This document shows positions 1 through 64,000 of a stretch of 64,000 nt of DNA, piece by piece (the first letter of the stretch is position 1; every line of letters starts with the position of its first letter). Source of the stretch: Acidovorax sp. (GTDB lineage: Bacteria > Pseudomonadota > Gammaproteobacteria > Burkholderiales > Burkholderiaceae_C); the NCBI RefSeq assembly GCF_027492855.1, contig NZ_JAPUDY010000051.1, forward strand, positions 185,963 through 249,962, read 5' to 3'. Position numbers and translations under genes: made by a program. The notes beneath the pieces are model-generated. The model was not told the origin of the DNA. It saw only the letters and a list, made by a program, of their open reading frames with translations, and did not search any database.

Positions 1-2
1 TG

Positions 3-470
3 GGCATCTTGAACGAAGGCCACTACGGCGAGCGCGTGGCGCTGCTGCCTTACCGCACCGACGAGCTGGTGCTGGTGGTGCCCACCGGCCACGCGCTGGC
101 GCGGCGCAAGTCCGTGCGGCTGGCCGACGCCCTGCCCTTTGACTTTGTGGGCGCACACCCCAACAGCGCCATCAACAACCAGTTGACCCGCGCGGCCTCC
201 GAGGCGGGCCTGCCGCTGCGCCTGCGCATGCAGGTCACCAGCTACGACGCGCTGTGCCTCATGGTCAACGCGGGCCTGGGCGTGGGCGTGTTGCCGCGCG
301 GCAGCGCCGCGCTGTACCAGGGCACGCTCGCCATCCGCACCATCACGCTGAACGAGCCCTGGGCGCAGCGGCGGCTGGCGCTGTGTGTGCGGTCCGAAGA
401 ATCGCTCTCCAGCGTCGCCCGGCTGCTGGTGGAGCACCTGCGCGCGCAGCCGCCGGTGCCGTCGCCATGA
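3..470 (+). CDS. LysR-family transcriptional regulator, C-terminal fragment
   Basis: The reading frame is open from the first bases of the window, so the gene starts upstream and its N-terminal winged-helix domain is not visible. The 155 visible residues resemble the effector-binding lobe of LysR-type regulators: an N-terminal stretch with the LVLVVPTGHALA strand, and a VNAGLGVGVLPRG segment near the C-terminus that is typical of the second lobe. The stop codon overlaps the start of earP in an ATGA, so the two are translationally coupled or at least packed together. The regulated genes cannot be told from this fragment. Confidence 0.85.
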   Translation, partial: GILNEGHYGERVALLPYRTDELVLVVPTGHALARRKSVRLADALPFDFVGAHPNSAINNQLTRAASEAGLPLRLRMQVTSYDALCLMVNAGLGVGVLPRGSAALYQGTLAIRTITLNEPWAQRRLALCVRSEESLSSVARLLVEHLRAQPPVPSP

Positions 471-1630
471 GCCACGCCCTTCCCGCCCTGCAATGGGACG
501 TGTTCTGCCGCGTGATCGACAACTTTGGCGACATCGGCGTGTGCTGGCGCCTGGTGGCGCAACTGGCGGGGCAAGGCCAGCGCGTGCGCCTGTGGGTGGA
601 CGACGCCTCGGCCCTGGCCTGGATGGCGCCCACGGGCTGCCCCGGCGTGGAGTTGCGCGCCTGGGGATCGCCGCCGCCCGGCCCCCACGAGCCCGCGCCC
701 GACGTGATGGTGGAGGCTTTCGGCTGCGAAATTGCTCCTGAATTCATAGCTTATAGCACTTACCAATCAAGCGCCAGAGGCCAAAATAACCCGAAACCCG
801 TCTGGATCAACCTGGAATACCTGTCGGCAGAGGGCTATGTGGAGCGCAACCACAAGCTGTCCTCGCTGCTCTCATCCGGCCCCGGCGCAGGCAGGACACG
901 CTGGTTTTTTTACCCCGGCTTCACGCACAACACGGGCGGGCTGCTGCGGGAGCCCGATCTGATGGCCCGGCGCGAGGTATTTGACCGCACCGCCTGGCGC
1001 GCGGCGCACACAGCGGCTTACGGGCTGAGCGACGGCGACAGCGACGGTAACGCAGGCCAGCGCTGGGTTTCGCTGTTCTGCTACGAACCCGCCGCCCTGC
1101 CCGAGCTGCTGCACCACGCCCAGGCGCAGCCCACACAGCTGCTGGTCACGCCGGGCCGCCCCGCGGCGGCGGTGCGGGCAGCGCTGGGTGGCAACGACAT
1201 TGTTTTAGACAAAAACGGCCCCCAGCGCTTGTTGGATAATCGTGAGCAGCTATCAATTTCATACCTACCCCACCGCCCGCAGCCCGCGTTTGACGAGATG
1301 CTGTGGGCCTGCGACTTGAACATGGTGCGTGGCGAGGACTCGCTGGTGCGGGCGCTCTGGGCCGGGCAGGCGCTGGTGTGGCACATCTACCCACAACACG
1401 ACAACGCCCACCACGACAAACTTTGGGCGTTTCTGGACTGGCTGCAGGCCCCCGCGTCGCTGCGGCAGTTCCATGCCACCTGGAACGGGCTCAACGCCAC
1501 GCCCCTGCAATGGCCCAGCGACGACACGCTGGCCGAATGGGCCGCCTGCATCGCCGCCGCCCGTGCGCGCCTGCTGACGCAGGACAACCTCGTCGCACAG
1601 CTTTTGGGCTTTGTCGCCGAAAAACGGTAA
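467..1630 (+). CDS. earP: EF-P arginine rhamnosyltransferase EarP, carrying two repeat-derived insertions
   Basis: EarP (DUF2331 family, GT-B fold) transfers rhamnose from dTDP-beta-L-rhamnose to Arg32 of elongation factor P, which lets EF-P rescue ribosomes stalled at polyproline. The start is the ATG of an ATGA overlap with the upstream gene. The product is 387 aa. It opens with [20 protein letters not shown], the family N-terminus. [10 protein letters not shown] and the C-terminal block [13 protein letters not shown]...WHIYPQ are the conserved donor-site regions. Two stretches, about residues 89-107 and 247-265, are encoded by copies of the dispersed palindromic repeat. They have lower GC and lie outside the recognisable conserved blocks. 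The target gene efp follows directly, which supports the assignment. Confidence 0.95.
731..787 (+). repeat. Dispersed AGCGCT-type repeat, copy 1, inside earP
   Basis: A 57-bp stretch reads TTGCTCCTGAATTCATAGC, then a decayed palindrome (TAGCACT...AAGCGCC), then AGAGGCCAAAA. It follows the same order of modules as the intergenic copies near 43461 and 54085. It is AT-richer than the rest of earP and is read in frame without stops, giving about 19 residues ([19 protein letters not shown]). Confidence 0.8.
1205..1260 (-). repeat. Dispersed AGCGCT-type repeat, copy 2, inside earP, inverted
   Basis: Read on the minus strand, this stretch gives ATTGATAGCTGCTC, a degenerate GCGCTT arm, then CAACAAGCGCTGG and GGCCGTTTTTGTC. 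That is the same module order as the other copies. In earP it is read in frame in the opposite sense to copy 1 and encodes [18 protein letters not shown]. Confidence 0.72.
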
Positions 1631-1633
1631 AAT
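1628..1633 (+). promoter_or_regulatory. Candidate -10 element for efp
   Basis: TAAAAT overlaps the earP stop codon (its TAA is the first half of the hexamer). A weak TTGGGC lies 18 bp upstream. If used, efp would have a leader of about 155 nt and could be expressed apart from earP, as expected for an abundant translation factor. This is inference from hexamer similarity only. Confidence 0.35.
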
Positions 1634-1793
1634 CCGAGGCTTTGCGCAAAACAGGTGCGGCGCTTCAGTGCCCCCACACGCGCATTCCCGCCGCGGAACA
1701 TGCATCGGCACGGCGCGCCTTCTGCCTTCCCCCAAGAGAAATCAGAAAGCCACCTGCCCGCGCGTTGAGCGGCCCCAACCCAAGCAACTCGCT

Positions 1794-2348
1794 ATGAAAA
1801 TCGCTCAAGAAATCCGCGCCGGCAACGTCATCATGCACGGCAAGGACCCCATGGTGGTCCTGAAGACCGAATACGCCCGTGGCGGCCGCGGCGCCGCCAC
1901 CGTGCGCATGAAGCTCAAGAGCCTGATCGGCAACTTCGGCACCGAAAACGTGTTCAAGGCCGACGACAAGATCGACAACGTGATCCTGGACAAGAAGGAG
2001 TGCACCTACTCCTACTTCGCCGACCCCATGTACGTGTGCATGGACACCGAGTTCAACCAGTACGAAGTCGAAGCCGAAAACATGGGCGACGCGCTGAACT
2101 ACCTGGAAGACGGCATGGCCGTTGAAGTGGTGTTCTACGACGGCAAGGCCATCTCGGTCGAACTGCCCACCAGCGTCGAGCGCGAAATCACCTGGACGGA
2201 ACCCGCCGTCAAGGGCGATACCTCCGGCAAGGTCATGAAGCCCGCCAAGATCGCCACCGGCTTCGAAGTGCCCGTGCCCCTGTTCGTCAGCCAAGGCGAC
2301 AAGATCGAAATCGACACCCGCACCGGCGAATACCGCAAGCGCGTCTGA
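1794..2348 (+). CDS. efp: Elongation factor P, Arg32 type
   Basis: EF-P binds between the ribosomal P and E sites and promotes peptide-bond formation at proline runs. The 184-aa product has the standard three-domain length (KOW-like N-terminal domain followed by two OB domains). The tip of the domain I loop reads ARGGRGA, with arginine at residue 32. This is the residue rhamnosylated by EarP. E. coli-type EF-P has lysine 34 there instead. The adjacent earP gene is the matching modifying enzyme. No strong Shine-Dalgarno precedes the ATG, but start and length match the family. A strong terminator follows the stop. Confidence 0.97.
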
Positions 2349-2367
2349 GGCTGTCGCCTCCGCCCAC

Positions 2368-2399
2368 AAAAAAAGGCTTCCCTCGGGAAGCCTTTTTTA
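2368..2399. terminator. Bidirectional intrinsic terminator between efp and rimO
   Basis: AAGGCTTCC, a CTC loop and GGGAAGCCTT form a perfect stem, with an A-run on the left and a T-run on the right. It can end efp transcripts on the plus strand and rimO transcripts on the minus strand. Confidence 0.9.
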
Positions 2400-2412
2400 T
2401 TGGTATTTTTGG

Positions 2413-2461
2413 GGTCTAGCGCTTGATGGATAAGCGCTACAAGCTATTTAAATAATAGCAA
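2413..2461 (-). repeat. Dispersed AGCGCT-type repeat, copy 3
   Basis: TAGCGCTTGATGGATAAGCG is the palindromic core, followed by CTACAAGCTATTTAAATAATAGCAA. On the minus strand it reads TTGCTATTATTTAAATAGCT then the core. It lies between the bidirectional terminator and the rimO stop codon. Confidence 0.88.
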
Positions 2462-2473
2462 AACCCTGCACAA

Positions 2474-3865
2474 TCACACCGGCACAGCCACCAGATCGTG
2501 CCCCTGCGTGCCCACAATGCGCGCCTTGGTGAACTCGCCCACCTTCAATTGTTTGCTGATCTTCTCGGGTGGCAGCAGATGCACCACGCCGTCGATCTCA
2601 GGCGCGTCGGCATAGCTGCGGCCCGTGCCGCCCTTGCGGCCCATGGCGGGGGCCGAGTCCACCAGCACCTGCATGGTGGCGCCCACGCGGCGCTGCAGCT
2701 TGGCGATGGACACCTCTTCGGCCACAGCCATGAAGCGGGCGCGGCGCTCTTCGCGCACCTCCACCGGCAGCATGCCGGGCAGCTCGTTGGCAGCAGCCCC
2801 GTGAACGTCGCTGTAGGCAAAACAGCCCGCACGGTCGATCTGCGCCTCACGCACAAAATCGAGCAGATGCTGGAATTCTTCTTCCGTCTCGCCAGGGAAA
2901 CCCGCGATGAAAGTGCTGCGAATGACCAGCTCAGGGCAGATCTCGCGCCAGCGCTGGATGCGCTCCAGGTTGCGCTCGCCGCTGGCGGGGCGCTTCATCC
3001 GCTTCAAAACGTCGGGGTGGCTGTGCTGCAGGGGCACATCCAGGTAGGGCAACACGCGGCCTGTAGCCATGAGGGGCAGCACATCGTCCACGCTGGGGTA
3101 CGGGTACACGTAGTGCAGGCGCACCCAGGCGCCATACGGCTCGGCAATCTCGCCCAGGGCCTGCACCAATTCGAGCATGCGGGTCTTGACGGGCTTGCCG
3201 TCCCAGAAGCCGGTGCGGTATTTCACGTCCACGCCATAGGCCGAGGTGTCCTGGCTGATGACCAGCAACTCTTTCACGCCGCCTTCAAACAAGGCCTTGG
3301 CCTCGCTCAGCACGTCGCCAATGGGGCGCGAGACGAGGTCGCCACGCATCGAGGGGATGATGCAGAAGGTGCAGCGGTGATTGCAGCCCTCGCTGATCTT
3401 GAGATACGCGTAGTGCTTGGGCGTGAGCTTGATGCCCGCGATGCCGAAGCCGCCGGGCACCAGGTCCACGAACGGGTCGTGCGGCTTGGGCAGGTTCAGA
3501 TGGACGGCATCCATCACCTCCTGCGTGGCATGCGGGCCTGTCACGGCCAGCACGCTGGGGTGCATCTGGCGCACCATGTTGCCGCCATCCTCGCCCGCGC
3601 GCGCGCCCAGGCAGCCGGTGACGATGACCTTGCCGTTTTCGGCCAGCGCCTCGCCAATCGTGTCCAGGCTTTCCTTGACGGCATCGTCGATGAAGCCGCA
3701 GGTATTGACGATGACCAGGTCTGCGCCCTGGAAGGTCTTGGAGGTTTCGTAACCCTCAGCGCTCAGTTGCGTGAGGATGAGTTCGGAGTCGGTCAGCGCC
3801 TTGGGGCAGCCCAGGCTGACGAATCCGACTTTGGGTGTTTTCGTGGGGGAGAGTGTTTCGCTCAT
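2474..3865 (-). CDS. rimO: Ribosomal protein S12 methylthiotransferase RimO
   Basis: This radical-SAM enzyme adds a methylthio group to the beta-carbon of the conserved aspartate of ribosomal protein S12. The 463-aa product has the UPF0004 domain with its three cysteines (SLGCPK, VNTCGF, VTGCLG), then the radical-SAM cluster motif CNHRCTFC (CX3CX2C) near residue 160. A C-terminal TRAM-like segment ends the protein. The start ATG has no clear Shine-Dalgarno and sits 8 bp after a GACAAT hexamer, so the mRNA may be nearly leaderless. The gene is alone between efp and phaR. Confidence 0.96.
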
Positions 3866-3873
3866 AACCCCGT

Positions 3874-3879
3874 ATTGTC
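3874..3879 (-). promoter_or_regulatory. Candidate -10 element for rimO, leaderless arrangement
   Basis: On the minus strand GACAAT lies 8 nt before the rimO ATG and no Shine-Dalgarno is present. A transcript started from this hexamer would begin at or within a couple of bases of the start codon. The -35 match is poor. Confidence 0.35.
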
Positions 3880-4048
3880 CCAGTTCCGGCCCTGAACCGG
3901 TGGGGTTACCCCTTTACCGCAGCATTTGCCCCGCGCCAAGCCCGCGCAACAGGTGCGAAGCATGCCAGCGCCGCCGTGCGGGGGCCACCACTACTCACCT
4001 TACGCGCGGCTCCCCCTCCTGGGGAATGCCGCACAGCGCCTCAAGAAA

Positions 4049-4582
4049 TCATCGCTTGATCCCAAAGGCCCCCAGCATCTGCTCGGTCTGCTTTTGCATC
4101 TGCTCTTGCATTTGAGTGAGCATGGACTGCGACTGTTCCACATAGTTGCCCATCATGCCCTTGAGCATGGGCGACTGCAGGTTCACGAACTGCGCCCACA
4201 TCTCGGGCGTCACGCTCTGGCTCTGTTCGGCCAGCTTGGCCTGTACGTCGGTGAAGGCCTGGACGTTTTTCTCAAGATAAGCGCCCATGAAGCCCTGCAT
4301 GGCATGGCCATAGAAACGAATGATGTTGGCCAGCACGGCCTCGGTGAACATCGGCGCACCGCCCGCCTCTTCTTCCAGAATGATCTGCAGCAGGATGCTG
4401 CGCGTGAGGTCCTCCCCCGTTTTGGCATCGCGCACCACCACGTTCTGGTGGGCCATAACGAGCTGGCGTACCTCGGCCAGCGTGATGTAGGTGGAAGTGT
4501 CTGTGTCGTACAGACGGCGATTGGGGTACTTCTTGATGACACGCTGTGCCGACTTGGACGCGGCGCTTTTCTGTTCGGACAC
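4049..4582 (-). CDS. phaR: Polyhydroxyalkanoate synthesis repressor PhaR
   Basis: PhaR is a DNA-binding repressor that senses PHA granules and controls phasin and PHA-synthesis genes. The N-terminal DNA-binding domain has the hallmark KKYPNRRLYDTDTSTYITL. A short PHB_acc segment (FYGHAMQGFMGAYLEKNVQAF) follows, and the C-terminal half is rich in Gln and Met (QSQSMLTQMQEQMQKQTEQM) and is probably helical. I chose the GTG at 4582 because GAGGAG lies 6 nt upstream (4589-4594), giving 177 aa. An upstream in-frame ATG at 4609 would add nine residues but has no ribosome-binding site. TAGAAT at 4627-4632 on the minus strand is a possible -10. The 3-hydroxybutyrate dehydrogenase gene at 8.5 kb belongs to the same metabolism. 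Confidence 0.93.
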   Translation of the reverse strand: MSEQKSAASKSAQRVIKKYPNRRLYDTDTSTYITLAEVRQLVMAHQNVVVRDAKTGEDLTRSILLQIILEEEAGGAPMFTEAVLANIIRFYGHAMQGFMGAYLEKNVQAFTDVQAKLAEQSQSVTPEMWAQFVNLQSPMLKGMMGNYVEQSQSMLTQMQEQMQKQTEQMLGAFGIKR

Positions 4583-5022
4583 GACGAACTCCTCGGGCTC
4601 AAAACCCATGTATTGCAGTGCAGCACATTCTATGAAGAGTGCGCCATGGCGGCTGCGAAGGAATACCCTGATGGAGCGCGAACATCCCACCTTGAAACCA
4701 CGACGTTCATGCTTTGCAAAACGTGGGCAGAAGAGGCTCCCAAAAAAAGACGGCCCGCACAAGGCAGGCCGAACTCTCGCACGATGCAAGAGGGAGGGAC
4801 GTCATCCAGACAAGAGCCTGACGCTTGAACCTTATGGACGGCTTAAGAGCGCCCCCAGAGGCGCGCCCGTGTTGCGACCTCGGCGAGCACTGGCGATATT
4901 CGGGCAGAAAACAAAAAAGCCGCCCAATAAGGCGGCTTGATTTGTTTTTTGCTGCAATTTTTTGCAGAGATTCTTCAAATTTTCCGGGTGTTTGAAAGCT
5001 GGTTTCTTTCAAGCAGAAAATT
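4583..5022. other. Intergenic region between phaR and tRNA-Val
   Basis: This 440-bp stretch has no convincing gene. It holds the phaR ribosome-binding site and probable promoter at its left end and the tRNA-Val terminator near 4917-4938. The middle (about 4640-4900) shows open frames in several phases, but without family signatures, ribosome-binding sites or coding-like codon use. Confidence 0.6.
4917..4938 (-). terminator. Intrinsic terminator downstream of tRNA-Val
   Basis: AAGCCGCC, loop CAATAA and GGCGGCTT form an 8-bp perfect stem. Flanking A and T runs on both sides make it usable on either strand. It lies about 85 bp past the 3' end of the tRNA on the minus strand, so ending tRNA transcription is its probable use. 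Confidence 0.85.
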
Positions 5023-5099
5023 TGGTAGGCGCGATTGGACTCGAACCAACGACCCCCACCATGTCAAGGTGGTGCTCTAACCAGCTGAGCTACGCGCCT
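5023..5099 (-). tRNA. tRNA-Val (anticodon GAC)
   Basis: The minus strand reads AGGCGCGTAGCTCAGCTGGT as acceptor and D arm. The anticodon loop TTGACAT is closed by a CACC/GGTG-containing stem, giving anticodon GAC for valine GTC codons. The T-arm is GTTGGTTCGAGTCCAAT, and the acceptor pairs AGGCGCG with CGCGCCT. CCA is encoded at the 3' end (5023-5025). The total of 77 nt with CCA fits a class I tRNA. Confidence 0.97.
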
Positions 5100-5117
5100 G
5101 TCGTTGTTTAGACCACG

Positions 5118-5123
5118 ATTATA
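5118..5123 (-). promoter_or_regulatory. -10 element of the tRNA-Val promoter
   Basis: A perfect TATAAT on the minus strand lies 18 nt before the mature tRNA 5' end. The -35 region 17 bp further upstream is weak (CCAGAG). Placement relative to the tRNA supports it. Confidence 0.65.
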
Positions 5124-5187
5124 GCCATAAAAATCAGCCCCTCTGGAAACCGACCCACAATTTGCAGAGGTGCCAGCGGCACGGCTC

Positions 5188-7401
5188 CTACCGCCGCCGC
5201 GCAGAACGCACGCCAGGCACCCCGGCCACAATGCCCAACACCTTGTTTAAGCGCCCCGAGTCGGCCACCTCCACGGTGAACGTCATCCAGGCCGTGCCTT
5301 TGACTGACTGAGTCTGCACGCCGATGACGTTGGTTTTTTCACGCGCGAAGACTTCCGAAATGTCACGCAGCAGGCCCTGGCGGTCGGCAGCCTCCACAGC
5401 CACATCCACCGGGTACACAGCGGCGAACGCCGCCTGCTTGGGCGCACCCCACTCCACGTCGATGACACGCTCTGCGTTGCGCGCCGCCATTTCACGGAAG
5501 TTGCTGCAGTCGGCGCGGTGCACGCTCACGCCCTTGCCGCGCGTGACGAAACCGCGGATGGTGTCGGGGGGCGCTGGCTTGCAGCACTTGGCCAGTTGGG
5601 TCATGAGCGAATCGAGCCCCACCACCAGCACCCCGCCCTTGGGGGCAGAGTCGTTGCTGCGCGTCTTTTTGAGCAGCAGGTAGTCGTCGGGCTCCATCAC
5701 GGGCTCGGGCGGGCGCAGCACCGTTTCGATGTTGCGCAGCGAAAACTCATCCTTGCCCACCACCTCGAACAATGCATCGGCTGACTTGAAGCCCAGTTGC
5801 ACGGCCAAGTCGTCGAGTTTGATCGCGGTCTTGCCTTCGCGCTGCAGCAGCTTTTCCACCGCCTCGCGGCCACGGGCCACGGTTTCGTGGGTGGCCTGGG
5901 CGTTGAACCAGGCGCGCACCTTGGCCTTGGCGCGGTGGCTGGTGAGATAACCCAGCTCGGCATTGAGCCAGTCGCGCGATGGGCGCCCCTCCTTGACGGT
6001 GGAGATTTCCACCGTCTGCCCGTTTTGCAGAGGTGTGTTCAATGGCACCATGGTGCCATCGACCTTGGCGCCCCGACACCGATGGCCCAGGCTCGTGTGT
6101 ACGGCGTAGGCAAAGTCCACAGGGGTGGCCCCTTGGGGCAACTCCACCACCGCGGCATCAGGCGTCAGCACATAGATGCGGTCTTCAAACAGGCCACGGT
6201 TGGGCGCAGCCCCTGCCAGGTCGCGCTCCCAAGCCAGCAATTGGCGCAGCACGGCAATCTTGGCATCGTATTCACCGGAAGCCGACACGCCCGCATAACC
6301 TTTGGCGCCCGCCTCTTTGTAGGCCCAATGCGCCGCCACGCCATGCTCTGCATGTTCGTGCATGGCCTGGGTGCGGATCTGGATCTCGATGGGCTTGCCT
6401 TGGTCATCGCGCACGATGGTGTGCAACGACTGATAGCCATTGGCCTTGGGCTTTGCGATGTAGTCGTCAAACTCTTCCACGATGGGTTTGAACTGCTCAT
6501 GCACCCAACTCAGGGCTGCATAGCAATCCTTCACCGTAGGCACCACCACGCGCAGCGCACGGATGTCGAACACCTGGTCGAAGTTGAGCGATTTGCCGCG
6601 CATCTTTTTGACGATGCTGTAGATGTGCTTGGGGCGCCCTTGCACACTGGCGCTGATGCTGCGCCCGCGCAGGTCCGACTCAAGCCGGGCGCGCAACTGC
6701 TCCATGTACACCTCGCGCTCGCCACGCTTTTCATCGAGCAGGCTGGCCACCTCCTTGTAGGTGTCGGGCTCCAGAAAGCGGAAGGATAGGTCCTCCAGCT
6801 CCCATTTCACCTGCCAGATGCCCAGGCGGTTGGCCAGCGGCGCAAACACCTGCAGCGATTCGCGTGCCAGGCTGGGCGACACGGGGCGTTTGCTGGCCGC
6901 ATGAAAGCGCAGCGTTTGCAGGCGCGATGCAAGGCGCAGCATCACCACACGCAGGTCGCGCGAGAAGGCGAGCAGCATCTTGCGCACGTTCTCGGTCTGC
7001 ACGGCAGGGTCGTCCAGATGCTCGGCGGTGCGGGCCTGCTGCTGCACGCGCATGAGCTTGGTGGTCTCCACCGCCAGCGCCGCAAAATTTCCGCCAAAGG
7101 CCTTGGCGATGACCTCCTCGGGCTTGTTGAGGTGAATACAGGCATACACCAGATAACTGGCAGCCTGCATGGCTTCCGAACCGCCAATACCTTTGAGAAT
7201 GACAGCCACGGCATCCGCATGGGCCAGCGTGTTTTCGCCGGAGTCCAGGGTTTCGCCCGCCATCAGGGGCTCAGCAAAAGCACGCGCGCGCACTAGCGCA
7301 TCCGCCTGCTCTGGAAGAGCGTTTGCCGTGGCGGCAATGAGCTGCGGAACGGTGTCGGTTTGAAGAGGAAGAGGCGCCAGTGCGAGAGGGTTGGTTTTCA
7401 T
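5188..7401 (-). CDS. relA: RelA-type (p)ppGpp synthetase
   Basis: The enzyme transfers pyrophosphate from ATP to GDP/GTP on starved ribosomes (stringent response). The 737-aa product has a pseudo-hydrolase domain in its first 200 residues. The HDxxED motif of active hydrolases is absent there (YACIHLNKPEEV in its place). The synthetase domain follows (GRPKHIYSIVKKM... and NGYQSLHT), then a TGS domain (IYVLTPDAAVVELPQGATPV) and a C-terminal ACT domain. The synthetase carries EFDD, the EXDD signature of monofunctional RelA, instead of the RXKD of bifunctional Rel/SpoT. The start ATG overlaps the stop of the upstream hydrolase gene by 4 bp, so the two are probably translationally coupled. Confidence 0.94.
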   Translation of the reverse strand: MKTNPLALAPLPLQTDTVPQLIAATANALPEQADALVRARAFAEPLMAGETLDSGENTLAHADAVAVILKGIGGSEAMQAASYLVYACIHLNKPEEVIAKAFGGNFAALAVETTKLMRVQQQARTAEHLDDPAVQTENVRKMLLAFSRDLRVVMLRLASRLQTLRFHAASKRPVSPSLARESLQVFAPLANRLGIWQVKWELEDLSFRFLEPDTYKEVASLLDEKRGEREVYMEQLRARLESDLRGRSISASVQGRPKHIYSIVKKMRGKSLNFDQVFDIRALRVVVPTVKDCYAALSWVHEQFKPIVEEFDDYIAKPKANGYQSLHTIVRDDQGKPIEIQIRTQAMHEHAEHGVAAHWAYKEAGAKGYAGVSASGEYDAKIAVLRQLLAWERDLAGAAPNRGLFEDRIYVLTPDAAVVELPQGATPVDFAYAVHTSLGHRCRGAKVDGTMVPLNTPLQNGQTVEISTVKEGRPSRDWLNAELGYLTSHRAKAKVRAWFNAQATHETVARGREAVEKLLQREGKTAIKLDDLAVQLGFKSADALFEVVGKDEFSLRNIETVLRPPEPVMEPDDYLLLKKTRSNDSAPKGGVLVVGLDSLMTQLAKCCKPAPPDTIRGFVTRGKGVSVHRADCSNFREMAARNAERVIDVEWGAPKQAAFAAVYPVDVAVEAADRQGLLRDISEVFAREKTNVIGVQTQSVKGTAWMTFTVEVADSGRLNKVLGIVAGVPGVRSARRR

Positions 7402-8366
7402 CCGGCGACAACACCTTCCGCCGCCAGCAGGAACTCCATGACGACAGCGACCTGATCTGCCGCAATCAAGGTGGGCGCATGCCCGACACCTTCAAACTCA
7501 ATCACCCGCGCCTGTGGACCACGCTGCGCCATGGCCTGCGCAGTCGCCCGCGAGAGCAGGTCCGACTGCGCACCACGCAACAGCAGCGTGCGCGCCGTGA
7601 TGTGGTCATACAACTGCCACAGCGCAACCTCTCCCGCCGCCGCGGCTTCCTGGGTCAAGGCCTTGAACGGGACGGCAATGGCGGGGTCGTAATGCAGCGT
7701 GATGCCGCCACCCGCCGATTCGGGCAGTGGGCGCACCATGGCCCGCGACAGTTCCAGCCACTGTGCGGGCGTGTGCGGACCAAAACTGGTGGAGACAGCC
7801 CACATGGCGTCGGCCGCCTGCTGCAATGACTCAAACCGCACCGGTTGCCCAAAGTACTGGCCGATGCGCTGCAGCGCCTCCCATTGGATGACGGGGCCCA
7901 CATCGTTAAGCACCAGCCTGCGCACTGGCACCGGCAAAGGCAGCCCCGGCTGGCCGACAACGCCCATGCCAATGAGTCCGCCCATGCTGGTGCCCACCCA
8001 GTCCAGCGTGTGGATGGGGGCTTGCCGATGCAGCTGTGCCAGCAAAGCCAACATGTCGGCGGCGTACTGCGGAATCTGGTAGCCCATCGGGTCGGCCAGC
8101 CAGTCGCTCTGGCCGCGCCCGGCCACGTCGGGGCAGATCACCCGTGCATGCGGGCTCAGCGCGCGGGCCAGGGTGTCGAAGTCGCGCCCCTGGCGCGAGA
8201 GGCCATGCACGCAGACCACCACATGCGGATGTGCCGGGTTGCCCGTGGCATTCCACTCCCAATAGGCCATTCGGTGCTGCTGGGCCGCCTCGGGTTCGGC
8301 ATCCGAAGATGCCGGGGAGGCCGCAGGGCCGGGGCACAGTACGTAGTTCAGCGTAGGTTCATTCAT
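7398..8366 (-). CDS. Alpha/beta-fold hydrolase
   Basis: An alpha/beta hydrolase of about 322 aa with HG near the oxyanion hole (VCVHGLSRQGRDF), nucleophile elbow GTSMGG (Ser) and catalytic-His region FEGVGHAPTL at the C-terminus. The likely acid is in LLLRGAQSDLL. The substrate is unknown. Such proteins are often esterases or C-C hydrolases. The ATG at 8366 was preferred over in-frame starts further upstream because the fold begins shortly after it, though no strong ribosome-binding site is seen. The stop overlaps the relA start (ATGA), making a two-gene unit with relA. The functional link to the stringent response is unclear. Confidence 0.85.
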   Translation of the reverse strand: MNEPTLNYVLCPGPAASPASSDAEPEAAQQHRMAYWEWNATGNPAHPHVVVCVHGLSRQGRDFDTLARALSPHARVICPDVAGRGQSDWLADPMGYQIPQYAADMLALLAQLHRQAPIHTLDWVGTSMGGLIGMGVVGQPGLPLPVPVRRLVLNDVGPVIQWEALQRIGQYFGQPVRFESLQQAADAMWAVSTSFGPHTPAQWLELSRAMVRPLPESAGGGITLHYDPAIAVPFKALTQEAAAAGEVALWQLYDHITARTLLLRGAQSDLLSRATAQAMAQRGPQARVIEFEGVGHAPTLIAADQVAVVMEFLLAAEGVVAG

Positions 8367-8482
8367 GGGTGCGAAATCCGGGATCAGCGCTCGATAATGC
8401 GGAGGGAAGCCAATACGCGTCGCTACGCCATGCATGTCGGCTTTCCCTTGCGTGGCATCGTAATTCATTCGGAGAGACTCTC

Positions 8483-9265
8483 ATGCTGAAAGGCAAAACC
8501 GCCCTCGTCACCGGCTCCACCAGTGGCATCGGCCTTGGAATCGCAAAGGCCCTGGCCCGCCAAGGCGCCAATATCGTGCTCAACGGCTTTGGCGACGTGG
8601 AGGCGCCCCGCGCCGAAGTGCTGGCCGCTGGCGCAGCGGCTGGCGCCCAGGTCGCCTACCACGGCGCCGACATGAGCCGTGTTGCCGACATCGAAGACAT
8701 GATGAAGTACAGCGCCGCACAGTTTGGGCGCGTGGACATTCTGGTGAACAACGCCGGTATCCAGCATGTCGCCAATGTGGAAGACTTTCCCGTGGAGCGC
8801 TGGGATGCGGTGATCGCCATCAACCTGACCAGCGCATTCCACACCTCGCGCTTGGCGCTGCCCGCAATGAAAAGTGCCAACTGGGGCCGCATCATCAACG
8901 TGGCCTCCGTGCACGGCCTGGTGGGGTCGGCGCAAAAATCTGCCTATGTGGCAGCCAAACATGGCATCGTGGGACTGACCAAGGTAACGGCGCTGGAAAG
9001 CGCCACCACGGGCGTCACCTGCAACGCCATCTGCCCTGGCTGGGTGCTCACACCCCTGGTTCAAAAGCAGGTGGATGCAAAAGCTGCTGAACGCGGCTTG
9101 TCAAACGAAGACGCCAAAAAACTATTGCTGGGCGAAAAAGAGCCCTCCATGCAGTTCACCACGCCTGAAGAATTGGGCGAGTTGGCGGTGTTCTTCTGCT
9201 CCCCCGCCGCCAACAATGTGCGTGGTGTGGCGTGGAACATGGATGGCGGCTGGGCCGCGCAGTAA
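8483..9265 (+). CDS. bdhA: 3-hydroxybutyrate dehydrogenase
   Basis: This enzyme interconverts (R)-3-hydroxybutyrate and acetoacetate with NAD, in the breakdown of polyhydroxybutyrate and ketone bodies. The 260-aa product is a classical short-chain dehydrogenase: cofactor motif TGSTSGIG at residues 9-16, NNAG, a catalytic serine in NVASVHGLVGSAQKS, and YVAAK. The C-terminal GEKEPSMQFTTPEELG is typical of BdhA proteins. GGAGAG lies 6 nt before the ATG. The gene is divergent from the hydrolase-relA pair and is followed by a strong hairpin at 9288-9318. Confidence 0.93.
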   Translation: MLKGKTALVTGSTSGIGLGIAKALARQGANIVLNGFGDVEAPRAEVLAAGAAAGAQVAYHGADMSRVADIEDMMKYSAAQFGRVDILVNNAGIQHVANVEDFPVERWDAVIAINLTSAFHTSRLALPAMKSANWGRIINVASVHGLVGSAQKSAYVAAKHGIVGLTKVTALESATTGVTCNAICPGWVLTPLVQKQVDAKAAERGLSNEDAKKLLLGEKEPSMQFTTPEELGELAVFFCSPAANNVRGVAWNMDGGWAAQ

Positions 9266-9287
9266 AGCAAGCGCCGCTTCGCGCATA

Positions 9288-9318
9288 CCGTCTTGCCTGC
9301 GCAGCACAGGCAAGACGG
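9288..9318. terminator. 12-bp perfect stem-loop after bdhA
   Basis: CCGTCTTGCCTG and CAGGCAAGACGG pair perfectly around a 7-nt loop, 22 bp after the bdhA stop. No T-run follows, so it may protect the 3' end of the mRNA or act with Rho instead of being a classical terminator. Confidence 0.55.
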
Positions 9319-9454
9319 GGCACGCCCTGGCCTTCTCCCCACAAAAGGCAGAGAAACTTTCTAGAATGGCATAGCCTTTCAGGAAGACCTCGGGGTAGGC
9401 TGTACCGGCTTGCAGGCTCCTGGACCGCATCCCTGACCCGGGAGGAAATCCACG

Positions 9455-9880
9455 ATGTCTGCAGCTCTGTTTGCCGCCATGTTCTTTACCGTGGCGCTGC
9501 TCGTTACCACGGGCTACTTCATCATGGGCTCCATCCCGCTGCTGGTGCTCAAGCACGACACACCGCTGGACGCCCGTTTTGTGCGCGGTTTTTTCCATGT
9601 TTACTATGTCTGCGCTTTTGTGGCGGCAACGGCCACTGCGATCAGCTTCGCGCTGGCAGGCTATCCTGGCATAGCGGCAGGCGCTGCAGCACTGGCCTTG
9701 ATTGCCATCGTGTTGCGCCGCCAGATCATCCCCAAGATGGATGCTCTCGGGGTACAAATCCAGTCCAACTACCTGGATGCGATTCCGGGGTTCCGCAAAA
9801 CCCACATCATTGCGATCCTGATCAACCTGGCCCAACTCGCGGCGATCGTGTGGGGGCTGATTGCCTTCAGCAAGCCATAG
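9455..9880 (+). CDS. Small integral membrane protein, function unknown
   Basis: A 141-aa hydrophobic protein with about four predicted transmembrane segments (around residues 5-30, 45-65, 70-88 and 118-137) and a cytoplasm-type polar stretch RRQIIPKMDALGVQIQ between the third and fourth. GGAGGA sits 8 nt before the ATG, so it is well translated. I do not recognise a functional family. It ends convergently with the AraC gene, overlapping it by 14 bp. Confidence 0.75.
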   Translation: MSAALFAAMFFTVALLVTTGYFIMGSIPLLVLKHDTPLDARFVRGFFHVYYVCAFVAATATAISFALAGYPGIAAGAAALALIAIVLRRQIIPKMDALGVQIQSNYLDAIPGFRKTHIIAILINLAQLAAIVWGLIAFSKP

Positions 9881-10787
9881 GGCGGCACACGCATGCCGCT
9901 TCTTCGCGTGCCCGGCCCTTCACGGCATTCGTATCGCGCACCGGCGGCAAACCAAACAGACGGCCGTACTCGCGCGTGAATTGGGGAACGCTCTCATAAC
10001 CCACGGCACAGGCCGCGCTGCCAGCGCTGGCGCCTTCCGACTGCATGAGCCTCCGCGCCTCAAGCAGGCGCAACTGTTTTTGGAACTGCAGGGGAGAGAG
10101 GGATGTCTCGGCCTTGAAATGCTGGTGAAAAGATGACGGGCTCATGCCTGCCAGTGCGGCCAGGCTTTCCACCGGCAGGGGCTGTGCGAAGTCGGTGCGC
10201 AGCACAGCCACAGCGCGCGCCACGCGCTGGGCGTGGCTGCCCGGCCACCCCAGGCGGCGGATAGCGGCGCCATGCCGTCCGGCCAACAACCAGTAGTGCA
10301 ACTCGCGCACCAGGGACGCCTGGAGCAAGGGCACGGCCTCGGGACGCTCCAGCAAACGCACAAGGCGCAGGGCCACATCAGCCACCTCAGCATCGGTAGA
10401 GTCCACGCGCACGGGGACATGGCCGCCCAGGGAGACCACCCCCATCTGGGCCGACAGATCAGCGATCACCGGCAGGTTCAACTCCAGCGTGACAGAAAGG
10501 TACGGCTCGGCCGCGCTGGCGTGCGTGATCTGGCTGGCCATGGGCACATCCGCCGTGACCAGCAGCGACTCCCCCGCCGCCGCCGCGAAGGCCCGCCCTC
10601 CCGCCGTCACTTGTTTGCCGCCCTGCAGCACCAGGCAAATATGGGGCGGAGTGATGGCGGACCGCAAACCACCGGGCTCGGTGGCACGCTCTGCACTCAA
10701 CCCGGAAATGGGCGTCTGCACCACGCTATCCCGGTGAATAAGGGATTCGGCATACCGGCTCACAGCCTGAGACAAAGGGGTTGTCAT
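9867..10787 (-). CDS. AraC-family transcriptional regulator with AraC_N domain
   Basis: A 306-aa regulator. The N-terminal half is a cupin-like AraC_N domain (PHICLVLQGGKQVTAGG, and AGESLLVTADVPMASQI). The C-terminal half has two helix-turn-helix units (ESLAALAGMSPSSFHQHFKA and ACAVGYESVPQFTREYGRLFG). The ATG at 10787 begins MTTPLSQAVSRYAESLI, the usual start for this subfamily. An in-frame upstream extension lacks homology-like features. Such regulators usually control an oxidoreductase next door. None is adjacent here, so its target is unknown. Confidence 0.88.
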   Translation of the reverse strand: MTTPLSQAVSRYAESLIHRDSVVQTPISGLSAERATEPGGLRSAITPPHICLVLQGGKQVTAGGRAFAAAAGESLLVTADVPMASQITHASAAEPYLSVTLELNLPVIADLSAQMGVVSLGGHVPVRVDSTDAEVADVALRLVRLLERPEAVPLLQASLVRELHYWLLAGRHGAAIRRLGWPGSHAQRVARAVAVLRTDFAQPLPVESLAALAGMSPSSFHQHFKAETSLSPLQFQKQLRLLEARRLMQSEGASAGSAACAVGYESVPQFTREYGRLFGLPPVRDTNAVKGRAREEAACVCRPMAC

Positions 10788-11016
10788 GCTCTCTAGCGTA
10801 TCGCTTTGCAGGCGTTTTGGCATTGATTTTAGAGAATTAGGCAAGGCCAAATACCTCTTCTGCAAACCACTCCACCCCTCCTATCGCTGCCCAAGCCGGC
10901 CTACAAGGCACAAGCAACCGCTGGGATGGGCGAGAAGAAGGATCAGATACCGGGCAAACCGGGCCAACAGGCGTTTGGAGCCAAGGCCAAGAAAACAGCC
11001 TGCTGCCGACACTGCC

Positions 11017-11730
11017 TCAGCGCATCTGCACAGAGCCCGAAACGGTCACGATCACCTGTGCCTTGCCCGCCTCCACCGGCACGGCCGAGTCAGAGAACGA
11101 ACCGGACTTGGCCTCCATGGCCATCATGCGCGGACGGGGACCTGGCGACATCTCATTGCTGTTCACCGCCACTTCGCGCAGGCTGTAGTTGGCAAAACCG
11201 AAGCCCTTGGCCAATTCGGCTGCACGGGCCTTGAACTGGTCGATGGCCTGGGTCTGCGCCTCGCTCTCCACCTTGGCCCGCGCCTCGCGCGAGAGCGCAA
11301 ACGCCACCTGGCTGATGGTCATCGACGAAATCTTGCCAGCGGTGGCCGTGATGCGCGCAAAGTCACGCCCTTCCATCACCAACTCGGCACGGCCCTGCCA
11401 ACCGCTGATCTTGCCGTCCTTCGCATAGCGCGGGTACAGCCCGAAAGGCCCTGTGCGCACGTCCAACTGGCCAGGCTGCGCATTGCGCTTGGCCTCAGCC
11501 AGGGCGGCATCAAGCGCCTGCTTGAGCTGGGTTTGCACGCCAGCGGCATCCGGGCCGTCCTTGCTGGCCGAGAGGGTGACCACCAGCAAGTCCTGCTGCG
11601 CCTCCACAGTGCCCGTCGCTGTCAGTTGCACCACGTTGCGCAGTTCCTGCGGAGCCGCGCCCTGCGCCATGGCGGCGCCAGCGCCTGCCAGCAAGGCAGC
11701 GGTAACGATCAAACGGGACGTGATTTTCAT
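11017..11730 (-). CDS. Periplasmic SIMPL-domain (DUF541) protein
   Basis: A 237-aa protein with a clear Sec signal peptide (MKITSRLIVTAALLAGAGAAMAQ, cleavage after about residue 22). It is followed by a SIMPL/DUF541 domain: the NVVQLTATGTVEAQQDLLVVTLSAS strand pair at the start and AGKAQVIVTVSGSVQM at the end. Family members assemble into periplasmic rings or are linked to outer-membrane stress, but no enzymatic role is established. The ATG at 11730 is preceded by GAAGAAGG. It is divergent from the ompR homologue. Confidence 0.85.
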   Translation of the reverse strand: MKITSRLIVTAALLAGAGAAMAQGAAPQELRNVVQLTATGTVEAQQDLLVVTLSASKDGPDAAGVQTQLKQALDAALAEAKRNAQPGQLDVRTGPFGLYPRYAKDGKISGWQGRAELVMEGRDFARITATAGKISSMTISQVAFALSREARAKVESEAQTQAIDQFKARAAELAKGFGFANYSLREVAVNSNEMSPGPRPRMMAMEAKSGSFSDSAVPVEAGKAQVIVTVSGSVQMR

Positions 11731-11946
11731 GGTGAAAGCCTTCTTCAATAGAGGGCGCCGCCGACACTTCGGCCGCGCAAGCCACCACCTTACCCGCAGC
11801 CGTACACCCGCCGATGAATCTGAGACAGCGAGTTTGCGAAGCTCGGCAAAACTTGTAACAGTTGGTCAAACCCACCCCAAAAACCCGAACTTTGCCGCTC
11901 CAAGTGATCAGAATCGGCTCTGTTACAAATTGGACTTGGGATCAAC

Positions 11947-12678
11947 ATGGCCACAACAACCAACCGCACCGACAAAGTTCTGGTGGTGGACGACGATGCG
12001 CGAATCCGCGATCTGCTGCGCCGCTACCTCACGCAAGAGGGCTTTGAAGTCATGGTCGCCGAAGATGGCAAGGCCTTGAACCGCCTGCTGCTGCGCGAGA
12101 CAGTGGACATCATCGTGCTGGACCTGATGATGCCCGGTGAGGACGGCCTCTCGATCTGCCGCCGCCTGCGCGCCACCAATGACCGCACGCCCATCATCAT
12201 GCTCACCGCCAAGGGCGAGGACGTGGACCGCATCGTGGGCCTGGAAGTGGGCGCCGACGATTACCTGGGCAAGCCCTTCAACCCGCGCGAGCTGTTGGCC
12301 CGCATCCACGCCGTGTTGCGCCGCCGCCCTGCACAAGAAGCGCCCGGCGCTCCATCGGGCGACAACGAAGTCGTCACCTTCGGCCCCTTTACCTTCGACC
12401 TGGGTACGCGTGCTCTGCAACGCAATGGCGAGGAACTGCCCCTGACCACCGGCGAGTTCGCCATGCTCAAGGCCTTGGTGCGCCACCCGCGCCAACCCTT
12501 GTCACGCGAAAAGCTGGCCTTGCTGGCCCGTGGCCGGGAGTTCGAACCCTTTGATCGCAGCCTGGACGTGCAAGTCTCACGCCTTCGCAAACTGGTAGAG
12601 GTGGACGCCGCCGCGCCGCGCTACATCCAGACAGTGTGGGGCGTGGGCTACGTGTTTGTGCCGGACGGCACGAACTGA
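11947..12678 (+). CDS. ompR: OmpR-type response regulator
   Basis: A 243-aa two-component response regulator. The receiver domain has the acidic pair VVDDDARIRD, phospho-acceptor Asp59 in IVLDLMMPGEDG, Thr in MLTAKG and Lys in GKPFNPREL. The C-terminal winged helix (residues about 135-238) ends with IQTVWGVGYVFVPDG, typical of OmpR. The sensor kinase gene follows after 7 bp. By analogy the pair senses osmotic or acid conditions at the inner membrane and controls porins, but the sequence does not show its targets. Confidence 0.93.
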   Translation: MATTTNRTDKVLVVDDDARIRDLLRRYLTQEGFEVMVAEDGKALNRLLLRETVDIIVLDLMMPGEDGLSICRRLRATNDRTPIIMLTAKGEDVDRIVGLEVGADDYLGKPFNPRELLARIHAVLRRRPAQEAPGAPSGDNEVVTFGPFTFDLGTRALQRNGEELPLTTGEFAMLKALVRHPRQPLSREKLALLARGREFEPFDRSLDVQVSRLRKLVEVDAAAPRYIQTVWGVGYVFVPDGTN

Positions 12679-12685
12679 TCCCCCT

Positions 12686-14209
12686 ATGTACAAAACCGAG
12701 GGCAAGCTGAGACAGTCGCCCCGGGAGTCCGCTACGGCCTCCGAAGCGACCAGCCCCGCACCGCTGGAGGCCATTCGCCGGGCGCGGGAGCAACGTGCGC
12801 GCGTGGGCCTCAACCTCTTCTGGCGCACCTTCTTTCTGCTCGCGCTGTTGCTGGTAGGGAGCATCCTGGCCTGGCTGCAGACCCTGCGCGCGCTTGAGTT
12901 CGAGCCACGCACGCTGCAGACCGCGCAGCAAATCGCGTCGCTCGTCAACCTGAGCCGGGCGGCGCTGGTGCACTCCGATGCCATCGCGCGCGTGTCCCTC
13001 ATCAAGACCATGGCCGACCAGGAGGGCGTGCGCATCCTGCCGCGTGAGCCCAAGGACAAATATGCGCTGCTGGCCCCCACCGCGCTGGGCAACCGCCTGA
13101 CCGACGAGCTGACCCAGCGCCTGGGCCCCGACACCATCGTGGCCCAAAGCGTCAATGGTGAAAATGGCCTGTGGGTGGGCTTCAATATCAACGGCGACCC
13201 CAACTGGCTGCTGATGGACCGGTCGCGCTTCAGCCCGGCCGGCGGACGCACCTGGCTGATCTGGCTGATCACAGCGGCGGCACTCTCGCTGGCGGGCGCT
13301 GCCGCCATTGCGCGCCTGATCAATCGCCCGCTCAAACAACTGTCGTATGCCGCCAATCGCGTCAAGGATGGCGACTTCGCTGCCAGCCATCTGGACGAAG
13401 AGGTGGTCACCAGTGAAATCCGTGAGGTGAACATTGGCTTCAACCGCATGGCCCAAAAGCTCGCCAAACTGGAGCAAGACCGCGCCGTGATGCTGGCAGG
13501 CATCTCGCACGACCTGCGTACGCCACTGGCTCGCCTTCGGCTGGAAACCGAGATGAGCGTGAACGATGAAGTAGCACGCGAGCACATGGTGGCCGACATC
13601 GTGCAGCTCGATGCCACCATCGACAAGTTCCTTGACTATGCGCGGCCCGACCACGTGACGCTGACGCCGGTCAACCTGCATGCCGTTGTGTCGTCCTGCG
13701 TATATGCCGTGCAAGACCACCGGGAGCTGCAAATCACCATGGCCGTGCCCGAGGACCTGAACGTGCTGGCCGACGAGGTGGAGCTGGCCCGCGTGATCTC
13801 CAACTTGCTCGAAAACGCTCGGCGTTACGGCAAAGCCGAAGAGACAGGCATTACCAGCGTGGACATCGTTGCCAAGAGCCGCGAAAGATGGGTACTGGTC
13901 AAGGTACGTGACCATGGCGCTGGCGTTCCGCCTGAGCAGCTATCCAACCTGACCAAGCCTTTCTTTCGTGGCGACTCAGCCCGCACGGCTGCCGCAGGGG
14001 CTGGCCTCGGCCTGTCGATCGTTGACAAGACGGTGCAGCGCATGGGTGGCATCTTTGCCTTGGCAAACTCCAGCACCGGTGGCTTGGTGGCCCATCTGCA
14101 ACTACAGCGGGCCTCTGACCAGCCGGATGGCGTGGACCCAAAACAACGCCTGCAGCGCCCCTCCGTCAAGCGGCAGTTGCCACGCCGGCGGGCGGAGGAC
14201 AAGATCTAG
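12686..14209 (+). CDS. EnvZ-like sensor histidine kinase
   Basis: A 507-aa membrane kinase. It has a cytoplasmic N-terminal tail, a first transmembrane segment around residues 44-64, a periplasmic domain of about 125 residues, and a second segment around 189-212. Then come a HAMP linker (INRPLKQLSYAANRVKDGD), an H-box with His275 (GISHDLRTPLARLRLE), an N-box (NLLENARRYG) and G-boxes (DHGAGVPPEQL, GAGLGLSIVDK). It lies directly downstream of ompR and is probably co-transcribed, so it should phosphorylate Asp59 of that regulator. A strong terminator follows. Confidence 0.92.
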   Translation: MYKTEGKLRQSPRESATASEATSPAPLEAIRRAREQRARVGLNLFWRTFFLLALLLVGSILAWLQTLRALEFEPRTLQTAQQIASLVNLSRAALVHSDAIARVSLIKTMADQEGVRILPREPKDKYALLAPTALGNRLTDELTQRLGPDTIVAQSVNGENGLWVGFNINGDPNWLLMDRSRFSPAGGRTWLIWLITAAALSLAGAAAIARLINRPLKQLSYAANRVKDGDFAASHLDEEVVTSEIREVNIGFNRMAQKLAKLEQDRAVMLAGISHDLRTPLARLRLETEMSVNDEVAREHMVADIVQLDATIDKFLDYARPDHVTLTPVNLHAVVSSCVYAVQDHRELQITMAVPEDLNVLADEVELARVISNLLENARRYGKAEETGITSVDIVAKSRERWVLVKVRDHGAGVPPEQLSNLTKPFFRGDSARTAAAGAGLGLSIVDKTVQRMGGIFALANSSTGGLVAHLQLQRASDQPDGVDPKQRLQRPSVKRQLPRRRAEDKI

Positions 14210-14243
14210 GTCCACGAGCACCCGCCAGACAGTTCGAACCTCC

Positions 14244-14284
14244 AAAAAGAGATCGCCCCCTGCGCGGGGCGGTCTCTTTTTTTC
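14244..14284. terminator. Bidirectional terminator between the kinase and acyl-CoA ligase genes
   Basis: AAGAGATCGCCCC and GGGGCGGTCTCTT pair (one G-T pair) around a short loop, with an A-run on the left and seven T on the right. It serves the plus-strand two-component operon and can also end the convergent minus-strand operon. Confidence 0.88.
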
Positions 14285-14324
14285 CTTGGCGCAGGACCGC
14301 TGCCTGCGCCGGTCACCTCGCCCC

Positions 14325-16007
14325 TCAAGCCACTTCGCGCAGCGAAGCCCTGAGGATCTTGCCCACCGGCGACTTGGGCAACTGCTCGCGGAACACGATC
14401 TGGCGCGGCACCTTGTAGGCCGTGAGCTGGGTGCGGCAGTGGCGCTCCACGTCTTCGGGCGTGAGCGCGGGGTTGCGCGGCACGACGAAGGCGCGCACGG
14501 CCTCGCCGGTAGCCGCGTCGTGCACGCCGATGACGGCAGCTTCGGCGATGTCGGGGTGGGCGGCGAGCACGTCTTCCACCTCGTTGGGGTAGACGTTGAA
14601 GCCGGACACGAGAATCATGTCCTTCTTGCGGTCCACGATGCGGATGAAACCGCCCTCCTCCAGCTGCGCGATGTCGCCCGTGTGCAGCCAGCCGTCCCGG
14701 ATCGCGCTGGCGCTGTCTGCCTGCGCATGCAGGTAGCCGGCCACGACTTGCGGCCCTTGCACCAGCAATTCGCCGCGCTCGCCCTGGGGCAGGTCGCGCC
14801 CCTGGTCATCGACGATGCGCACACGGCAGCCCGGCATGGGCACGCCCACGGTGCCCAGGCGCGGCGTGGCCGAGGGCGGGTTGCACGAGACGATGCAGGA
14901 CGTCTCCGTCATACCATAGCCTTCGAGGATGGGGCAGACCAATGCCTGCCAGGCCTGCGCGGTCGAGGTGCGCAAGGCCGTGCCGCCCGAGAACGCATAG
15001 CGCAGCCTGGGTGGATTGGCCTGGAACCAGGGCTCGGCCAGCAGGCCGGCGAACAGCGTGTCCACGCCGGCGGTCCACTGCACATCGAACTGCTCGAAGG
15101 TTTTTTGCAGGTTGGCCATGGGGCGCGGATTGGGCACCAGCAGGTTGCGCGCACCCACCTCGAAGAACACCAGAAAGTTCACCATGAACGCGAACACGTG
15201 GTACATGGGCAGCACGGTGAGCATGGTCTCGCCCTGCTTCGGCCCGTCGTAGGCGTCCAGGAAATCGCGCGTGATGCGCAAGGTGGCCAGGATGTTGCCG
15301 TGCGTGATCACCGCGCCCTTGCTGCGCCCGGTGGTACCGCCCGTGTACTGGTACACCGCCACAGGGTGGCTGCGGTGTTCGATGGGTGCCAGCGCCTGAC
15401 CACTCACCAGCGCGTCGGCCATGCGCGGCAGCGGCGCTGCGGCGGGGTCGGCAGGCCCGGCCATCTTGGCGCGGATGGCCGATGCCACCGGTTCGTCAAA
15501 GAAGTCCCACAGGCTGGCCGTGAGCACGGGCACGCCCAGCGCCTGCGCCACGGGCCCGGCCACTGGCAAGAACATGTCGGCCACCAGCAGCAGCCTGGCG
15601 CCGCTGCCTTCGAGCTGCAGGCGCAGCTCGCGCCCGGTGTACAGCGGGTTCACGTTGGTCACGATAAGCCCGGCCTTCCACGCGCCGAACACCGTGATCG
15701 GGTAGTGCAGGCAGTTGGGCAACTGCAGCGCGAGCACCTCGCCCGCCTGCAGCCCCTGCTCGCGCACCAGCCAGGCGGCAAAGGCGTCCGACAGCGCATC
15801 GATCTCCTTGAAGCTGCACACCACGTTGGCGCCCGCGGGCAGCACGAAGGTGAAGGCGGGCTGGTCCCCGTGGTCGGCTGCGGCCTGCGTGGCCAGGTGC
15901 GCGGCATTGGCGGGCAGTGCCGCCAGGTCGAGCTGGTAGTTGCGCAGGGCCTCTGGGTAGGACCCTTCCCAGGGCGAGGACGCTGGCGGTGCGACGGTGG
16001 CGGTCAT
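14325..16007 (-). CDS. Long-chain fatty-acid-CoA ligase-like AMP-binding protein
   Basis: It activates a carboxylic acid to its acyl-CoA through an acyl-adenylate. The 560-aa product has the P-loop YTGGTTGRSKG near residue 220, the A5-type motif EGYGMTETS, the hinge region WLHTGDIAQLEEGGFIRIVD, and the C-terminal catalytic lysine in SPVGKILRASLRE. These features resemble FadD. The ATG at 16007 has AGGAGA 8 nt upstream. It is the last gene of a minus-strand run fadH, NTF2-like protein, ligase, consistent with degradation of fatty or unsaturated acids. The exact chain length is unknown. Confidence 0.85.
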   Translation of the reverse strand: MTATVAPPASSPWEGSYPEALRNYQLDLAALPANAAHLATQAAADHGDQPAFTFVLPAGANVVCSFKEIDALSDAFAAWLVREQGLQAGEVLALQLPNCLHYPITVFGAWKAGLIVTNVNPLYTGRELRLQLEGSGARLLLVADMFLPVAGPVAQALGVPVLTASLWDFFDEPVASAIRAKMAGPADPAAAPLPRMADALVSGQALAPIEHRSHPVAVYQYTGGTTGRSKGAVITHGNILATLRITRDFLDAYDGPKQGETMLTVLPMYHVFAFMVNFLVFFEVGARNLLVPNPRPMANLQKTFEQFDVQWTAGVDTLFAGLLAEPWFQANPPRLRYAFSGGTALRTSTAQAWQALVCPILEGYGMTETSCIVSCNPPSATPRLGTVGVPMPGCRVRIVDDQGRDLPQGERGELLVQGPQVVAGYLHAQADSASAIRDGWLHTGDIAQLEEGGFIRIVDRKKDMILVSGFNVYPNEVEDVLAAHPDIAEAAVIGVHDAATGEAVRAFVVPRNPALTPEDVERHCRTQLTAYKVPRQIVFREQLPKSPVGKILRASLREVA

Positions 16008-16041
16008 GGGCTTGTCTCCTGTCTCTTTTTTTATGAACGCA

Positions 16042-16482
16042 TCAGGCCTTGGCTTTGAACGCTGGGAGCTTGTCACCCAGGCGGACACCCATCTCGGCAC
16101 CCAGGGCCTGCAGGCCGCTCAGGGGGCGCACCATGACTTCGAACTCGGTGATCTGGCCAGCCTCGTTGAAGCGCACCAGGTCGATCCCCTTGAGCTGCTT
16201 GTCGCCCACGTGGGCGCTGAACTCCAGCACGATGTTCAGGCCGTCGTCGGTGGCCAGCTGGCGGTGGTAGGTGAAGTCCTCGAACACCTGGATCACGGTG
16301 GACAGCGCCAGCATCAGCGCCGGGGCCGAGGTGTAGGCCGTGTTCGCCATGGGCGAGCGGAACACCGCATCGGGGTGCACGATGGTCAGCAGGTTCGACA
16401 GGTCGCGGCTGGCCACCATGTGGTGCCAGGTAGCCAGCGAGCGGGCGACGGCGGGGTGGATGTTCTTCGGGGCTTCGGTCAT
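16042..16482 (-). CDS. NTF2-like / SnoaL-like domain protein
   Basis: A 146-aa single-domain protein with the cone-shaped NTF2-like pattern: an N-terminal helix (ARSLATWHHMVASRDLSNLLTIVHPDAVFRSP), a central strand TYHRQLATDDGLNIVLEFSAHVGDKQLKGIDLVRFNEAGQI split over several beta strands, and the closing EFEVMVRPLSGLQALG typical of the family. AGAGGAGA lies before the ATG. It sits between fadH and the acyl-CoA ligase, so a role with a hydrophobic acid or its CoA ester is possible. No catalytic residues can be assigned. Confidence 0.82.
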   Translation of the reverse strand: MTEAPKNIHPAVARSLATWHHMVASRDLSNLLTIVHPDAVFRSPMANTAYTSAPALMLALSTVIQVFEDFTYHRQLATDDGLNIVLEFSAHVGDKQLKGIDLVRFNEAGQITEFEVMVRPLSGLQALGAEMGVRLGDKLPAFKAKA

Positions 16483-16513
16483 GGAATGTCTCCTCTGAGT
16501 GGATTGAAAGAAA

Positions 16514-18595
<2,082 letters not shown>

Positions 18596-18598
18596 TTA

Positions 18599-18652
18599 TG
18601 CAACCAGTTGCACAAATATAGCCGCGCCACCGCGTTTATGCAACTGGTTGCA
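18599..18652. promoter_or_regulatory. Twin palindromic operators between fadH and the PadR gene
   Basis: TGCAACCAGTTGCA at 18599-18612 and TGCAACTGGTTGCA at 18639-18652 are perfect TGCAAC-N2-GTTGCA palindromes. Each is preceded by TTTA, and they are 40 bp apart, close to four helical turns. They sit immediately upstream of fadH and about 85 bp before the regulator start. Binding by the PadR protein is inferred from position. Confidence 0.8.
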
Positions 18653-18735
18653 AAAACAATGAAAGCGTGCCCCGATTCAGGCAAGATCGGGTGTTCCGAA
18701 TTCCTGGTTGCCTGCCTGACTGCATCTTTCGTCCG

Positions 18736-19272
18736 ATGTCCCTGCCCCACGCCCTTCTCACCGCCCTGGTCGAACACCCCTGCTCAGGCTCGGAACTCGC
18801 CGAGCGCTTCGACAAGTCCATCGGCTACTTCTGGCACGCCACGCACCAGCAGATCTACCGCGAGCTGGCGCGGCTGGAGGAGGCGGGCTGGATCGAGGCC
18901 CTGCCGGCCGAGACGGGCCGGGGCCGCAAGCGCCAGTTCCGCCTGTTGCCCGCAGGCCGCAAGGAGCTGCGCCGCTGGATCGCCGAGCAGCAGGACCCCA
19001 CGCCCCTGCGCGACGAACTCATGGTGCGCCTGCGCGCCGACGCCGCCATCGGCCCCACCGGGCTCGAAAAGGAAATCGCCCGCCGCCAGGCCATGCACCA
19101 GGAGAAACTCGCCGTCTACCAGCGCATCGAGCAACGCGACTTCCTGGGCCGCGAACTGAGCCGCGAGCGCCGCCTGCAGCACCTGGTGCTCAAGGCCGGC
19201 ATCCTGCAGGAGGAGCTGTCGCTGGCGATCTCGAAAGAGGCGTTGGAGATCCTGGGCGATCCCCCCGCCTGA
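18736..19272 (+). CDS. PadR-family transcriptional regulator
   Basis: A 178-aa PadR protein. The N-terminal winged helix (MSLPHALLTALVEHPCSGSELAERFDKSIGYFW, then HQQIYRELARLEEAGWI) is followed by a wing (GRGRKRQFRLLPAGRKEL). A C-terminal helical dimerisation segment of the Vir_act_alpha_C kind ends the protein. The ATG at 18736 matches the usual PadR start. It is divergent from fadH and the twin palindromes lie between them, so it probably represses the fadH operon and itself, released by a fatty or aromatic acid or its CoA ester. The ligand is unknown. Confidence 0.88.
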   Translation: MSLPHALLTALVEHPCSGSELAERFDKSIGYFWHATHQQIYRELARLEEAGWIEALPAETGRGRKRQFRLLPAGRKELRRWIAEQQDPTPLRDELMVRLRADAAIGPTGLEKEIARRQAMHQEKLAVYQRIEQRDFLGRELSRERRLQHLVLKAGILQEELSLAISKEALEILGDPPA

Positions 19273-19300
19273 ACTCGCCAGGCTCACCCCCAAAAGAAAA

Positions 19301-19329
19301 GGGCATCCGCGCCCTGTGTGCGGATGCCC
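19301..19329 (-). terminator. Intrinsic terminator at the end of the glucarate operon
   Basis: GGGCATCCGC and GCGGATGCCC form a perfect 10-bp stem with a 9-nt loop. On the minus strand it is followed by TTTTCTTTT, so it ends the gudD transcript. It lies between the convergent padR and gudD genes. Confidence 0.88.
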
Positions 19330-19364
19330 CGATGAATGCGATCAACGGACAGGAAAACCGTCGC

Positions 19365-20714
19365 TCAGCGCACCATACACGGCGCCTTGTTGTTGAACTT
19401 CCACCCCGGGATCAGGTACTGCATGGCAATCGCGTCGTCGCGGGCGCCCAGGCCATGCTGCAGGTACAGCTGGTGGGCGCGCTCCACGGCGTCCATGTCC
19501 AGCTCCACGCCCAGGCCGGGCTTCTTGGGCAACTCGATGAAGCCGTTTTGGATCTGGAACGGCTCCTTCGTCAGCCGCTCGCCGTCCTGCCAAATCCAGT
19601 GCGTGTCGATCGCCGTGACGCGGCCGGGGGCGGCCGCGCCCACGTGGGTGAACATGGCCAGCGATACGTCGAAGTGGTTGTTGGAGTGCGAGCCCCAGGT
19701 CAGGCCGAAGGCCTGGCACATCTGCGCCACGCGCACCGATCCGGCCATGGTCCAGAAGTGCGGGTCGGCCAGTGGAATGTCCACCGACTGCAGGGCCAGG
19801 CTGTGCGCCATTTCGCGCCAGTCGGTGGCCACCATGTTGGTGGCGGTGGGCAGGCCCGTGGCGCGGCGGAACTCGGCCATCACCTCGCGGCCCGAGAACA
19901 CGCCCTCGGCACCGCAGGGGTCCTCGGCATAGGCCATCACGCCGTGCAGGTCGCGCGTGATGCGGATGGCATCTTTCAGCAGCCAGCCGCCGTTGGGGTC
20001 CAGCGTCACGCGCGCTTCAGGGAAGCGCGCATGCAGCGCGCGGATGGCCTCGACCTCTTCCTCGCCGCGCAGCACGCCGCCCTTGAGCTTGAAGTCGGCA
20101 AAGCCGTAGCGCTCGTACGCCGCCTCGGCCAGGCGCACGATGCCATCGGCCGACATGGCCTTCTCGTTGCGCAGGCGGAACCAGTCGTTGTCGGCACCGG
20201 GCTCGGTGCGGTAGGCCAGGTCGGTCTTTGCGCGGTCGCCCACGTAGAACAGGTAGCCCAGCATCTGTACCGATTCGCGCTGCACGCCGTCGCCCAGCAG
20301 TGCGGCCACCGGCACACCCAGGTGCTGGCCCAGCAGGTCCAGGAAGGCCGATTCCACCGCCGTCACGGCGTGGATGGTGATGCGCAGATCGAAGGTCTGC
20401 AGGCCGCGCCCGCCCGCATCGCGGTCGGCGAACTGGGCGCGCATGGCGTTGAGCACGGCATTGTGATGGCCGATGGGCCGGCCCACGATCAGCGGGCGTG
20501 CGTCCTCGATGGTCTGGCGGATCTTCTCGCCGCCAGGCACCTCGCCCACCCCGGTGTTGCCCGCGCTGTCGCGCAGGATGATCAGGTTGCGCGTGAAGAA
20601 GGGGCCGTGCGCACCGCTCAGGTTCATGAGCATGCTGTCGTGACCCGCCACGGGCACCACGCGCAACTCGGTGATGACGGGGGTGCTGCTGGTAGAAGGG
20701 GTAGAGGTGGTCAT
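19365..20714 (-). CDS. gudD: Glucarate dehydratase
   Basis: An enolase-superfamily enzyme that dehydrates D-glucarate (often also L-idarate) to 5-keto-4-deoxy-D-glucarate. The 449-aa length matches the family. Visible signature residues are the KxK motif in DFKLKGG, metal ligands in TLDPNGGW and YAEDPCG, the third in ATNMVATDW, and the catalytic histidine in [10 protein letters not shown]. The start ATG at 20714 was chosen by family length; the ribosome-binding site is weak. It is the last gene of kdgD, Bug protein, gudD. The product of this reaction is the substrate of KdgD. Confidence 0.94.
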
Positions 20715-20870
20715 GGTGGTTTGGCTTTGGGGCACATGCGCCCCGGTCTTTCGTCTCACAGCGGCTCACAAACCTCAGCGAAGCGGTCCTAGCTAGGCGC
20801 TACGTCGCAGGCAGTGCGAGTAGCACGACAAGACGGAGCAACAACGCCAGGAGAGGTTTTTGAGTCGCTC
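20715..20870. other. Spacer between the Bug-protein gene and gudD, with a possible dispersed element
   Basis: No gene is seen. The segment around 20775-20862 contains CCTAGCTAGGCGCTACGTCG and GCAACAACGCCAGGAGAGG. It resembles a sequence I recall from other Comamonadaceae intergenic regions, but no second copy is present in this window, so the repeat assignment is tentative. Confidence 0.35.
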
Positions 20871-21851
20871 TCAATCAGCGGTGATTTTTCGCGTCTCAAT
20901 CACCGTCTTCCAGCGCGCAAATTCGCGCGCCTGGTACGCGGTGAAGGCTTCGGGCGTGCTCGCCACGATCTCCAGGCCCTGGTCGAGCATGCGCTTCTTC
21001 ACGGCGGGGTCGTTCATGGCGGCGACGGCGGCGTCCGAGAGCTTCTTCTTGAGCGCGGCTGGCAGCCCCTTGGGTGCGGCCATGCCCTGCCAGGAATAGA
21101 CCTCGGCCCCGGCCACACCGGATTCAGCCAGCGTGGGCACGTCGGGCAGCACCGGGCTGCGCTTGTCACCGGTGACGGCAATCGCATGCAGCTTGCCGGC
21201 GCGGATGTGCTGCAGCACGGCGTTCACGTTCTGGAAAGAGAACTCCACCTGCCCGCCCAGCAGGTCGTTGATGGCCGGTGCGCCGCCCTTGTAGGGGATG
21301 TGCAGGCCTTCGGTACCGCTTTGCTGCCAGAACACTTCGGCCGAGAGGTGGTCGGACGAGCCGTTGCCCGAGCTGGCAAAGCTCACCTTGCCGGGGTTGG
21401 CCTTGAGCTGGGCGATCACCTCTTTCACGGTGCGTGCCTTCTGGCCGGGGGCGGCCACCAGCACGTTGGGCGCCTGCACGGGCACGGTGATGTAGTCGAA
21501 GTCCTTGAGCGCGTCATACGGCACGCTCTTGAGCAGGTGCGGCGCCACGACGAAGGCGCCCAGCGAGGACACCAGCAGCGTGTAGCCGTCGGCCGGCGCA
21601 CGCTTGACCATGCCGGCCCCCAGCGTGCCCGTGGCACCGGGGCGGTTGTCCACCACGAAGTTCTGGCCCAGTTTCTCGCCCATGTGCAGGGCCATGGCGC
21701 GGGCCACCATGTCAGTGGAACCACCGGCCGGGAACGGCACGATGATGGTGACGGGCTTTTCAGGCCAGGCGGCGGGCGTGCCCGTCTGGGCCGATGCGGC
21801 GAAGGCCAGGCTGCAGGCGCTGGCAACGAGCAGCAGTTTCTTGAGGAACAT
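20871..21851 (-). CDS. Bug-family (TctC-type) periplasmic substrate-binding protein
   Basis: A 326-aa secreted binding protein. It has a Sec signal peptide (MFLKKLLLVASACSLAFAASAQ), then the Bug/TctC signature WPEKPVTIIVPFPAGGSTDMVAR and the ligand-loop NRPGATGTLGAG. Members bind carboxylates for tripartite tricarboxylate transporters. Many, like this one, are not next to transporter membrane genes. Its place between kdgD and gudD suggests that it binds glucarate or a related sugar diacid. Which TctAB partner it uses is unknown. Confidence 0.92.
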   Translation of the reverse strand: MFLKKLLLVASACSLAFAASAQTGTPAAWPEKPVTIIVPFPAGGSTDMVARAMALHMGEKLGQNFVVDNRPGATGTLGAGMVKRAPADGYTLLVSSLGAFVVAPHLLKSVPYDALKDFDYITVPVQAPNVLVAAPGQKARTVKEVIAQLKANPGKVSFASSGNGSSDHLSAEVFWQQSGTEGLHIPYKGGAPAINDLLGGQVEFSFQNVNAVLQHIRAGKLHAIAVTGDKRSPVLPDVPTLAESGVAGAEVYSWQGMAAPKGLPAALKKKLSDAAVAAMNDPAVKKRMLDQGLEIVASTPEAFTAYQAREFARWKTVIETRKITAD

Positions 21852-21952
21852 GGTGGTTGTCTCCGAAAGGTGACGTTGGGGGTCGATGGCCCTCTTGCGG
21901 GGCCTCGTTCAACGGGGTGGTGTGGGGTGTATGGCCGCGTGGCGCTTGCTAC

Positions 21953-22864
21953 TTACTGCGGCCCGAGCTTGTCGATCAGCGCCTTGAGCTCTTCCATCTC
22001 ACGGGGCTTGAGGTCCGTGAGCGGCGCGCGCACCGGCCCGCCGTCGTGGCCCACGATGCGTGCGCCCGCCTTGATGATGGAGACGCCATAGCCCTCCACC
22101 CGGTTGCGGATGGCCAGATAAGGCATGAAAAACTCCTTGAGCAGGCGGTGCTGCGTGGCCATGTCGTCCGCCGCCACGGCCTGGTAGAACTCCATCGCCG
22201 TCCTGGGGATGAAGTTGAACACCGCAGACGAATACACCGGCGTGCCCAGCGCCTTGTAGGCGGCGGCATAGACCTCGGCCGTGGGCAGCCCGCCCAGGTA
22301 CGAGAAACGGTCGCCCATCTTCATGTAGATGGAAGACATGACCTCGATGTTGCCCACCCCGTCCTTGAAGCCGATCAGGTTGGGGCAGCGCTCGGCCAGG
22401 ATGGCCAGCGAATCGGGGGTCAGCTTGGTGCGGTCGCGGTTGTAGACGATCACACCGAACTTCACGCTCTTGCAGACCTGCTCGACATGGGCGATCAGGC
22501 CCTCCTGGCCGGCTTCGGTCAGGTAATGGGGCAAGAGCAGGATGCCATGGGCCCCCAGGCGCTCAGCCTCTTGCGCATGGGCAATGGCGGTGCGGGTGGG
22601 GCCACCGGCGCCGGCAATGATGGGCACCTTGCCACGGCAGGTGTCCACGGCGGTTTTGATGACCTGGCTGTATTCCGGGCCGGAGAGCGAGAAATACTCG
22701 CCCGTGCCGCCGGCGGCAAACAGGGCGCTGGCGCCATAGGGGGCCAGCCACTCCAGGCGCTCGATGTAGGTGCTGGGGCGGAATTCACCCTGTTCGTCGA
22801 AGTCCGTGATGGGAAAGGACAGCAGGCCGGAGCCCATGATGGTTTTGAGGTCTTGGGGGGTCAT
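21953..22864 (-). CDS. kdgD: 5-dehydro-4-deoxyglucarate dehydratase
   Basis: KdgD dehydrates and decarboxylates 5-keto-4-deoxy-D-glucarate to 2,5-dioxopentanoate (alpha-ketoglutarate semialdehyde). A semialdehyde dehydrogenase, not present in this window, would then give 2-oxoglutarate. The 303-aa product is of the DapA/N-acetylneuraminate lyase fold: [10 protein letters not shown] near the N-terminus, tyrosine in VIVYNRDR, and the Schiff-base lysine in [10 protein letters not shown] used the ATG at 22864, which gives the family length. It is the first gene of the glucarate operon. A palindrome lies about 55-70 bp upstream. Confidence 0.93.
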
Positions 22865-23270
22865 GGTGTCCGTGGTCAATTCGTGGTGATGCGATGTCAA
22901 TGCCTGAATGTTAACGTTGTCATTGTCGTACAACATAGGGCAAACCCTAAACATTGAGTATTTTTTGGCAGCTGCTTGAGTGCCCGACAAAGACTTTCAA
23001 AACCACCGTTGGCCGAAGCGCCGCGCTCGCCATGGCTCCGCCTTGGACACAGGAGGCGAACAATGGACCGGGCACCGCAACAGCGGGATGGCTTTTGCCG
23101 CGCGGCCTGAATTTCGACGCGCCCACATGCCTTGATGAGCGTGTGGTGAGTACGCCCAAAACACCGAGGCCGCACACCACCACAGCCACCTCGTGCGTAG
23201 ACTTTGCCCCATTGGCGCACTCCCCGATCTCTTACAAAATCCAGGCGGCCGTCTTCCTGCACGAACACCA
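22865..23270. other. Divergent control region between kdgD and the Crp/Fnr gene
   Basis: These 406 bp carry no convincing gene. The left end is AT-richer and holds the candidate operator at 22916-22934. The rest (about 22980-23260) has ordinary GC and several unremarkable open frames. Possible promoters for both flanking genes must lie here, but no strong -35/-10 pair stands out. Confidence 0.6.
22916..22934. promoter_or_regulatory. Candidate operator upstream of the glucarate operon
   Basis: GTTGTCATTGTCGTACAAC has outer arms GTTGT/ACAAC and an inner TTGT-CGT-ACAA palindrome. The form resembles sites of GntR/FadR-type sugar-acid regulators, but no such regulator gene is in the window. The divergent Crp/Fnr protein is another candidate binder. 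Confidence 0.5.
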
Positions 23271-23963
23271 ATGACAATGACCACCGCCTCACTGGACCTC
23301 TTCCTCGCCCAATCGTCGTGGACCTCTTGCCTGACCGATGAGGAGGCTGCGCGCATGCGCAAGGCGATCACGGTCCGCAGCTTCCCCGCTGGCAGCGCGG
23401 TATTTGCACGTGGCACGCCGACGGCCCACTGGGCCGGGGTGATGGAGGGAATGCTGAAGCTCGACAACATCACCGAAGAAGGCCGCATCAGCACCTTTGC
23501 GGGCGTGCCCTCGGGTGCCTGGTTCGGCGAGGGATCGGTGCTCAAGGACGAGCCCCGGCCCTATGCCGTGACGGCGCTGACGGACAGCGTGGTGGCCCTG
23601 CTGCCGCGCAGCGACTTTCTGCGGCTGCTGCACGAGAGCCATCCGTTTGCGCTGTGGCTGATCGGGCAGCTCAACGCACGCCTGGCGCACTATGTGGCGC
23701 TGGTGCAGACCGACCGGCTGGGCGACACCACGGCGCAGGTGGCGCACAGCCTGTCGGGGCTGTTCAACGATGCGCTGTTCCCCAACACCGCGCGGCGCAT
23801 CACGCTGTCGCAAGAGGAACTGGGGCGCCTGTCGGGCGTGTCGCGCCAGGTGGCCAACCGGGCGCTGCAGGAACTGCAGGACCGGGGCGCGATCCGCCTG
23901 GGCTATGGGTCGATCGAGGTGATCGACCTGAAGGTATTGCAGGCCATCGCGCGAGAAGGCTGA
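23271..23963 (+). CDS. Crp/Fnr-family transcriptional regulator
   Basis: A 230-aa regulator with an N-terminal cyclic-nucleotide-binding-like beta barrel (FPAGSAVFARGTPTAHW, GAWFGEGSVLKDEPRPY) and a C-terminal winged helix whose recognition region reads SQEELGRLSGVSRQVANRAL. No Fnr-type N-terminal cysteine cluster is present, so it is not an oxygen-sensing Fnr. The cAMP-contact residues of true Crp are not obvious. It is divergent from kdgD and could control it, but many Comamonadaceae carry such regulators without a known effector. Confidence 0.87.
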   Translation: MTMTTASLDLFLAQSSWTSCLTDEEAARMRKAITVRSFPAGSAVFARGTPTAHWAGVMEGMLKLDNITEEGRISTFAGVPSGAWFGEGSVLKDEPRPYAVTALTDSVVALLPRSDFLRLLHESHPFALWLIGQLNARLAHYVALVQTDRLGDTTAQVAHSLSGLFNDALFPNTARRITLSQEELGRLSGVSRQVANRALQELQDRGAIRLGYGSIEVIDLKVLQAIAREG

Positions 23964-23967
23964 ACAC

Positions 23968-25668
23968 TCAGCCTGCAGACTCTGCCGGCAACTGCGCCAG
24001 CTTTGTGATGGCCTCGCGGCTGCCCGCGATCTCGCGCAGGCGAAACTTCTGGATCTTGCCCGTGGCCGTGCGCGGCAGCATGTCGAAGACGACCTGGCGC
24101 GGACACTTGAAGCGCGCCAGGTGGGCACGGCAGAAGTCGATCAGATCCTCGGCGCTCACGCTGCCCACCGCATCGGGCTTGAGCTCCACGAAGGCGCAAG
24201 GCACCTCGCCCCAGCGTTCGTCGGGCTGGGCCACCACGGCGGCCAGCAGCACGGCGGGGTGGCGGTGCAGCACGTCTTCCACCTCCACCGAGGAGATGTT
24301 CTCGCCGCCCGAGATGATGACGTCCTTGGAGCGGTCGGTGATCTGCACATAGCCATCGGGGTGCAGCACCGCGATGTCGCCGGTGTGGAACCAGCCGCCG
24401 GCAAAGGCCTTGGCCGTGGCGCCGGGGTTCTTGAGGTAGCCCTTCATCACCGTGTTGCCGCGCAGCATGATCTCCCCAGCCGTCACCCCATCGGCCGGCA
24501 CGGGCTGCAGCGTGTCGGGGTTGAGCACTTGCAGGTGCTCCAGCGCCGCAGCGCGCACGCCCTGGCGCGCCTGCAGCTGGGCACGCCCGGCCTCGGGCAA
24601 GGCCGCCCAGCCGGGCTGGCGAACGCAGCTCACGGGCGTGCCCGAGACTTCGGTGATGCCGTACACATGGTCCACATCGAAGCCCATCGCGGCAATCGCC
24701 TGCAGGATGGCTGCGGGGGGCGGCGAGCCGGCCGTGAGCACGCGCACCGGGCGCGGCAGCGCGATGCGCTCGTGCGCCGGTGCATTGGCCAGCATGGCCA
24801 GCACCGTGGGCGCGGCGCAGAAATGGTCCACCCCGTGCGCGGCAATCGCCTCGAAGATGGCCTTGGCCGTGACCTTGCGCAGGCACACATGCGTGCCCGC
24901 CGCCGCCGTGACAGCCCAGGTGAAGCACCAGCCGTTGGCGTGGAACATGGGCAGCGTCCACAGGTACACAGGGTTGCGCGGCATCGCCCAGTCGGTCATC
25001 TGCAGCAGGCTCATGAGGTAAGCGCCACGGTGGCTGGGCACCACGCCCTTGGGGTCGCCCGTGGTGCCCGAGGTGTAGTTCAGCGCGATGGGGTCCCACT
25101 CGTCTTCGGGCCACAGGCCTTCGAAGGCCGGGTCGCCCTCGGCCAGCAGGGCCTCGTAATCAAGTGCGCCGAAGGCCGGCTGCGCGGGCAGGCCCGCATC
25201 GTGGATGGCGATCACCAGCGGCGGCTGCGCCAGGCTGGCGACGGCCTGGGCCGCCAGCGCCGCGAACTCGCTGTCCACCAGCAGCACACGCGCCTCGCCG
25301 TGGCGCAGGATGAAGCCGATGGCCTCGGCGTCGAGCCGGCAGTTGATGGCGTTGATGACCGCACCGCAGAGGGGGATGCCCAGGTGCGCCTCCAGCATCG
25401 CGGGCGTGTTCGGCGCGAGGATGGCCACCGTGTCGCCGCGCTGCACTCCGCGCCTGGCCAGCGCGCTGGCCAGGCGGTAGGCGCGCTCGCGCGTCTGCGC
25501 CCAGCTCTGCGTGCCGCCGCCATGCACGACGGCAATGCCCTGCGGGTGCACCTGCGCGCTGCGGTCCAGAAAGCCCAGCGGCGTGAGCGGCAGGTGGTTG
25601 GCGGGGGTGCGTTCCAGGCCCTGCTGGTAGGGGTTGCGGGGCACTCCGGGCGTTGTGGTGGCTTGCAT
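23968..25668 (-). CDS. AMP-dependent acyl-CoA synthetase
   Basis: A 566-aa acyl-CoA synthetase with the P-loop YTSGTTGDPKGV, the motif VYGITEVSGTPV, the hinge WFHTGDIAVLHPDGYVQITDRSKD, and the catalytic lysine in TATGKIQKFRLREI. The sequence type (LTPLGFLDRSAQVHP at the start, TDRSKDVIISGGENISSVEVED) is that of medium-chain or methylmercaptopropionate-type CoA ligases (DmdB/AAE group). The substrate cannot be fixed from sequence. It follows the nitroreductase gene by 20 bp on the same strand, so the two are probably one operon. It ends 4 bp from the convergent Crp/Fnr gene. Confidence 0.86.
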   Translation of the reverse strand: MQATTTPGVPRNPYQQGLERTPANHLPLTPLGFLDRSAQVHPQGIAVVHGGGTQSWAQTRERAYRLASALARRGVQRGDTVAILAPNTPAMLEAHLGIPLCGAVINAINCRLDAEAIGFILRHGEARVLLVDSEFAALAAQAVASLAQPPLVIAIHDAGLPAQPAFGALDYEALLAEGDPAFEGLWPEDEWDPIALNYTSGTTGDPKGVVPSHRGAYLMSLLQMTDWAMPRNPVYLWTLPMFHANGWCFTWAVTAAAGTHVCLRKVTAKAIFEAIAAHGVDHFCAAPTVLAMLANAPAHERIALPRPVRVLTAGSPPPAAILQAIAAMGFDVDHVYGITEVSGTPVSCVRQPGWAALPEAGRAQLQARQGVRAAALEHLQVLNPDTLQPVPADGVTAGEIMLRGNTVMKGYLKNPGATAKAFAGGWFHTGDIAVLHPDGYVQITDRSKDVIISGGENISSVEVEDVLHRHPAVLLAAVVAQPDERWGEVPCAFVELKPDAVGSVSAEDLIDFCRAHLARFKCPRQVVFDMLPRTATGKIQKFRLREIAGSREAITKLAQLPAESAG

Positions 25669-25688
25669 GTGGTTGTCTCCTGTGGTGT

Positions 25689-26450
25689 TTACGCGTGGAA
25701 GGTGGTGAACGACCCAACGCTCTCGCGTTCCGTCACCAGCGTGTTCTCGATGCAGGCGGGGTTGGCATGGCCCAGGCCCATGCCGCAGACCACCATCTCG
25801 GTGTCGGGGATGCCCAGTTCGGCATGGATGACCTGGTGGAATTTGGTGAACGCCACCTGCGGGCAGGTGTCGAGCCCACGCGCGCGGGCCGCCACCATCA
25901 GGCTCTGCAGGAACATGCCGTAGTCGAGCAGGCTGCCGGCCTGCAGGGCACGGCTCACCGTGAAGATCAGCCCCACGGGCGCATCAAAGAAGCGGTAGTT
26001 GCGCCCGTGCTGCGCGTGCATGCGCGCCTTGTCGCCTTTGGCGATGCCGAGCAGGCCATACAGGTCCCAGCCCACCTTGCGGCGCCGGTCCACATAAGGC
26101 GACACCCAGTCGAGCGGGTAATAGTGGTAGGGCTCGGTGAGGGTCCCGGCCGCATCCCCATCGTTGTCCACGGCGGCGATGGCGGCGCTCAGCCGCTCCT
26201 TGGCACTGCCCGTGAGCACATGCACGCGCCAGGGCTGGGTGTTCATGCCCGAGGCCGCATGGCGCGCCACGTCGAGGATCGCATGCACCTCCCCCAGCCC
26301 CACCGGCGTGGGCAAAAAGGCGCGGATGCTGCGCCGCGAGACAATGGCCCAGTCCACAGCCCGTTTGAGCGCAGGAGCGGGAACGGGTGCGGTCGAATCC
26401 CGCGGCACGGAGTGTGCAGAGGGCGATGGAAAAGTCGGTGAACAGGTCAT
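25689..26450 (-). CDS. Nitroreductase-family flavoprotein
   Basis: A 253-aa FMN-dependent oxidoreductase of the nitroreductase fold. It has the N-terminal arginine motif SRRSIRAFLPTPV, the ASGMNTQPWRVHVLTG flavin loop, and C-terminal CGMGLGHANPACIENTL. NADH-dependent reduction of nitroaromatics, quinones or enoates is the usual activity, but the true substrate is unknown. It is the first gene of a two-gene unit with an acyl-CoA synthetase and is divergent from a LacI regulator. A palindrome lies in the shared promoter region. Confidence 0.88.
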   Translation of the reverse strand: MTCSPTFPSPSAHSVPRDSTAPVPAPALKRAVDWAIVSRRSIRAFLPTPVGLGEVHAILDVARHAASGMNTQPWRVHVLTGSAKERLSAAIAAVDNDGDAAGTLTEPYHYYPLDWVSPYVDRRRKVGWDLYGLLGIAKGDKARMHAQHGRNYRFFDAPVGLIFTVSRALQAGSLLDYGMFLQSLMVAARARGLDTCPQVAFTKFHQVIHAELGIPDTEMVVCGMGLGHANPACIENTLVTERESVGSFTTFHA

Positions 26451-26530
26451 GGCGGCATGCTAGGCAGGGATGCCGCTTGTGACTGTCGATGCAAAGACAT
26501 TTGGCGGGATTCACCCGGCGCCCAGGTCTG

Positions 26531-26542
26531 AGAACCTGTTCT
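26531..26542. promoter_or_regulatory. Palindromic operator upstream of the LacI gene
   Basis: AGAACCTGTTCT is a perfect 12-bp palindrome. It is followed at once by TATAGA (26543-26548), a possible -10 for the LacI gene, whose ATG begins 8 bp later. Binding there would block that promoter, which suggests autorepression and possibly control of the divergent nitroreductase operon. Confidence 0.6.
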
Positions 26543-26556
26543 TATAGACTCCCCGC

Positions 26557-27594
26557 ATGCCTGCTGCCCCGCCCCCCGCCCCCCCATTTACCGCCACGCG
26601 CGACCGCCCCGTGGTCACGCTGCGCGAGGTGGCCGAGCGCGCGGGGGTGTCGATGATCACCGTCTCACGCGCAATCCACACGCCGCAGCAGGTGTCCGAG
26701 CGCACGCGGGTGCGCGTGCAGGAAGCCGTCTCCGCCATGGGCTATGTGCCCAACCTCGTGGCGGGCGGCCTGCGCTCGGCGCGCAGCCATGTGGTCACGG
26801 CGCTGGTGCCCACCCTCACAGGGCCCTTGTTCGGCGAGATGGTGCAGGCGCTTACCGATGCGCTGGAGCTGCGCGGCTTTCAGGTGATGGTGGGCCAGGT
26901 GGGCTATGCACACTCGCGCGAGGACGAGCTGCTGCGCGCCATCGTGGGCCGGCGGCCCGATGGCATCGTGGTCACCGGCATCATGCACTCCCCCGAGGGG
27001 CGGCGCCTGCTCGCAGCATCGGGCATCCCCATTGTGGAGACCTGGGACTTCACCGACACCCCCATCGACATGCTGGTCGGCCTGCGGCACGAAGCGCTGG
27101 GCGCGGCGGTGTGCGAGCACCTGCACGCCCGGGGCCGGCGCCGGCTGGCCCTGCTCAGCGGTGGCGACGAACGCGCCGCTCGGCGCGCGCAGGGCTTTGC
27201 GGCGGCGGCGCAGCGCCTGGGCCTGCGCGCACCCACCGTGCGACTGGGCAAATCGCCCACCACCCACGCCGACGGCCGCGAGGGGCTGGCGGCCCTGCTG
27301 GCCGACACGCCCGACATCGACGCCGTGTTCTGCAGCTCGGACATGCTCGCCCTGGGCGTGCTGACCGAGGCGCGCGTGCGGGGCATCGCCGTGCCGCAGC
27401 AGCTGGCGGTGATGGGCTTTGGCGACATCGACTTCGCGCAGACCGTGAGCCCCAGCCTGTCCACCGTGCGCATCGACGGCACCCGCATGGGGCAGACGGC
27501 AGCCCAGTGGATCGCCGACCGCGCCGACGGCAAGGCCGTGGCCGCGCCCGTGGTGGACATCGGTTTCTCGGTCATTGAACGGGAAAGCACGTAG
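26557..27594 (+). CDS. LacI-family transcriptional regulator
   Basis: A 345-aa repressor. The N-terminal helix-turn-helix (TLREVAERAGVSMITVSRAI) and hinge helix (YVPNLVAGGLRSARS) precede a periplasmic-binding-like domain with two lobes (TALVPTLTGPLFGEMVQAL, CSSDMLALGVLTEARVRGI). The C-terminal GFGDIDFAQTVSPSLSTVRI is typical of GntR (gluconate repressor)-like members, so the effector may be a sugar acid. No ribosome-binding site precedes the ATG and a -10-like hexamer lies only 8 bp before it, so the transcript may be leaderless. Confidence 0.9.
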   Translation: MPAAPPPAPPFTATRDRPVVTLREVAERAGVSMITVSRAIHTPQQVSERTRVRVQEAVSAMGYVPNLVAGGLRSARSHVVTALVPTLTGPLFGEMVQALTDALELRGFQVMVGQVGYAHSREDELLRAIVGRRPDGIVVTGIMHSPEGRRLLAASGIPIVETWDFTDTPIDMLVGLRHEALGAAVCEHLHARGRRRLALLSGGDERAARRAQGFAAAAQRLGLRAPTVRLGKSPTTHADGREGLAALLADTPDIDAVFCSSDMLALGVLTEARVRGIAVPQQLAVMGFGDIDFAQTVSPSLSTVRIDGTRMGQTAAQWIADRADGKAVAAPVVDIGFSVIEREST

Positions 27595-27607
27595 CAGCGC
27601 GCAGGCG

Positions 27608-29074
27608 CTACACCCCGCCCCGCACCACACCCGCCAGCTTCTTCACCAGCGGCTCCATGGCCTGCACCGGCACCTGCGCATAGCCCAACAGAAAGCCACG
27701 CCAGGGCTGCGCGCGCAGGCCCACGGCGTGCAGGCTCAGGGCCGGCGCCATGATGCCGTGCCGCGCCATGAGGCGCGCGCTCAGCGCCACGTCGTCCACG
27801 CGGCCATCGTGCAGGCGCAGGGCCAGGTGCATGCCGGCCGTGCCGCCGTGTACCGTGGCTACATCGCCCAGGTGCCGGGCCAGCGCGGCCACCAGCGCAT
27901 CGCGCCGCTGGCGGTACAGGCGGCGCATGCGCCGCAGGTGCAGCGCAAACTGGCCGCTCACGATGAACTCCGCCAGCGCCCGCTGGTCGGCCGTGCGCCC
28001 GCGCGGCGCGGCGCGGTCCAGCAGCAGGGCCAGCGCGGGCGCCAGGGCCGTGGGCACCACCATGAACCCGATGCGCAGGCCCGGGAACAGCGTCTTGCTG
28101 AAGGTGCCCAGGTAGACCACGGGCGCATCGGGCGCGAGGCCCTGCATGCAGGCCAGCGGCGGGCCGTCGTGGCGGAACTCGCTGTCGTAGTCGTCCTCGA
28201 TCACCAGCGCGCCGGCCTGGCGCGCGCCGTCGATCAGCGCCAGGCGCCGCGCCAGGCTCATCACGCTGCCCACCGGGTACTGGTGCGAGGGGGTGGTGTA
28301 GATCAGCCGGGGCCGCTGGCGCAGCCAGTCGCTGGCGGCCGGTGCCATGCCCTCGCCGTCCACCACGATGCCCACCGCCTTGAGCTGCGCGGCGCGAAAG
28401 GCCGCCACCGCGCCCTGGTAGCCCGGGTTCTCCATCCACACCTTGTCGCCCGCGTCGGCAAAGGCGCGGGCACACAGGTCCAGGCTGCCTTGCGTGCCGT
28501 CGGTGATGAAGACCTGCGCGGCGTCCACCAGCGCGCCGCGCGCCACGCGCAGGTGGCCGGCAATGGCCTCGCGCAGCGCGGGCTCACCCGCCGGGTCGGC
28601 GTAGTTGAGCTCTGCGGGCTTGAGCGTAGCCCAGGCTTTGTCCAACATCCGCCGCCAGCGCAGCACCGGGAACTCGCCCAGCGCCGGCACGCCCGGCGCG
28701 AACGCGGCCGAGGTCTCGGAGCCCGGCAGCGCCGGCATGTTCTGCGCGCGCCGCGACAGGCTGGCACGCGGTGCGGGTGCCTCTGGCCGGGGCACGGCGG
28801 CCACCAGCCGCCCGGCCAGCGGTGCCACCACGCTGCCGCGCCGGCTGGCGAGGATGAAGCCCTCGCTCGCCAGCTGCTCGTAGGCATACAGCACGCTGTT
28901 GCGCGCCACGCCCAGCTCCGCGGCCAACGCGCGGCTGGCGGGCAGGCGTGCACCGCTGGCCAGGGTGCCGCTGCGTATGCCCTGGCGCAGGCACTCGTGC
29001 AGCTGGCGCTGCTGCGGCCAGCGGGCGTGCGCCGGTTGCGCCTGGAAGGCCGTGAACAGCAACTGGAATTCCAT
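27608..29074 (-). CDS. MocR/PdxR-type regulator (GntR winged helix fused to aminotransferase fold)
   Basis: A 488-aa fusion. Residues about 15-80 form a GntR winged helix (LHECLRQGIRSGTLASGARL, ELGVARNSVLYAYEQLASEGF). Residues 110-480 form a fold-type I aminotransferase-like domain with the PLP lysine in YLGTFSKTLFPGLRIGF and DDYDSEFRHDG. MocR proteins sense PLP or amino compounds and control neighbouring genes, often vitamin B6 or GABA metabolism. Here the divergent gene encodes a pyridoxamine-phosphate-oxidase-like flavoprotein, and an inverted repeat lies between the two. Confidence 0.92.
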   Translation of the reverse strand: MEFQLLFTAFQAQPAHARWPQQRQLHECLRQGIRSGTLASGARLPASRALAAELGVARNSVLYAYEQLASEGFILASRRGSVVAPLAGRLVAAVPRPEAPAPRASLSRRAQNMPALPGSETSAAFAPGVPALGEFPVLRWRRMLDKAWATLKPAELNYADPAGEPALREAIAGHLRVARGALVDAAQVFITDGTQGSLDLCARAFADAGDKVWMENPGYQGAVAAFRAAQLKAVGIVVDGEGMAPAASDWLRQRPRLIYTTPSHQYPVGSVMSLARRLALIDGARQAGALVIEDDYDSEFRHDGPPLACMQGLAPDAPVVYLGTFSKTLFPGLRIGFMVVPTALAPALALLLDRAAPRGRTADQRALAEFIVSGQFALHLRRMRRLYRQRRDALVAALARHLGDVATVHGGTAGMHLALRLHDGRVDDVALSARLMARHGIMAPALSLHAVGLRAQPWRGFLLGYAQVPVQAMEPLVKKLAGVVRGGV

Positions 29075-29100
29075 GGTGTTTCTGTGGCCCTAAAAAATAA

Positions 29101-29128
29101 TGGTGCCGTGGGTCTTATTCTGGCACCA
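29101..29128. promoter_or_regulatory. Inverted repeat between the MocR gene and its divergent neighbour
   Basis: TGGTGCC (29101-29107) and GGCACCA (29122-29128) are perfect inverted arms whose centres are 21 bp apart, two helical turns. They lie 27 bp upstream of the MocR start and 53 bp upstream of the divergent GTG. This matches the layout of MocR binding sites in general, but MocR binding is inferred. Confidence 0.6.
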
Positions 29129-29181
29129 CGCAGGTCCTACATTTCGCTCCCTCAGCAACTTCCCAACCGGAACCACGACCC

Positions 29182-29841
29182 GTGAACGACACCTCTTCCG
29201 CCCCCCTGCCCCCGACCGACCGCACCCGCATCCGCCGCGCGGCCGAGAACGCCCGCTACGACCGCGCCACGCTGCACGCCATCATCGACGCGGCCTACCT
29301 GTGCCACGTGGCCTTTGCCGACGACAAGGGCACGCACTGCATCCCCACGGCCTGCTGGCGCGAGGGCGAGCACCTGTACATCCATGGCTCCAACGGCGGG
29401 CGCCTGATTAAGTGGCTGGGCCAGGGCATTGAGGCCTGCGTGACCATCACCCACCTGGATGGCCTGGTGCTGGCGCGCTCGGCCTTCAACCATTCGATGA
29501 ACTACCGCTCAGCCATGGTGTATGGCCGTTTCGAGCCCGTGGCCGACAAGCACGCCTCGCTCGCGGCCTTGATGGACCACCTGGCCGTGGGCCGCCAGAC
29601 CGAGATCCGCGCGGGCAATGACAAGGAGTTCGCGGCCACCACGGTGCTGCGCATCGCCCTCGATGAAGCCGCCTGCAAGGTGCGCAGCGGCCCGCCGGTG
29701 GACGATGCCGAGGACATGTTGCACCCGGTGTGGGCCGGCGTGCTGCCGCTGGTGCAGGTGCGCGGCGCGCCCGTGGCCGACCCGCTGAACGCGGTGGCCA
29801 CGCCGGGCTATGTGGCGGCCTGGGCTGCGCAGACCGCCTGA
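29182..29841 (+). CDS. Pyridoxamine 5'-phosphate oxidase-family protein
   Basis: A 219-aa split-barrel flavin-binding protein. The family pattern is visible in HVAFADDKGTHCIPTACWREGEHLYIHGSNGGRLIKWL (cofactor barrel) and FNHSMNYRSAMVYGRFEPV. It is too divergent to assert true PNP oxidase activity. Related proteins include heme or F420/FMN-binding reductases of unknown substrate. The start is a GTG (29182), since no ATG lies near and the family begins here. It is divergent from the MocR regulator, which is its likely controller. Confidence 0.85.
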   Translation: MNDTSSAPLPPTDRTRIRRAAENARYDRATLHAIIDAAYLCHVAFADDKGTHCIPTACWREGEHLYIHGSNGGRLIKWLGQGIEACVTITHLDGLVLARSAFNHSMNYRSAMVYGRFEPVADKHASLAALMDHLAVGRQTEIRAGNDKEFAATTVLRIALDEAACKVRSGPPVDDAEDMLHPVWAGVLPLVQVRGAPVADPLNAVATPGYVAAWAAQTA

Positions 29842-29845
29842 AGGC

Positions 29846-30325
29846 TCAGGCCTTGTAGATCAGCGCGGCCGCCCGCGCTTCCATGGCCAGGCCCTGGCCC
29901 ACGGGGCCCAGGCGCTCGGCTGTCTTGGCCTTCACATTGACCTGGTCGGGCTCCACTTCGAGCGCCCTGGCGATGCACTCGCGCATGCCAGGGATGTGCG
30001 CAGCCAGGCGCGGGGCCTGGGCCACCACGGTGCTGTCCACATTGCCAATGGTGTAGCCCGCAGCGCGCACGCGGCGCGCGGCCTCGGCCAGCAGCACGGC
30101 CGAATCGGCCCCTCGGAACTGGGCGTCGGTGTCGGGGAAATGCCGGCCAATGTCGCCCAACCCAGCCGCACCCAGGATCGCGTCGGTGATCGCGTGCAGC
30201 AGCACGTCGGCATCCGAGTGGCCCAGCAGGCCCATGGTGTGGGGAATGTGAACGCCGCCGATCACCAGCGGGCGCCCCGGCACGAGGGCATGCACATCCC
30301 ACCCTTCCCCGATTCTGAAATTCAT
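29846..30325 (-). CDS. ispF: 2-C-methyl-D-erythritol 2,4-cyclodiphosphate synthase
   Basis: IspF cyclises CDP-ME 2-phosphate with release of CMP in the MEP isoprenoid pathway. The 159-aa product has the family length. The metal site is DVH (Asp10, His12) with His in [13 protein letters not shown], followed by [11 protein letters not shown] and the C-terminal [14 protein letters not shown]. It follows ispD by 33 bp on the same strand, the usual ispDF order in proteobacteria. Confidence 0.97.
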
Positions 30326-30358
30326 GTGTTCCTTTGCCTCGCTCCCGTCCGGGGCGGA

Positions 30359-31264
30359 TTAGAAAATCGTCTTGCGCCCCGTCTCGCTGGCGCCATGCCC
30401 ACGCTCGCCGCCAAAACGGGCCAGCGTGGTGCCATAGCCGCGCTGGGCCAGCACGGCCTCGGCCAGCGCGAAGTCGTCGGGGTAGGTCACCTTGAAGTTC
30501 TGCGCACCGCCGGGCACCAGGCGCGGGTGCAGGCCCATGGCCTCCATGGCGCTGGCCTCGTCGGTCACATTGGTGCCCACCTTGGCCAGCGCGTCCTGCA
30601 GCGGGCCGATGCGGAACATCTGCGGCGTCTGCGCCAGCCATTTGTTGCTGCGGTCCACGGTGGAGGCCACGCGCACGCCGCCCGGGCCGTCGATGGAGGT
30701 CTTGAGCGTATCGGCCAGCTGGTGGGCCAGCAGGCCGCCCACGGAATCGTGCACACAAGCGTCGATGAGCCGGTCGATCTGCTCGGCCGTGACCAGGCAG
30801 CGCGCGGCATCGTGCACCAGCACCCAGTCGTCGCGGTCAGCGCCGTGCTCCAGCAGGGTTTTGATCCCGCCCTGCACCGTGGCCGCGCGCGTGGGGCCGC
30901 CACATGGGGCCACAAAAAACGAGGGATGGGCGTGGGCCTCCAGGAAGTGGTCCCCCGGCGCCACGGCCACCAGCGTGCCTGCGAGCCGGGCCACGCCGGC
31001 AAATGCAGCCAGCGTGTGCATGACCATGGGGTGGCCCGCGACCAGGTGGTATTGCTTGGGCAGGGGCGGTGGCGCGGGCTCACCCGCCGCACCGGCCAAC
31101 GCGCCAAAGGCCGACACCGTGCTGCCTGCGGGTGCCGCAGGCGGCGCGGCCACGGCCCGCGAACCCACGCCCGCACAGGGCACCAGCGCCCACAGGCGCC
31201 CCGGCACGGACATGGGCGCATGGGGAGCGGCGAGCGAGGGTTGCAGCAGCGGGTCGATGGTCAT
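30359..31264 (-). CDS. ispD: 2-C-methyl-D-erythritol 4-phosphate cytidylyltransferase with an enlarged CTP loop
   Basis: IspD couples MEP to CTP, forming CDP-ME. The core motifs are present: PCAGVGSR (glycine-rich start), PKQY, VQGGI, VHDAARCLV, and the C-terminal KVTYPDDFALAEAVL. The 301-aa length is well above the usual 225-240. Part of the excess is an N-terminal extension. Part is a run of about 33 Ala/Pro/Gly-rich residues between GSR and PKQY, where the family normally has about six. This loop closes over the CTP site, so the insertion is notable. A TAAAAT hexamer lies 9 nt before the ATG. ispF follows. Confidence 0.92.
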   Translation of the reverse strand: MTIDPLLQPSLAAPHAPMSVPGRLWALVPCAGVGSRAVAAPPAAPAGSTVSAFGALAGAAGEPAPPPLPKQYHLVAGHPMVMHTLAAFAGVARLAGTLVAVAPGDHFLEAHAHPSFFVAPCGGPTRAATVQGGIKTLLEHGADRDDWVLVHDAARCLVTAEQIDRLIDACVHDSVGGLLAHQLADTLKTSIDGPGGVRVASTVDRSNKWLAQTPQMFRIGPLQDALAKVGTNVTDEASAMEAMGLHPRLVPGGAQNFKVTYPDDFALAEAVLAQRGYGTTLARFGGERGHGASETGRKTIF

Positions 31265-31273
31265 GGGGGGCCC

Positions 31274-31279
31274 ATTTTA
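31274..31279 (-). promoter_or_regulatory. Candidate -10 element for ispDF
   Basis: TAAAAT on the minus strand ends 9 nt before the ispD ATG. No Shine-Dalgarno lies between, so the transcript would have almost no leader. The -35 region is not distinctive. Confidence 0.4.
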
Positions 31280-31366
31280 GGAGGATGCACCTTGCGCGGC
31301 GAGCTGGTGCCTGGCTTGGCACCGGCCGCCGGGGGGCGGCATGCAACACGCCTCGCCGTGGATCAC

Positions 31367-31372
31367 TAAAAT
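31367..31372 (+). promoter_or_regulatory. Candidate -10 element for mfd
   Basis: TAAAAT in the divergent ispD-mfd region would give an mfd leader of about 72 nt. This is a hexamer match only. Confidence 0.35.
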
Positions 31373-31451
31373 GCCCCGTTGCCCCCGATCCAGCCCGTGC
31401 GCGCTCCGCGCCCCTGGGGATGCGGTGGCCCCGACGACCGACTCCATCCGC

Positions 31452-34400
31452 ATGGAACTGCCCAAACTCTCCCCCGGAAAACGCTTCACCCTGCCCCGCC
31501 CCGTGGGCAGCGCCGATTCGCTGCTGCTGGCCCGCCTGGCCGAACGTGACAAGGCCGCCGGCCGCACCACTGCCATCGTCACGGCCGACGCCACCGATGC
31601 GCAGCGCCTCATCGAGGAAATGGCGTTTTTTGCGCCCAGCTTGCGCTGCGCCCTGTTCCCCGACTGGGAGACGCTGCCCTACGACACCTTCTCGCCGCAC
31701 CAGGACCTGATCAGCGAGCGCCTGGCCACGCTGTGGCGCATCAGCCAGAAGGACAAGGACACCGGCGCCGACGTGGTGCTGGTGCCTGCTACCACGGCGC
31801 TGTACCGGCTGGCGCCGCCGTCCTTCCTGGCCGGCTACACCTTCCATTTCAAGGTCAAGCAAAAGCTCGACGAGGCGAAGTTCAAGGCCCAGCTCACGCT
31901 GGCCGGCTACAGCCACGTGTCGCAGGTGGTGAGCCCTGGCGAGTACGCCGTGCGCGGCGGGCTGATCGACCTGTTCCCGATGGGTTCGCTGGTGCCCTTC
32001 CGGGTGGACCTGTTCGACAACGAGATCGACAGCATCCGCACCTTCGACCCCGACAGCCAGCGCAGCCTGTACCCCGTGCCCGAGGTGCGCCTGCTGCCCG
32101 GGCGCGAGTTCCCGATGGACGACGACGCGCGTGCCAAGTTCCGCAGCCGCTGGCGCGAAATGCTGGAGGGCGACCCGACCAAGAGCCGCATCTACAAGGA
32201 CATGGGCAACGGCGTGGCCACGGCCGGCATCGAGTACTACCTGCCACTGTTCTTCGACGACACGGCCACCGTGTTCGACTACCTGGGCGGCGAAGCCACG
32301 GTGGTGCTGCACGGCGACCTGGAGCCTGCCTTCCAGCGCTTCTGGCAGGACACCAAAGACCGCTTTCGCCTGGTGCAGGGCGACCCCGAGCGCCCGGCCC
32401 TGCCGCCCGAGTCGCTGTTCCTCTCGGCCGACCAGTTCTACACACGCGCCAAGGAGCATGCCCAGCTGTCCATCCGCCCCGGCGTGGAGGACGTGGATGA
32501 CAACCCGCACTTCCACAAGCTCGGCGACCTGTCGGTGGTGCGCGGGGCCGAGGACCCGCTGGCCCGGCTGCACGCCCACATCCGCAACACGCAGCACCGC
32601 GTGCTGCTGCTGGCCGAGAGCGATGGCCGGCGCGAGAGCCTGCTCGACTTTCTGCGCGCCAGCGGGGTGAACCCACCGGCCTTCGACTCGCTGGCCGAGT
32701 TCCAGGGCACGGCCGACGAGAAGGTGGGCATCGCCACCGCCGGCCTGACGGTGGGCTTCAGCTGGATCGAGGACGGCATCGACTTCGTGACCGAGACCGA
32801 ACTCTTCGCCGCCGGCCCCACCACACGCCGGCGCAAGAAGCAGGAGCAGGTGAGCGACGTCGAGGCCCTGATCAAGGACCTGGCCGAGCTCAACGTAGGC
32901 GACCCCGTGGTGCACAGCGCCCACGGCATCGGCCGCTACCGCGGCCTGGTCAACATGGACGTGGGCAACAAGAACCCCGACGGCACGCCCGCCATGCAGG
33001 AGTTTCTGCACCTGGAGTACGCCGACAAGGCCGTGCTCTATGTGCCGGTGAGCCAGCTGCAGCTCATCAGCCGCTACACCGGCGTGAGCGCCGACGAGGC
33101 GCCGCTGCACAAGCTGGGCAGCGGCCAGTGGGAAAAGGCCAAGCGCAAGGCCGCCGAGCAGGTGCGCGACAGCGCGGCCGAGCTGCTCAACATCTATGCC
33201 CGGCGTGCGGCGCGCGAAGGCCATGCCTTCCGCTACAGCCCGCAAGACTACGAGACCTTTGCCAACGACTTCGGCTTTGACGAAACGGCCGACCAGAACG
33301 CCGCCATCCATGCGGTGATCCAGGACATGATCAGCCCCCGCCCCATGGACCGCCTGGTTTGCGGCGACGTGGGTTTCGGCAAGACCGAGGTCGCCCTGCG
33401 CGCGGCCTTCGTGGCCGTCACGGGGGGCAAGCAGGTGGCCTTCCTCGCGCCCACCACGCTGCTGGCCGAGCAGCACTATCAGACGCTGGTGGACCGCTTC
33501 AGCAAGTGGCCCGTGAAGGTGGCCGAGGTGTCGCGCTTTCGCTCGGGCAAGGAGATCACCTCGGCCATCAAGGGCATCGGCGACGGCACGGTGGACATCG
33601 TGGTCGGCACGCACAAGCTGCTCTCCGAATCCACAAAGTTCCACAACCTGGGCCTGCTCATCATCGACGAGGAGCACCGCTTCGGCGTGCGCCACAAGGA
33701 GCAGATGAAGGCCCTGCGCGCCGAGGTGGACGTGCTCACCCTCACGGCCACGCCCATCCCGCGCACGCTGGGCATGGCGCTCGAAGGGCTGCGCGACCTG
33801 TCGGTCATCGCCACCGCGCCGCAGCGGCGCCTGGCGATCAAGACCTTTGTGCGCAACGAGGGCACCGGCGTGATCCGCGAAGCGGTGCTGCGCGAACTCA
33901 AGCGCGGCGGGCAGGTGTACTTCCTGCACAACGAGGTGGAGACCATCGAGAACCGCCGCCAGAAACTCGAAGAGATCCTGCCCGAAGCGCGCATCGCCGT
34001 GGCCCACGGCCAGATGCCCGAGCGCGAGCTTGAACGCGTGATGCGCGACTTCGTGGCCCAGCGCTACAACATCCTGCTGTGCTCGACCATCATCGAGACC
34101 GGGATCGACGTGCCCACGGCCAACACCATCGTCATCAGCCGGGCCGACCGCTTCGGCCTGGCGCAGCTGCACCAGCTGCGCGGCCGCGTGGGCCGCAGCC
34201 ACCACCAGGCCTACGCCTACCTGCTGGTGCCCGACATCGAGGGCCTGACCAAGCAGGCCGCCCAGCGGCTGGACGCGATCCAGCAGATGGAGGAACTGGG
34301 CAGCGGCTTCTACCTGGCCATGCACGACCTGGAGATCCGCGGCGCGGGCGAGGTGCTGGGTGAGAACCAGAGCGGCAACATGCTGGAGATCGGCTTCCAG

Positions 34401-34925
34401 CTGTACAACGAGATGCTCAACGAAGCCGTCAAGTCGCTCAAGGCCGGCAAGGAACCCGACCTGCTCAGCCCCCTGTCGGTCACCACCGACATCAACCTGC
34501 ACGCCCCCGCCCTGCTGCCCGACGACTACTGCGGCGACGTGCACCTGCGCCTGTCGTTCTACAAGAAGCTGGCCACGGCCAAGAACCCCGACCAGATCGA
34601 CGGCCTGCTCGAAGAGATCGTGGACCGCTTCGGCAAACTGCCGCCGCAGGCCCAGACCCTCATCGACGTGCACCGCCTGCGCGTGCTGAGCCAGCCCTAC
34701 GGCGTGGTGAAGGTCGACGCCGCCCCCGGCGTGATCAACATCACCTTCAAGCCCCAGCCGCCCATCGACCCGATGCGCATCATCGAGCTGATCCAGAAGA
34801 ACAAACACATCAAGCTGGCGGGCAACGAGAAGCTGCGCATCGAACGCGAGCTGAAAGAGCCCAAAGACCGCGCACAGATGGTGCGCGATGTGCTGCGTTC
34901 GCTGGGGCAGCCGGTGGCGGCCTAG
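31452..34925 (+). CDS. mfd: Transcription-repair coupling factor Mfd
   Basis: Mfd is an ATP-driven translocase that removes RNA polymerase stalled at DNA lesions and recruits UvrA. The 1157-aa product matches the usual size. In order it has an N-terminal UvrB-homology module, the RNA-polymerase-interacting CarD-like domain (DPVVHSAHGIGRYRGLVNM, near residue 490), and a RecG-like helicase core. Helicase motifs are CGDVGFGKTEVALRAAF (Walker A), LLIIDEEHRFGVRHKEQM (DEEH box) and TATPIPRTLGMAL. TRG-type motif VI (HQLRGRVGRSHHQAY) and a C-terminal autoinhibitory domain follow. The start ATG at 31452 begins MELPKLSPGKRF. It is divergent from ispD. Confidence 0.97.
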   Translation: MELPKLSPGKRFTLPRPVGSADSLLLARLAERDKAAGRTTAIVTADATDAQRLIEEMAFFAPSLRCALFPDWETLPYDTFSPHQDLISERLATLWRISQKDKDTGADVVLVPATTALYRLAPPSFLAGYTFHFKVKQKLDEAKFKAQLTLAGYSHVSQVVSPGEYAVRGGLIDLFPMGSLVPFRVDLFDNEIDSIRTFDPDSQRSLYPVPEVRLLPGREFPMDDDARAKFRSRWREMLEGDPTKSRIYKDMGNGVATAGIEYYLPLFFDDTATVFDYLGGEATVVLHGDLEPAFQRFWQDTKDRFRLVQGDPERPALPPESLFLSADQFYTRAKEHAQLSIRPGVEDVDDNPHFHKLGDLSVVRGAEDPLARLHAHIRNTQHRVLLLAESDGRRESLLDFLRASGVNPPAFDSLAEFQGTADEKVGIATAGLTVGFSWIEDGIDFVTETELFAAGPTTRRRKKQEQVSDVEALIKDLAELNVGDPVVHSAHGIGRYRGLVNMDVGNKNPDGTPAMQEFLHLEYADKAVLYVPVSQLQLISRYTGVSADEAPLHKLGSGQWEKAKRKAAEQVRDSAAELLNIYARRAAREGHAFRYSPQDYETFANDFGFDETADQNAAIHAVIQDMISPRPMDRLVCGDVGFGKTEVALRAAFVAVTGGKQVAFLAPTTLLAEQHYQTLVDRFSKWPVKVAEVSRFRSGKEITSAIKGIGDGTVDIVVGTHKLLSESTKFHNLGLLIIDEEHRFGVRHKEQMKALRAEVDVLTLTATPIPRTLGMALEGLRDLSVIATAPQRRLAIKTFVRNEGTGVIREAVLRELKRGGQVYFLHNEVETIENRRQKLEEILPEARIAVAHGQMPERELERVMRDFVAQRYNILLCSTIIETGIDVPTANTIVISRADRFGLAQLHQLRGRVGRSHHQAYAYLLVPDIEGLTKQAAQRLDAIQQMEELGSGFYLAMHDLEIRGAGEVLGENQSGNMLEIGFQLYNEMLNEAVKSLKAGKEPDLLSPLSVTTDINLHAPALLPDDYCGDVHLRLSFYKKLATAKNPDQIDGLLEEIVDRFGKLPPQAQTLIDVHRLRVLSQPYGVVKVDAAPGVINITFKPQPPIDPMRIIELIQKNKHIKLAGNEKLRIERELKEPKDRAQMVRDVLRSLGQPVAA

Positions 34926-34946
34926 CACCGCAGAATATGAATCAAA

Positions 34947-35000
34947 TTGGCAACTAGCGCTTATTCAACAAGCGCTACTAGCTATCAAAATCATAGTATT
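34947..35000 (-). repeat. Dispersed AGCGCT-type repeat, copy 4
   Basis: TTGGCAACTAGCGCTTATTC, then AACAAGCGCTACTAGCTATC and AAAATCATAGTATTT. The palindromic core AGCGCTTATTCAACAAGCGCT is well preserved. It fills the gap between mfd and the next gene and ends 3 bp before that gene's start codon, so it forms its leader. Confidence 0.9.
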
Positions 35001-35003
35001 TAG

Positions 35004-35678
35004 ATGGAAACTGCGCTGGCCCTGATCGCCCTTGCTGCTGCATTGGCGGCCCGCCCCTGGCGCCTGCTGGCCAGCCGCCAGCCTTTGGCGCATGAAACGC
35101 ACGGCGCCCCCGCCGCGCTGTGGACGCCGCTGCTCGCCACCCTGGTTCTGCTGCCTTGGGCCTGGGCCCTGCCCACGCTGCACCACATGCCGCTGCAACT
35201 GCAGTGGTCGGGCGCCTGCCTGGTGCTGCTCATGCTGGGCTGGCCGCTGGCCGTGCCCACGCTGCTGGCGGTGGGCGCCATCGCCGCACTGGTATCGCCG
35301 GGCCTGGGGTGGCGGGATGCGCTGGGCATGGCCGTCTGGCAGGGCGTGGTGCCCGCCACGCTGGCATTGTTGCTGGGCGTGGCACTGCGCCGCCTGTCGG
35401 GCGCACAGGCGCTGGCTGGCGTGCGCGCCTTCGTCTATGTGCTGGGCCGGGGCTTCCTCGGCTCGGCGCTGTGCCTGTTCGTAGCGGGCACGCTGTCGCA
35501 ATGGAGCGGCCACACGCTGCCGGGCGTGGGCGACCAGCTCTCGCTGGTGGCGCGCTGGTTGATGGCCTGGGGCGATGCGGTGGTCACCGGCATGCTGTGC
35601 GCCATATTCGTGGCGTTCAAACCAGAGTGGCTGGCGACTTGGTCAGACGACCTCTACCTGCATTCAAAAAAGGGTTGA
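35004..35678 (+). CDS. CbiM-like (COG3235-type) integral membrane protein
   Basis: A 224-aa hydrophobic protein with about six transmembrane segments. The C-terminal block GDAVVTGMLCAIFVAFKPEWLATWSDDLYL fits a family annotated in other genomes as an energy-coupling-factor permease-like protein. It is distantly related to CbiM-type cobalt/nickel transport subunits. No ATPase or EcfT partner is adjacent, so transport is unproven. Both ends touch repeat copies: copy 4 is its leader, and the last codons and TGA stop lie in copy 5. The assignment is from remembered family pattern. Confidence 0.6.
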   Translation: METALALIALAAALAARPWRLLASRQPLAHETHGAPAALWTPLLATLVLLPWAWALPTLHHMPLQLQWSGACLVLLMLGWPLAVPTLLAVGAIAALVSPGLGWRDALGMAVWQGVVPATLALLLGVALRRLSGAQALAGVRAFVYVLGRGFLGSALCLFVAGTLSQWSGHTLPGVGDQLSLVARWLMAWGDAVVTGMLCAIFVAFKPEWLATWSDDLYLHSKKG

Positions 35679-35722
35679 AGCGCTTGTTCAGAAAGCGCAA
35701 GCAGCTATCAAAAGAGGAGCAA
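35665..35722 (-). repeat. Dispersed AGCGCT-type repeat, copy 5, supplying a stop codon
   Basis: On the minus strand it reads TTGCTCCTCTTTTGATAGCT, then GCTTGCGCTTTCTGAACAAG, then CGCTTCAACCCTTTTTT. On the plus strand, the final Lys-Lys-Gly codons and TGA of the membrane-protein gene lie in its left end. Confidence 0.85.
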
Positions 35723-35842
35723 TCAGCGGCGAGGTGCATCTAACGCGTGACCAGCGCCGCGCGCGATGGAGCGTGCGATGCGCTCGCAGTCCTTGGCGAT
35801 CGCAAGCGCTGTGCAGAGGGCTGCGGCAGCGCCTGCCCTTAT

Positions 35843-36061
35843 TCAGCCCAGCGCCAGATCACCAGCATCCAGCGCCGCAGGGCGCAACAGGTCCTCGTCG
35901 ATGCCCATCACCCGGCTGGCACGCTCGATGGCCTGCCACAACGGCGCGGGCATCTGCAGGATCTCTTCAGGCGAGGCCGAACGTGCGATCCATGCGCTGA
36001 TCTCCACATGCTGCTCACTCGTCAGCAAATCCAGATTCAGCATCTCATCAATGGTCTTCAT
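35843..36061 (-). CDS. Small conserved hypothetical protein
   Basis: A 72-aa acidic protein starting MKTIDEMLNLDLLTSEQHVE. It is probably all alpha-helical (SPEEILQMPAPLWQAIERAS), with no signal peptide or membrane segment. Codon use is coding-like. I recall similar short proteins in Acidovorax-type genomes but know no function. It is isolated on the minus strand between a repeat and the divergent iron-uptake operon. Confidence 0.6.
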   Translation of the reverse strand: MKTIDEMLNLDLLTSEQHVEISAWIARSASPEEILQMPAPLWQAIERASRVMGIDEDLLRPAALDAGDLALG

Positions 36062-36198
36062 CAGGGTTCCGTCTGGTGGTACTCGGGCCAGCCCTTGCGA
36101 ACCAACCAACCGCCCAAGGCTACCTGAAAAAAGGGTTGGTGTTGCCTGAAGCGTCGATCCCCAAGGTGTTGCTCAGCATCCCTTTATTTGAATATATT

Positions 36199-36217
36199 AA
36201 TAGGAATGATTTGCATT
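36199..36217. promoter_or_regulatory. Candidate Fur box upstream of the iron-uptake operon
   Basis: AATAGGAATGATTTGCATT is a 19-bp AT-rich stretch with AATG...CATT inverted arms. It is similar to part of the Fur consensus, within a markedly AT-rich patch (36185-36235) just before the sigma-factor gene. Iron-dependent repression is expected for this kind of operon, but the match is imperfect. Confidence 0.5.
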
Positions 36218-36262
36218 TAAAATATCACCTCCCTTGTTGAACCTTCCCTTGACGACCTCCCT

Positions 36263-36763
36263 ATGCTGCCGGTTCCGTTCCATGCGCAGGTGGATCAAAT
36301 CTTCCGCGAGCACCACGCGTGGCTACACAGCCGCCTGTTGCGGCGCGTCTCCAACCGCAGCGATGCGGAGGAAGTGGCGTCGGAGACCTTCCTGCAGCTG
36401 AGCGAGGACGGCGGACGCACCGACATCCGCGACCCCCGCGCCTTTCTCACCACTATCGCCAAGCGCATTCTGTTTCAGCAGTGGCGGCGCCAGGATCTGG
36501 AGCAAGCCTATATCGACACCATGCGCCACATGCCACAGGCCATGGCGCTTTCGCCGGAGGAGCACGCCATGCTCATGGGGGCCATTGCGCAGCTCGACCG
36601 GGCGCTGGCCGCACTGCCGCTGCCCGTCAAGACGGCCTTCCTGCTGTCGCGGCTCGATGGCTGGACGTACTCACAAATAGCCCGGCACCTCGGCCTTTCG
36701 CAGGCCACGGTGGAGCGCCACATGAAGCGCGCCATCCTGCAGTGCGTGAACTGCGCGGCATGA
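36263..36763 (+). CDS. FecI-like extracytoplasmic-function sigma factor
   Basis: A 166-aa ECF sigma factor. Region 2 is SNRSDAEEVASETFLQLSED with AFLTTIAKRILFQQWRRQDLE. Region 4 is ALAALPLPVKTAFLLSRLDGWTYSQIARHLGLSQATVERHMKRAI. The SQATVERHMKRA helix is typical of the iron-transport (FecI) group. It overlaps the FecR-like gene by 4 bp (ATGA). A signal-transducing TonB receptor follows, so it should direct transcription of the receptor when the ferric siderophore is bound. Confidence 0.93.
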   Translation: MLPVPFHAQVDQIFREHHAWLHSRLLRRVSNRSDAEEVASETFLQLSEDGGRTDIRDPRAFLTTIAKRILFQQWRRQDLEQAYIDTMRHMPQAMALSPEEHAMLMGAIAQLDRALAALPLPVKTAFLLSRLDGWTYSQIARHLGLSQATVERHMKRAILQCVNCAA

Positions 36764-37767
36764 GCACCCAATCCCCTGACCGCGCTGCCCTGGAAGCTGC
36801 GGTGGACTGGCGCATACGCCAAGAATCCGCAGCCTTGAGCGCCGCCGAGCAACAGGCATTTGAGCACTGGCTTGCCGCGGCGCCAGACCATCGCGCGGCC
36901 TGGGCGCGGGTGGGCAGCGTGCTGGCCGACCCGCTGGCCACCATCCGCCACCTGCAAGCGCGAGAAGAAGGCCTGCACGTGCAGGCTGCCATGCAGGGCT
37001 TGTTCCGGGCGCGGCGCAGATCCCTGCTGCGCGGCGCGCTGGCGCTGGGCGGCATGGGGGTGACGGCAGCCATCACGGCGGACCGCTGGTTGCCGCTGCA
37101 AGAGCTTGTGGCAGACCTGCACACCGGCACCGGGCAGCGCGAGCAATTCACGCTGGCCGACGGGGGAACAGTGCTGCTCGACGCCCGCTCGTCCGCCAAC
37201 GTGCACGATGGCGATGGAACAACCACGCTGCACCTGCGCACGGGCGCGCTGATTGCGGCGCCGGCGCCTGCGGATGCCGCCCCCCTCCACATCCGCACCC
37301 GCGATGGGCTGGTGCGCCTGGACACCGGCAAGGCCATGTGCCGGGTGCATGCCGCCCACACCGAGGTGGTGGCGATGGAGCAACCCCTGGTGGTGCGGGC
37401 GTTCGATGGGCGGCAAGCCATCGTGCCGCCCGGCGGCGGCACACGCGTGACCGCGCAGGCCATCGAGCGGCTGCACGGCAACAGCCTGGGTCGCACGCTG
37501 TGGCAACAGGGCATGGTGGCCGCCGAGGACTGGCCGCTTCAGGACTTGATCGCCGCGCTGCAAGCCTACTACCCCGGTTTTCTGCGCCTGTCCGCGCCTG
37601 CATCCAGGCTGCGGGTTTTTGGCATCTTCCGCCTGGATGTGAATGACCTGCTCGCTACCCTGGCCCACACGCTGCCCATCCAGATACGCCGCCTGGGCCC
37701 TGTCATTTCCATCGACCTCGACCCCCTCCGGCAAACCGGCTCCAACGCCGACGACAAAAAAAGTTGA
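36760..37767 (+). CDS. FecR-like iron-transport anti-sigma/regulatory protein
   Basis: A 335-aa inner-membrane regulator. It has an N-terminal cytoplasmic DUF4880-type segment (EAAVDWRIRQESAALSAAEQQAFEHWL), a hydrophobic segment near residues 90-105 (LLRGALALGGMGVTAAITAD), and a periplasmic FecR domain (GQREQFTLADGGTVLLDARS). The C-terminal LQDLIAALQAYYPGFLRLS is the typical receptor-interacting tail. It relays the signal from the receptor STN domain to the sigma factor encoded just upstream. Confidence 0.92.
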   Translation: MSTQSPDRAALEAAVDWRIRQESAALSAAEQQAFEHWLAAAPDHRAAWARVGSVLADPLATIRHLQAREEGLHVQAAMQGLFRARRRSLLRGALALGGMGVTAAITADRWLPLQELVADLHTGTGQREQFTLADGGTVLLDARSSANVHDGDGTTTLHLRTGALIAAPAPADAAPLHIRTRDGLVRLDTGKAMCRVHAAHTEVVAMEQPLVVRAFDGRQAIVPPGGGTRVTAQAIERLHGNSLGRTLWQQGMVAAEDWPLQDLIAALQAYYPGFLRLSAPASRLRVFGIFRLDVNDLLATLAHTLPIQIRRLGPVISIDLDPLRQTGSNADDKKS

Positions 37768-37839
37768 GGGGTTTTTCCGCTTCGCTCCACAAGGATAAGG
37801 ACATGAAGACCTGAAGACCGAGCGAAAAGGACCTCTTGA

Positions 37840-40356
37840 ATGACTGCTGCTTCCCGCACCCCATCACCCACCCTCCACAGCCTGGCGTTGGCTGCATTCC
37901 TGGCCTGCGCGCTGCCGCCTGCGGCAGCACTGGCCGCCGATGCACCCGCCTCCTCCGCCACTGCCGCTGTCCGGCTGGACATTCCATCGGCACCGCTGGC
38001 CGAGGCGCTGATGCGCATCGGGCAAGCCACCGGGCGCAGCATCGTGGCCGACCCCGCCGTGCTCCAGGGCGTGCGCGCCCACCCCGTGCAGGGCACATTC
38101 ACAGCAGAACAGGCGGTGCGCAAGGCGCTGGAGGGCTCCCCTCTTCTGTCCGTCGAATCGGTGCCCGGCGGCGCCTTGCGCGTGCGCAAGCATGCCGCCG
38201 CAACGCCAGCGCCAGAGAGCGCGGCGAACACAGCCAGCGCCAGCGACCCTGCGCCTGCGCCACAAGCCGTCGCGTCGCTGGCCGCCGTGGTGGTGACAGA
38301 TCAGCGCATGGGCGGCACCCTGATGCAGCCCACGCGGCAGATCTCGGTCATCGAGGGCCAGGAGCTGGACGACCTGCGCGCCACATCGCCCAACCTGGGC
38401 GCCTTGCTGGCCAAAAGTGTGCCCGGCATGTCGGATTCAAGCCGCAACCTCAGCGACTTCGGCATGACGCTGCGCGGGCGCAATGTCCTCGTTCTGGTGG
38501 ATGGCATTCCGCTCAACACCAACCGCGACATGTCGCGCAACCTGGTCAATGTCGAGCTCAGCCGGATCGAGCGCGTGGAAGTGCTGCGCGGCAGCAACGC
38601 CATTTATGGCAGCGGCGCCACGGGGGGCATCATCTCCGTGACCACACGGCCCGTGGGCGGTGAATCCGTGGCGCAAACCACCGTGGGCGCGGACGCGGCA
38701 CTCTCCCATCTGAACCACGAGGGCCTGGGCGGGCATGTGCAGCACCTGATGTCCGGCTCTGGGGAAAGGTTTGACTATGAAATCGACATGTCCGCCCGCC
38801 GCACCGGCGGCGCCTACGACGGCCACGGCGACCGCATCGCGCCCGACGCCAGCCAGGGCGACCTGTTCGACTCCAACAACTTCAGCCTGGGCGGCAAGCT
38901 GGGGATTCGCATCGACGGCAACCAGCGCATCCAGTTGGCCGCCAGCCACCTGCGCATCCACCAAAAATCCGACTACGCCAACGACCCCAGCGTGAACCGC
39001 GCGCCTTTGGGCAGCGTGGCGGCGCGGGCCATCAAGGGGCTGGACCTGGCCGAGCAGAACCAGATAGAGAACACACTGCTGAGCGCCAACTATGAGCACA
39101 AAGACCTGGCGGGCAGCACGCTGTCGGCCCTGCTGTACGCCCGGGACAACTTCGTCCGCTTTGCGCCGTTTGACGCACGCAGCAACGTCAACCGGGGCAA
39201 CAACGTAGACCAGGTGATGCAGAACAACAAGGTGTTCGGCAGCCGCCTGACCCTCACCACGCCCCTGGGCGCGCACAAGGACACACGCCTCGTCTGGGGA
39301 GCCGACTACATCCAGGAGCGCAGCAACATGCCGCTGGATGTGTTCGATGGCGCCATCTACGACGCCAGCGGCGGCCTGGTCTTTCGCAAAACTGGCCAGC
39401 GGACCTACATGCCTTGGGTGACCGTGCGCAGCGCGGGCGCGTTTGCCCAGTTGCAGCACAAGTGGAGCGAGCGCTGGTCCGCAGAAGGCGGTTTGCGCTA
39501 CGAAAAGTCGCAGGCCAGCTTTGACGACTTTCAGCCCCTGTCGCAGTCGCGCCTGCCCAAACCTGCCACGGTGCGTGGCGGCAAGGTGGCCTACGACGCA
39601 GTGCTCTACAACGCAGGCATCGCCTTCAAGCCGGTCTCCAGCCAGGAGTTCTACACCTCGTTCAGCCAGGGCTTCGACCTGCCCGATGTGGGAGTGCAAC
39701 TGCGCAACGCAGGCGCCAATTTCAACATCCATTCGTCAGCGCTGGAGCCGGTGAAGACCGACAACTACGAGATCGGCTGGCGCGGCGCGTTCGGCAACAC
39801 GATGGCAACGCTGGCGCTGTTCCACTCCCGCTCCAACCTGGGCGCGGTGCAATCGTTCAACAACGGCCTGCACCTCACGCGCACACGCGAACGCATCCAC
39901 GGCCTGGAGGCCACGGCCGACTACTATGGCGACACATGGTCCACAGGCGGCACGTTGACGTGGATGCAGGGGCGCGAAACACCCCCAAATGCCGCCAGCG
40001 ACCAGATCATGACCGGCTACCGCATTCCACCGCTCAAGCTCACAGGCTACGTGCAATACCAGCCCAGCGAACGCTGGAGCGTGCGCACACAACTCAACTG
40101 GTTTGGCGCCAAGGACTACCGGCTGGCCGATGGTGCCAACCGCTTTGCACGCGCCGACGTCAAGAGCTATTACAGCGTGGACATCGTCGGCCGCTACCAG
40201 ATCGACAAGAAGAACCTGGTGACCGTGGGCGTGCAGAACCTGTTCAACCGCTACTACCTGCCCCTGTACAGCCAGTTGATGCGCAGCAGCAAAAACGACA
40301 GCCGCCTGCCCGCTGCTGGCGCCACGCTCACCGCCAGCTACACCCACCGCTGGTAA
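37840..40356 (+). CDS. TonB-dependent ferric-siderophore receptor with STN signalling domain
   Basis: An 838-aa outer-membrane receptor. A signal peptide (about 32 residues ending AALAA) is followed by an STN signalling domain (RLDIPSAPLAEALMRIGQATG). Next is a plug domain (FGMTLRGRNVLVLVDGIPLN, VEVLRGSNAIYGSGATGGII) and a 22-strand barrel with many aromatic girdle residues that ends in a terminal tryptophan. The plug-STN architecture and the upstream sigma/anti-sigma pair make it a FecA-type signalling receptor. The ligand is unknown. AAGGA lies 9-10 nt before the ATG. Confidence 0.94.
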   Translation: MTAASRTPSPTLHSLALAAFLACALPPAAALAADAPASSATAAVRLDIPSAPLAEALMRIGQATGRSIVADPAVLQGVRAHPVQGTFTAEQAVRKALEGSPLLSVESVPGGALRVRKHAAATPAPESAANTASASDPAPAPQAVASLAAVVVTDQRMGGTLMQPTRQISVIEGQELDDLRATSPNLGALLAKSVPGMSDSSRNLSDFGMTLRGRNVLVLVDGIPLNTNRDMSRNLVNVELSRIERVEVLRGSNAIYGSGATGGIISVTTRPVGGESVAQTTVGADAALSHLNHEGLGGHVQHLMSGSGERFDYEIDMSARRTGGAYDGHGDRIAPDASQGDLFDSNNFSLGGKLGIRIDGNQRIQLAASHLRIHQKSDYANDPSVNRAPLGSVAARAIKGLDLAEQNQIENTLLSANYEHKDLAGSTLSALLYARDNFVRFAPFDARSNVNRGNNVDQVMQNNKVFGSRLTLTTPLGAHKDTRLVWGADYIQERSNMPLDVFDGAIYDASGGLVFRKTGQRTYMPWVTVRSAGAFAQLQHKWSERWSAEGGLRYEKSQASFDDFQPLSQSRLPKPATVRGGKVAYDAVLYNAGIAFKPVSSQEFYTSFSQGFDLPDVGVQLRNAGANFNIHSSALEPVKTDNYEIGWRGAFGNTMATLALFHSRSNLGAVQSFNNGLHLTRTRERIHGLEATADYYGDTWSTGGTLTWMQGRETPPNAASDQIMTGYRIPPLKLTGYVQYQPSERWSVRTQLNWFGAKDYRLADGANRFARADVKSYYSVDIVGRYQIDKKNLVTVGVQNLFNRYYLPLYSQLMRSSKNDSRLPAAGATLTASYTHRW

Positions 40357-40399
40357 GAGCGGGGCACACCGCGAGATTTCCACAGTGTGGTGACACGCC

Positions 40400-42019
40400 C
40401 TAGTCGGCCACCACACCTTTGGCCTGCCCCCTAAACCCCCAGTTGTTCTCCGCCCCCACGGTCACGGCCTTGCCGCCGCTCTCGAATTGCAGCTTGACCA
40501 CGGTGACCTCGCCATCGGCCACCGAGCGTGAGATGAGCTGAAAGGTCTGCGCGTCGAGCCAATGGCCCTTGACGGCGATGACCGCATCGGGCCCTTGCGC
40601 GGCGGTGCGGTACAGGCCGTCCAGGCCCAGGGGGCCGGCAACAGGCTCACGGGGCAGACCGGGGCGGCTGCCGTCGAAGCTGACCTCGTAGCGCGGGTGG
40701 GAGGGGGTGAGGTCCAGCACCAGGCGCTGGATGCCCAAACCGTTGCGCTCCAGCACCCAGGCCTTGCGCGAGACGGTGGCGGCCAGCTCGGGCGTGGACG
40801 CGGGAAGGGCGCTGGGCTTTTCCAGTCCGGCATCGCGGATGCGGGCGGCCAGTTGCTCCTGTGCGGCAGCGTCGGCGGGCAGGGGCTCGCGCGAGCGCGC
40901 AGCGGCGGTGATCTGGTCGATGAACGCGGGCAACGGGTAGTTGCGTCGGCCCGTGACGGCCACGACCACGTCGATGTCGGGCAGCACCACGATGAGCTGG
41001 CGGTTGAAGCCGGCCGTGAAAAAGGCGCGCTTGGACGGGATGCTCCACCAGCCATTGGCATAGCGGAACGCTGGCCCATTGCCGCCAAAGCCCATGTCCA
41101 CCACGGGATTGAAGACCTGCTCCACCCAGGCGGCGGGCAGCAGCTGGCGGCCGTTCCACTGGCCTTTGCGCAGGTAGAGGTAGCCGATACGCGCCATGTC
41201 GCGCGGGTGCAGGTACAGGCCCCAGCCGCCGACGTCGATGCCCTGCGGGTCCTTGCGCCAGCGCACGTCGCTGATGCCCAGCGGGCCGAACAATCGCTTT
41301 TGTGCATAGGCCAGGGTGCTGCCGCCGGTCTTGTGCGCGAGGATGGCCGAGAGCAGGTGGGTGTTGCCGCTGTTGTAGTTGAAGCCCGCGCCGGGCGCCT
41401 GGGCCATGGGGCGGTCGAGCACAAAGCCTTGCCAGTCGCGCGCGCGGCCCAGCTGCAGCATGGTCTCGGGCACGGCGTCGCTGAGCGGCTCGATCCAGTG
41501 CAGGCCCGAGGTCATGTCGAGCAGGTGGCCCAGGGTCATGGCCTTTTTGGAGGCATCGGCGTTGGCGACCTTGCGATCGGCAAAAAATTCGAGCACGGGC
41601 GCGTCGCGCGAGGCGATCAGCCCGTCCTGGATGGCCATGCCAGTGAGCGTGGCGACCACCCCCTTGGTGGTGGAGTTGACGGCATGCTTGAGCCCCTCGC
41701 GATACGGGGCGTAGAAGGCCTCGGCCACCAGGGTGCCGTGGCGGGTAACGAGCAGGCTGTCCATGCCCTGCGCCGCGCCAAAGTCGATCAGCCTGGCCAG
41801 GGCCGCCGAGTCCATGCCCTGGGCCTCGGGCGTGCTCTCGGCCCAGTCTTCCCCAGGCCAGGTACCCAAGGACTGCGCGGCCGGGGCGTCGGTGGGCGCA
41901 GCATCCTGCGCCTGCGCTGCCGTGAGCGGCGCTGCAGCGCTGGCCAGCAACACGGCCGTGGCCTGCCTGCGGTTGATCGGTGCCACAACGGTCTCGGTCG
42001 TCTTGCCCTGCATGTGCAT
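40400..42019 (-). CDS. Tat-exported beta-lactamase-like serine hydrolase
   Basis: A 539-aa S12-type serine hydrolase. The N-terminus has a twin-arginine leader (NRRQATAVLLASAAAPLTAAQA). The catalytic SxxK motif is in VNSTTKGV and the Tyr motif is YNSGN. Members include esterases, D-amino-acid peptidases and NylB-like amide hydrolases. AGGAGG stands 6 nt before the ATG at 42019, which decides the start. It converges on the TonB receptor. Hydrolysis of a siderophore or its ester is conceivable, but nothing in the sequence proves it. Confidence 0.88.
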   Translation of the reverse strand: MHMQGKTTETVVAPINRRQATAVLLASAAAPLTAAQAQDAAPTDAPAAQSLGTWPGEDWAESTPEAQGMDSAALARLIDFGAAQGMDSLLVTRHGTLVAEAFYAPYREGLKHAVNSTTKGVVATLTGMAIQDGLIASRDAPVLEFFADRKVANADASKKAMTLGHLLDMTSGLHWIEPLSDAVPETMLQLGRARDWQGFVLDRPMAQAPGAGFNYNSGNTHLLSAILAHKTGGSTLAYAQKRLFGPLGISDVRWRKDPQGIDVGGWGLYLHPRDMARIGYLYLRKGQWNGRQLLPAAWVEQVFNPVVDMGFGGNGPAFRYANGWWSIPSKRAFFTAGFNRQLIVVLPDIDVVVAVTGRRNYPLPAFIDQITAAARSREPLPADAAAQEQLAARIRDAGLEKPSALPASTPELAATVSRKAWVLERNGLGIQRLVLDLTPSHPRYEVSFDGSRPGLPREPVAGPLGLDGLYRTAAQGPDAVIAVKGHWLDAQTFQLISRSVADGEVTVVKLQFESGGKAVTVGAENNWGFRGQAKGVVAD

Positions 42020-42142
42020 CCCCTGCCTCCTGAGCTTGCTGTATGGCAAGAATCATATGCCGCGCCATCACCGCCTGGCCCCAGGTTCATTGCACGGGCG
42101 ATACCATTGCAGCCTCTGATTTCGCTTTTTGCCCCTTGCGCC

Positions 42143-42856
42143 ATGACCCACGCTACTGAATTCGCCCCCGGCCTCGTCGTCCAGGGCATAGACGCCCCGC
42201 TGTCCCTGTCGAACTACAAGCTCATCGCCTTCGACATGGACTCCACCCTGATCAACATCGAGTGCGTGGACGAAATCGCCGACGCCGCTGGCCGCAAGGC
42301 CGAGGTGGCCGCCATCACCGAAGCCGCCATGCAGGGCATCATCACCGACTACAAGGAAAGCCTGCGCCAGCGTGTGGCGCTGCTCAAGGGCGTGACGGTG
42401 CAGCACATGGAGCAGGTGTTCACCGAGCGCCTGCGCTTCAACCCCGGCGCTAAAGAGCTCATCACCGCCGCCAAGTCCGCAGGGCTGACCACGCTGTTGG
42501 TCTCGGGCGGCTTCACCTTTTTTGCTGACCGCGTGAAGGCGGGCCTCGGTATCGACTTCGCCCGCTCCAACATGCTGGAGGTAGAAGGCGGCCAGCTCAC
42601 CGGTCGCATGGTGGACCAGGCCTGGGGCGACATCTGCGACGGCGCCGAGAAACGCCGCACGCTGCTGGAGGTGGCCTCGCTCATGGGCATAGCGCCATCG
42701 CAGGCGATCGCCGTGGGCGACGGCGCCAACGACCTGCCCATGATGGGCGCGGCCGGCCTGTCGGTGGCCTACCACGCCAAACCCGCCGTGCGCGCGCAGG
42801 CCAACGTGGCCATCAACCAGGGCGGTCTGGACCGGTTGCTGGAAGTGCTGCGCTGA
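42143..42856 (+). CDS. serB: Phosphoserine phosphatase
   Basis: SerB hydrolyses phosphoserine in the last step of serine synthesis. The 237-aa HAD-superfamily protein has motif I DMDSTLIN (nucleophile Asp), the specificity segment IECVDEIADAAG, motif II LLVSGGFTFFADRV, and motif IV GDGANDLPMMGAAG. It lacks the N-terminal ACT domain of longer SerB proteins. It is divergent from the serine hydrolase and followed after 25 bp by a thioredoxin-like gene. Confidence 0.95.
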   Translation: MTHATEFAPGLVVQGIDAPLSLSNYKLIAFDMDSTLINIECVDEIADAAGRKAEVAAITEAAMQGIITDYKESLRQRVALLKGVTVQHMEQVFTERLRFNPGAKELITAAKSAGLTTLLVSGGFTFFADRVKAGLGIDFARSNMLEVEGGQLTGRMVDQAWGDICDGAEKRRTLLEVASLMGIAPSQAIAVGDGANDLPMMGAAGLSVAYHAKPAVRAQANVAINQGGLDRLLEVLR

Positions 42857-42881
42857 TCCACAGCAGCACCGCAACACCCCC

Positions 42882-43478
42882 ATGTTCGCGCCCCTCCAGG
42901 ACCGCATCCACCGCGCTTGGCAAGCCTTGCGCATCGGCTGGAAGCGGCACCTCGCCAGCCTCGCGCTGGCCTGGATCGCCATCGTGGCCGTGGACACCTG
43001 GCGCACACGCGATCTGCCCCAAGGCCCCGCGCCCGATGTGCCCCTGGTGATGGCCCCCACCCAACCTGGCTTGCAACAACACACCACCCTTGCACAGTGG
43101 CGCGCCCAGCACCCCGGCCAAGCCGTGGCCGTGCACTTTTGGGCCGAATGGTGCACTGTGTGCAAACTGGAAGAGCCCAGCATTGCCAGCCTGTCCACCG
43201 GGTGGCCCGTGCTGGGCGTGGCCATGCAGTCTGGCAATGCAGAGCGGGTGGCGCAGGTGCAGCGCCAGCGCGGCATGGCCTGGCCCACTGCGGTGGACCC
43301 GCAGGGCGCCCTGTCACGCAGTTGGGGGGTGCGTGCCGTGCCCGCGCTGGTGGTCATCGACGCGCAGGGCCAGGTGCGGTTTGCCACCTCGGGCTACACG
43401 CCGGAATGGTCCATGCGGCTGCGGCTGTGGTGGGCGCAGGCCATGCCGCAGTGGCGCACATTGCTACAAAAACAATAG
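42882..43478 (+). CDS. Membrane-anchored thioredoxin-like protein disulfide oxidoreductase (ScsD-like)
   Basis: A 198-aa protein with one N-terminal transmembrane anchor ([18 protein letters not shown]) and a periplasmic thioredoxin fold. The redox motif CTVC is in [20 protein letters not shown], followed by cis-proline [11 protein letters not shown]. The WCxVCKLEE form is that of ScsD/TlpA-like disulfide reductases. Substrates are unknown. Help with the periplasmic metalloenzyme encoded just downstream is possible. The last codons and stop come from repeat copy 6. Confidence 0.85.
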
Positions 43479-43518
43479 CTGCTTGCGCTTATTGAATAAG
43501 CGCTACAGGCCATTTTTG
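43461..43518 (+). repeat. Dispersed AGCGCT-type repeat, copy 6, supplying a stop codon
   Basis: TTGCTACAAAAACAATAGCT, then GCTTGCGCTTATTGAATAAG, then CGCTACAGGCCATTTTTGCC. The TAG of the TAGCT module is the stop codon of the thioredoxin-like gene, whose final residues Leu-Leu-Gln-Lys-Gln are read from the repeat. Confidence 0.92.
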
Positions 43519-43626
43519 CCCTTTTTCTTTGCGCTGCACGCCGCATCGCATCTTTTGGCGCAGATCTTCAAGACCCGCCGCCCCTGTCTTTGCACACTGG
43601 CCTCCACACCAACACCGGAGGCCCAC

Positions 43627-44100
43627 ATGCACATCACCCTGAACCAACAAACCCAGCCCGTGCCGCCCGGCTGGGAGGACGAGCCCCTGCTGTGGCTGCT
43701 GCGCGAGCCGCTGGGCCTGGCGGGCACGCGCTTTGGCTGTGGTGTGGGCCAGTGCGGTGCCTGCACGGTGCTCGTCGATGGGCAGGCGCAGCGCGCCTGC
43801 CTGCACACGGCACGCTCTCTGCAAGGGCGCTCCATCACCACCATCGAAGGGCTGGCCGCAAGCGACGGCACGCTGCACCCCGTGCAACAGGCCTGGCTGG
43901 ACCTGCGCGTGCCCCAGTGCGGCTACTGCCAGAGCGGCCAGATCATGGGTGCCGTGGCCTTGCTGCGCGCCACGCCGCGCCCCACCGATGCGCAGATCGA
44001 CACCGCCATGGCGGCCCACCTGTGCCGCTGCGGCACCCAGCACCGGGTGCGGGCAGCCATCCACCAGGCCGGTGGGGCCGCTGGGGGCGCCAAGCCATGA
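43627..44100 (+). CDS. 2Fe-2S subunit of a molybdenum hydroxylase (IorA-like)
   Basis: A 157-aa electron-transfer subunit of the xanthine oxidase family. The plant-type cluster is [21 protein letters not shown] (C-x4-C-x2-C...C) and the C-terminal four-helix cluster is QCGYCQSGQ...HLCRCGT. There is no signal peptide, as expected if it is carried out by its partner's Tat leader. It overlaps the large subunit by ATGA. The two-subunit form without an FAD subunit matches isoquinoline 1-oxidoreductase or periplasmic aldehyde oxidases. Confidence 0.92.
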
Positions 44101-46202
44101 AGCGGCGCCAGTTTTTCGCTGCGGCCAGCGCCGGTGCGCTCACGGTCATGCTCACCGGCTGCTCGCTGGTGCCGGTGATTCCCAAGCGCCCTACCTCCAC
44201 CGCCGACGACGCCCTGGGCTGGATACGCCACAAGGACGGCCGCTACACCCTGTGGCTGCCCAGCACCGAGATGGGCCAGCAAATCAGCGCCGCGCTGCAA
44301 GGCCTGGCCGCCGCCGAGCTGGGCGTGCCGCCCGAGCAGGTGCATCTGCAACTGCCCGGCACGGGCGACATTGCCCGCGTGCGCGCCACGGTGGGCAGCG
44401 CCAGCGTGCATGACTTTGCCCTGCCCCTGGCCCGCGCCTGCGCCACGCTGCGCGAGGCCCTGGCCCAGGGCCAAACCACCGGCACGCTGGCCGCGCGCGA
44501 CATCCCGGCCAGCGCGCTGCGCAGCCTGCAGCCACGCACGGGGGCGACCAAAGCAGCGCCCGCTGCACCGGGCCAGCTGCACGCCCTTGTCACCGGCCAG
44601 CCGCTGTTTGCGGGCGACACGCGCCTGCCCGGCCTGCTCTACGGCCGCGTGCTGCGCGCACCCGTGTCGGCGGAACTGGTTTCGCGTCCACAGGCATGGG
44701 ACGACACCGCCGCCCGCGCCGACCCGGCCTGCGTGGCCGTGGTGCAGCACCCGGCCCTGTTGCAAATGGGCAGCCAGGGGCTGGGCATCGTGGCCCGCAC
44801 GCCCTCGGCACTCGACCGCATCGAGGCCGTGCTGGCCGTGCAGTGGCAGATAGAGGACGACGCGTTCGAGCAAGCCGCCATCGACGAGCGCATCGACATC
44901 GACCCCCACCTGCGCCGGGGCCCGCTGCAGCACCGCCTGCGCAAGGACGACCTGCCGTCCGAAACCGCGTGGACGCTGGACCTGCGCATGGACATCCCCC
45001 TGGCCGCCCACGCCCCCATCGAACCGCGCAGCGCCACGGCGCACTGGCTTGCCGCTACAGGCAAAGGCACCGCACTGCGCGTGTGGGCGGGCACACAAGA
45101 CCTGTTTTATGTGCGCGACGTGCTGGCGCGCCATCTGGACCTGCCAGCGGAACGGATCGAGGTACAGGCCTGCCGCGTGGGCGGCGGCTTTGGTGGCCGC
45201 ACGCTGTGCACGGTGGAGCTGGAAGCCGCCGTGCTCGCCCAGGCCGTGGGCGCCCCGGTCAAGGTGCACTGGAGCCGCGCGCAGGAGTTCGCTCAGGGCT
45301 TCCAGCGCCCGCCCTCCAGCCACCGCGTGCGGGCACGCGTGCAGGGCGGGCGCATCACCCACTGGTGGCACGCGCTGGCCAGCAGCCACATACTGTTCAC
45401 ACCCGCCGCCATGCCGGTATGGATGCAGAACCTGGCCGACCTGGCGGGCGACAGCGGCGTGGCGCGCGGCGCGCAAATGCCGTATGACGTGCCCCATCAG
45501 CGCATCGAATTCACCGCGCAACGCCTGCCCGTACACACCGGCCCCTGGCGCGGCCTGGGCGCCGGGCCCAACACCCTGGTGGTGGAAAGCGCCATGGACG
45601 AATGCGCACGGCAAGCCCAGGCCGACCCGCTGGCCTGGCGCCTGTTGCACACCGCCGATGAGCGCCTGGCCCAGGTGCTGCGCCGCGCCGCCGCCGAGGC
45701 CCGCTGGCCCCGGCGCCCCGCCAGCGACACCACCACCCTGCGCGGGCGCGGCATCGCGGGCGGCATCTACAAAGGCATGAGCTACGCCGCCGCCGTGGCC
45801 GACGTGGAAGTGCAGCGCGCCACCGGCCAGGTGCGCGTGGTGGCGCTGTGGTGCGCGCACGACTGCGGCCTGGTGCTGCAGCCCGACGGCGTGCGCGCAC
45901 AGACCGAAGGCAACCTCGTGTGGTGCCTGGGCATGGTGCTGTTCGAGCAACTGCCCGTGGCACGCTCGGGCATCGCCGCTGCCAGTTTTGCCGACTATCC
46001 CCAGCCACGCATGGGCGACGTGCCGCCGCTGCATGTGCACCTGATCGACAGCAACGCGCCACCCACAGGCGCCGGAGAAACCGCCATGGTGGCCGGCGCG
46101 GGTGCCATTGCCAATGCGCTGCGCGACGCCACGGGTGTGCGCTTTACCCGCCTGCCCGTGCGCAGCGAGGATGTGCTCCGGGCCCTGGGCGCACAGGGCT
46201 GA
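44097..46202 (+). CDS. Molybdopterin-binding subunit of a periplasmic hydroxylase (IorB-like)
   Basis: A 701-aa catalytic subunit of the xanthine oxidase family. The leader [20 protein letters not shown] has the twin-arginine motif and runs into the lipobox LTGC (Cys at residue 21), so it may be a Tat-exported lipoprotein. Cofactor and catalytic motifs include GGGFGGRT, the [11 protein letters not shown] segment, and Glu661 in TGAGETAMV, the base of the family. It would hydroxylate an aldehyde or N-heterocycle using water. The electron acceptor (usually a c-type cytochrome) is not encoded nearby. An AraC regulator follows. Confidence 0.9.
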
Positions 46203-46220
46203 ACGCCCCACGAGCAAAGG

Positions 46221-46226
46221 CACAAT
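46221..46226 (+). promoter_or_regulatory. Candidate -10 element of the AraC gene, leaderless arrangement
   Basis: CACAAT lies 6 nt before the ATG at 46233 and no Shine-Dalgarno is present. A transcript from it would begin at the start codon. The same arrangement occurs at 53416. Confidence 0.35.
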
Positions 46227-46232
46227 CCGCCC

Positions 46233-47258
46233 ATGCAAGACTTTGCCAGCGCCGCCATGGTCCGCCTGCTGGTGCGCGCCATGCGCGCGCAGGGCCTGAA
46301 CCCACCGCCGCCCCCGCCAGGCCTGGACGGGCTGCAAGACAGCCATGTGCCGCTGGCCTACAAACGCAGCGTGGTCGAAGCCGTGTTGCACCAGGGCGGC
46401 CTGGGCACGCTGCTGCAACTGGCGCAGCGGGTGGACCTGCTGGCGGGCGACCCGGTGCACCGCGCCCTGCTAGGCGCGACCAGCGTGCCCGAGCTGATGG
46501 CGCGCTGGCAGCGGCTGGAGCGCTACGTGCACTCGCGCCATCAGGTCAGCATCAAGGCCAACACCCCCGGCACCCTGGCGCTGCACCACCACGCGCGCCC
46601 CGGTGTGCTGGAAGAGCCCCACCCCACCGAAAGCCTGGCTGTGCTCGGCGTGCTGATGGGCGCCATCCACGCCATGGGCGTCCGGGGTCTGCAGGTGGAC
46701 ATCGGTGCCCCAGAGGCCCCAGGCCCGCGCGTGAACCTGCGGGGCAATGCCCCAGCCCCCACCCCGGCCGAGCTGCACGCGCAACTGGCACCGCTGGCCG
46801 CGCAAGGGCAGATGGGCCACTGGACCTTGCGCTGGGGAATGCACCAAGACGCAGGCAAAGCCCCCATCGCCCCTGCCCTGGAGCCTCCGCCCACCCATCT
46901 GTGCGACGCCCTGCCCTGGCCCCCCCTGGCGCACCGGCTAGCGCGCCATGTGCTGTGCGACCCGGCAGCGCAACACACGGTGGATGCGCTGGCGGAGCAT
47001 GCAGGCCTGGCCCGCCGCAGCCTGCAGCGGGCCCTCTCCGAAGGTGGCCTGAGCTGCCGCCACATCGTCACCGAGGCCCGGGCGCGCATGGCCGCACAGT
47101 GGCTGCTGGACAGCCCCCACGGCCTGGCAGAAATCGGGTTTGCCTGCGGTTTTGCCGACCAACCTCACTTCACGCGCGAGTTCGCCCGCCATGTGGGCCT
47201 GACACCGGCACGCTACCGGCAGGCCTTTGCAGGGGCCACGGTGCTCCCTGATAGATAG
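46233..47258 (+). CDS. AraC-family transcriptional regulator
   Basis: A 341-aa regulator. An N-terminal region of about 235 residues does not resemble a simple cupin and is probably an Arabinose_bd-like domain (LAYKRSVVEAVLHQGGLGTLLQLAQRVD). It is followed by the two-unit helix-turn-helix (VDALAEHAGLARRSLQRALS and GLAEIGFACGFADQPHFTREFARHVGLTPARYR). It is on the same strand as the molybdenum hydroxylase and 30 bp after it, so that operon is its most likely target. The TAG stop falls at the left edge of repeat copy 7. Confidence 0.87.
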   Translation: MQDFASAAMVRLLVRAMRAQGLNPPPPPPGLDGLQDSHVPLAYKRSVVEAVLHQGGLGTLLQLAQRVDLLAGDPVHRALLGATSVPELMARWQRLERYVHSRHQVSIKANTPGTLALHHHARPGVLEEPHPTESLAVLGVLMGAIHAMGVRGLQVDIGAPEAPGPRVNLRGNAPAPTPAELHAQLAPLAAQGQMGHWTLRWGMHQDAGKAPIAPALEPPPTHLCDALPWPPLAHRLARHVLCDPAAQHTVDALAEHAGLARRSLQRALSEGGLSCRHIVTEARARMAAQWLLDSPHGLAEIGFACGFADQPHFTREFARHVGLTPARYRQAFAGATVLPDR

Positions 47259-47313
47259 CTACAAATTTAATAGCTAAAAGCCTATACTGATCAAGCGCAA
47301 GCGGCCATTTTTA
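47251..47313 (+). repeat. Dispersed AGCGCT-type repeat, copy 7, between convergent genes
   Basis: ATAGATAGCTACAAATTTAA, then TAGCTAAAAGCCTATACTGA, then TCAAGCGCAAGCGGCCATTT and TTATT. The left arm is decayed and the right arm is partly intact. It spans the whole gap between the AraC gene, whose stop is at its left edge, and nsrR, whose TAA is read from its right end on the minus strand. Confidence 0.82.
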
Positions 47314-47853
47314 TTCAATATCCGATGCCGCCGATGGCAAGCCTGCCACCAGCAAGCGCTGGCGCGGCGTGGCGCCGTTGCGTGGCAGCTCCACGATGGG
47401 CAGCAGGGCCCGCAAAGCGCCCCCTCCCGCTGATGCAGGCCCGGCAGAAGGGGCCATCAGATCCTCCAGCGTCACACCATCCAGCACTGCCAGATAGGCC
47501 TGCATGGCCTGCCAGAGCACGCCTTTGAGGCGGCAATGGCTGCTCAGGCGGCATTGGTTGGTGGTGGGGTCAAAACACTCCACCAGGTTGAAGTCGGTCT
47601 CTGTGGCACGCACCACCGTGCCGATGTTGATGGCAGAAGCGGGCAGCATCAGCCGCATGCCGCCGCCCCGGCCCCGGGTGGTCTCCAGCAGGCCCTGTGC
47701 GGACAACTGCTGCACGATCTTCATCAAATGGCTGCGCGAAATGCCGTAGCCCTCTGCCACCTCGGTGATGGTGACGGGCTGGGCCCGCCCCTCTGTGGCT
47801 GCGCAGTACATGAGCACGCGCAGGGTGTAGTCGGTCCATTGGGTCAGTCGCAT
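47311..47853 (-). CDS. nsrR: Nitric-oxide-sensitive Rrf2-family repressor NsrR
   Basis: NsrR is an Fe-S repressor that is inactivated by nitric oxide. The 180-aa product has an N-terminal winged helix (MRLTQWTDYTLRVLMYCA, TITEVAEGYGISRSHLMKIV, TTRGRGGGMRL) and the three-cysteine cluster motif ECFDPTTNQCRLSSHCRLK that is typical of NsrR. It has a longer C-terminal tail than average. It is divergent from ric and the truncated-haemoglobin gene, with NsrR-like sequences between them. Its stop codon is part of repeat copy 7. Confidence 0.92.
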   Translation of the reverse strand: MRLTQWTDYTLRVLMYCAATEGRAQPVTITEVAEGYGISRSHLMKIVQQLSAQGLLETTRGRGGGMRLMLPASAINIGTVVRATETDFNLVECFDPTTNQCRLSSHCRLKGVLWQAMQAYLAVLDGVTLEDLMAPSAGPASAGGGALRALLPIVELPRNGATPRQRLLVAGLPSAASDIE

Positions 47854-47876
47854 GGATTTGCCGCAGGTCAAGAAAA

Positions 47877-47931
47877 AAGATGTATGTGGCCGGAATTTTA
47901 TTGGATAAAATATTCACATCAAATGAATCTT
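47877..47931. promoter_or_regulatory. Candidate NsrR operator region upstream of ric
   Basis: The 23 bp at 47909-47931, read on the minus strand, begin AAGATTCATTTGATG and match most positions of the published NsrR consensus (AAGATGYATTT arms in inverted order). A second half-site AAGATGTAT stands at 47877-47885. Both lie between nsrR and ric, and the full site ends just before the ric ribosome-binding site. Confidence 0.7.
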
Positions 47932-47944
47932 TAAGGATCACCCC

Positions 47945-48706
47945 ATGAATGCCCGTATCGACAGCCTGCAAACCACTCCTTCCGCCCTCAGCACCGACCA
48001 GCAGATCGGCCAGATTGCCGTGCAATTGCCCGGTGCCACGGCGGTTTTCCGCCGCCTGAAGCTGGATTTTTGCTGTGGCGGCCAGGTCAGCCTGGCCAAG
48101 GCGGCTGCCGACAAGGGGCTGGACCCCAACGCCGTGCTGGCCGAGTTGGCGGCCCTGCAGCGCAGTGACGCCGTGCCCGAGGCGGCGTCGCCCAGCGCGC
48201 TCATCGACCACATCCTGGCGCGCTACCACGAGGTGCACCGTGCGCAACTGCCCGAGCTGATCCGCATGGCCCGCCGCGTGGAGGCCGTGCACCGCGACAA
48301 CCCCCACGTGCCCGCCGGGCTGGCCGACCACCTGGAAAAAATGCACGAAGAGCTGCTGTCGCACATGCTCAAGGAAGAACAGGTGCTGTTCCCCCTGCTC
48401 AAGGCCGGCGGCAACAACCCCTTTGTGGGCCAACCCATCGGCATGATGCGCACCGAGCATGTAGACCACGGCGAAGCGCTGGACAAGCTCAACGCCCTGA
48501 CCAACGACGCCACGCCCCCACAAGGCGCCTGCAACACCTGGCGTGCGCTCTACGCAGGCATCGGCCAACTGGGCGACGACCTCATCAACCACATCCACCT
48601 CGAAAACAACGTGCTGTTCCCGCAGTTCGAGGCCAGTGCAGCGCCTGCGCAAGGTTGCGGCCCGTCGGGTTGCGCGTGCAGCGGCGCGGGCGCATCTCAG
48701 GCATGA
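47945..48706 (+). CDS. ytfE: Iron-sulfur cluster repair di-iron protein (RIC/YtfE/ScdA)
   Basis: RIC proteins restore Fe-S clusters damaged by nitric oxide or oxidants through a di-iron centre in a hemerythrin-like bundle. The 253-aa product has the N-terminal ScdA_N domain with the CC pair in LKLDFCCGGQVSL, and a hemerythrin domain with the ligands His/Glu in HILARYHEVHR, HLEKMHEELLSHMLKEEQVLFP, MRTEHVDHGEAL and HIHLENNVLFP. An unusual Cys-rich tail (GCGPSGCACSGAG) follows. AAGGA lies 8 nt before the ATG. It overlaps the haemoglobin gene by ATGA. Confidence 0.94.
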   Translation: MNARIDSLQTTPSALSTDQQIGQIAVQLPGATAVFRRLKLDFCCGGQVSLAKAAADKGLDPNAVLAELAALQRSDAVPEAASPSALIDHILARYHEVHRAQLPELIRMARRVEAVHRDNPHVPAGLADHLEKMHEELLSHMLKEEQVLFPLLKAGGNNPFVGQPIGMMRTEHVDHGEALDKLNALTNDATPPQGACNTWRALYAGIGQLGDDLINHIHLENNVLFPQFEASAAPAQGCGPSGCACSGAGASQA

Positions 48707-49131
48707 GCCAGCAGGCCGCCACCACGCCCGCCGCTGTGCCCAGTGTGGAGAGCATCACGCAGCTTGTGCACGGCTTTTACGGCGATGTGCGCAAGGACCC
48801 TTTGCTGGGTCCCATATTTGAAGAGGCGCTGCACGGCCAGTGGGATACGCACCTTCAGCGGCTGGTGGATTTTTGGAGCACCGTGGCGCTGGGCACCCGC
48901 AGCTTCAAGGGCGACGTGTTCGGCAAACACATGGTGCTGGAGGGCGTAACGCCCGCCCACTTTGCCGCCTGGGTGGGGCTATGGCAGCAGCACACCAACC
49001 GCCTGTTCGCGCCCGACGTGGCGCGTGACCTGCAGGTGGCCGCCCACGGCATTGCGCGCAATCTGTTCAGGGGCTACTTTGGCAGCGACCCGGCGTTTGT
49101 GCCCACGCACAGCGAACACAACGGACACTGA
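48703..49131 (+). CDS. Group III truncated haemoglobin
   Basis: A 142-aa globin of the truncated group III type. It has no long N-terminal helix; ITQLVHGFYGDVRKDPLLGPIF is followed by WDTHLQRLVDFWSTVALGTRSFKGDVFGKHMVL, the group III core with its conserved Trp/Phe and histidine. It is translationally coupled to ric and lies behind an NsrR-type control region, so nitric oxide dioxygenation or binding is the likely role. Group III globins elsewhere are also linked to microaerobic growth. Confidence 0.9.
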   Translation: MSQQAATTPAAVPSVESITQLVHGFYGDVRKDPLLGPIFEEALHGQWDTHLQRLVDFWSTVALGTRSFKGDVFGKHMVLEGVTPAHFAAWVGLWQQHTNRLFAPDVARDLQVAAHGIARNLFRGYFGSDPAFVPTHSEHNGH

Positions 49132-49148
49132 GCCAAACCAAAGCCCAG

Positions 49149-49361
49149 TCAACGGCCCCGCAAAGGCTTGAGCAGGTCCGACAGGCCGTTGTGGTCGATC
49201 TCGTGCATCAGCGCCAGCAACTGCCCCAGCTCGCCTTTGGGGAAGCCCTCGCGCGCAAACCAGTTCAGATAGTTGCCAGGCAGGTCGGCCAGCAGCGTGC
49301 CCTTATGCTTGCCATAGGGCATCTGCATGGTGACCAGGCGTTGCAGCTTTTCCACATCCAT
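49149..49361 (-). CDS. DUF3820-family small protein
   Basis: A 70-aa protein whose core MPYGKHKGTLLADLPGNYLNWF is the DUF3820 signature, found also in exonuclease-associated and putative virulence-linked proteins. The ATG at 49361 was chosen because GAGGGG lies 6 nt upstream. An in-frame GTG six codons earlier is possible. It is the last gene of the run DUF2721, yciH, DUF3820. Its biochemical role is not known. Confidence 0.82.
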   Translation of the reverse strand: MDVEKLQRLVTMQMPYGKHKGTLLADLPGNYLNWFAREGFPKGELGQLLALMHEIDHNGLSDLLKPLRGR

Positions 49362-49371
49362 CGCCAGCCCC

Positions 49372-49734
49372 TCAGCCACCCGCGCGCTTGACCTTGTGGC
49401 CCAGCTTCTGCAGCGCGGCCATCACGCGCTCTACATGGTCGCCTTGCACTTCGATCACGCCGTCCTTCACCGTGCCGCCGCTGCCGCACGCGGCCTTGAG
49501 CTGTTTGCCCAGCACCACCAGCGCAGCCTCATCGACCAGAACGCCCTTGACCAGCGTCACGGCCTTGCCGCCACGGCCCTTGGTCTCGCGCGACACGCGC
49601 ACGATGCCGTCGCCCGTGGGCAGCGGCTTGTTCTGCTGGCAGGTGCATTGCGCCACGGGCTGGCGGCAAGCGGGGCACATGCGGCCCGATTCGGTGGAGT
49701 AAACCAGCCCACCCAGGTCAGCAAAAGACTTCAT
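49372..49734 (-). CDS. yciH: SUI1-type translation factor YciH
   Basis: A 120-aa bacterial homologue of eukaryotic eIF1/SUI1, thought to discriminate against aberrant initiation complexes. The SUI1 fold spans residues 45-120 (GIVRVSRETKGRGGKAVTLVKG, CGSGGTVKDGVIEVQGDHVERV). The N-terminus reads LVYSTESGRMCPACRQPVAQ CTC. Its four cysteines could form a zinc knuckle, which E. coli YciH lacks. It overlaps the upstream DUF2721 gene by ATGA. Confidence 0.9.
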   Translation of the reverse strand: MKSFADLGGLVYSTESGRMCPACRQPVAQCTCQQNKPLPTGDGIVRVSRETKGRGGKAVTLVKGVLVDEAALVVLGKQLKAACGSGGTVKDGVIEVQGDHVERVMAALQKLGHKVKRAGG

Positions 49735-50198
49735 GGCTTGTTCCTCACCTCTTCTTTCAGCATGTGAAAGTCCAGCATGCGCGTGGCCAGCAGGGTTTCC
49801 GCCAAAAAACACACCAGCGCCAACAAGAATGACGCCACCCCGGCCAGAAAGCCCCCCACAGCCACCCGGCTGGCCTGGAAATTGGTCGTCTCGCTCAGGA
49901 ACAGAAGGATGATGGTGATGCCAATCAAGAAGGCACAAAAGGTGAGCAGCGCAATACAACCGTTGGACAGCCGCCCGCGTATCTGCAGGTCGGTCAGTTC
50001 CTTGTAGGCGCGGGCCAGAAATTCGGGCTCGGTGCTGGCCCGCACCAGGTCTTCCACCACGCGGGCCCGGTCGATGATGCGCGCCAGCCGCCCGGCTACC
50101 GCGCCGATCATGCCGGACACGGCCGTGAGCAAGAACACGGGGGCTATGGCAAGCTGGATGCCATGGGTGATGACGGAGGAATCGAGGGTCAAGGCCAT
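49731..50198 (-). CDS. DUF2721-family membrane protein
   Basis: A 155-aa membrane protein beginning MALTLDSSVITHGIQLAIAP, the DUF2721 start. It has transmembrane segments near residues 18-38, 85-105 and 118-138, and a charged loop RLARIIDRARVVEDLVRAS. The function is unknown. An upstream in-frame ATG at 50249 would add 17 residues (MRAVSSSFLLLSSLVAP), which look like part of a hydrophobic leader, so the longer form cannot be excluded. It is the first gene of the run with yciH and the DUF3820 gene. Confidence 0.8.
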   Translation of the reverse strand: MALTLDSSVITHGIQLAIAPVFLLTAVSGMIGAVAGRLARIIDRARVVEDLVRASTEPEFLARAYKELTDLQIRGRLSNGCIALLTFCAFLIGITIILLFLSETTNFQASRVAVGGFLAGVASFLLALVCFLAETLLATRMLDFHMLKEEVRNKP

Positions 50199-50382
50199 GG
50201 GTGCAACAAGCGAAGAAAGTAGAAGGAAGGAAGAAGAAACCGCGCGCATCCCGATTATCCGTTGCGATTGCGCCGCACCGGGGCAGCCCCCTGCCAGGCG
50301 ACTGCAGCGACAATCTCCCCTATTCCTTTCCCATCCGCGCTGCCGTGCGAGCCCCTGTCAACGCCGCGCCAGTGCCCTGTCC

Positions 50383-51669
50383 ATGCCTTTTGCCTCCCTC
50401 GGTCTTTCCCCCGCCCTCGTCCACGCCGCCGACAAGGTGGGCTTTTCCACGCCCACGCCCATCCAGGCCGGGGCCATTCCCGCCATCCTGCAGGGGGCAG
50501 ACCTGCTCGGGGCGGCGCAGACGGGCTCGGGCAAAACCGCCGCCTTCGCTCTGCCCCTACTGCAACAGCTTCAGCTGAGCGCCACGCAGGGGCCGAGTGG
50601 CCCGCGCCGGGTGCGCGCCCTGGTACTGGTGCCCACGCGCGAGCTGGCCGCCCAGGTGGGCGAGGTGCTGCGCAGCCTGGCCCAGCACCTCTCGCAGCCG
50701 CTCAAGGTGGCCATCGTGTTTGGCGGTGTGTCGATCAACCCGCAGATGATGGGCCTGCGCGGCGGCGCCGACATCGTGGTGGCCACGCCGGGCCGCCTGC
50801 TGGACCTGGTGGAGCACAACGCGCTGCGCCTGTCCACCGTGGCGCACCTGGTGCTGGACGAGGCCGACCGCCTGCTGGACCTGGGCTTTGCCGAGGAACT
50901 GCAGCGCGTGCTGGCGCTGCTGCCTGCGCGGCGGCAGAACCTGTTTTTCTCGGCCACCTTCCCCACCGCCGTGCAGGCGCTGGCCGATGGGCTTCTAAAA
51001 GGCCCGGTGCGCGTGGAAGTGCCCCACACGCCCGGCAACGAGCCCGCCATCACGCAGCGTGCCATTGCGGTGGACGCCAGCCGCCGCACGCAGTTGCTGC
51101 GCCACCTGGTCAAGGAGCATGACTGGTCGCGTGTGCTGGTGTTCGTGGCCACGCAGTACGCGGCCGAGCATGTGGCCGAAAAGCTGTACAAGGCCGGTAT
51201 CTTTGCCTCACCCTTCCATGGCGGACTGAGCCAGGGCGCGCGCAACCAGGTGCTGCAGGAGTTCAAGGACGAGCGCTGGCAGGTGGTGGTGACCACCGAC
51301 CTGGCCGCGCGCGGCATCGACATTGCGCAGTTGCCCGCCGTGGTCAACTACGACCTGCCGCGCTCGGCGGTGGACTATGTGCACCGCATCGGCCGCACGG
51401 GCCGCGCGGGCGAGAGCGGCGTGGCCGTGAGCTTTGTAACGGCCGATGCCGAGCCACATTTCCGCCTGATCGAAAAACGCCAGCACCTCGCCCTGCCGCG
51501 TGAACAGATCGCGGGCTTCGAGCCCACCGAAACCGTGGCTCCCGCGCCCGCCACCGATCCCCAGGGCACGGGCGGCATCAAAGGCAAGCGGCCCAGCAAG
51601 AAGGACAAGCTGCGCGCTGCCTCGGCGGCTCTCGCATCAGCCCCCACCGCCGACAAAAAAGGCTCCTGA
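50383..51669 (+). CDS. DEAD-box ATP-dependent RNA helicase (RhlE-like)
   Basis: A 428-aa DEAD-box helicase with Q motif (FSTPTPIQAGAIP), motif I AAQTGSGKTA, Ia VPTRELAAQV, Ib TPGRLLDLV, motif II LDEADRLLD, motif III FSATFP, motif V TDLAARGIDI, and motif VI HRIGRTGRAG. The C-terminal 60 residues are a basic, low-complexity tail (KGKRPSKKDKLRAASAAL) of the RhlE/RNA-binding type. It likely works in ribosome assembly or RNA turnover. The stop codon lies in the loop of the hairpin at 51659-51679. Confidence 0.9.
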   Translation: MPFASLGLSPALVHAADKVGFSTPTPIQAGAIPAILQGADLLGAAQTGSGKTAAFALPLLQQLQLSATQGPSGPRRVRALVLVPTRELAAQVGEVLRSLAQHLSQPLKVAIVFGGVSINPQMMGLRGGADIVVATPGRLLDLVEHNALRLSTVAHLVLDEADRLLDLGFAEELQRVLALLPARRQNLFFSATFPTAVQALADGLLKGPVRVEVPHTPGNEPAITQRAIAVDASRRTQLLRHLVKEHDWSRVLVFVATQYAAEHVAEKLYKAGIFASPFHGGLSQGARNQVLQEFKDERWQVVVTTDLAARGIDIAQLPAVVNYDLPRSAVDYVHRIGRTGRAGESGVAVSFVTADAEPHFRLIEKRQHLALPREQIAGFEPTETVAPAPATDPQGTGGIKGKRPSKKDKLRAASAALASAPTADKKGS

Positions 51670-51679
51670 ACGGAGCCTT
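51655..51679 (-). terminator. Intrinsic terminator of the DUF6172 gene, overlapping the helicase 3' end
   Basis: AAGGCTCC, loop TGAAC and GGAGCCTT form an 8-bp stem. On the minus strand it is followed by a run of six T, so it ends the minus-strand gene. The helicase TGA stop is inside the loop region, so the terminator is embedded in coding sequence. Confidence 0.8.
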
Positions 51680-51705
51680 GGGGAATATTGCGGATCACGG
51701 CCTGA

Positions 51706-52041
51706 TTAGGCCTCGTTGTCACTCTCGTCGAGGTCATGGCCTCCCGCCTCGTCCACAGCGCGGGGGGTGCGCTTGCCGGGCTTGGCCAGGATTTCGACAT
51801 AAAACTGGGCACCGCCCTCGGTCGCCACTTCGTTGATCAGGCCGGTCAGGGCTGAAAGATGCACCACGGCGACATCCTCCTTGGTGCGGCCGAACTGGCA
51901 ATCAAAGTCCCAGAAATCGGCGCCTTCGGGCACATCGCGGCGGCGTTCGCGTTTGATGTATTTGCGGATTTCGTGCTTGACGGCATCCAGAACGCGGTCG
52001 CGGTTCTTGCCTTCAACGTGGAGTTGGAAAGTTTTTCTCAT
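51706..52041 (-). CDS. DUF6172-family protein
   Basis: A 111-aa protein starting MRKTFQLHVEGKNRDRVLDA. It has a basic block KHEIRKYIKRERRRDVPEGADFWDFDC that is the signature of a small betaproteobacterial family of unknown function (recalled as DUF6172), and an acidic tail (DEAGGHDLDESDNEA). No signal peptide is present. The ATG at 52041 fits the family start. It is monocistronic and divergent from the PAS-GGDEF gene. Confidence 0.8.
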   Translation of the reverse strand: MRKTFQLHVEGKNRDRVLDAVKHEIRKYIKRERRRDVPEGADFWDFDCQFGRTKEDVAVVHLSALTGLINEVATEGGAQFYVEILAKPGKRTPRAVDEAGGHDLDESDNEA

Positions 52042-52131
52042 GGGCGATGGTAGCGCCGATGCCAGATAAAAATTCCCACACGAAGACCCCGATGCCACAA
52101 TGGTGCATACATTTTGTCACCACAACACCCC

Positions 52132-53397
52132 ATGCCCCACCACACAGATCTGCTGCAAGCACTGCCAGCGGCGGTGCTGGTTACCCAAAACGGGGTTATT
52201 CGTTTTGCCAATGCCGCAGGCGCGCAGTTGCTGGAAATGCCCAGCGCCGAAAGCCTGGTCGGGCAGGTGCTGGAGCGATTCGTGCACCCCATGGACCAGC
52301 CCCGGTCCACCCGCCGCGTGCAGGAAGTGGCCCAGCCTGGGCATGCAGGGCAGCCCAACAAGTCCTCGGAATTCCGTGTGCGCACGCAGCAGGGCCATCT
52401 GCGCATGGTGCTGGTCAGCAGCGTGGCCATTGAATGGGAGGGCGCGCCCGCCGTGCTGATGAGCGGCATGGACATGACCCATCAGAGCGAGATCGCGGCT
52501 GAATTGCGAGAGAGCGAGCAGAACTTTCGCCGCCTGTTCGACAACCTGCAGGACGTGTACTACCGCACCAATGCCCAGGGGGTTATTCAACACGTGGGGC
52601 CCGGCGTGCGGCGGGTGTTGGGCTATGAACCCCACGAGATCGAGGGCCGCACCGCAGAATCGTATTACCCACACCATGCCGACCGCGACGCGATCAAGGC
52701 CGCCATTCACGAAAAAGGCGAGGTGTGGGATTTTCCCGGCCAGCTGGTTCGGCGCGATGGCATCGTGATCGACATCGCCACCAGCAGCCACGCGCTGTAT
52801 GACCAAGCAGGCAATTTCGCAGGGATTGAAGGCATCTACCGCGACGTGACGCAGCGCAAAAACCTGGAGCGAGAATTACAGCGCCTGGCCACCACCGACA
52901 TGCTCACCGGCATTGCCAACCGGCGCGCGTTCCTGGAATGCGCCGAGTCCGCCTACGTGCATTCGCGCGCCCATGGCGAGCCACTTACGTTGCTGATGCT
53001 GGATCTGGACTATTTCAAGGCCATCAATGACCGCTTTGGCCACCTGGAGGGCGATCGCGCGCTGATTGCGTTTGCACAAGCCGTCAAAAGCCAGTTGCGG
53101 GCCAGTGATGCCGTGGGCCGCCTGGGCGGCGAGGAGTTTGGCGTGTTGTTGCCGCTGACCGCCGGGACCGAAGGCATGGAAGTCGCCCTGCGCATCTTGC
53201 ACAGCGTGCGTTCGCTGCAGCTCTCGGATGCCATGGGTTACACCTACAACATCACGACCAGCCTGGGTGTTGGCTCCTTCCGCCAAAGCGACCGCAGCCT
53301 GCGCGACATGCTCGATCGCGCCGACCAGGCCCTGTACCTGGCCAAGCGCCGGGGACGCAACCAGATCGCATCGCTGGATACCGCAACGGACGAATGA
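52132..53397 (+). CDS. PAS-domain diguanylate cyclase
   Basis: A soluble 421-aa cyclase that makes c-di-GMP from two GTP. It has a first PAS domain (residues about 5-120), a second PAS/PAC (about 130-250, ending GIYRDVTQRKNLERELQ) and a GGDEF domain. The active site is GGEEF, and RASD five residues before it is the inhibitory I-site for product feedback. No membrane segment is seen. The ATG at 52132 was chosen. An in-frame TTG at 52114 is an alternative. The signal sensed is unknown. Confidence 0.9.
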   Translation: MPHHTDLLQALPAAVLVTQNGVIRFANAAGAQLLEMPSAESLVGQVLERFVHPMDQPRSTRRVQEVAQPGHAGQPNKSSEFRVRTQQGHLRMVLVSSVAIEWEGAPAVLMSGMDMTHQSEIAAELRESEQNFRRLFDNLQDVYYRTNAQGVIQHVGPGVRRVLGYEPHEIEGRTAESYYPHHADRDAIKAAIHEKGEVWDFPGQLVRRDGIVIDIATSSHALYDQAGNFAGIEGIYRDVTQRKNLERELQRLATTDMLTGIANRRAFLECAESAYVHSRAHGEPLTLLMLDLDYFKAINDRFGHLEGDRALIAFAQAVKSQLRASDAVGRLGGEEFGVLLPLTAGTEGMEVALRILHSVRSLQLSDAMGYTYNITTSLGVGSFRQSDRSLRDMLDRADQALYLAKRRGRNQIASLDTATDE

Positions 53398-53415
53398 GCC
53401 GGGCTTGCAGCACGG

Positions 53416-53421
53416 CACAAT
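53416..53421 (+). promoter_or_regulatory. Candidate -10 element of the exonuclease gene, leaderless arrangement
   Basis: CACAAT lies 7 nt before the ATG at 53429 with no Shine-Dalgarno between. It has the same layout as at 46221. Confidence 0.35.
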
Positions 53422-53428
53422 GCCCTGC

Positions 53429-54082
53429 ATGACGGAACCCACCTCTCCCCGGCGCCCTCACCCGCCCGCACGCACAGCCCTCCACAGCGTTCCCCATAAA
53501 GACCAGATCGCCCTGCTGGAGCCCTTTGAACGCCTGGGCCTCGACCGCATCGAGTTGGTCAGCACCCCTGCACAGGCCGACCTGGCTTGCAACACGCTGG
53601 CCGCAGCCAGCGCCTGGGGGTTTGACACCGAATCCAAACCCACCTTCATGCAAGGTGAAGTGTCGGACGGCCCCCACATCGTGCAATTGGCCACGCAGGG
53701 CCGCGCCTGGGTGTTCCAGTTGCACGACCCCGGCTGCCGCGCGCGCGTGGCCGAGCTGTTGACCCTGGGTGGCGTGACCAAGGCGGGCTTCGGCCTGGGC
53801 GACGACACCAAACGCATACAGGCCAAGCTGGGCGTACAGCCCGTTGATGTGCTGGAACTGAACACCGTGTTCCGCCAGCAGGGCTACCGCAAGGACATGG
53901 GCGTGAAGGGCGCGGTGGCCGTGTTGTTCAACCGGCGCTTCATCAAATCCAAGAAAGCCGCCACCTCCAACTGGGCGAATGAAAGACTCACCGAGGCCCA
54001 ATTGATCTACGCCGCCAACGACGCCTGGGCGGCGCTGCGGGTGTTCCACGCGCTGCAGGCCCCGGCGCTCCAGGTTCGTTAA
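53429..54082 (+). CDS. RNase D-like 3'-5' exonuclease domain protein
   Basis: A 217-aa DEDD-superfamily nuclease. Exo I is GFDTESKPTF (Asp and Glu), Exo II is in KAGFGLGDDTKRI (Asp), and Exo III is in YAANDAWAALRVF (Tyr-x3-Asp). It lacks the HRDC domains of full RNase D. The substrate (RNA 3' ends or DNA) is unknown. I took the ATG at 53429 because a -10-like CACAAT lies 7 nt before it. The ATG at 53420 is the alternative. Repeat copy 8 follows the stop by 2 bp. Confidence 0.88.
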   Translation: MTEPTSPRRPHPPARTALHSVPHKDQIALLEPFERLGLDRIELVSTPAQADLACNTLAAASAWGFDTESKPTFMQGEVSDGPHIVQLATQGRAWVFQLHDPGCRARVAELLTLGGVTKAGFGLGDDTKRIQAKLGVQPVDVLELNTVFRQQGYRKDMGVKGAVAVLFNRRFIKSKKAATSNWANERLTEAQLIYAANDAWAALRVFHALQAPALQVR

Positions 54083-54084
54083 GA

Positions 54085-54146
54085 AATTGCTATAAAAACA
54101 GGAGCTTCTTGCGCTTATCTATCAAGCGCTAGATGCCATTTTTATC
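54085..54146 (+). repeat. Dispersed AGCGCT-type repeat, copy 8
   Basis: AATTGCTATAAAAACAGGAG, then CTTCTTGCGCTTATCTATCA, then AGCGCTAGATGCCATTTTTA. Both arms of the core are well preserved. It lies between the exonuclease gene and the convergent second fadH. Confidence 0.92.
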
Positions 54147-54172
54147 TCAATTTTTCAAACCAAACCGCCGAC

Positions 54173-56301
<2,129 letters not shown>

Positions 56302-56310
56302 TACCCTTCT

Positions 56311-56934
56311 ATGGCAAGCCGCACTTCCCCCAACCCTTCCGCCGAGCCCGCACCCGACCGCCGCCAGGACATCCTGAACGCCGCCCTGGACTGCGCGGTC
56401 GATGGCGGGGTGGACGCCGTCACCATCGACGGCGTGCGCGCCCGCTGCGGTGCCAGCGTGGGCAGCATTTACCACCACTTCGGCAACCGCGACGGCATCC
56501 TGGCGGCGCTGTTCTTCGACATCTTTCACAACCAATCACGCGCCGTGCAAATGCAACTGGATGCCGCCCAGGGCGCGGAGGCGGGCGTGCGCGCCCTCGT
56601 CACGGGCTATCTGGACTGGGTGGTGGCGCAGCCCGAGCGGGCACGCTTTCTGTTTCAGGCCCGCGGCGCCGTGGCCGCAGGCCCACACAAGCCTGATCTG
56701 GCCGAAGCAGCGCGGTGCCGCAACCAGGCCCTGGTGGCCTGGTTCGAGCCCCACCGGCAAGCAGGCGCCGTGCGCAATCTGCCCTGCGAGCTGATGCCTT
56801 CGCTGGTGATGGGCCCGGTGCAGAGCTATTGCCGCGCCTGGCTGTCAGGCAACGCAGGCCAGGGCGACCTTCCCTCACCCATCACCTACCGAACCGAGTT
56901 GGCCGATGCGGCGTGGCGGGCCGTGAGGGTGTGA
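56311..56934 (+). CDS. TetR-family transcriptional regulator
   Basis: A 207-aa repressor. The N-terminal helix-turn-helix is RQDILNAALDCAVDGGVDAVTIDGVRARCGASVGSIYHHFGNRDGILA, split over three helices. A C-terminal ligand-binding helical domain follows (TGYLDWVVAQPERARFLFQ). It is divergent from fadH copy B with tandem palindromes between. It most likely represses fadH and itself and responds to an acyl-CoA or related acid. Nothing downstream is co-directed apart from a 4-bp gap to the convergent slyX. Confidence 0.9.
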   Translation: MASRTSPNPSAEPAPDRRQDILNAALDCAVDGGVDAVTIDGVRARCGASVGSIYHHFGNRDGILAALFFDIFHNQSRAVQMQLDAAQGAEAGVRALVTGYLDWVVAQPERARFLFQARGAVAAGPHKPDLAEAARCRNQALVAWFEPHRQAGAVRNLPCELMPSLVMGPVQSYCRAWLSGNAGQGDLPSPITYRTELADAAWRAVRV

Positions 56935-56938
56935 ACGG

Positions 56939-57160
56939 TCAGTAGTGCGGCGGCAGTTCGTCGCGCAGGTTGCGCGGCGCAGCACCGCCGCCCTCGGGCG
57001 CCTGCTGGCGCAGTTGGATGACCTCGCGCGTGAGCCGGTCGATCAGCTCTTGTTGGCGGTAAATGGTGAGATTAAGCTGGTCCAGCAGGTCTTCGGTGAA
57101 GCTGGCCTTGATCTCCAGGCTCTCCAACCGCTCGATGATCTGCTGCTGCGCGTCACTCAT
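56939..57160 (-). CDS. slyX: SlyX-family protein
   Basis: A 73-aa coiled-coil protein of the SlyX family (IIERLESLEIKASFTEDLLDQLNLTIYRQQ split by heptads, then a Pro-rich tail ending LRDELPPHY). Its role is not known. The ATG at 57160 overlaps the stop of the aminotransferase gene by one base (TGATG), so it is probably translated by reinitiation. A GTG one codon earlier is also possible. Confidence 0.92.
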   Translation of the reverse strand: MSDAQQQIIERLESLEIKASFTEDLLDQLNLTIYRQQELIDRLTREVIQLRQQAPEGGGAAPRNLRDELPPHY

Positions 57161-58350
57161 CACACGGCCTGCCCAAGGCGCGCCACACCTTCGCGGATCT
57201 TGTCCGAGTCGGCCGTGGCAAACGACAGGCGGAAGGTGGCGTGGTCGGGGTTGGCGCAGAAGAACGGCGTGCCGGGCACAAAGGCCACGCCCTTTTCGAT
57301 GGCGCGCTTGGCCAGCACATTGCCGTCAGCCACCTTGCCGCCCGCACCGGTCAGGCGTGCCCACACAAACAGGCCGCCCTGGGGCTGCACAAATTCGATG
57401 GCGTCGCCCAACTCCTTGCGCAGCGCGTCGCCCATGGCCTGGGCACGCTCGGCATACACCTTGCGCACATGGGCCAGCGTTGCGGGCATGCGGCCGGCCT
57501 TGAGGTACTGCGCCGCCGTGGCCTGCGCAAAGGTGCTGGTGTGCGCATCGCTGAACTGTTTGCACATGGTGGCCTTGGCCAGCAGCTCGGCCGGGGCGAT
57601 CATCCAGCCCACGCGCAGGCCGGGCGAGAGCACCTTGCTCAAGCTGCCGCAGTGCACCAACAGCTCGCGGCTGCCGGGCACGGTGGCCGACAGGTTGAGC
57701 AGGCTGGGGGGCGGGGCTTCGCCAAAATACAGGTCGCCGTAGGGGTCGTCCTCAACGATCAGGGTGTTGTGCTTGACGGCCATCTCCAGCACGGCCTTGC
57801 GGCGCTCCAGGCTCAGCATGGCGCCGCTGGGGTTGCCAAAGGTGGGGATCAAATAGACGAACTTGGGTTTGTGTTCGGCGATGAGTTTTTCCAGCTCGTC
57901 GGTCTTCACGCCGTTGCCGTCGATGGGCGCGCTGATGAGCTCGGCGCCATACAGGCGAAAGCACTGGATGGTGGCCAAAAAGGTCGGGCCTTCCACGATG
58001 ACCTTGTCGCCGGGGCTGATGAGCGTTTTGCCCAAAAGGTCCAGCGCCTGCTGGCTGCCGGTGGTCACGATGAGGTTGTCGGCTGCCACGTCCTTGGCGC
58101 CCTTGGCTTTCATGAAGGCGGCGAGTTGCTCGCGCAGCGGCTGGTAGCCTTCGGTCGCGCCATATTGCAGCGCCGCGCCGGGCTCTTCGGCCAGGGCCGC
58201 GTTGCTCGCCGCACGAATGCCTTCCACATCGAACATCGCGCTGTCGGGAAAGCCGCCTGCAAAGCTGATGATGCCGGGCTTGCCCAGCAGCTTGAAAAGC
58301 TCACGGATGGCGGAAGTTTCTACATTGTTCAGGCGGTCGGCGAATTGCAT
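57160..58350 (-). CDS. Fold-type I aminotransferase (2-aminoadipate/aromatic type)
   Basis: A 396-aa PLP aminotransferase. It has ISFAGGFPDSAMFD at the N-terminus, Asn in IPTFGNPSGAMLS, Asp/Tyr in VEDDPYGDLYF, the Schiff-base lysine in HCGSLSKVLSPGLRVGW, and the carboxylate-binding arginine in FRLSFATA. It resembles LysN/AraT-like enzymes of broad specificity (2-aminoadipate, aromatic or branched acids). No GntR domain is fused. The start at 58350 (MQFADRLNN) fits the family. Upstream in-frame starts at 58386 and 58395 would add 12-15 residues. Confidence 0.87.
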   Translation of the reverse strand: MQFADRLNNVETSAIRELFKLLGKPGIISFAGGFPDSAMFDVEGIRAASNAALAEEPGAALQYGATEGYQPLREQLAAFMKAKGAKDVAADNLIVTTGSQQALDLLGKTLISPGDKVIVEGPTFLATIQCFRLYGAELISAPIDGNGVKTDELEKLIAEHKPKFVYLIPTFGNPSGAMLSLERRKAVLEMAVKHNTLIVEDDPYGDLYFGEAPPPSLLNLSATVPGSRELLVHCGSLSKVLSPGLRVGWMIAPAELLAKATMCKQFSDAHTSTFAQATAAQYLKAGRMPATLAHVRKVYAERAQAMGDALRKELGDAIEFVQPQGGLFVWARLTGAGGKVADGNVLAKRAIEKGVAFVPGTPFFCANPDHATFRLSFATADSDKIREGVARLGQAV

Positions 58351-58448
58351 GGCGTGGACAGTGGGGTTGGCAACAGGATCACGCATTGTCGCCAATTGAC
58401 GCGCAGGTTTCCTGCAGCCTACGATGCAACCCTTTGCCGAGACCGACC

Positions 58449-58928
58449 ATGCCCCTGGAAATCCGCCATCTGCCCCGCATGCGCCTGGCCTACATGCGCC
58501 ATACCGGGGCCTACGCCCACCCCGGCCTCACCGAACTGTGGGAGCGTTTTGGCGCCTGGTGCAACACCCGCGGATTGGGCGATCCGCGCCCCAAGTTCTA
58601 TGGCTTCAGCCACGACAACCCGGCCTGCACACCACCCGAGCAGTGCCGATACGACGCCTGTGTGCAAATTGGCGTGGGCCTGCGCACGGGCCCCGACGTG
58701 CAGGTGATGGATTACGAGGGCGGCGACTATGCCTGCATGCACTTCACGGGCACCGGCCCCGAGATCGCCCAAGCCTGGGCCCACATGGCCGAACCGGGGC
58801 AGATACCGCAAGGCTGGGAGTGGGACCCGCGCGCTGCGCTGGAGATCTACGACGAGGACTTTGCCGTAGACCCGGCCACGGGCCGGTTTCCGTGCTGGCT
58901 GTGTGTGCCGGTGCGGCGCCTGGCGTGA
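58449..58928 (+). CDS. GyrI-like small-molecule-binding protein
   Basis: A 159-aa single-domain protein of the GyrI/AraC effector-binding fold: N-terminal LEIRHLPRMRLAYMRHTGAY, centre FYGFSHDNPACTPPEQCRYDACV, end FPCWLCVPVR. It has no DNA-binding domain. Such proteins bind or modify small ligands, and some protect gyrase or hydrolyse toxins. No target is evident. It is divergent from the aminotransferase gene. Confidence 0.88.
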   Translation: MPLEIRHLPRMRLAYMRHTGAYAHPGLTELWERFGAWCNTRGLGDPRPKFYGFSHDNPACTPPEQCRYDACVQIGVGLRTGPDVQVMDYEGGDYACMHFTGTGPEIAQAWAHMAEPGQIPQGWEWDPRAALEIYDEDFAVDPATGRFPCWLCVPVRRLA

Positions 58929-59076
58929 CCTTGGCTCGACACAAGCACCTCCAACACTCCCCCGTGCTACCGCCACGCGGATCAGCGCCAGTTCGCGCCC
59001 CTGCGTGATGTGCGGGGCCCCTGCAGGACAATGTGGCGCCCCACGCCTTTCAAAAAAACTGCCACGACCCCACCCC

Positions 59077-59715
59077 ATGAAGACCTCCAGCATCGAGCCT
59101 TTCTTCGCCACCCTCAAGGCAGCCAACCCCATGCCCAACACCGAACTGGAGTACACCACCCCGTTCGAGCTGCTCGCCGCCGTGTTGCTGTCGGCCCAGG
59201 CCACGGACGTGGGCGTGAACAAGGCCACGCGCAAGCTCTTCCCGGTGGCGGGCACGCCAGAGGCCATCCTGAACCTGGGACTGGAAGGGCTGGAGGGCTA
59301 TATCAAGACCATCGGCCTGTACCGCACCAAGGCCAAGAACCTGATGGAAACCTGCCGCATCCTCGTGGAGCAGCATGGCAGCGTGGTGCCCCGCACGCGC
59401 GAGGCCCTGGAGGCGCTGCCCGGCGTGGGACGTAAAACAGCGAATGTGGTGTTGAACGTGGCGTTCGGCCAGCCCACCATGGCGGTAGACACGCACATCT
59501 TTCGCGTGAGCAACCGCACGGGCCTGGCCCCCGGCAAAAACCCGCTGGCGGTGGAAATGCAGCTCATGAAGCGCGTGCCCCCCCAATACGCCGTGGACTC
59601 ACACCACTGGCTCATCCTGCTGGGCCGGTATGTGTGCCAGGCGCGCAAGCCGCGCTGCTGGGAATGCCTGGTCGCACCGTACTGCGACTACCAGCCCAAG
59701 ACCACGACCACCTGA
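59077..59715 (+). CDS. nth: Endonuclease III
   Basis: A DNA glycosylase/AP lyase that removes oxidised pyrimidines in base excision repair. The 212-aa product has the helix-hairpin-helix LPGVGRKTANVV with catalytic Lys120 and the essential Asp138 in AVDTHIFRV, which are the same numbers as in E. coli. The 4Fe-4S cluster loop is CQARKPRCWECLVAPYC (C-x6-C-x2-C-x5-C). The ATG at 59077 fits the family length. Confidence 0.96.
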   Translation: MKTSSIEPFFATLKAANPMPNTELEYTTPFELLAAVLLSAQATDVGVNKATRKLFPVAGTPEAILNLGLEGLEGYIKTIGLYRTKAKNLMETCRILVEQHGSVVPRTREALEALPGVGRKTANVVLNVAFGQPTMAVDTHIFRVSNRTGLAPGKNPLAVEMQLMKRVPPQYAVDSHHWLILLGRYVCQARKPRCWECLVAPYCDYQPKTTTT

Positions 59716-59914
59716 CGTCCAAATACTCCCAAAAAGGAGGCATGCCAGGCTTGCCTGCCCCCTCGTTTTACAGGGGGCTCCGAGGGCAAGTCCATGGCTA
59801 TACTGGTTCAAGGCAAGGCAGTGATTTTTCAGAGCGTTTGACGACTTCGCCGATGTTGGCAAGAGATTGTTATCGCATTGTTACCTGAGCGCACCGCTCC
59901 CCCACCCATCACGG

Positions 59915-61048
59915 ATGACGAACCTCGACCCACGTTCCATGATCGCCACGGCGGGCTTCATGGCCGCCGTCATGGCGATCGTTCTGCTGTTCATGCGCCG
60001 CTACTACCCACCCTCGATCCGGGGTGTGGGTGCCTGGGCCGCCGCGCCGCTGCTATGGCTGGTGTCCACGCTGCTTTTTGGCACACGCGGCTACGCACCG
60101 GACTGGGTCAGCCTGGTGACCGCCAATCTGATGCTGGTGCTGGGCACGCTGATCTACTACGTGGGCACGCGCAGCTTTTTGGGCCATGCATTTCACTGGC
60201 GTATCTGGGGTTGGGTGCTTGCGGTCTCCGCACTCGTGTTTGTGGTTCTGACCTACTGGTTTCCCAACTACGCGCTGCGAGTGGGTTTTTTCTCCCTGGT
60301 CATGTTTTCCGTCTATGCCGCGCAGCTGAACTTCATGCTGCGCCACGGTGGGCCCAATTTTTCGGTACGGCTGGTGGAGGTGGTGCTGGCCTTGCACATG
60401 GTGGTACTTGCATCCAGGCTGATCACCATCTTGATGGGGCACGCGGGCTCCGACCTGATGGAGGCATCGCTGCTTCAGACGCTGTACATCGGAGGCTACG
60501 TACTCTCGGTGCTCATGCTCTCCATCGGCGCGGTGCTCATGGCCACCGACCGCCTGCGCACCGAGCTGGAATATCTGGCCACCTACGATTCGTTGACCAA
60601 AACGCTGAATCGCAGGGCGCTTTTGCAGCGTTGCGAGGACGAGCTGGAACGGGCCCAGCGCTATGGCAACGGTCCGTCGATCATGATGGTGGACCTGGAC
60701 AACTTCAAAACAGTGAACGACACGCGCGGCCACCAGCATGGGGATGCCGTTCTGACACATTTCGCCGAACGCACGCGCCAAGTGCTGCGCCGTGCAGACC
60801 GCCTGGGGCGCTACGGAGGCGAGGAATTCATGGTGCTGCTTCCGGGCGCCGACACAGCAGCGGCCGCCAGCGTGGCCCAGCGCATCCACGCCACGCTGGC
60901 CATTGGCCATGCGCTGGACTGCGAGGTCAGCATCGGGCTGACCAGTTGGACAGGCTCGCACGAAACCCTGGACGCCATGCTCTCGCGGGCCGATGCCGCG
61001 CTGTACCGCGCCAAGCGCGAAGGGCGCAACCGGACCGTTGTGGCCTGA
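59915..61048 (+). CDS. Membrane-bound diguanylate cyclase
   Basis: A 377-aa protein. The first 205 residues form about seven transmembrane helices, a membrane sensor of unknown signal. The GGDEF domain has LTKTLNRRALLQRCEDELERA at its start, substrate Asp in MMVDLDNFKTVNDTRGHQHGD, and active site GGEEF. RRAD five residues before it is an intact inhibitory I-site. The ATG at 59915 (MTNLDPRSM) was chosen because it is close to the first helix. It is the second cyclase in the window. No EAL or HD-GYP phosphodiesterase is seen. Confidence 0.9.
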   Translation: MTNLDPRSMIATAGFMAAVMAIVLLFMRRYYPPSIRGVGAWAAAPLLWLVSTLLFGTRGYAPDWVSLVTANLMLVLGTLIYYVGTRSFLGHAFHWRIWGWVLAVSALVFVVLTYWFPNYALRVGFFSLVMFSVYAAQLNFMLRHGGPNFSVRLVEVVLALHMVVLASRLITILMGHAGSDLMEASLLQTLYIGGYVLSVLMLSIGAVLMATDRLRTELEYLATYDSLTKTLNRRALLQRCEDELERAQRYGNGPSIMMVDLDNFKTVNDTRGHQHGDAVLTHFAERTRQVLRRADRLGRYGGEEFMVLLPGADTAAAASVAQRIHATLAIGHALDCEVSIGLTSWTGSHETLDAMLSRADAALYRAKREGRNRTVVA

Positions 61049-61080
61049 TCCGCTGCCCCACTGCCGCGCTCACCGCGGCC

Positions 61081-62145
61081 TCACGTTACCTGAGTGGAGA
61101 CCCCTGCCGACCCAAAACTGGCCATCTCGGCCAGGATCGCGCAGGCTGACTGCAACAGCGGCCAGGCCAACGCCGCACCCGATCCCTCGCCCAAACGCAG
61201 GCCCAGGTCCAGCAACGGCTCGGCCTGCATCTGGGCCAGCATGAGGCTGTGTCCGCGCTCGCCCGAGCGGTGCGCAAACACGCAGCGCTGCAGCACTGCG
61301 GGTTGCAAACGGCTGGCCACCAGCACAGCGGCACTGGTGATGAACCCGTCCACCACGATCACACGGCGCTCTGCAGCCGCTTGCAGCACCGCGCCCACCA
61401 GCGTGGCGACCTCGTAGCCGCCCAAAGCCGCCAAGGCGTCCAACGGGCTGGTGGCACTGGCGTTGGCATCCAGCGCCTGCTGCAGCACGGCGCGTTTGCG
61501 TTCGATGCCCGCAGCGTCCAGGCCCGTACCAGCGCCCGTCACCTCGGCCAGAGGTAGGCCCGCCAGCCGCGCGAGCAGCAGCGATGCCACCGAGGTGTTG
61601 CCGATCCCCATCTCGCCCAGCAGCAGCGCGTTGCCCGGCAGGTCGCGCACCACCTCCATGCCGTTGGCCAGCGCCTGGGCGCATTGCTCTGCCGTCATTG
61701 CGGGGCCGGCCGACGCATCCTGCGTGCCCAGCGCCACCTTGCGCAGCAGCAGGCGCGGCTTGCCCGGAGCGGCATCGCGCGCGGCGATGGGCTTGGCCAC
61801 GCCGCAGTCCACCACCGTGAGACCCAAGCCGTGCTGGCGTGCGAGCACGCTCACGGCTGCGCCACCGGCCAGAAAGTTCTCGATCATCTGCCAGGTCACG
61901 TCGCTCGGAAAGGCCGACACACCCCGCGCCGCCAGGCCATGGTCGCCCGCGCACACCAGCATCTGGGGCGCCCGCAGCGCCGGGGCTTCGGTGCCCAGGA
62001 TCAGGCCCAGGCGCAGCGCCAGGCGCTCCAGCAGGCCCAGAGAATCCAGGGGCTTGGTCTTGAAGTCGATCGCGTGCTGCAGGCGGTCGGCCAACGCGGC
62101 ATCATGCAGGTCGTCAATGGATGGAAGAGTGAAAGGTACGGTCAT
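61081..62145 (-). CDS. cobT: Nicotinate-nucleotide-dimethylbenzimidazole phosphoribosyltransferase
   Basis: CobT transfers the ribose phosphate of nicotinate mononucleotide to dimethylbenzimidazole, which provides the lower ligand of cobalamin. The 354-aa product has VCAGDHGLAARGVSAFPSDVT, LGEMGIGNTSVAS, VVDGFITSAAVL and the catalytic-Glu region RLGEGSGAALA. The chosen ATG at 62145 begins MTVPFTLPS and fits the family. Its start codon overlaps that of the divergent methyltransferase by two bases (CATG). Confidence 0.95.
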   Translation of the reverse strand: MTVPFTLPSIDDLHDAALADRLQHAIDFKTKPLDSLGLLERLALRLGLILGTEAPALRAPQMLVCAGDHGLAARGVSAFPSDVTWQMIENFLAGGAAVSVLARQHGLGLTVVDCGVAKPIAARDAAPGKPRLLLRKVALGTQDASAGPAMTAEQCAQALANGMEVVRDLPGNALLLGEMGIGNTSVASLLLARLAGLPLAEVTGAGTGLDAAGIERKRAVLQQALDANASATSPLDALAALGGYEVATLVGAVLQAAAERRVIVVDGFITSAAVLVASRLQPAVLQRCVFAHRSGERGHSLMLAQMQAEPLLDLGLRLGEGSGAALAWPLLQSACAILAEMASFGSAGVSTQVT

Positions 62146-62935
62146 GGCGGTAGAGAACACAACAAAAAATGCCGTGCACATGGCGGCACAGCGGGGTTTC
62201 ACGAACGAGGCCCAGGCCTATGCGCGCGGTCGGCCGGACTACCCGGCGGCGCTGTCGGCCTGGCTGGAGCAGGTCCTGGGCCTGGGCCCGGGCCGCCAGG
62301 TGGTGGATGTGGGCGCGGGCACAGGCAAGTTCACCGCGCGGCTCGCAGCCACCGGGGCCGAAGTGGTGGGCGTGGAGCCCGTGGACGCCATGCGCGCCAA
62401 GATCGACGCACTGCAGTTGCCCACGGTGCGCGCCGTGGCGGGCACGGCGCAGGCCATGCCACTGCCGTCCGGGGTGCTCGATGCCGTGGTCTGCGCGCAG
62501 GCGTTCCACTGGTTTGCTGGCAGCGAGACCCTGGATGAATTCCATCGCGTGCTGCGCCCGGGCGGGCGGCTCGGCCTGGTGTGGAACGTGCGCGATGAAT
62601 CGGTGGACTGGGTGGCCGAGCTCACCGCCATCATCACGCCCTACGAAGGCGATGCGCCGCGCTTCTACAAGGGCGACTGGCGCAAGCCCTTTCCGCACCC
62701 TGGTTTCAGCCCGTTGGTTGAGACGCGCTTGCCACACGAGCATGTGGGGCCGCCGCAGCAAGTGATCATCGACCGCTTCATGTCGGTGAGCTTCATCGCC
62801 GCCCTGCCCGATGCCGAGCGCGCCCAGGTGCGTGCACGCATCGAAGCGCTCATCGCCCGCCACCCCGCGCTGCGCGGGCAAGAGACCGTGCGTTTTCCGT
62901 ACACCACGCTGGCATACCATTGCGAGCGGCTGTAA
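62144..62935 (+). CDS. Class I SAM-dependent methyltransferase
   Basis: A 263-aa methyltransferase with the SAM motif I VVDVGAGTGKFTARLA, motif II VVGVEPVDAMRAKI and motif IV LDAVVCAQAFHWF. The QAFHWFAGSETLDEFHRVLRPGG pattern is typical of the Methyltransf_11 group. The substrate is unknown. If translation begins at 62144, the start codon shares two bases with the divergent cobT start. An alternative ATG at 62180 (MAAQRGFTNEA) would avoid this. Its place between cobT and cobQ could suggest a cobalamin link but may be incidental. Confidence 0.87.
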   Translation: MAVENTTKNAVHMAAQRGFTNEAQAYARGRPDYPAALSAWLEQVLGLGPGRQVVDVGAGTGKFTARLAATGAEVVGVEPVDAMRAKIDALQLPTVRAVAGTAQAMPLPSGVLDAVVCAQAFHWFAGSETLDEFHRVLRPGGRLGLVWNVRDESVDWVAELTAIITPYEGDAPRFYKGDWRKPFPHPGFSPLVETRLPHEHVGPPQQVIIDRFMSVSFIAALPDAERAQVRARIEALIARHPALRGQETVRFPYTTLAYHCERL

Positions 62936-62963
62936 AGCCCCGAAGCCCGCCACGACCGCAGCT

Positions 62964-64000
62964 TTACGCGGATACCAGTGCATCCAGTACCCCAGGGGTG
63001 AAACACGCGCCCAGGGCCTCGGCCAGGCCATCGAACACGCTGTCCAGCGTGGGCGCCTGGGCGCCGAACAGCGCGTGCAGCACGGTCGCATCCTCGAACA
63101 GCCCGTGCAGGTACACACCCAGCACGTTGCCCGCAGGGTTTTGCCAGGCGATGCCCGGAATCACCTCGCGGGCCACGTCGCCCTTGGCGGCCATGGCCGG
63201 GTGCTGGGCCGTCTGGCCGTGGTGGATTTCATAGCCGGTGACGGGCACCCCCGCCAAGCCGCCCCACACACCCTGCACCGCGCCAAACCGCGCCTGCGTG
63301 CGCTGCACGGTCTTGGCGACCTCGAAAGTGGTGACCAAGGGCAGAAGGCCCAAGCCGGGGGCATTGCCATCGATGCCCGCCGTGTCGATCAGCGCCTCGC
63401 CCAACATCTGCAGGCCGCCACACACCCCCAGCACGGTGCCACCTTGTCCGGCATGGCTGGCAATGGCCTGGTCCAGGCCCTGCGCGCGCAGCCAGGCCAG
63501 GTCAGCGGCGGTGGCCTTGGAGCCGGGCAGCACCACCCAGTCGGTGGGCTTCAACCCGCCCAGGTCGGCGGGGCTGCGCACCCACAGCAGGCGCACGCCG
63601 GGCACATTTTTGAGGGGCTGGAACTCGTCGAGGTTGCTGATGCGCGGGTAGGCCACCACGGCCACGGTGGTGTGCACGGCGCCAGCAGCGGTGCTGCGGT
63701 CGTCAAACACGCCATCTTCTTCGGGCAGGCCGTGGCGCCATTGCATGGGAATGGTGGCCACAGTGGGCACGCCGGTCAGCTCCTGCAGCATCTGCGGTGC
63801 GGGGGCCAGCAAGCTGGCGTCGCCACGGAACTTGTTGAGCACAAAGCCGTGGATCAATGCACGTTCGTCTTCGGGCAGCAGCGCCCAGGTGCCGTAGAGG
63901 TGGGCAAAGGCGCCGCCCCGGTCGATGTCGGTCACCAGCAGGCAACGTGCATCGGCATGGCGGGCCACGCGCATGTTGACGATGTCGCTGGCGTGCAGGT
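62964..64000 (-). CDS. cobQ: Cobyric acid synthase, C-terminal part
   Basis: CobQ amidates four side chains of adenosylcobyrinic diamide with glutamine as nitrogen donor. The frame stays open to the window edge, so the N-terminal ATP-binding part is missing. The 344 visible residues include the end of the synthetase domain (LLVTDIDRGGAFAHLYGTW, GFVLNKFRGD) and the glutamine amidotransferase domain with its cysteine in GVCGGLQMLG and histidine in VTGYEIHHGQ. Its neighbour cobT is on the same strand. Confidence 0.95.
   Translation of the reverse strand, partial: LHASDIVNMRVARHADARCLLVTDIDRGGAFAHLYGTWALLPEDERALIHGFVLNKFRGDASLLAPAPQMLQELTGVPTVATIPMQWRHGLPEEDGVFDDRSTAAGAVHTTVAVVAYPRISNLDEFQPLKNVPGVRLLWVRSPADLGGLKPTDWVVLPGSKATAADLAWLRAQGLDQAIASHAGQGGTVLGVCGGLQMLGEALIDTAGIDGNAPGLGLLPLVTTFEVAKTVQRTQARFGAVQGVWGGLAGVPVTGYEIHHGQTAQHPAMAAKGDVAREVIPGIAWQNPAGNVLGVYLHGLFEDATVLHALFGAQAPTLDSVFDGLAEALGACFTPGVLDALVSA

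Follow-up and report, generated by a model that had tools for sequence, protein, structure and literature searches.

The earP locus and its two element copies

The window, by which we mean the whole 64-kb stretch of Acidovorax DNA analyzed here, contains earP, encoding the arginine rhamnosyltransferase of elongation factor P (EF-P), followed by efp, encoding the substrate of that enzyme. Two segments of earP are in-frame copies, in opposite orientations, of a palindromic element that is found at six further positions in the window. The features are as follows.

467–1630, plus strand: earP, EF-P arginine rhamnosyltransferase, 387 aa (TIGR03837, E = 4.5e-125; PDB EarP chains)
731–787, plus strand: site 1, in-frame element copy in sense orientation, 19-residue peptide (profile match; repeat pairing; model helix 91–103)
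731–751, plus strand: site 1 core, consisting of the left palindrome ATTGCTCCTGAATTCATAGCT and conserved between genera (codon and orthologue comparison)
1205–1267, minus strand: site 2, in-frame element copy in antisense orientation, peptide of about 21 residues (profile match; model loop and strand)
1247–1263, minus strand: site 2 core, reading CAGCTATCAATTTCATA on the coding strand and conserved between genera (codon and orthologue comparison)
1794–2348, plus strand: efp, elongation factor P, substrate of EarP, downstream of earP (family profile match)
2397–2462, minus strand: intergenic element copy between efp and the minus-strand gene at 2474–3865 (profile match)
34936–35000, minus strand: element copy (profile match)
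35658–35723, minus strand: element copy overlapping the 3′ end of the ORF at 35004–35678 (profile match)
43460–43521, plus strand: element copy (profile match)
47255–47316, plus strand: element copy (profile match)
54086–54147, plus strand: element copy (profile match)

The minus-strand gene at 2474–3865 is presumably rimO. The stop codon of the ORF at 35004–35678 falls inside the element copy at 35658–35723. An Rfam scan of the window at gathering thresholds gave tRNA as the sole match, and no family at the element. Elsewhere in the window, the segments 16778–18555 and 54446–56238, about 1.8 kb each and 37.7 kb apart, are 70–84% alike in pieces and appear to be diverged paralogous genes.

We built an HMM from the six window copies, all of which lie outside earP. 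Applied to the window it recovered its six inputs, and matched earP at 731–796 on the plus strand (E = 2e-10) and at 1263–1204 on the minus strand (E = 4.3e-10). A repeat search paired 746–791 with 2402–2447, 80% alike over 46 nt. The proposal of the initial annotation, that a dispersed palindromic element is read in frame inside earP in both orientations, is thus borne out at both sites by independent HMM matches. The ORF 467–1630 is open through both copies, as had also been seen, and the AT-richness remarked on there is evident at third codon positions, where the GC fraction is 0.33–0.56 for site 1 and 0.44–0.67 for site 2, and mostly 0.78–1.0 in the other nine-codon bins of the gene.

The structural claims fared less well. 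In an AlphaFold model of EarP (mean pLDDT 87.9), site 2 forms a low-confidence loop (residues 246–253 and 256–258) followed by a strand (262–266), and site 1 an ordered helix (91–103). Surface loops had been expected for both segments. Site 2 had further been assigned to the linker before the C-terminal half of the protein; the model puts it within that half, after two of its strands and two of its helices, the domain boundary being an interpretation. Nor does each copy simply add some 19 residues. The site-1 stretch from C87 to V112 has 26 residues here, and its equivalent in repeat-poor genomes of the family has 16–27 residues in 34 of 35 cases and 82 in the 35th.

The segments are not conserved in bacteria that lack the repeat. 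In a 60-genome family sample that gave 56 usable EarP genes (three genomes had no match and one a fragment), and with bit scores rounded, none of the 35 genes from repeat-poor genomes reached 10 bits at either site. Among genomes with at least seven repeat matches, 12 of the 21 EarP genes did so at site 1 and 7 of the 21 at site 2. In the EarP of the wider order the site-1 segment is short and canonical (CxLPxxYxxxMA...), as it was in all 15 readable rows of an order-level search that gave 29 loci; P. aeruginosa EarP has the same form. Site 1 accordingly re-encodes an ancestral helix, with a few residues added.

Architecture and abundance of the element

The element is about 57 bp in length. 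An AT-cored palindrome, GCTAT-N7-ATAGC, is followed by a second palindrome, AGCGCTT-N7-AAGCGCT, and then by GGCC and an A/T tract. Using a model made from an alignment of 26 copies, with the earP copies left out, we searched 864 kb (19%) of the source genome (G000) at E up to 0.05. This gave 118 non-overlapping copies, a density of about one per 7 kb; the reversed sequence yielded none. By simple proportion the whole genome would hold roughly 600 copies; another search of the same genome gave at least 150 matches. Across the 98 strong copies AGCT (positions 18–21), GCGCTT (26–31) and GCGC (41–44) are almost invariant, and the left palindrome has a loop of no fixed sequence that is nonetheless nearly all A/T at positions 11–13. 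Each of the 118 copies resembles its closest relative with a median identity of 0.79 and a maximum of 0.93, and only two reach 0.9. Outside full elements the left palindrome occurs alone three times (0–2 in simulations) and the right palindrome not at all. The halves hardly occur without the whole unit, and independent use of either was rejected.

RNA folding z-scores were −1.2, −2.1 and −4.2 for three dispersed copies and 0.19 and 1.70 for those in earP, which fold no better than shuffled sequences, and a search for covariation in the palindromes detected no compensatory changes. We rejected an RNA-level element on these grounds; because both orientations are kept and the folding of the earP copies does not exceed that of shuffles, DNA is the likelier level. 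The spacing of the copies agrees with random placement, which argues against a regular arrangement, and a replichore polarity was rejected since the strand bias leans to minus (26:12 and 31:15) in both of two contigs whose GC skews are opposite. The core pattern occurs in 47 stretches of viral contigs, and one query copy matched two plasmid records. On these counts we take the element to be mainly chromosomal and have set aside a phage or plasmid home.

In-frame copies in other genes

A codon-usage model trained on the source genome was used to score the flanks of the 118 copies. For 26 of them both flanks are coding in one shared frame that is open through the element. A further 5 have a shared frame with a stop, 10 have flanks coding on one strand in differing frames and 11 on different strands; 50 have one coding flank and 16 have none. 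In a genome of a second genus (G015), 96 copies were found in 360 kb at E up to 0.01, with none in the reversed control; 14 of these are in frame and open, and 5 in frame with a stop. Copies in frame and open thus make up between roughly a sixth and a fifth of the total.

Relative to transcription, 17 of the 26 in-frame copies are sense and 9 antisense. Sense frame 0 is used by 13 and antisense frame 1 by 7, and the same two frames are those that the remaining copies most commonly leave open (39 of 92 and 49 of 92, respectively). Three of the 26, including that in Lnt, are weak (E = 0.01–0.03) and so may be chance matches. Outside earP there are 24 in-frame copies, of which 21, in 20 proteins, were scanned with Pfam and 3 were left out. 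The hosts include ComEC, MoeA, DapF, MiaA, NAD synthase (nadE), PRA isomerase, Lnt, an enzyme with a poly(A)-polymerase head (here Cca) and an acyl-CoA dehydrogenase (ACAD), among others. Several of the host proteins are normally essential. An FtsX-like permease gene (L177:16598–19243, contig C8 of the source genome) has two in-frame copies, one sense and one antisense. The ComEC gene (L175:1597–4137, also on contig C8) encodes a DNA uptake channel, a host of interest should the element be a sequence of uptake type.

The earP copies are old and orthologous

Peptides corresponding to the two sites lie at the same two places of earP at loci of Polaromonas, Ottowia, Rhodoferax, Simplicispira, Extensimonas, Diaphorobacter and Comamonas, in a comparison that left out 15 minus-strand rows. 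Since Polaromonas, Rhodoferax and Ottowia have copies at these positions too, they cannot be inserts peculiar to the Acidovorax source strain. With a profile made without earP sequences (E < 0.01), the 80 loci nearest to the EarP of the window gave a match at site 1 in 31, at site 2 in 36 and at one or both in 48; the element is read sense at the first site and antisense at the second. The codons GCT CCT GAA TTC ATA GCT and CTA TCA ATT TCA are identical in the window, in Polaromonas sp. YR568 and in a Rhodoferax MAG.

The loop of site 1 is retained at 0.84 across 33 distant orthologues, compared with 0.38 in the copies of its own genome, and CCTGAATT is present in none of 116 own-genome copies. 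A loop common to the orthologues and not to the copies of the same genome points to descent and not to homogenization, and for the site-1 loop concerted evolution between copies was ruled out. The right half of the element is not kept in distant orthologues (0.45).

Conservation at synonymous sites

For codon comparisons we assembled 102 genes, comprising the 80 nearest EarP loci, 21 genes from family genomes with at least seven matches, and that of the window; 98 of these are non-redundant. In rows of the 98 with the same residue, GCT90 is used in 94% (background 6%), ATA94 in 92% (5%), TCA265 in 86% (4%) and CTA262 in 74% (2%), in a set that leans to repeat-bearing genomes. The core codons are those of the repeat, and not those that the earP genes favor.

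Among orthologues with less than 65% amino acid identity, rare-codon retention is 0.61–0.70 at site 1 and 0.60–0.66 at site 2, compared with 0.07–0.08 in the rest of the gene, the pairwise comparisons being non-independent. The top 12 of 117 columns ranked by this measure all lie within the two sites. The rest of earP is near synonymous saturation, with at most 9–13% of sites unsubstituted at 55–65% identity. The control gene rimO gave a retention of 0.094 (31 of 80 loci usable), and efp gave 0.226 (74 of 80 usable). Column 4 of the efp alignment (around 1803–1805 of the window), close to the start codon, keeps a rare codon at 0.91, with the next column of efp reaching 0.34. Rare-codon conservation can thus have other causes.

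Within-genus comparisons of other hosts gave retention inside and outside the element of 0.74 and 0.18 for Cca, 0.75 and 0.18 for ACAD, and 0.67 and 0.30 for DapF, so that retention at the DNA level is less clear in DapF than in Cca and ACAD. The element scores at least 10 bits in 24 of 30 (Cca), 22 of 30 (ACAD) and 28 of 30 (DapF) genus loci, own genome included.

In Cca the element overlies the motif LTIN(A/S)(M/I)A, which we compared in the best 30 of 60 family genomes by match. Where the genome has at least seven repeat matches the motif is spelled with ACT in 14 of 16, with AAT and ATA in 13 of 16, with ATA in 14 of 16 and with the trailing GCT in 12 of 16. In genomes with 0–1 matches, ACT or ATA is found in 0 of 14 and the terminal GCT in 0 of 14. 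Two repeat-bearing genomes (G020 and G047) nevertheless spell the motif in the ordinary way. This respelling of a universal motif indicates that synonymous change produced or preserved part of the element. The loop behind the motif is usually longer in repeat-bearing genomes, and there is a net gain in length relative to repeat-free orthologues in ACAD (L354–L356 and L358–L359) and likewise in Cca.

Gain and loss across genomes

The element is common in part of the family and nearly absent outside it. Match counts per genome are lower bounds where they reach 89 or 150, depending on the analysis, and filters vary. A match was found in 28 of 60 genomes of the family sample (own genome included), 7 of them with at least 89 matches. 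The order sample gave matches in 2 of 60, namely the own genome and, out of 58 genomes from other families, one with a single weak match.

The presence of the earP cores is associated with repeat content. We surveyed 79 genomes, after removal of two duplicates, classing as repeat-rich those with at least 20 matches. The site-1 core was found in 27 of the 33 repeat-rich genomes and the site-2 core in 26; 32 have one or both, some retaining one site only. Neither core is present in 42 of the 46 repeat-poor genomes, and the four with a core have 1, 7, 11 and 16 matches; reversed genes gave 0 of 79. Comamonas testosteroni (L101), with 92 matches and neither core, is a clear exception.

Absences of the cores are nested in core-bearing groups, in the group of Root219, A1169 and A. 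soli S00198, in the P. citrulli group, in Verminephrobacter and in G044, on a tree with 15 of its 76 inner branches well supported and many weak. A tree-based test on five independent pairs from the well-supported branches gave about four in one direction and none or 0.1 in the opposite direction, with a median p of 0.125 (range 0.06–1 for site 1 and 0.06–0.375 for site 2). Three repeat-poor genomes (L073, L077 and L090) are nested among core-bearing Acidovorax relatives and have an EarP segment of the repeat-free type (EIPEPFLA in L073). The segment in this group is not a decayed copy.

A probable DNA-level signal within coding sequence

The two segments of earP are copies, read in frame, of a chromosomal DNA element some 57 bp long and specific to the family. 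We think it probable that this element is recognized in trans and kept at the level of DNA. The element would be a double-stranded site for a putative trans-acting factor, which could be a chromosome-binding protein or part of an uptake- or conversion-type drive, and would be maintained by selection or by that drive. Host proteins would be kept in frame and respelled to accommodate it, and the peptide would be a mere passenger, an ancestral helix at site 1 and a floppy loop and strand at site 2. If the factor were lost from a lineage, the copies would vanish genome-wide, coding copies included. The net gains in ACAD and Cca favor an inserted origin for at least the right half, and the respelled left half favors later adaptation. 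By extrapolation, hundreds of double-palindrome sites under such maintenance might respell or extend more than 100 proteins per genome, and loss of the system would erase them; for this broader statement we judge the chances to be even.

The initial annotation saw here the insertion of a non-coding palindromic element, and the element is indeed in frame, but the notion of an additive insert tolerated as extra peptide did not hold. Passive insertion of that kind fits poorly, since the copies are old and found across genera, the left palindrome lies over ancestral positions and synonymous sites are kept. In its general form, a selfish palindromic insertion of the Rickettsia type would survive where it is in frame and harmless, with a neutral peptide and unconstrained DNA. 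Many conserved genes do hold in-frame copies, in several frames, and ACAD and Cca have gained length. This explanation seems unlikely to us, because rare codons are retained far above expectation, the retention figures for earP weighing particularly against it, because the left palindrome overlies ancestral residues in Cca, and because just 2 of 118 copies are at least 90% like another.

We likewise hold it improbable that a DNA uptake or recombination system recognizes the element, with transformation bias keeping and spreading copies, those in genes included. Such a drive would account for a DNA-level, orientation-independent, dispersed, in-gene and clade-specific sequence that is lost genome-wide in some lineages. 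At about one per 7 kb, however, the element greatly exceeds the known motifs of this kind in length and is far less frequent than they are, and it is a composite unit whose halves are hardly found alone.

There is very little likelihood that these are clusters of rare codons retained for translational pausing or mRNA structure. The retained codons are rare, and the start-proximal efp column is kept too, but the particular codons are those found in the dispersed repeat, high retention extends to copies read antisense or in a different frame (earP site 2, DapF), and the RNA of the earP copies folds no better than shuffles. That ordinary protein sequence resembles the repeat by chance can be dismissed for practical purposes; although the left half of site 1 encodes residues near the ancestral ones, the E-values, the reversed controls (0 copies; 0 of 79 genes) and the link to genome repeat content all stand against it.

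Palindromic repeats in coding sequence have mostly been regarded as tolerated selfish DNA. In-gene copies that are alike across genera, where other synonymous sites are near saturation, point to a DNA-level function or drive. If recognition in trans is correct, a chromosome-level DNA code shapes protein sequence, including loops, helices and even universal motifs, and this may be a tractable system for learning how a non-coding signal constrains proteins. It predicts a recognition factor whose gain and loss could be traced between related lineages, with Acidovorax radicis versus the Root219 group and Paracidovorax valerianellae versus P. citrulli as contrast pairs. It also calls for caution with the proteins of Comamonadaceae, whose unusual loops and synonymous sites may be due to a genome-wide motif rather than to what the protein does.

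Relation to known repeats

The closest known kind is the Rickettsia palindromic elements (RPE), which together with the beta-proteobacterial repeat element (BRE) are the nearest described in the literature searched. RPE are dispersed palindromic repeats of about 105–150 bp, found in frame inside conserved protein genes as well as between genes (PMC2229807, PMC10969869). Our element resembles RPE in being palindromic, in frame in unrelated genes (26 of 118 copies in the source genome and 14 of 96 in G015) and also intergenic. It differs in its length of about 57 bp, its two-palindrome unit, its presence across genera of GC-rich betaproteobacteria and the constraint on its synonymous sites. BRE is described as a repeat of Bordetella and Comamonadaceae of about 90 bp, with a mean of 69% GC in Bordetella, at most 29 repeats per genome and some copies in coding sequences (PMC3110155). 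By that description the present element is shorter, has an A/T-rich left loop and is far more numerous. The literature titles and abstract openings searched, a coverage mostly without subscription papers, held no description of the element, and six exact 14–16-mers of it were absent from all paper texts searched.

The uptake sequences of Neisseria (DUS) and Haemophilus (USS) are DNA-level, orientation-independent motifs dispersed through the genome and within genes, and are shorter and denser than our element. The element is like them in being kept at the DNA level inside genes in both orientations, and unlike them in being longer and sparser. A MITE would be expected to show recent near-identical copies, which are missing here (the median identity to the closest copy is 0.79, and two of the 118 reach 0.9). 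It would further be expected to have terminal inverted repeats, a target-site duplication and a partner transposase; for the last of these, Y1_Tnp does not separate repeat-rich from repeat-poor genomes.

REP sequences and BIMEs, with their RAYT proteins, are short palindromic repeats present in many copies and mostly extragenic. Our element is similarly short, palindromic and multicopy, and one Y1_Tnp protein is present in the source genome, but the element lies close to Y1_Tnp at one of four loci examined and Y1_Tnp also occurs in repeat-poor genomes. As a candidate trans factor it was present in all 26 genomes searched, whether repeat-rich or repeat-poor, and was rejected as the discriminating factor since its presence is irrespective of repeat number. 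The Y1_Tnp (RAYT-like) protein of the source genome has 234 aa and is encoded at L393:4432–5136 (contig C72).
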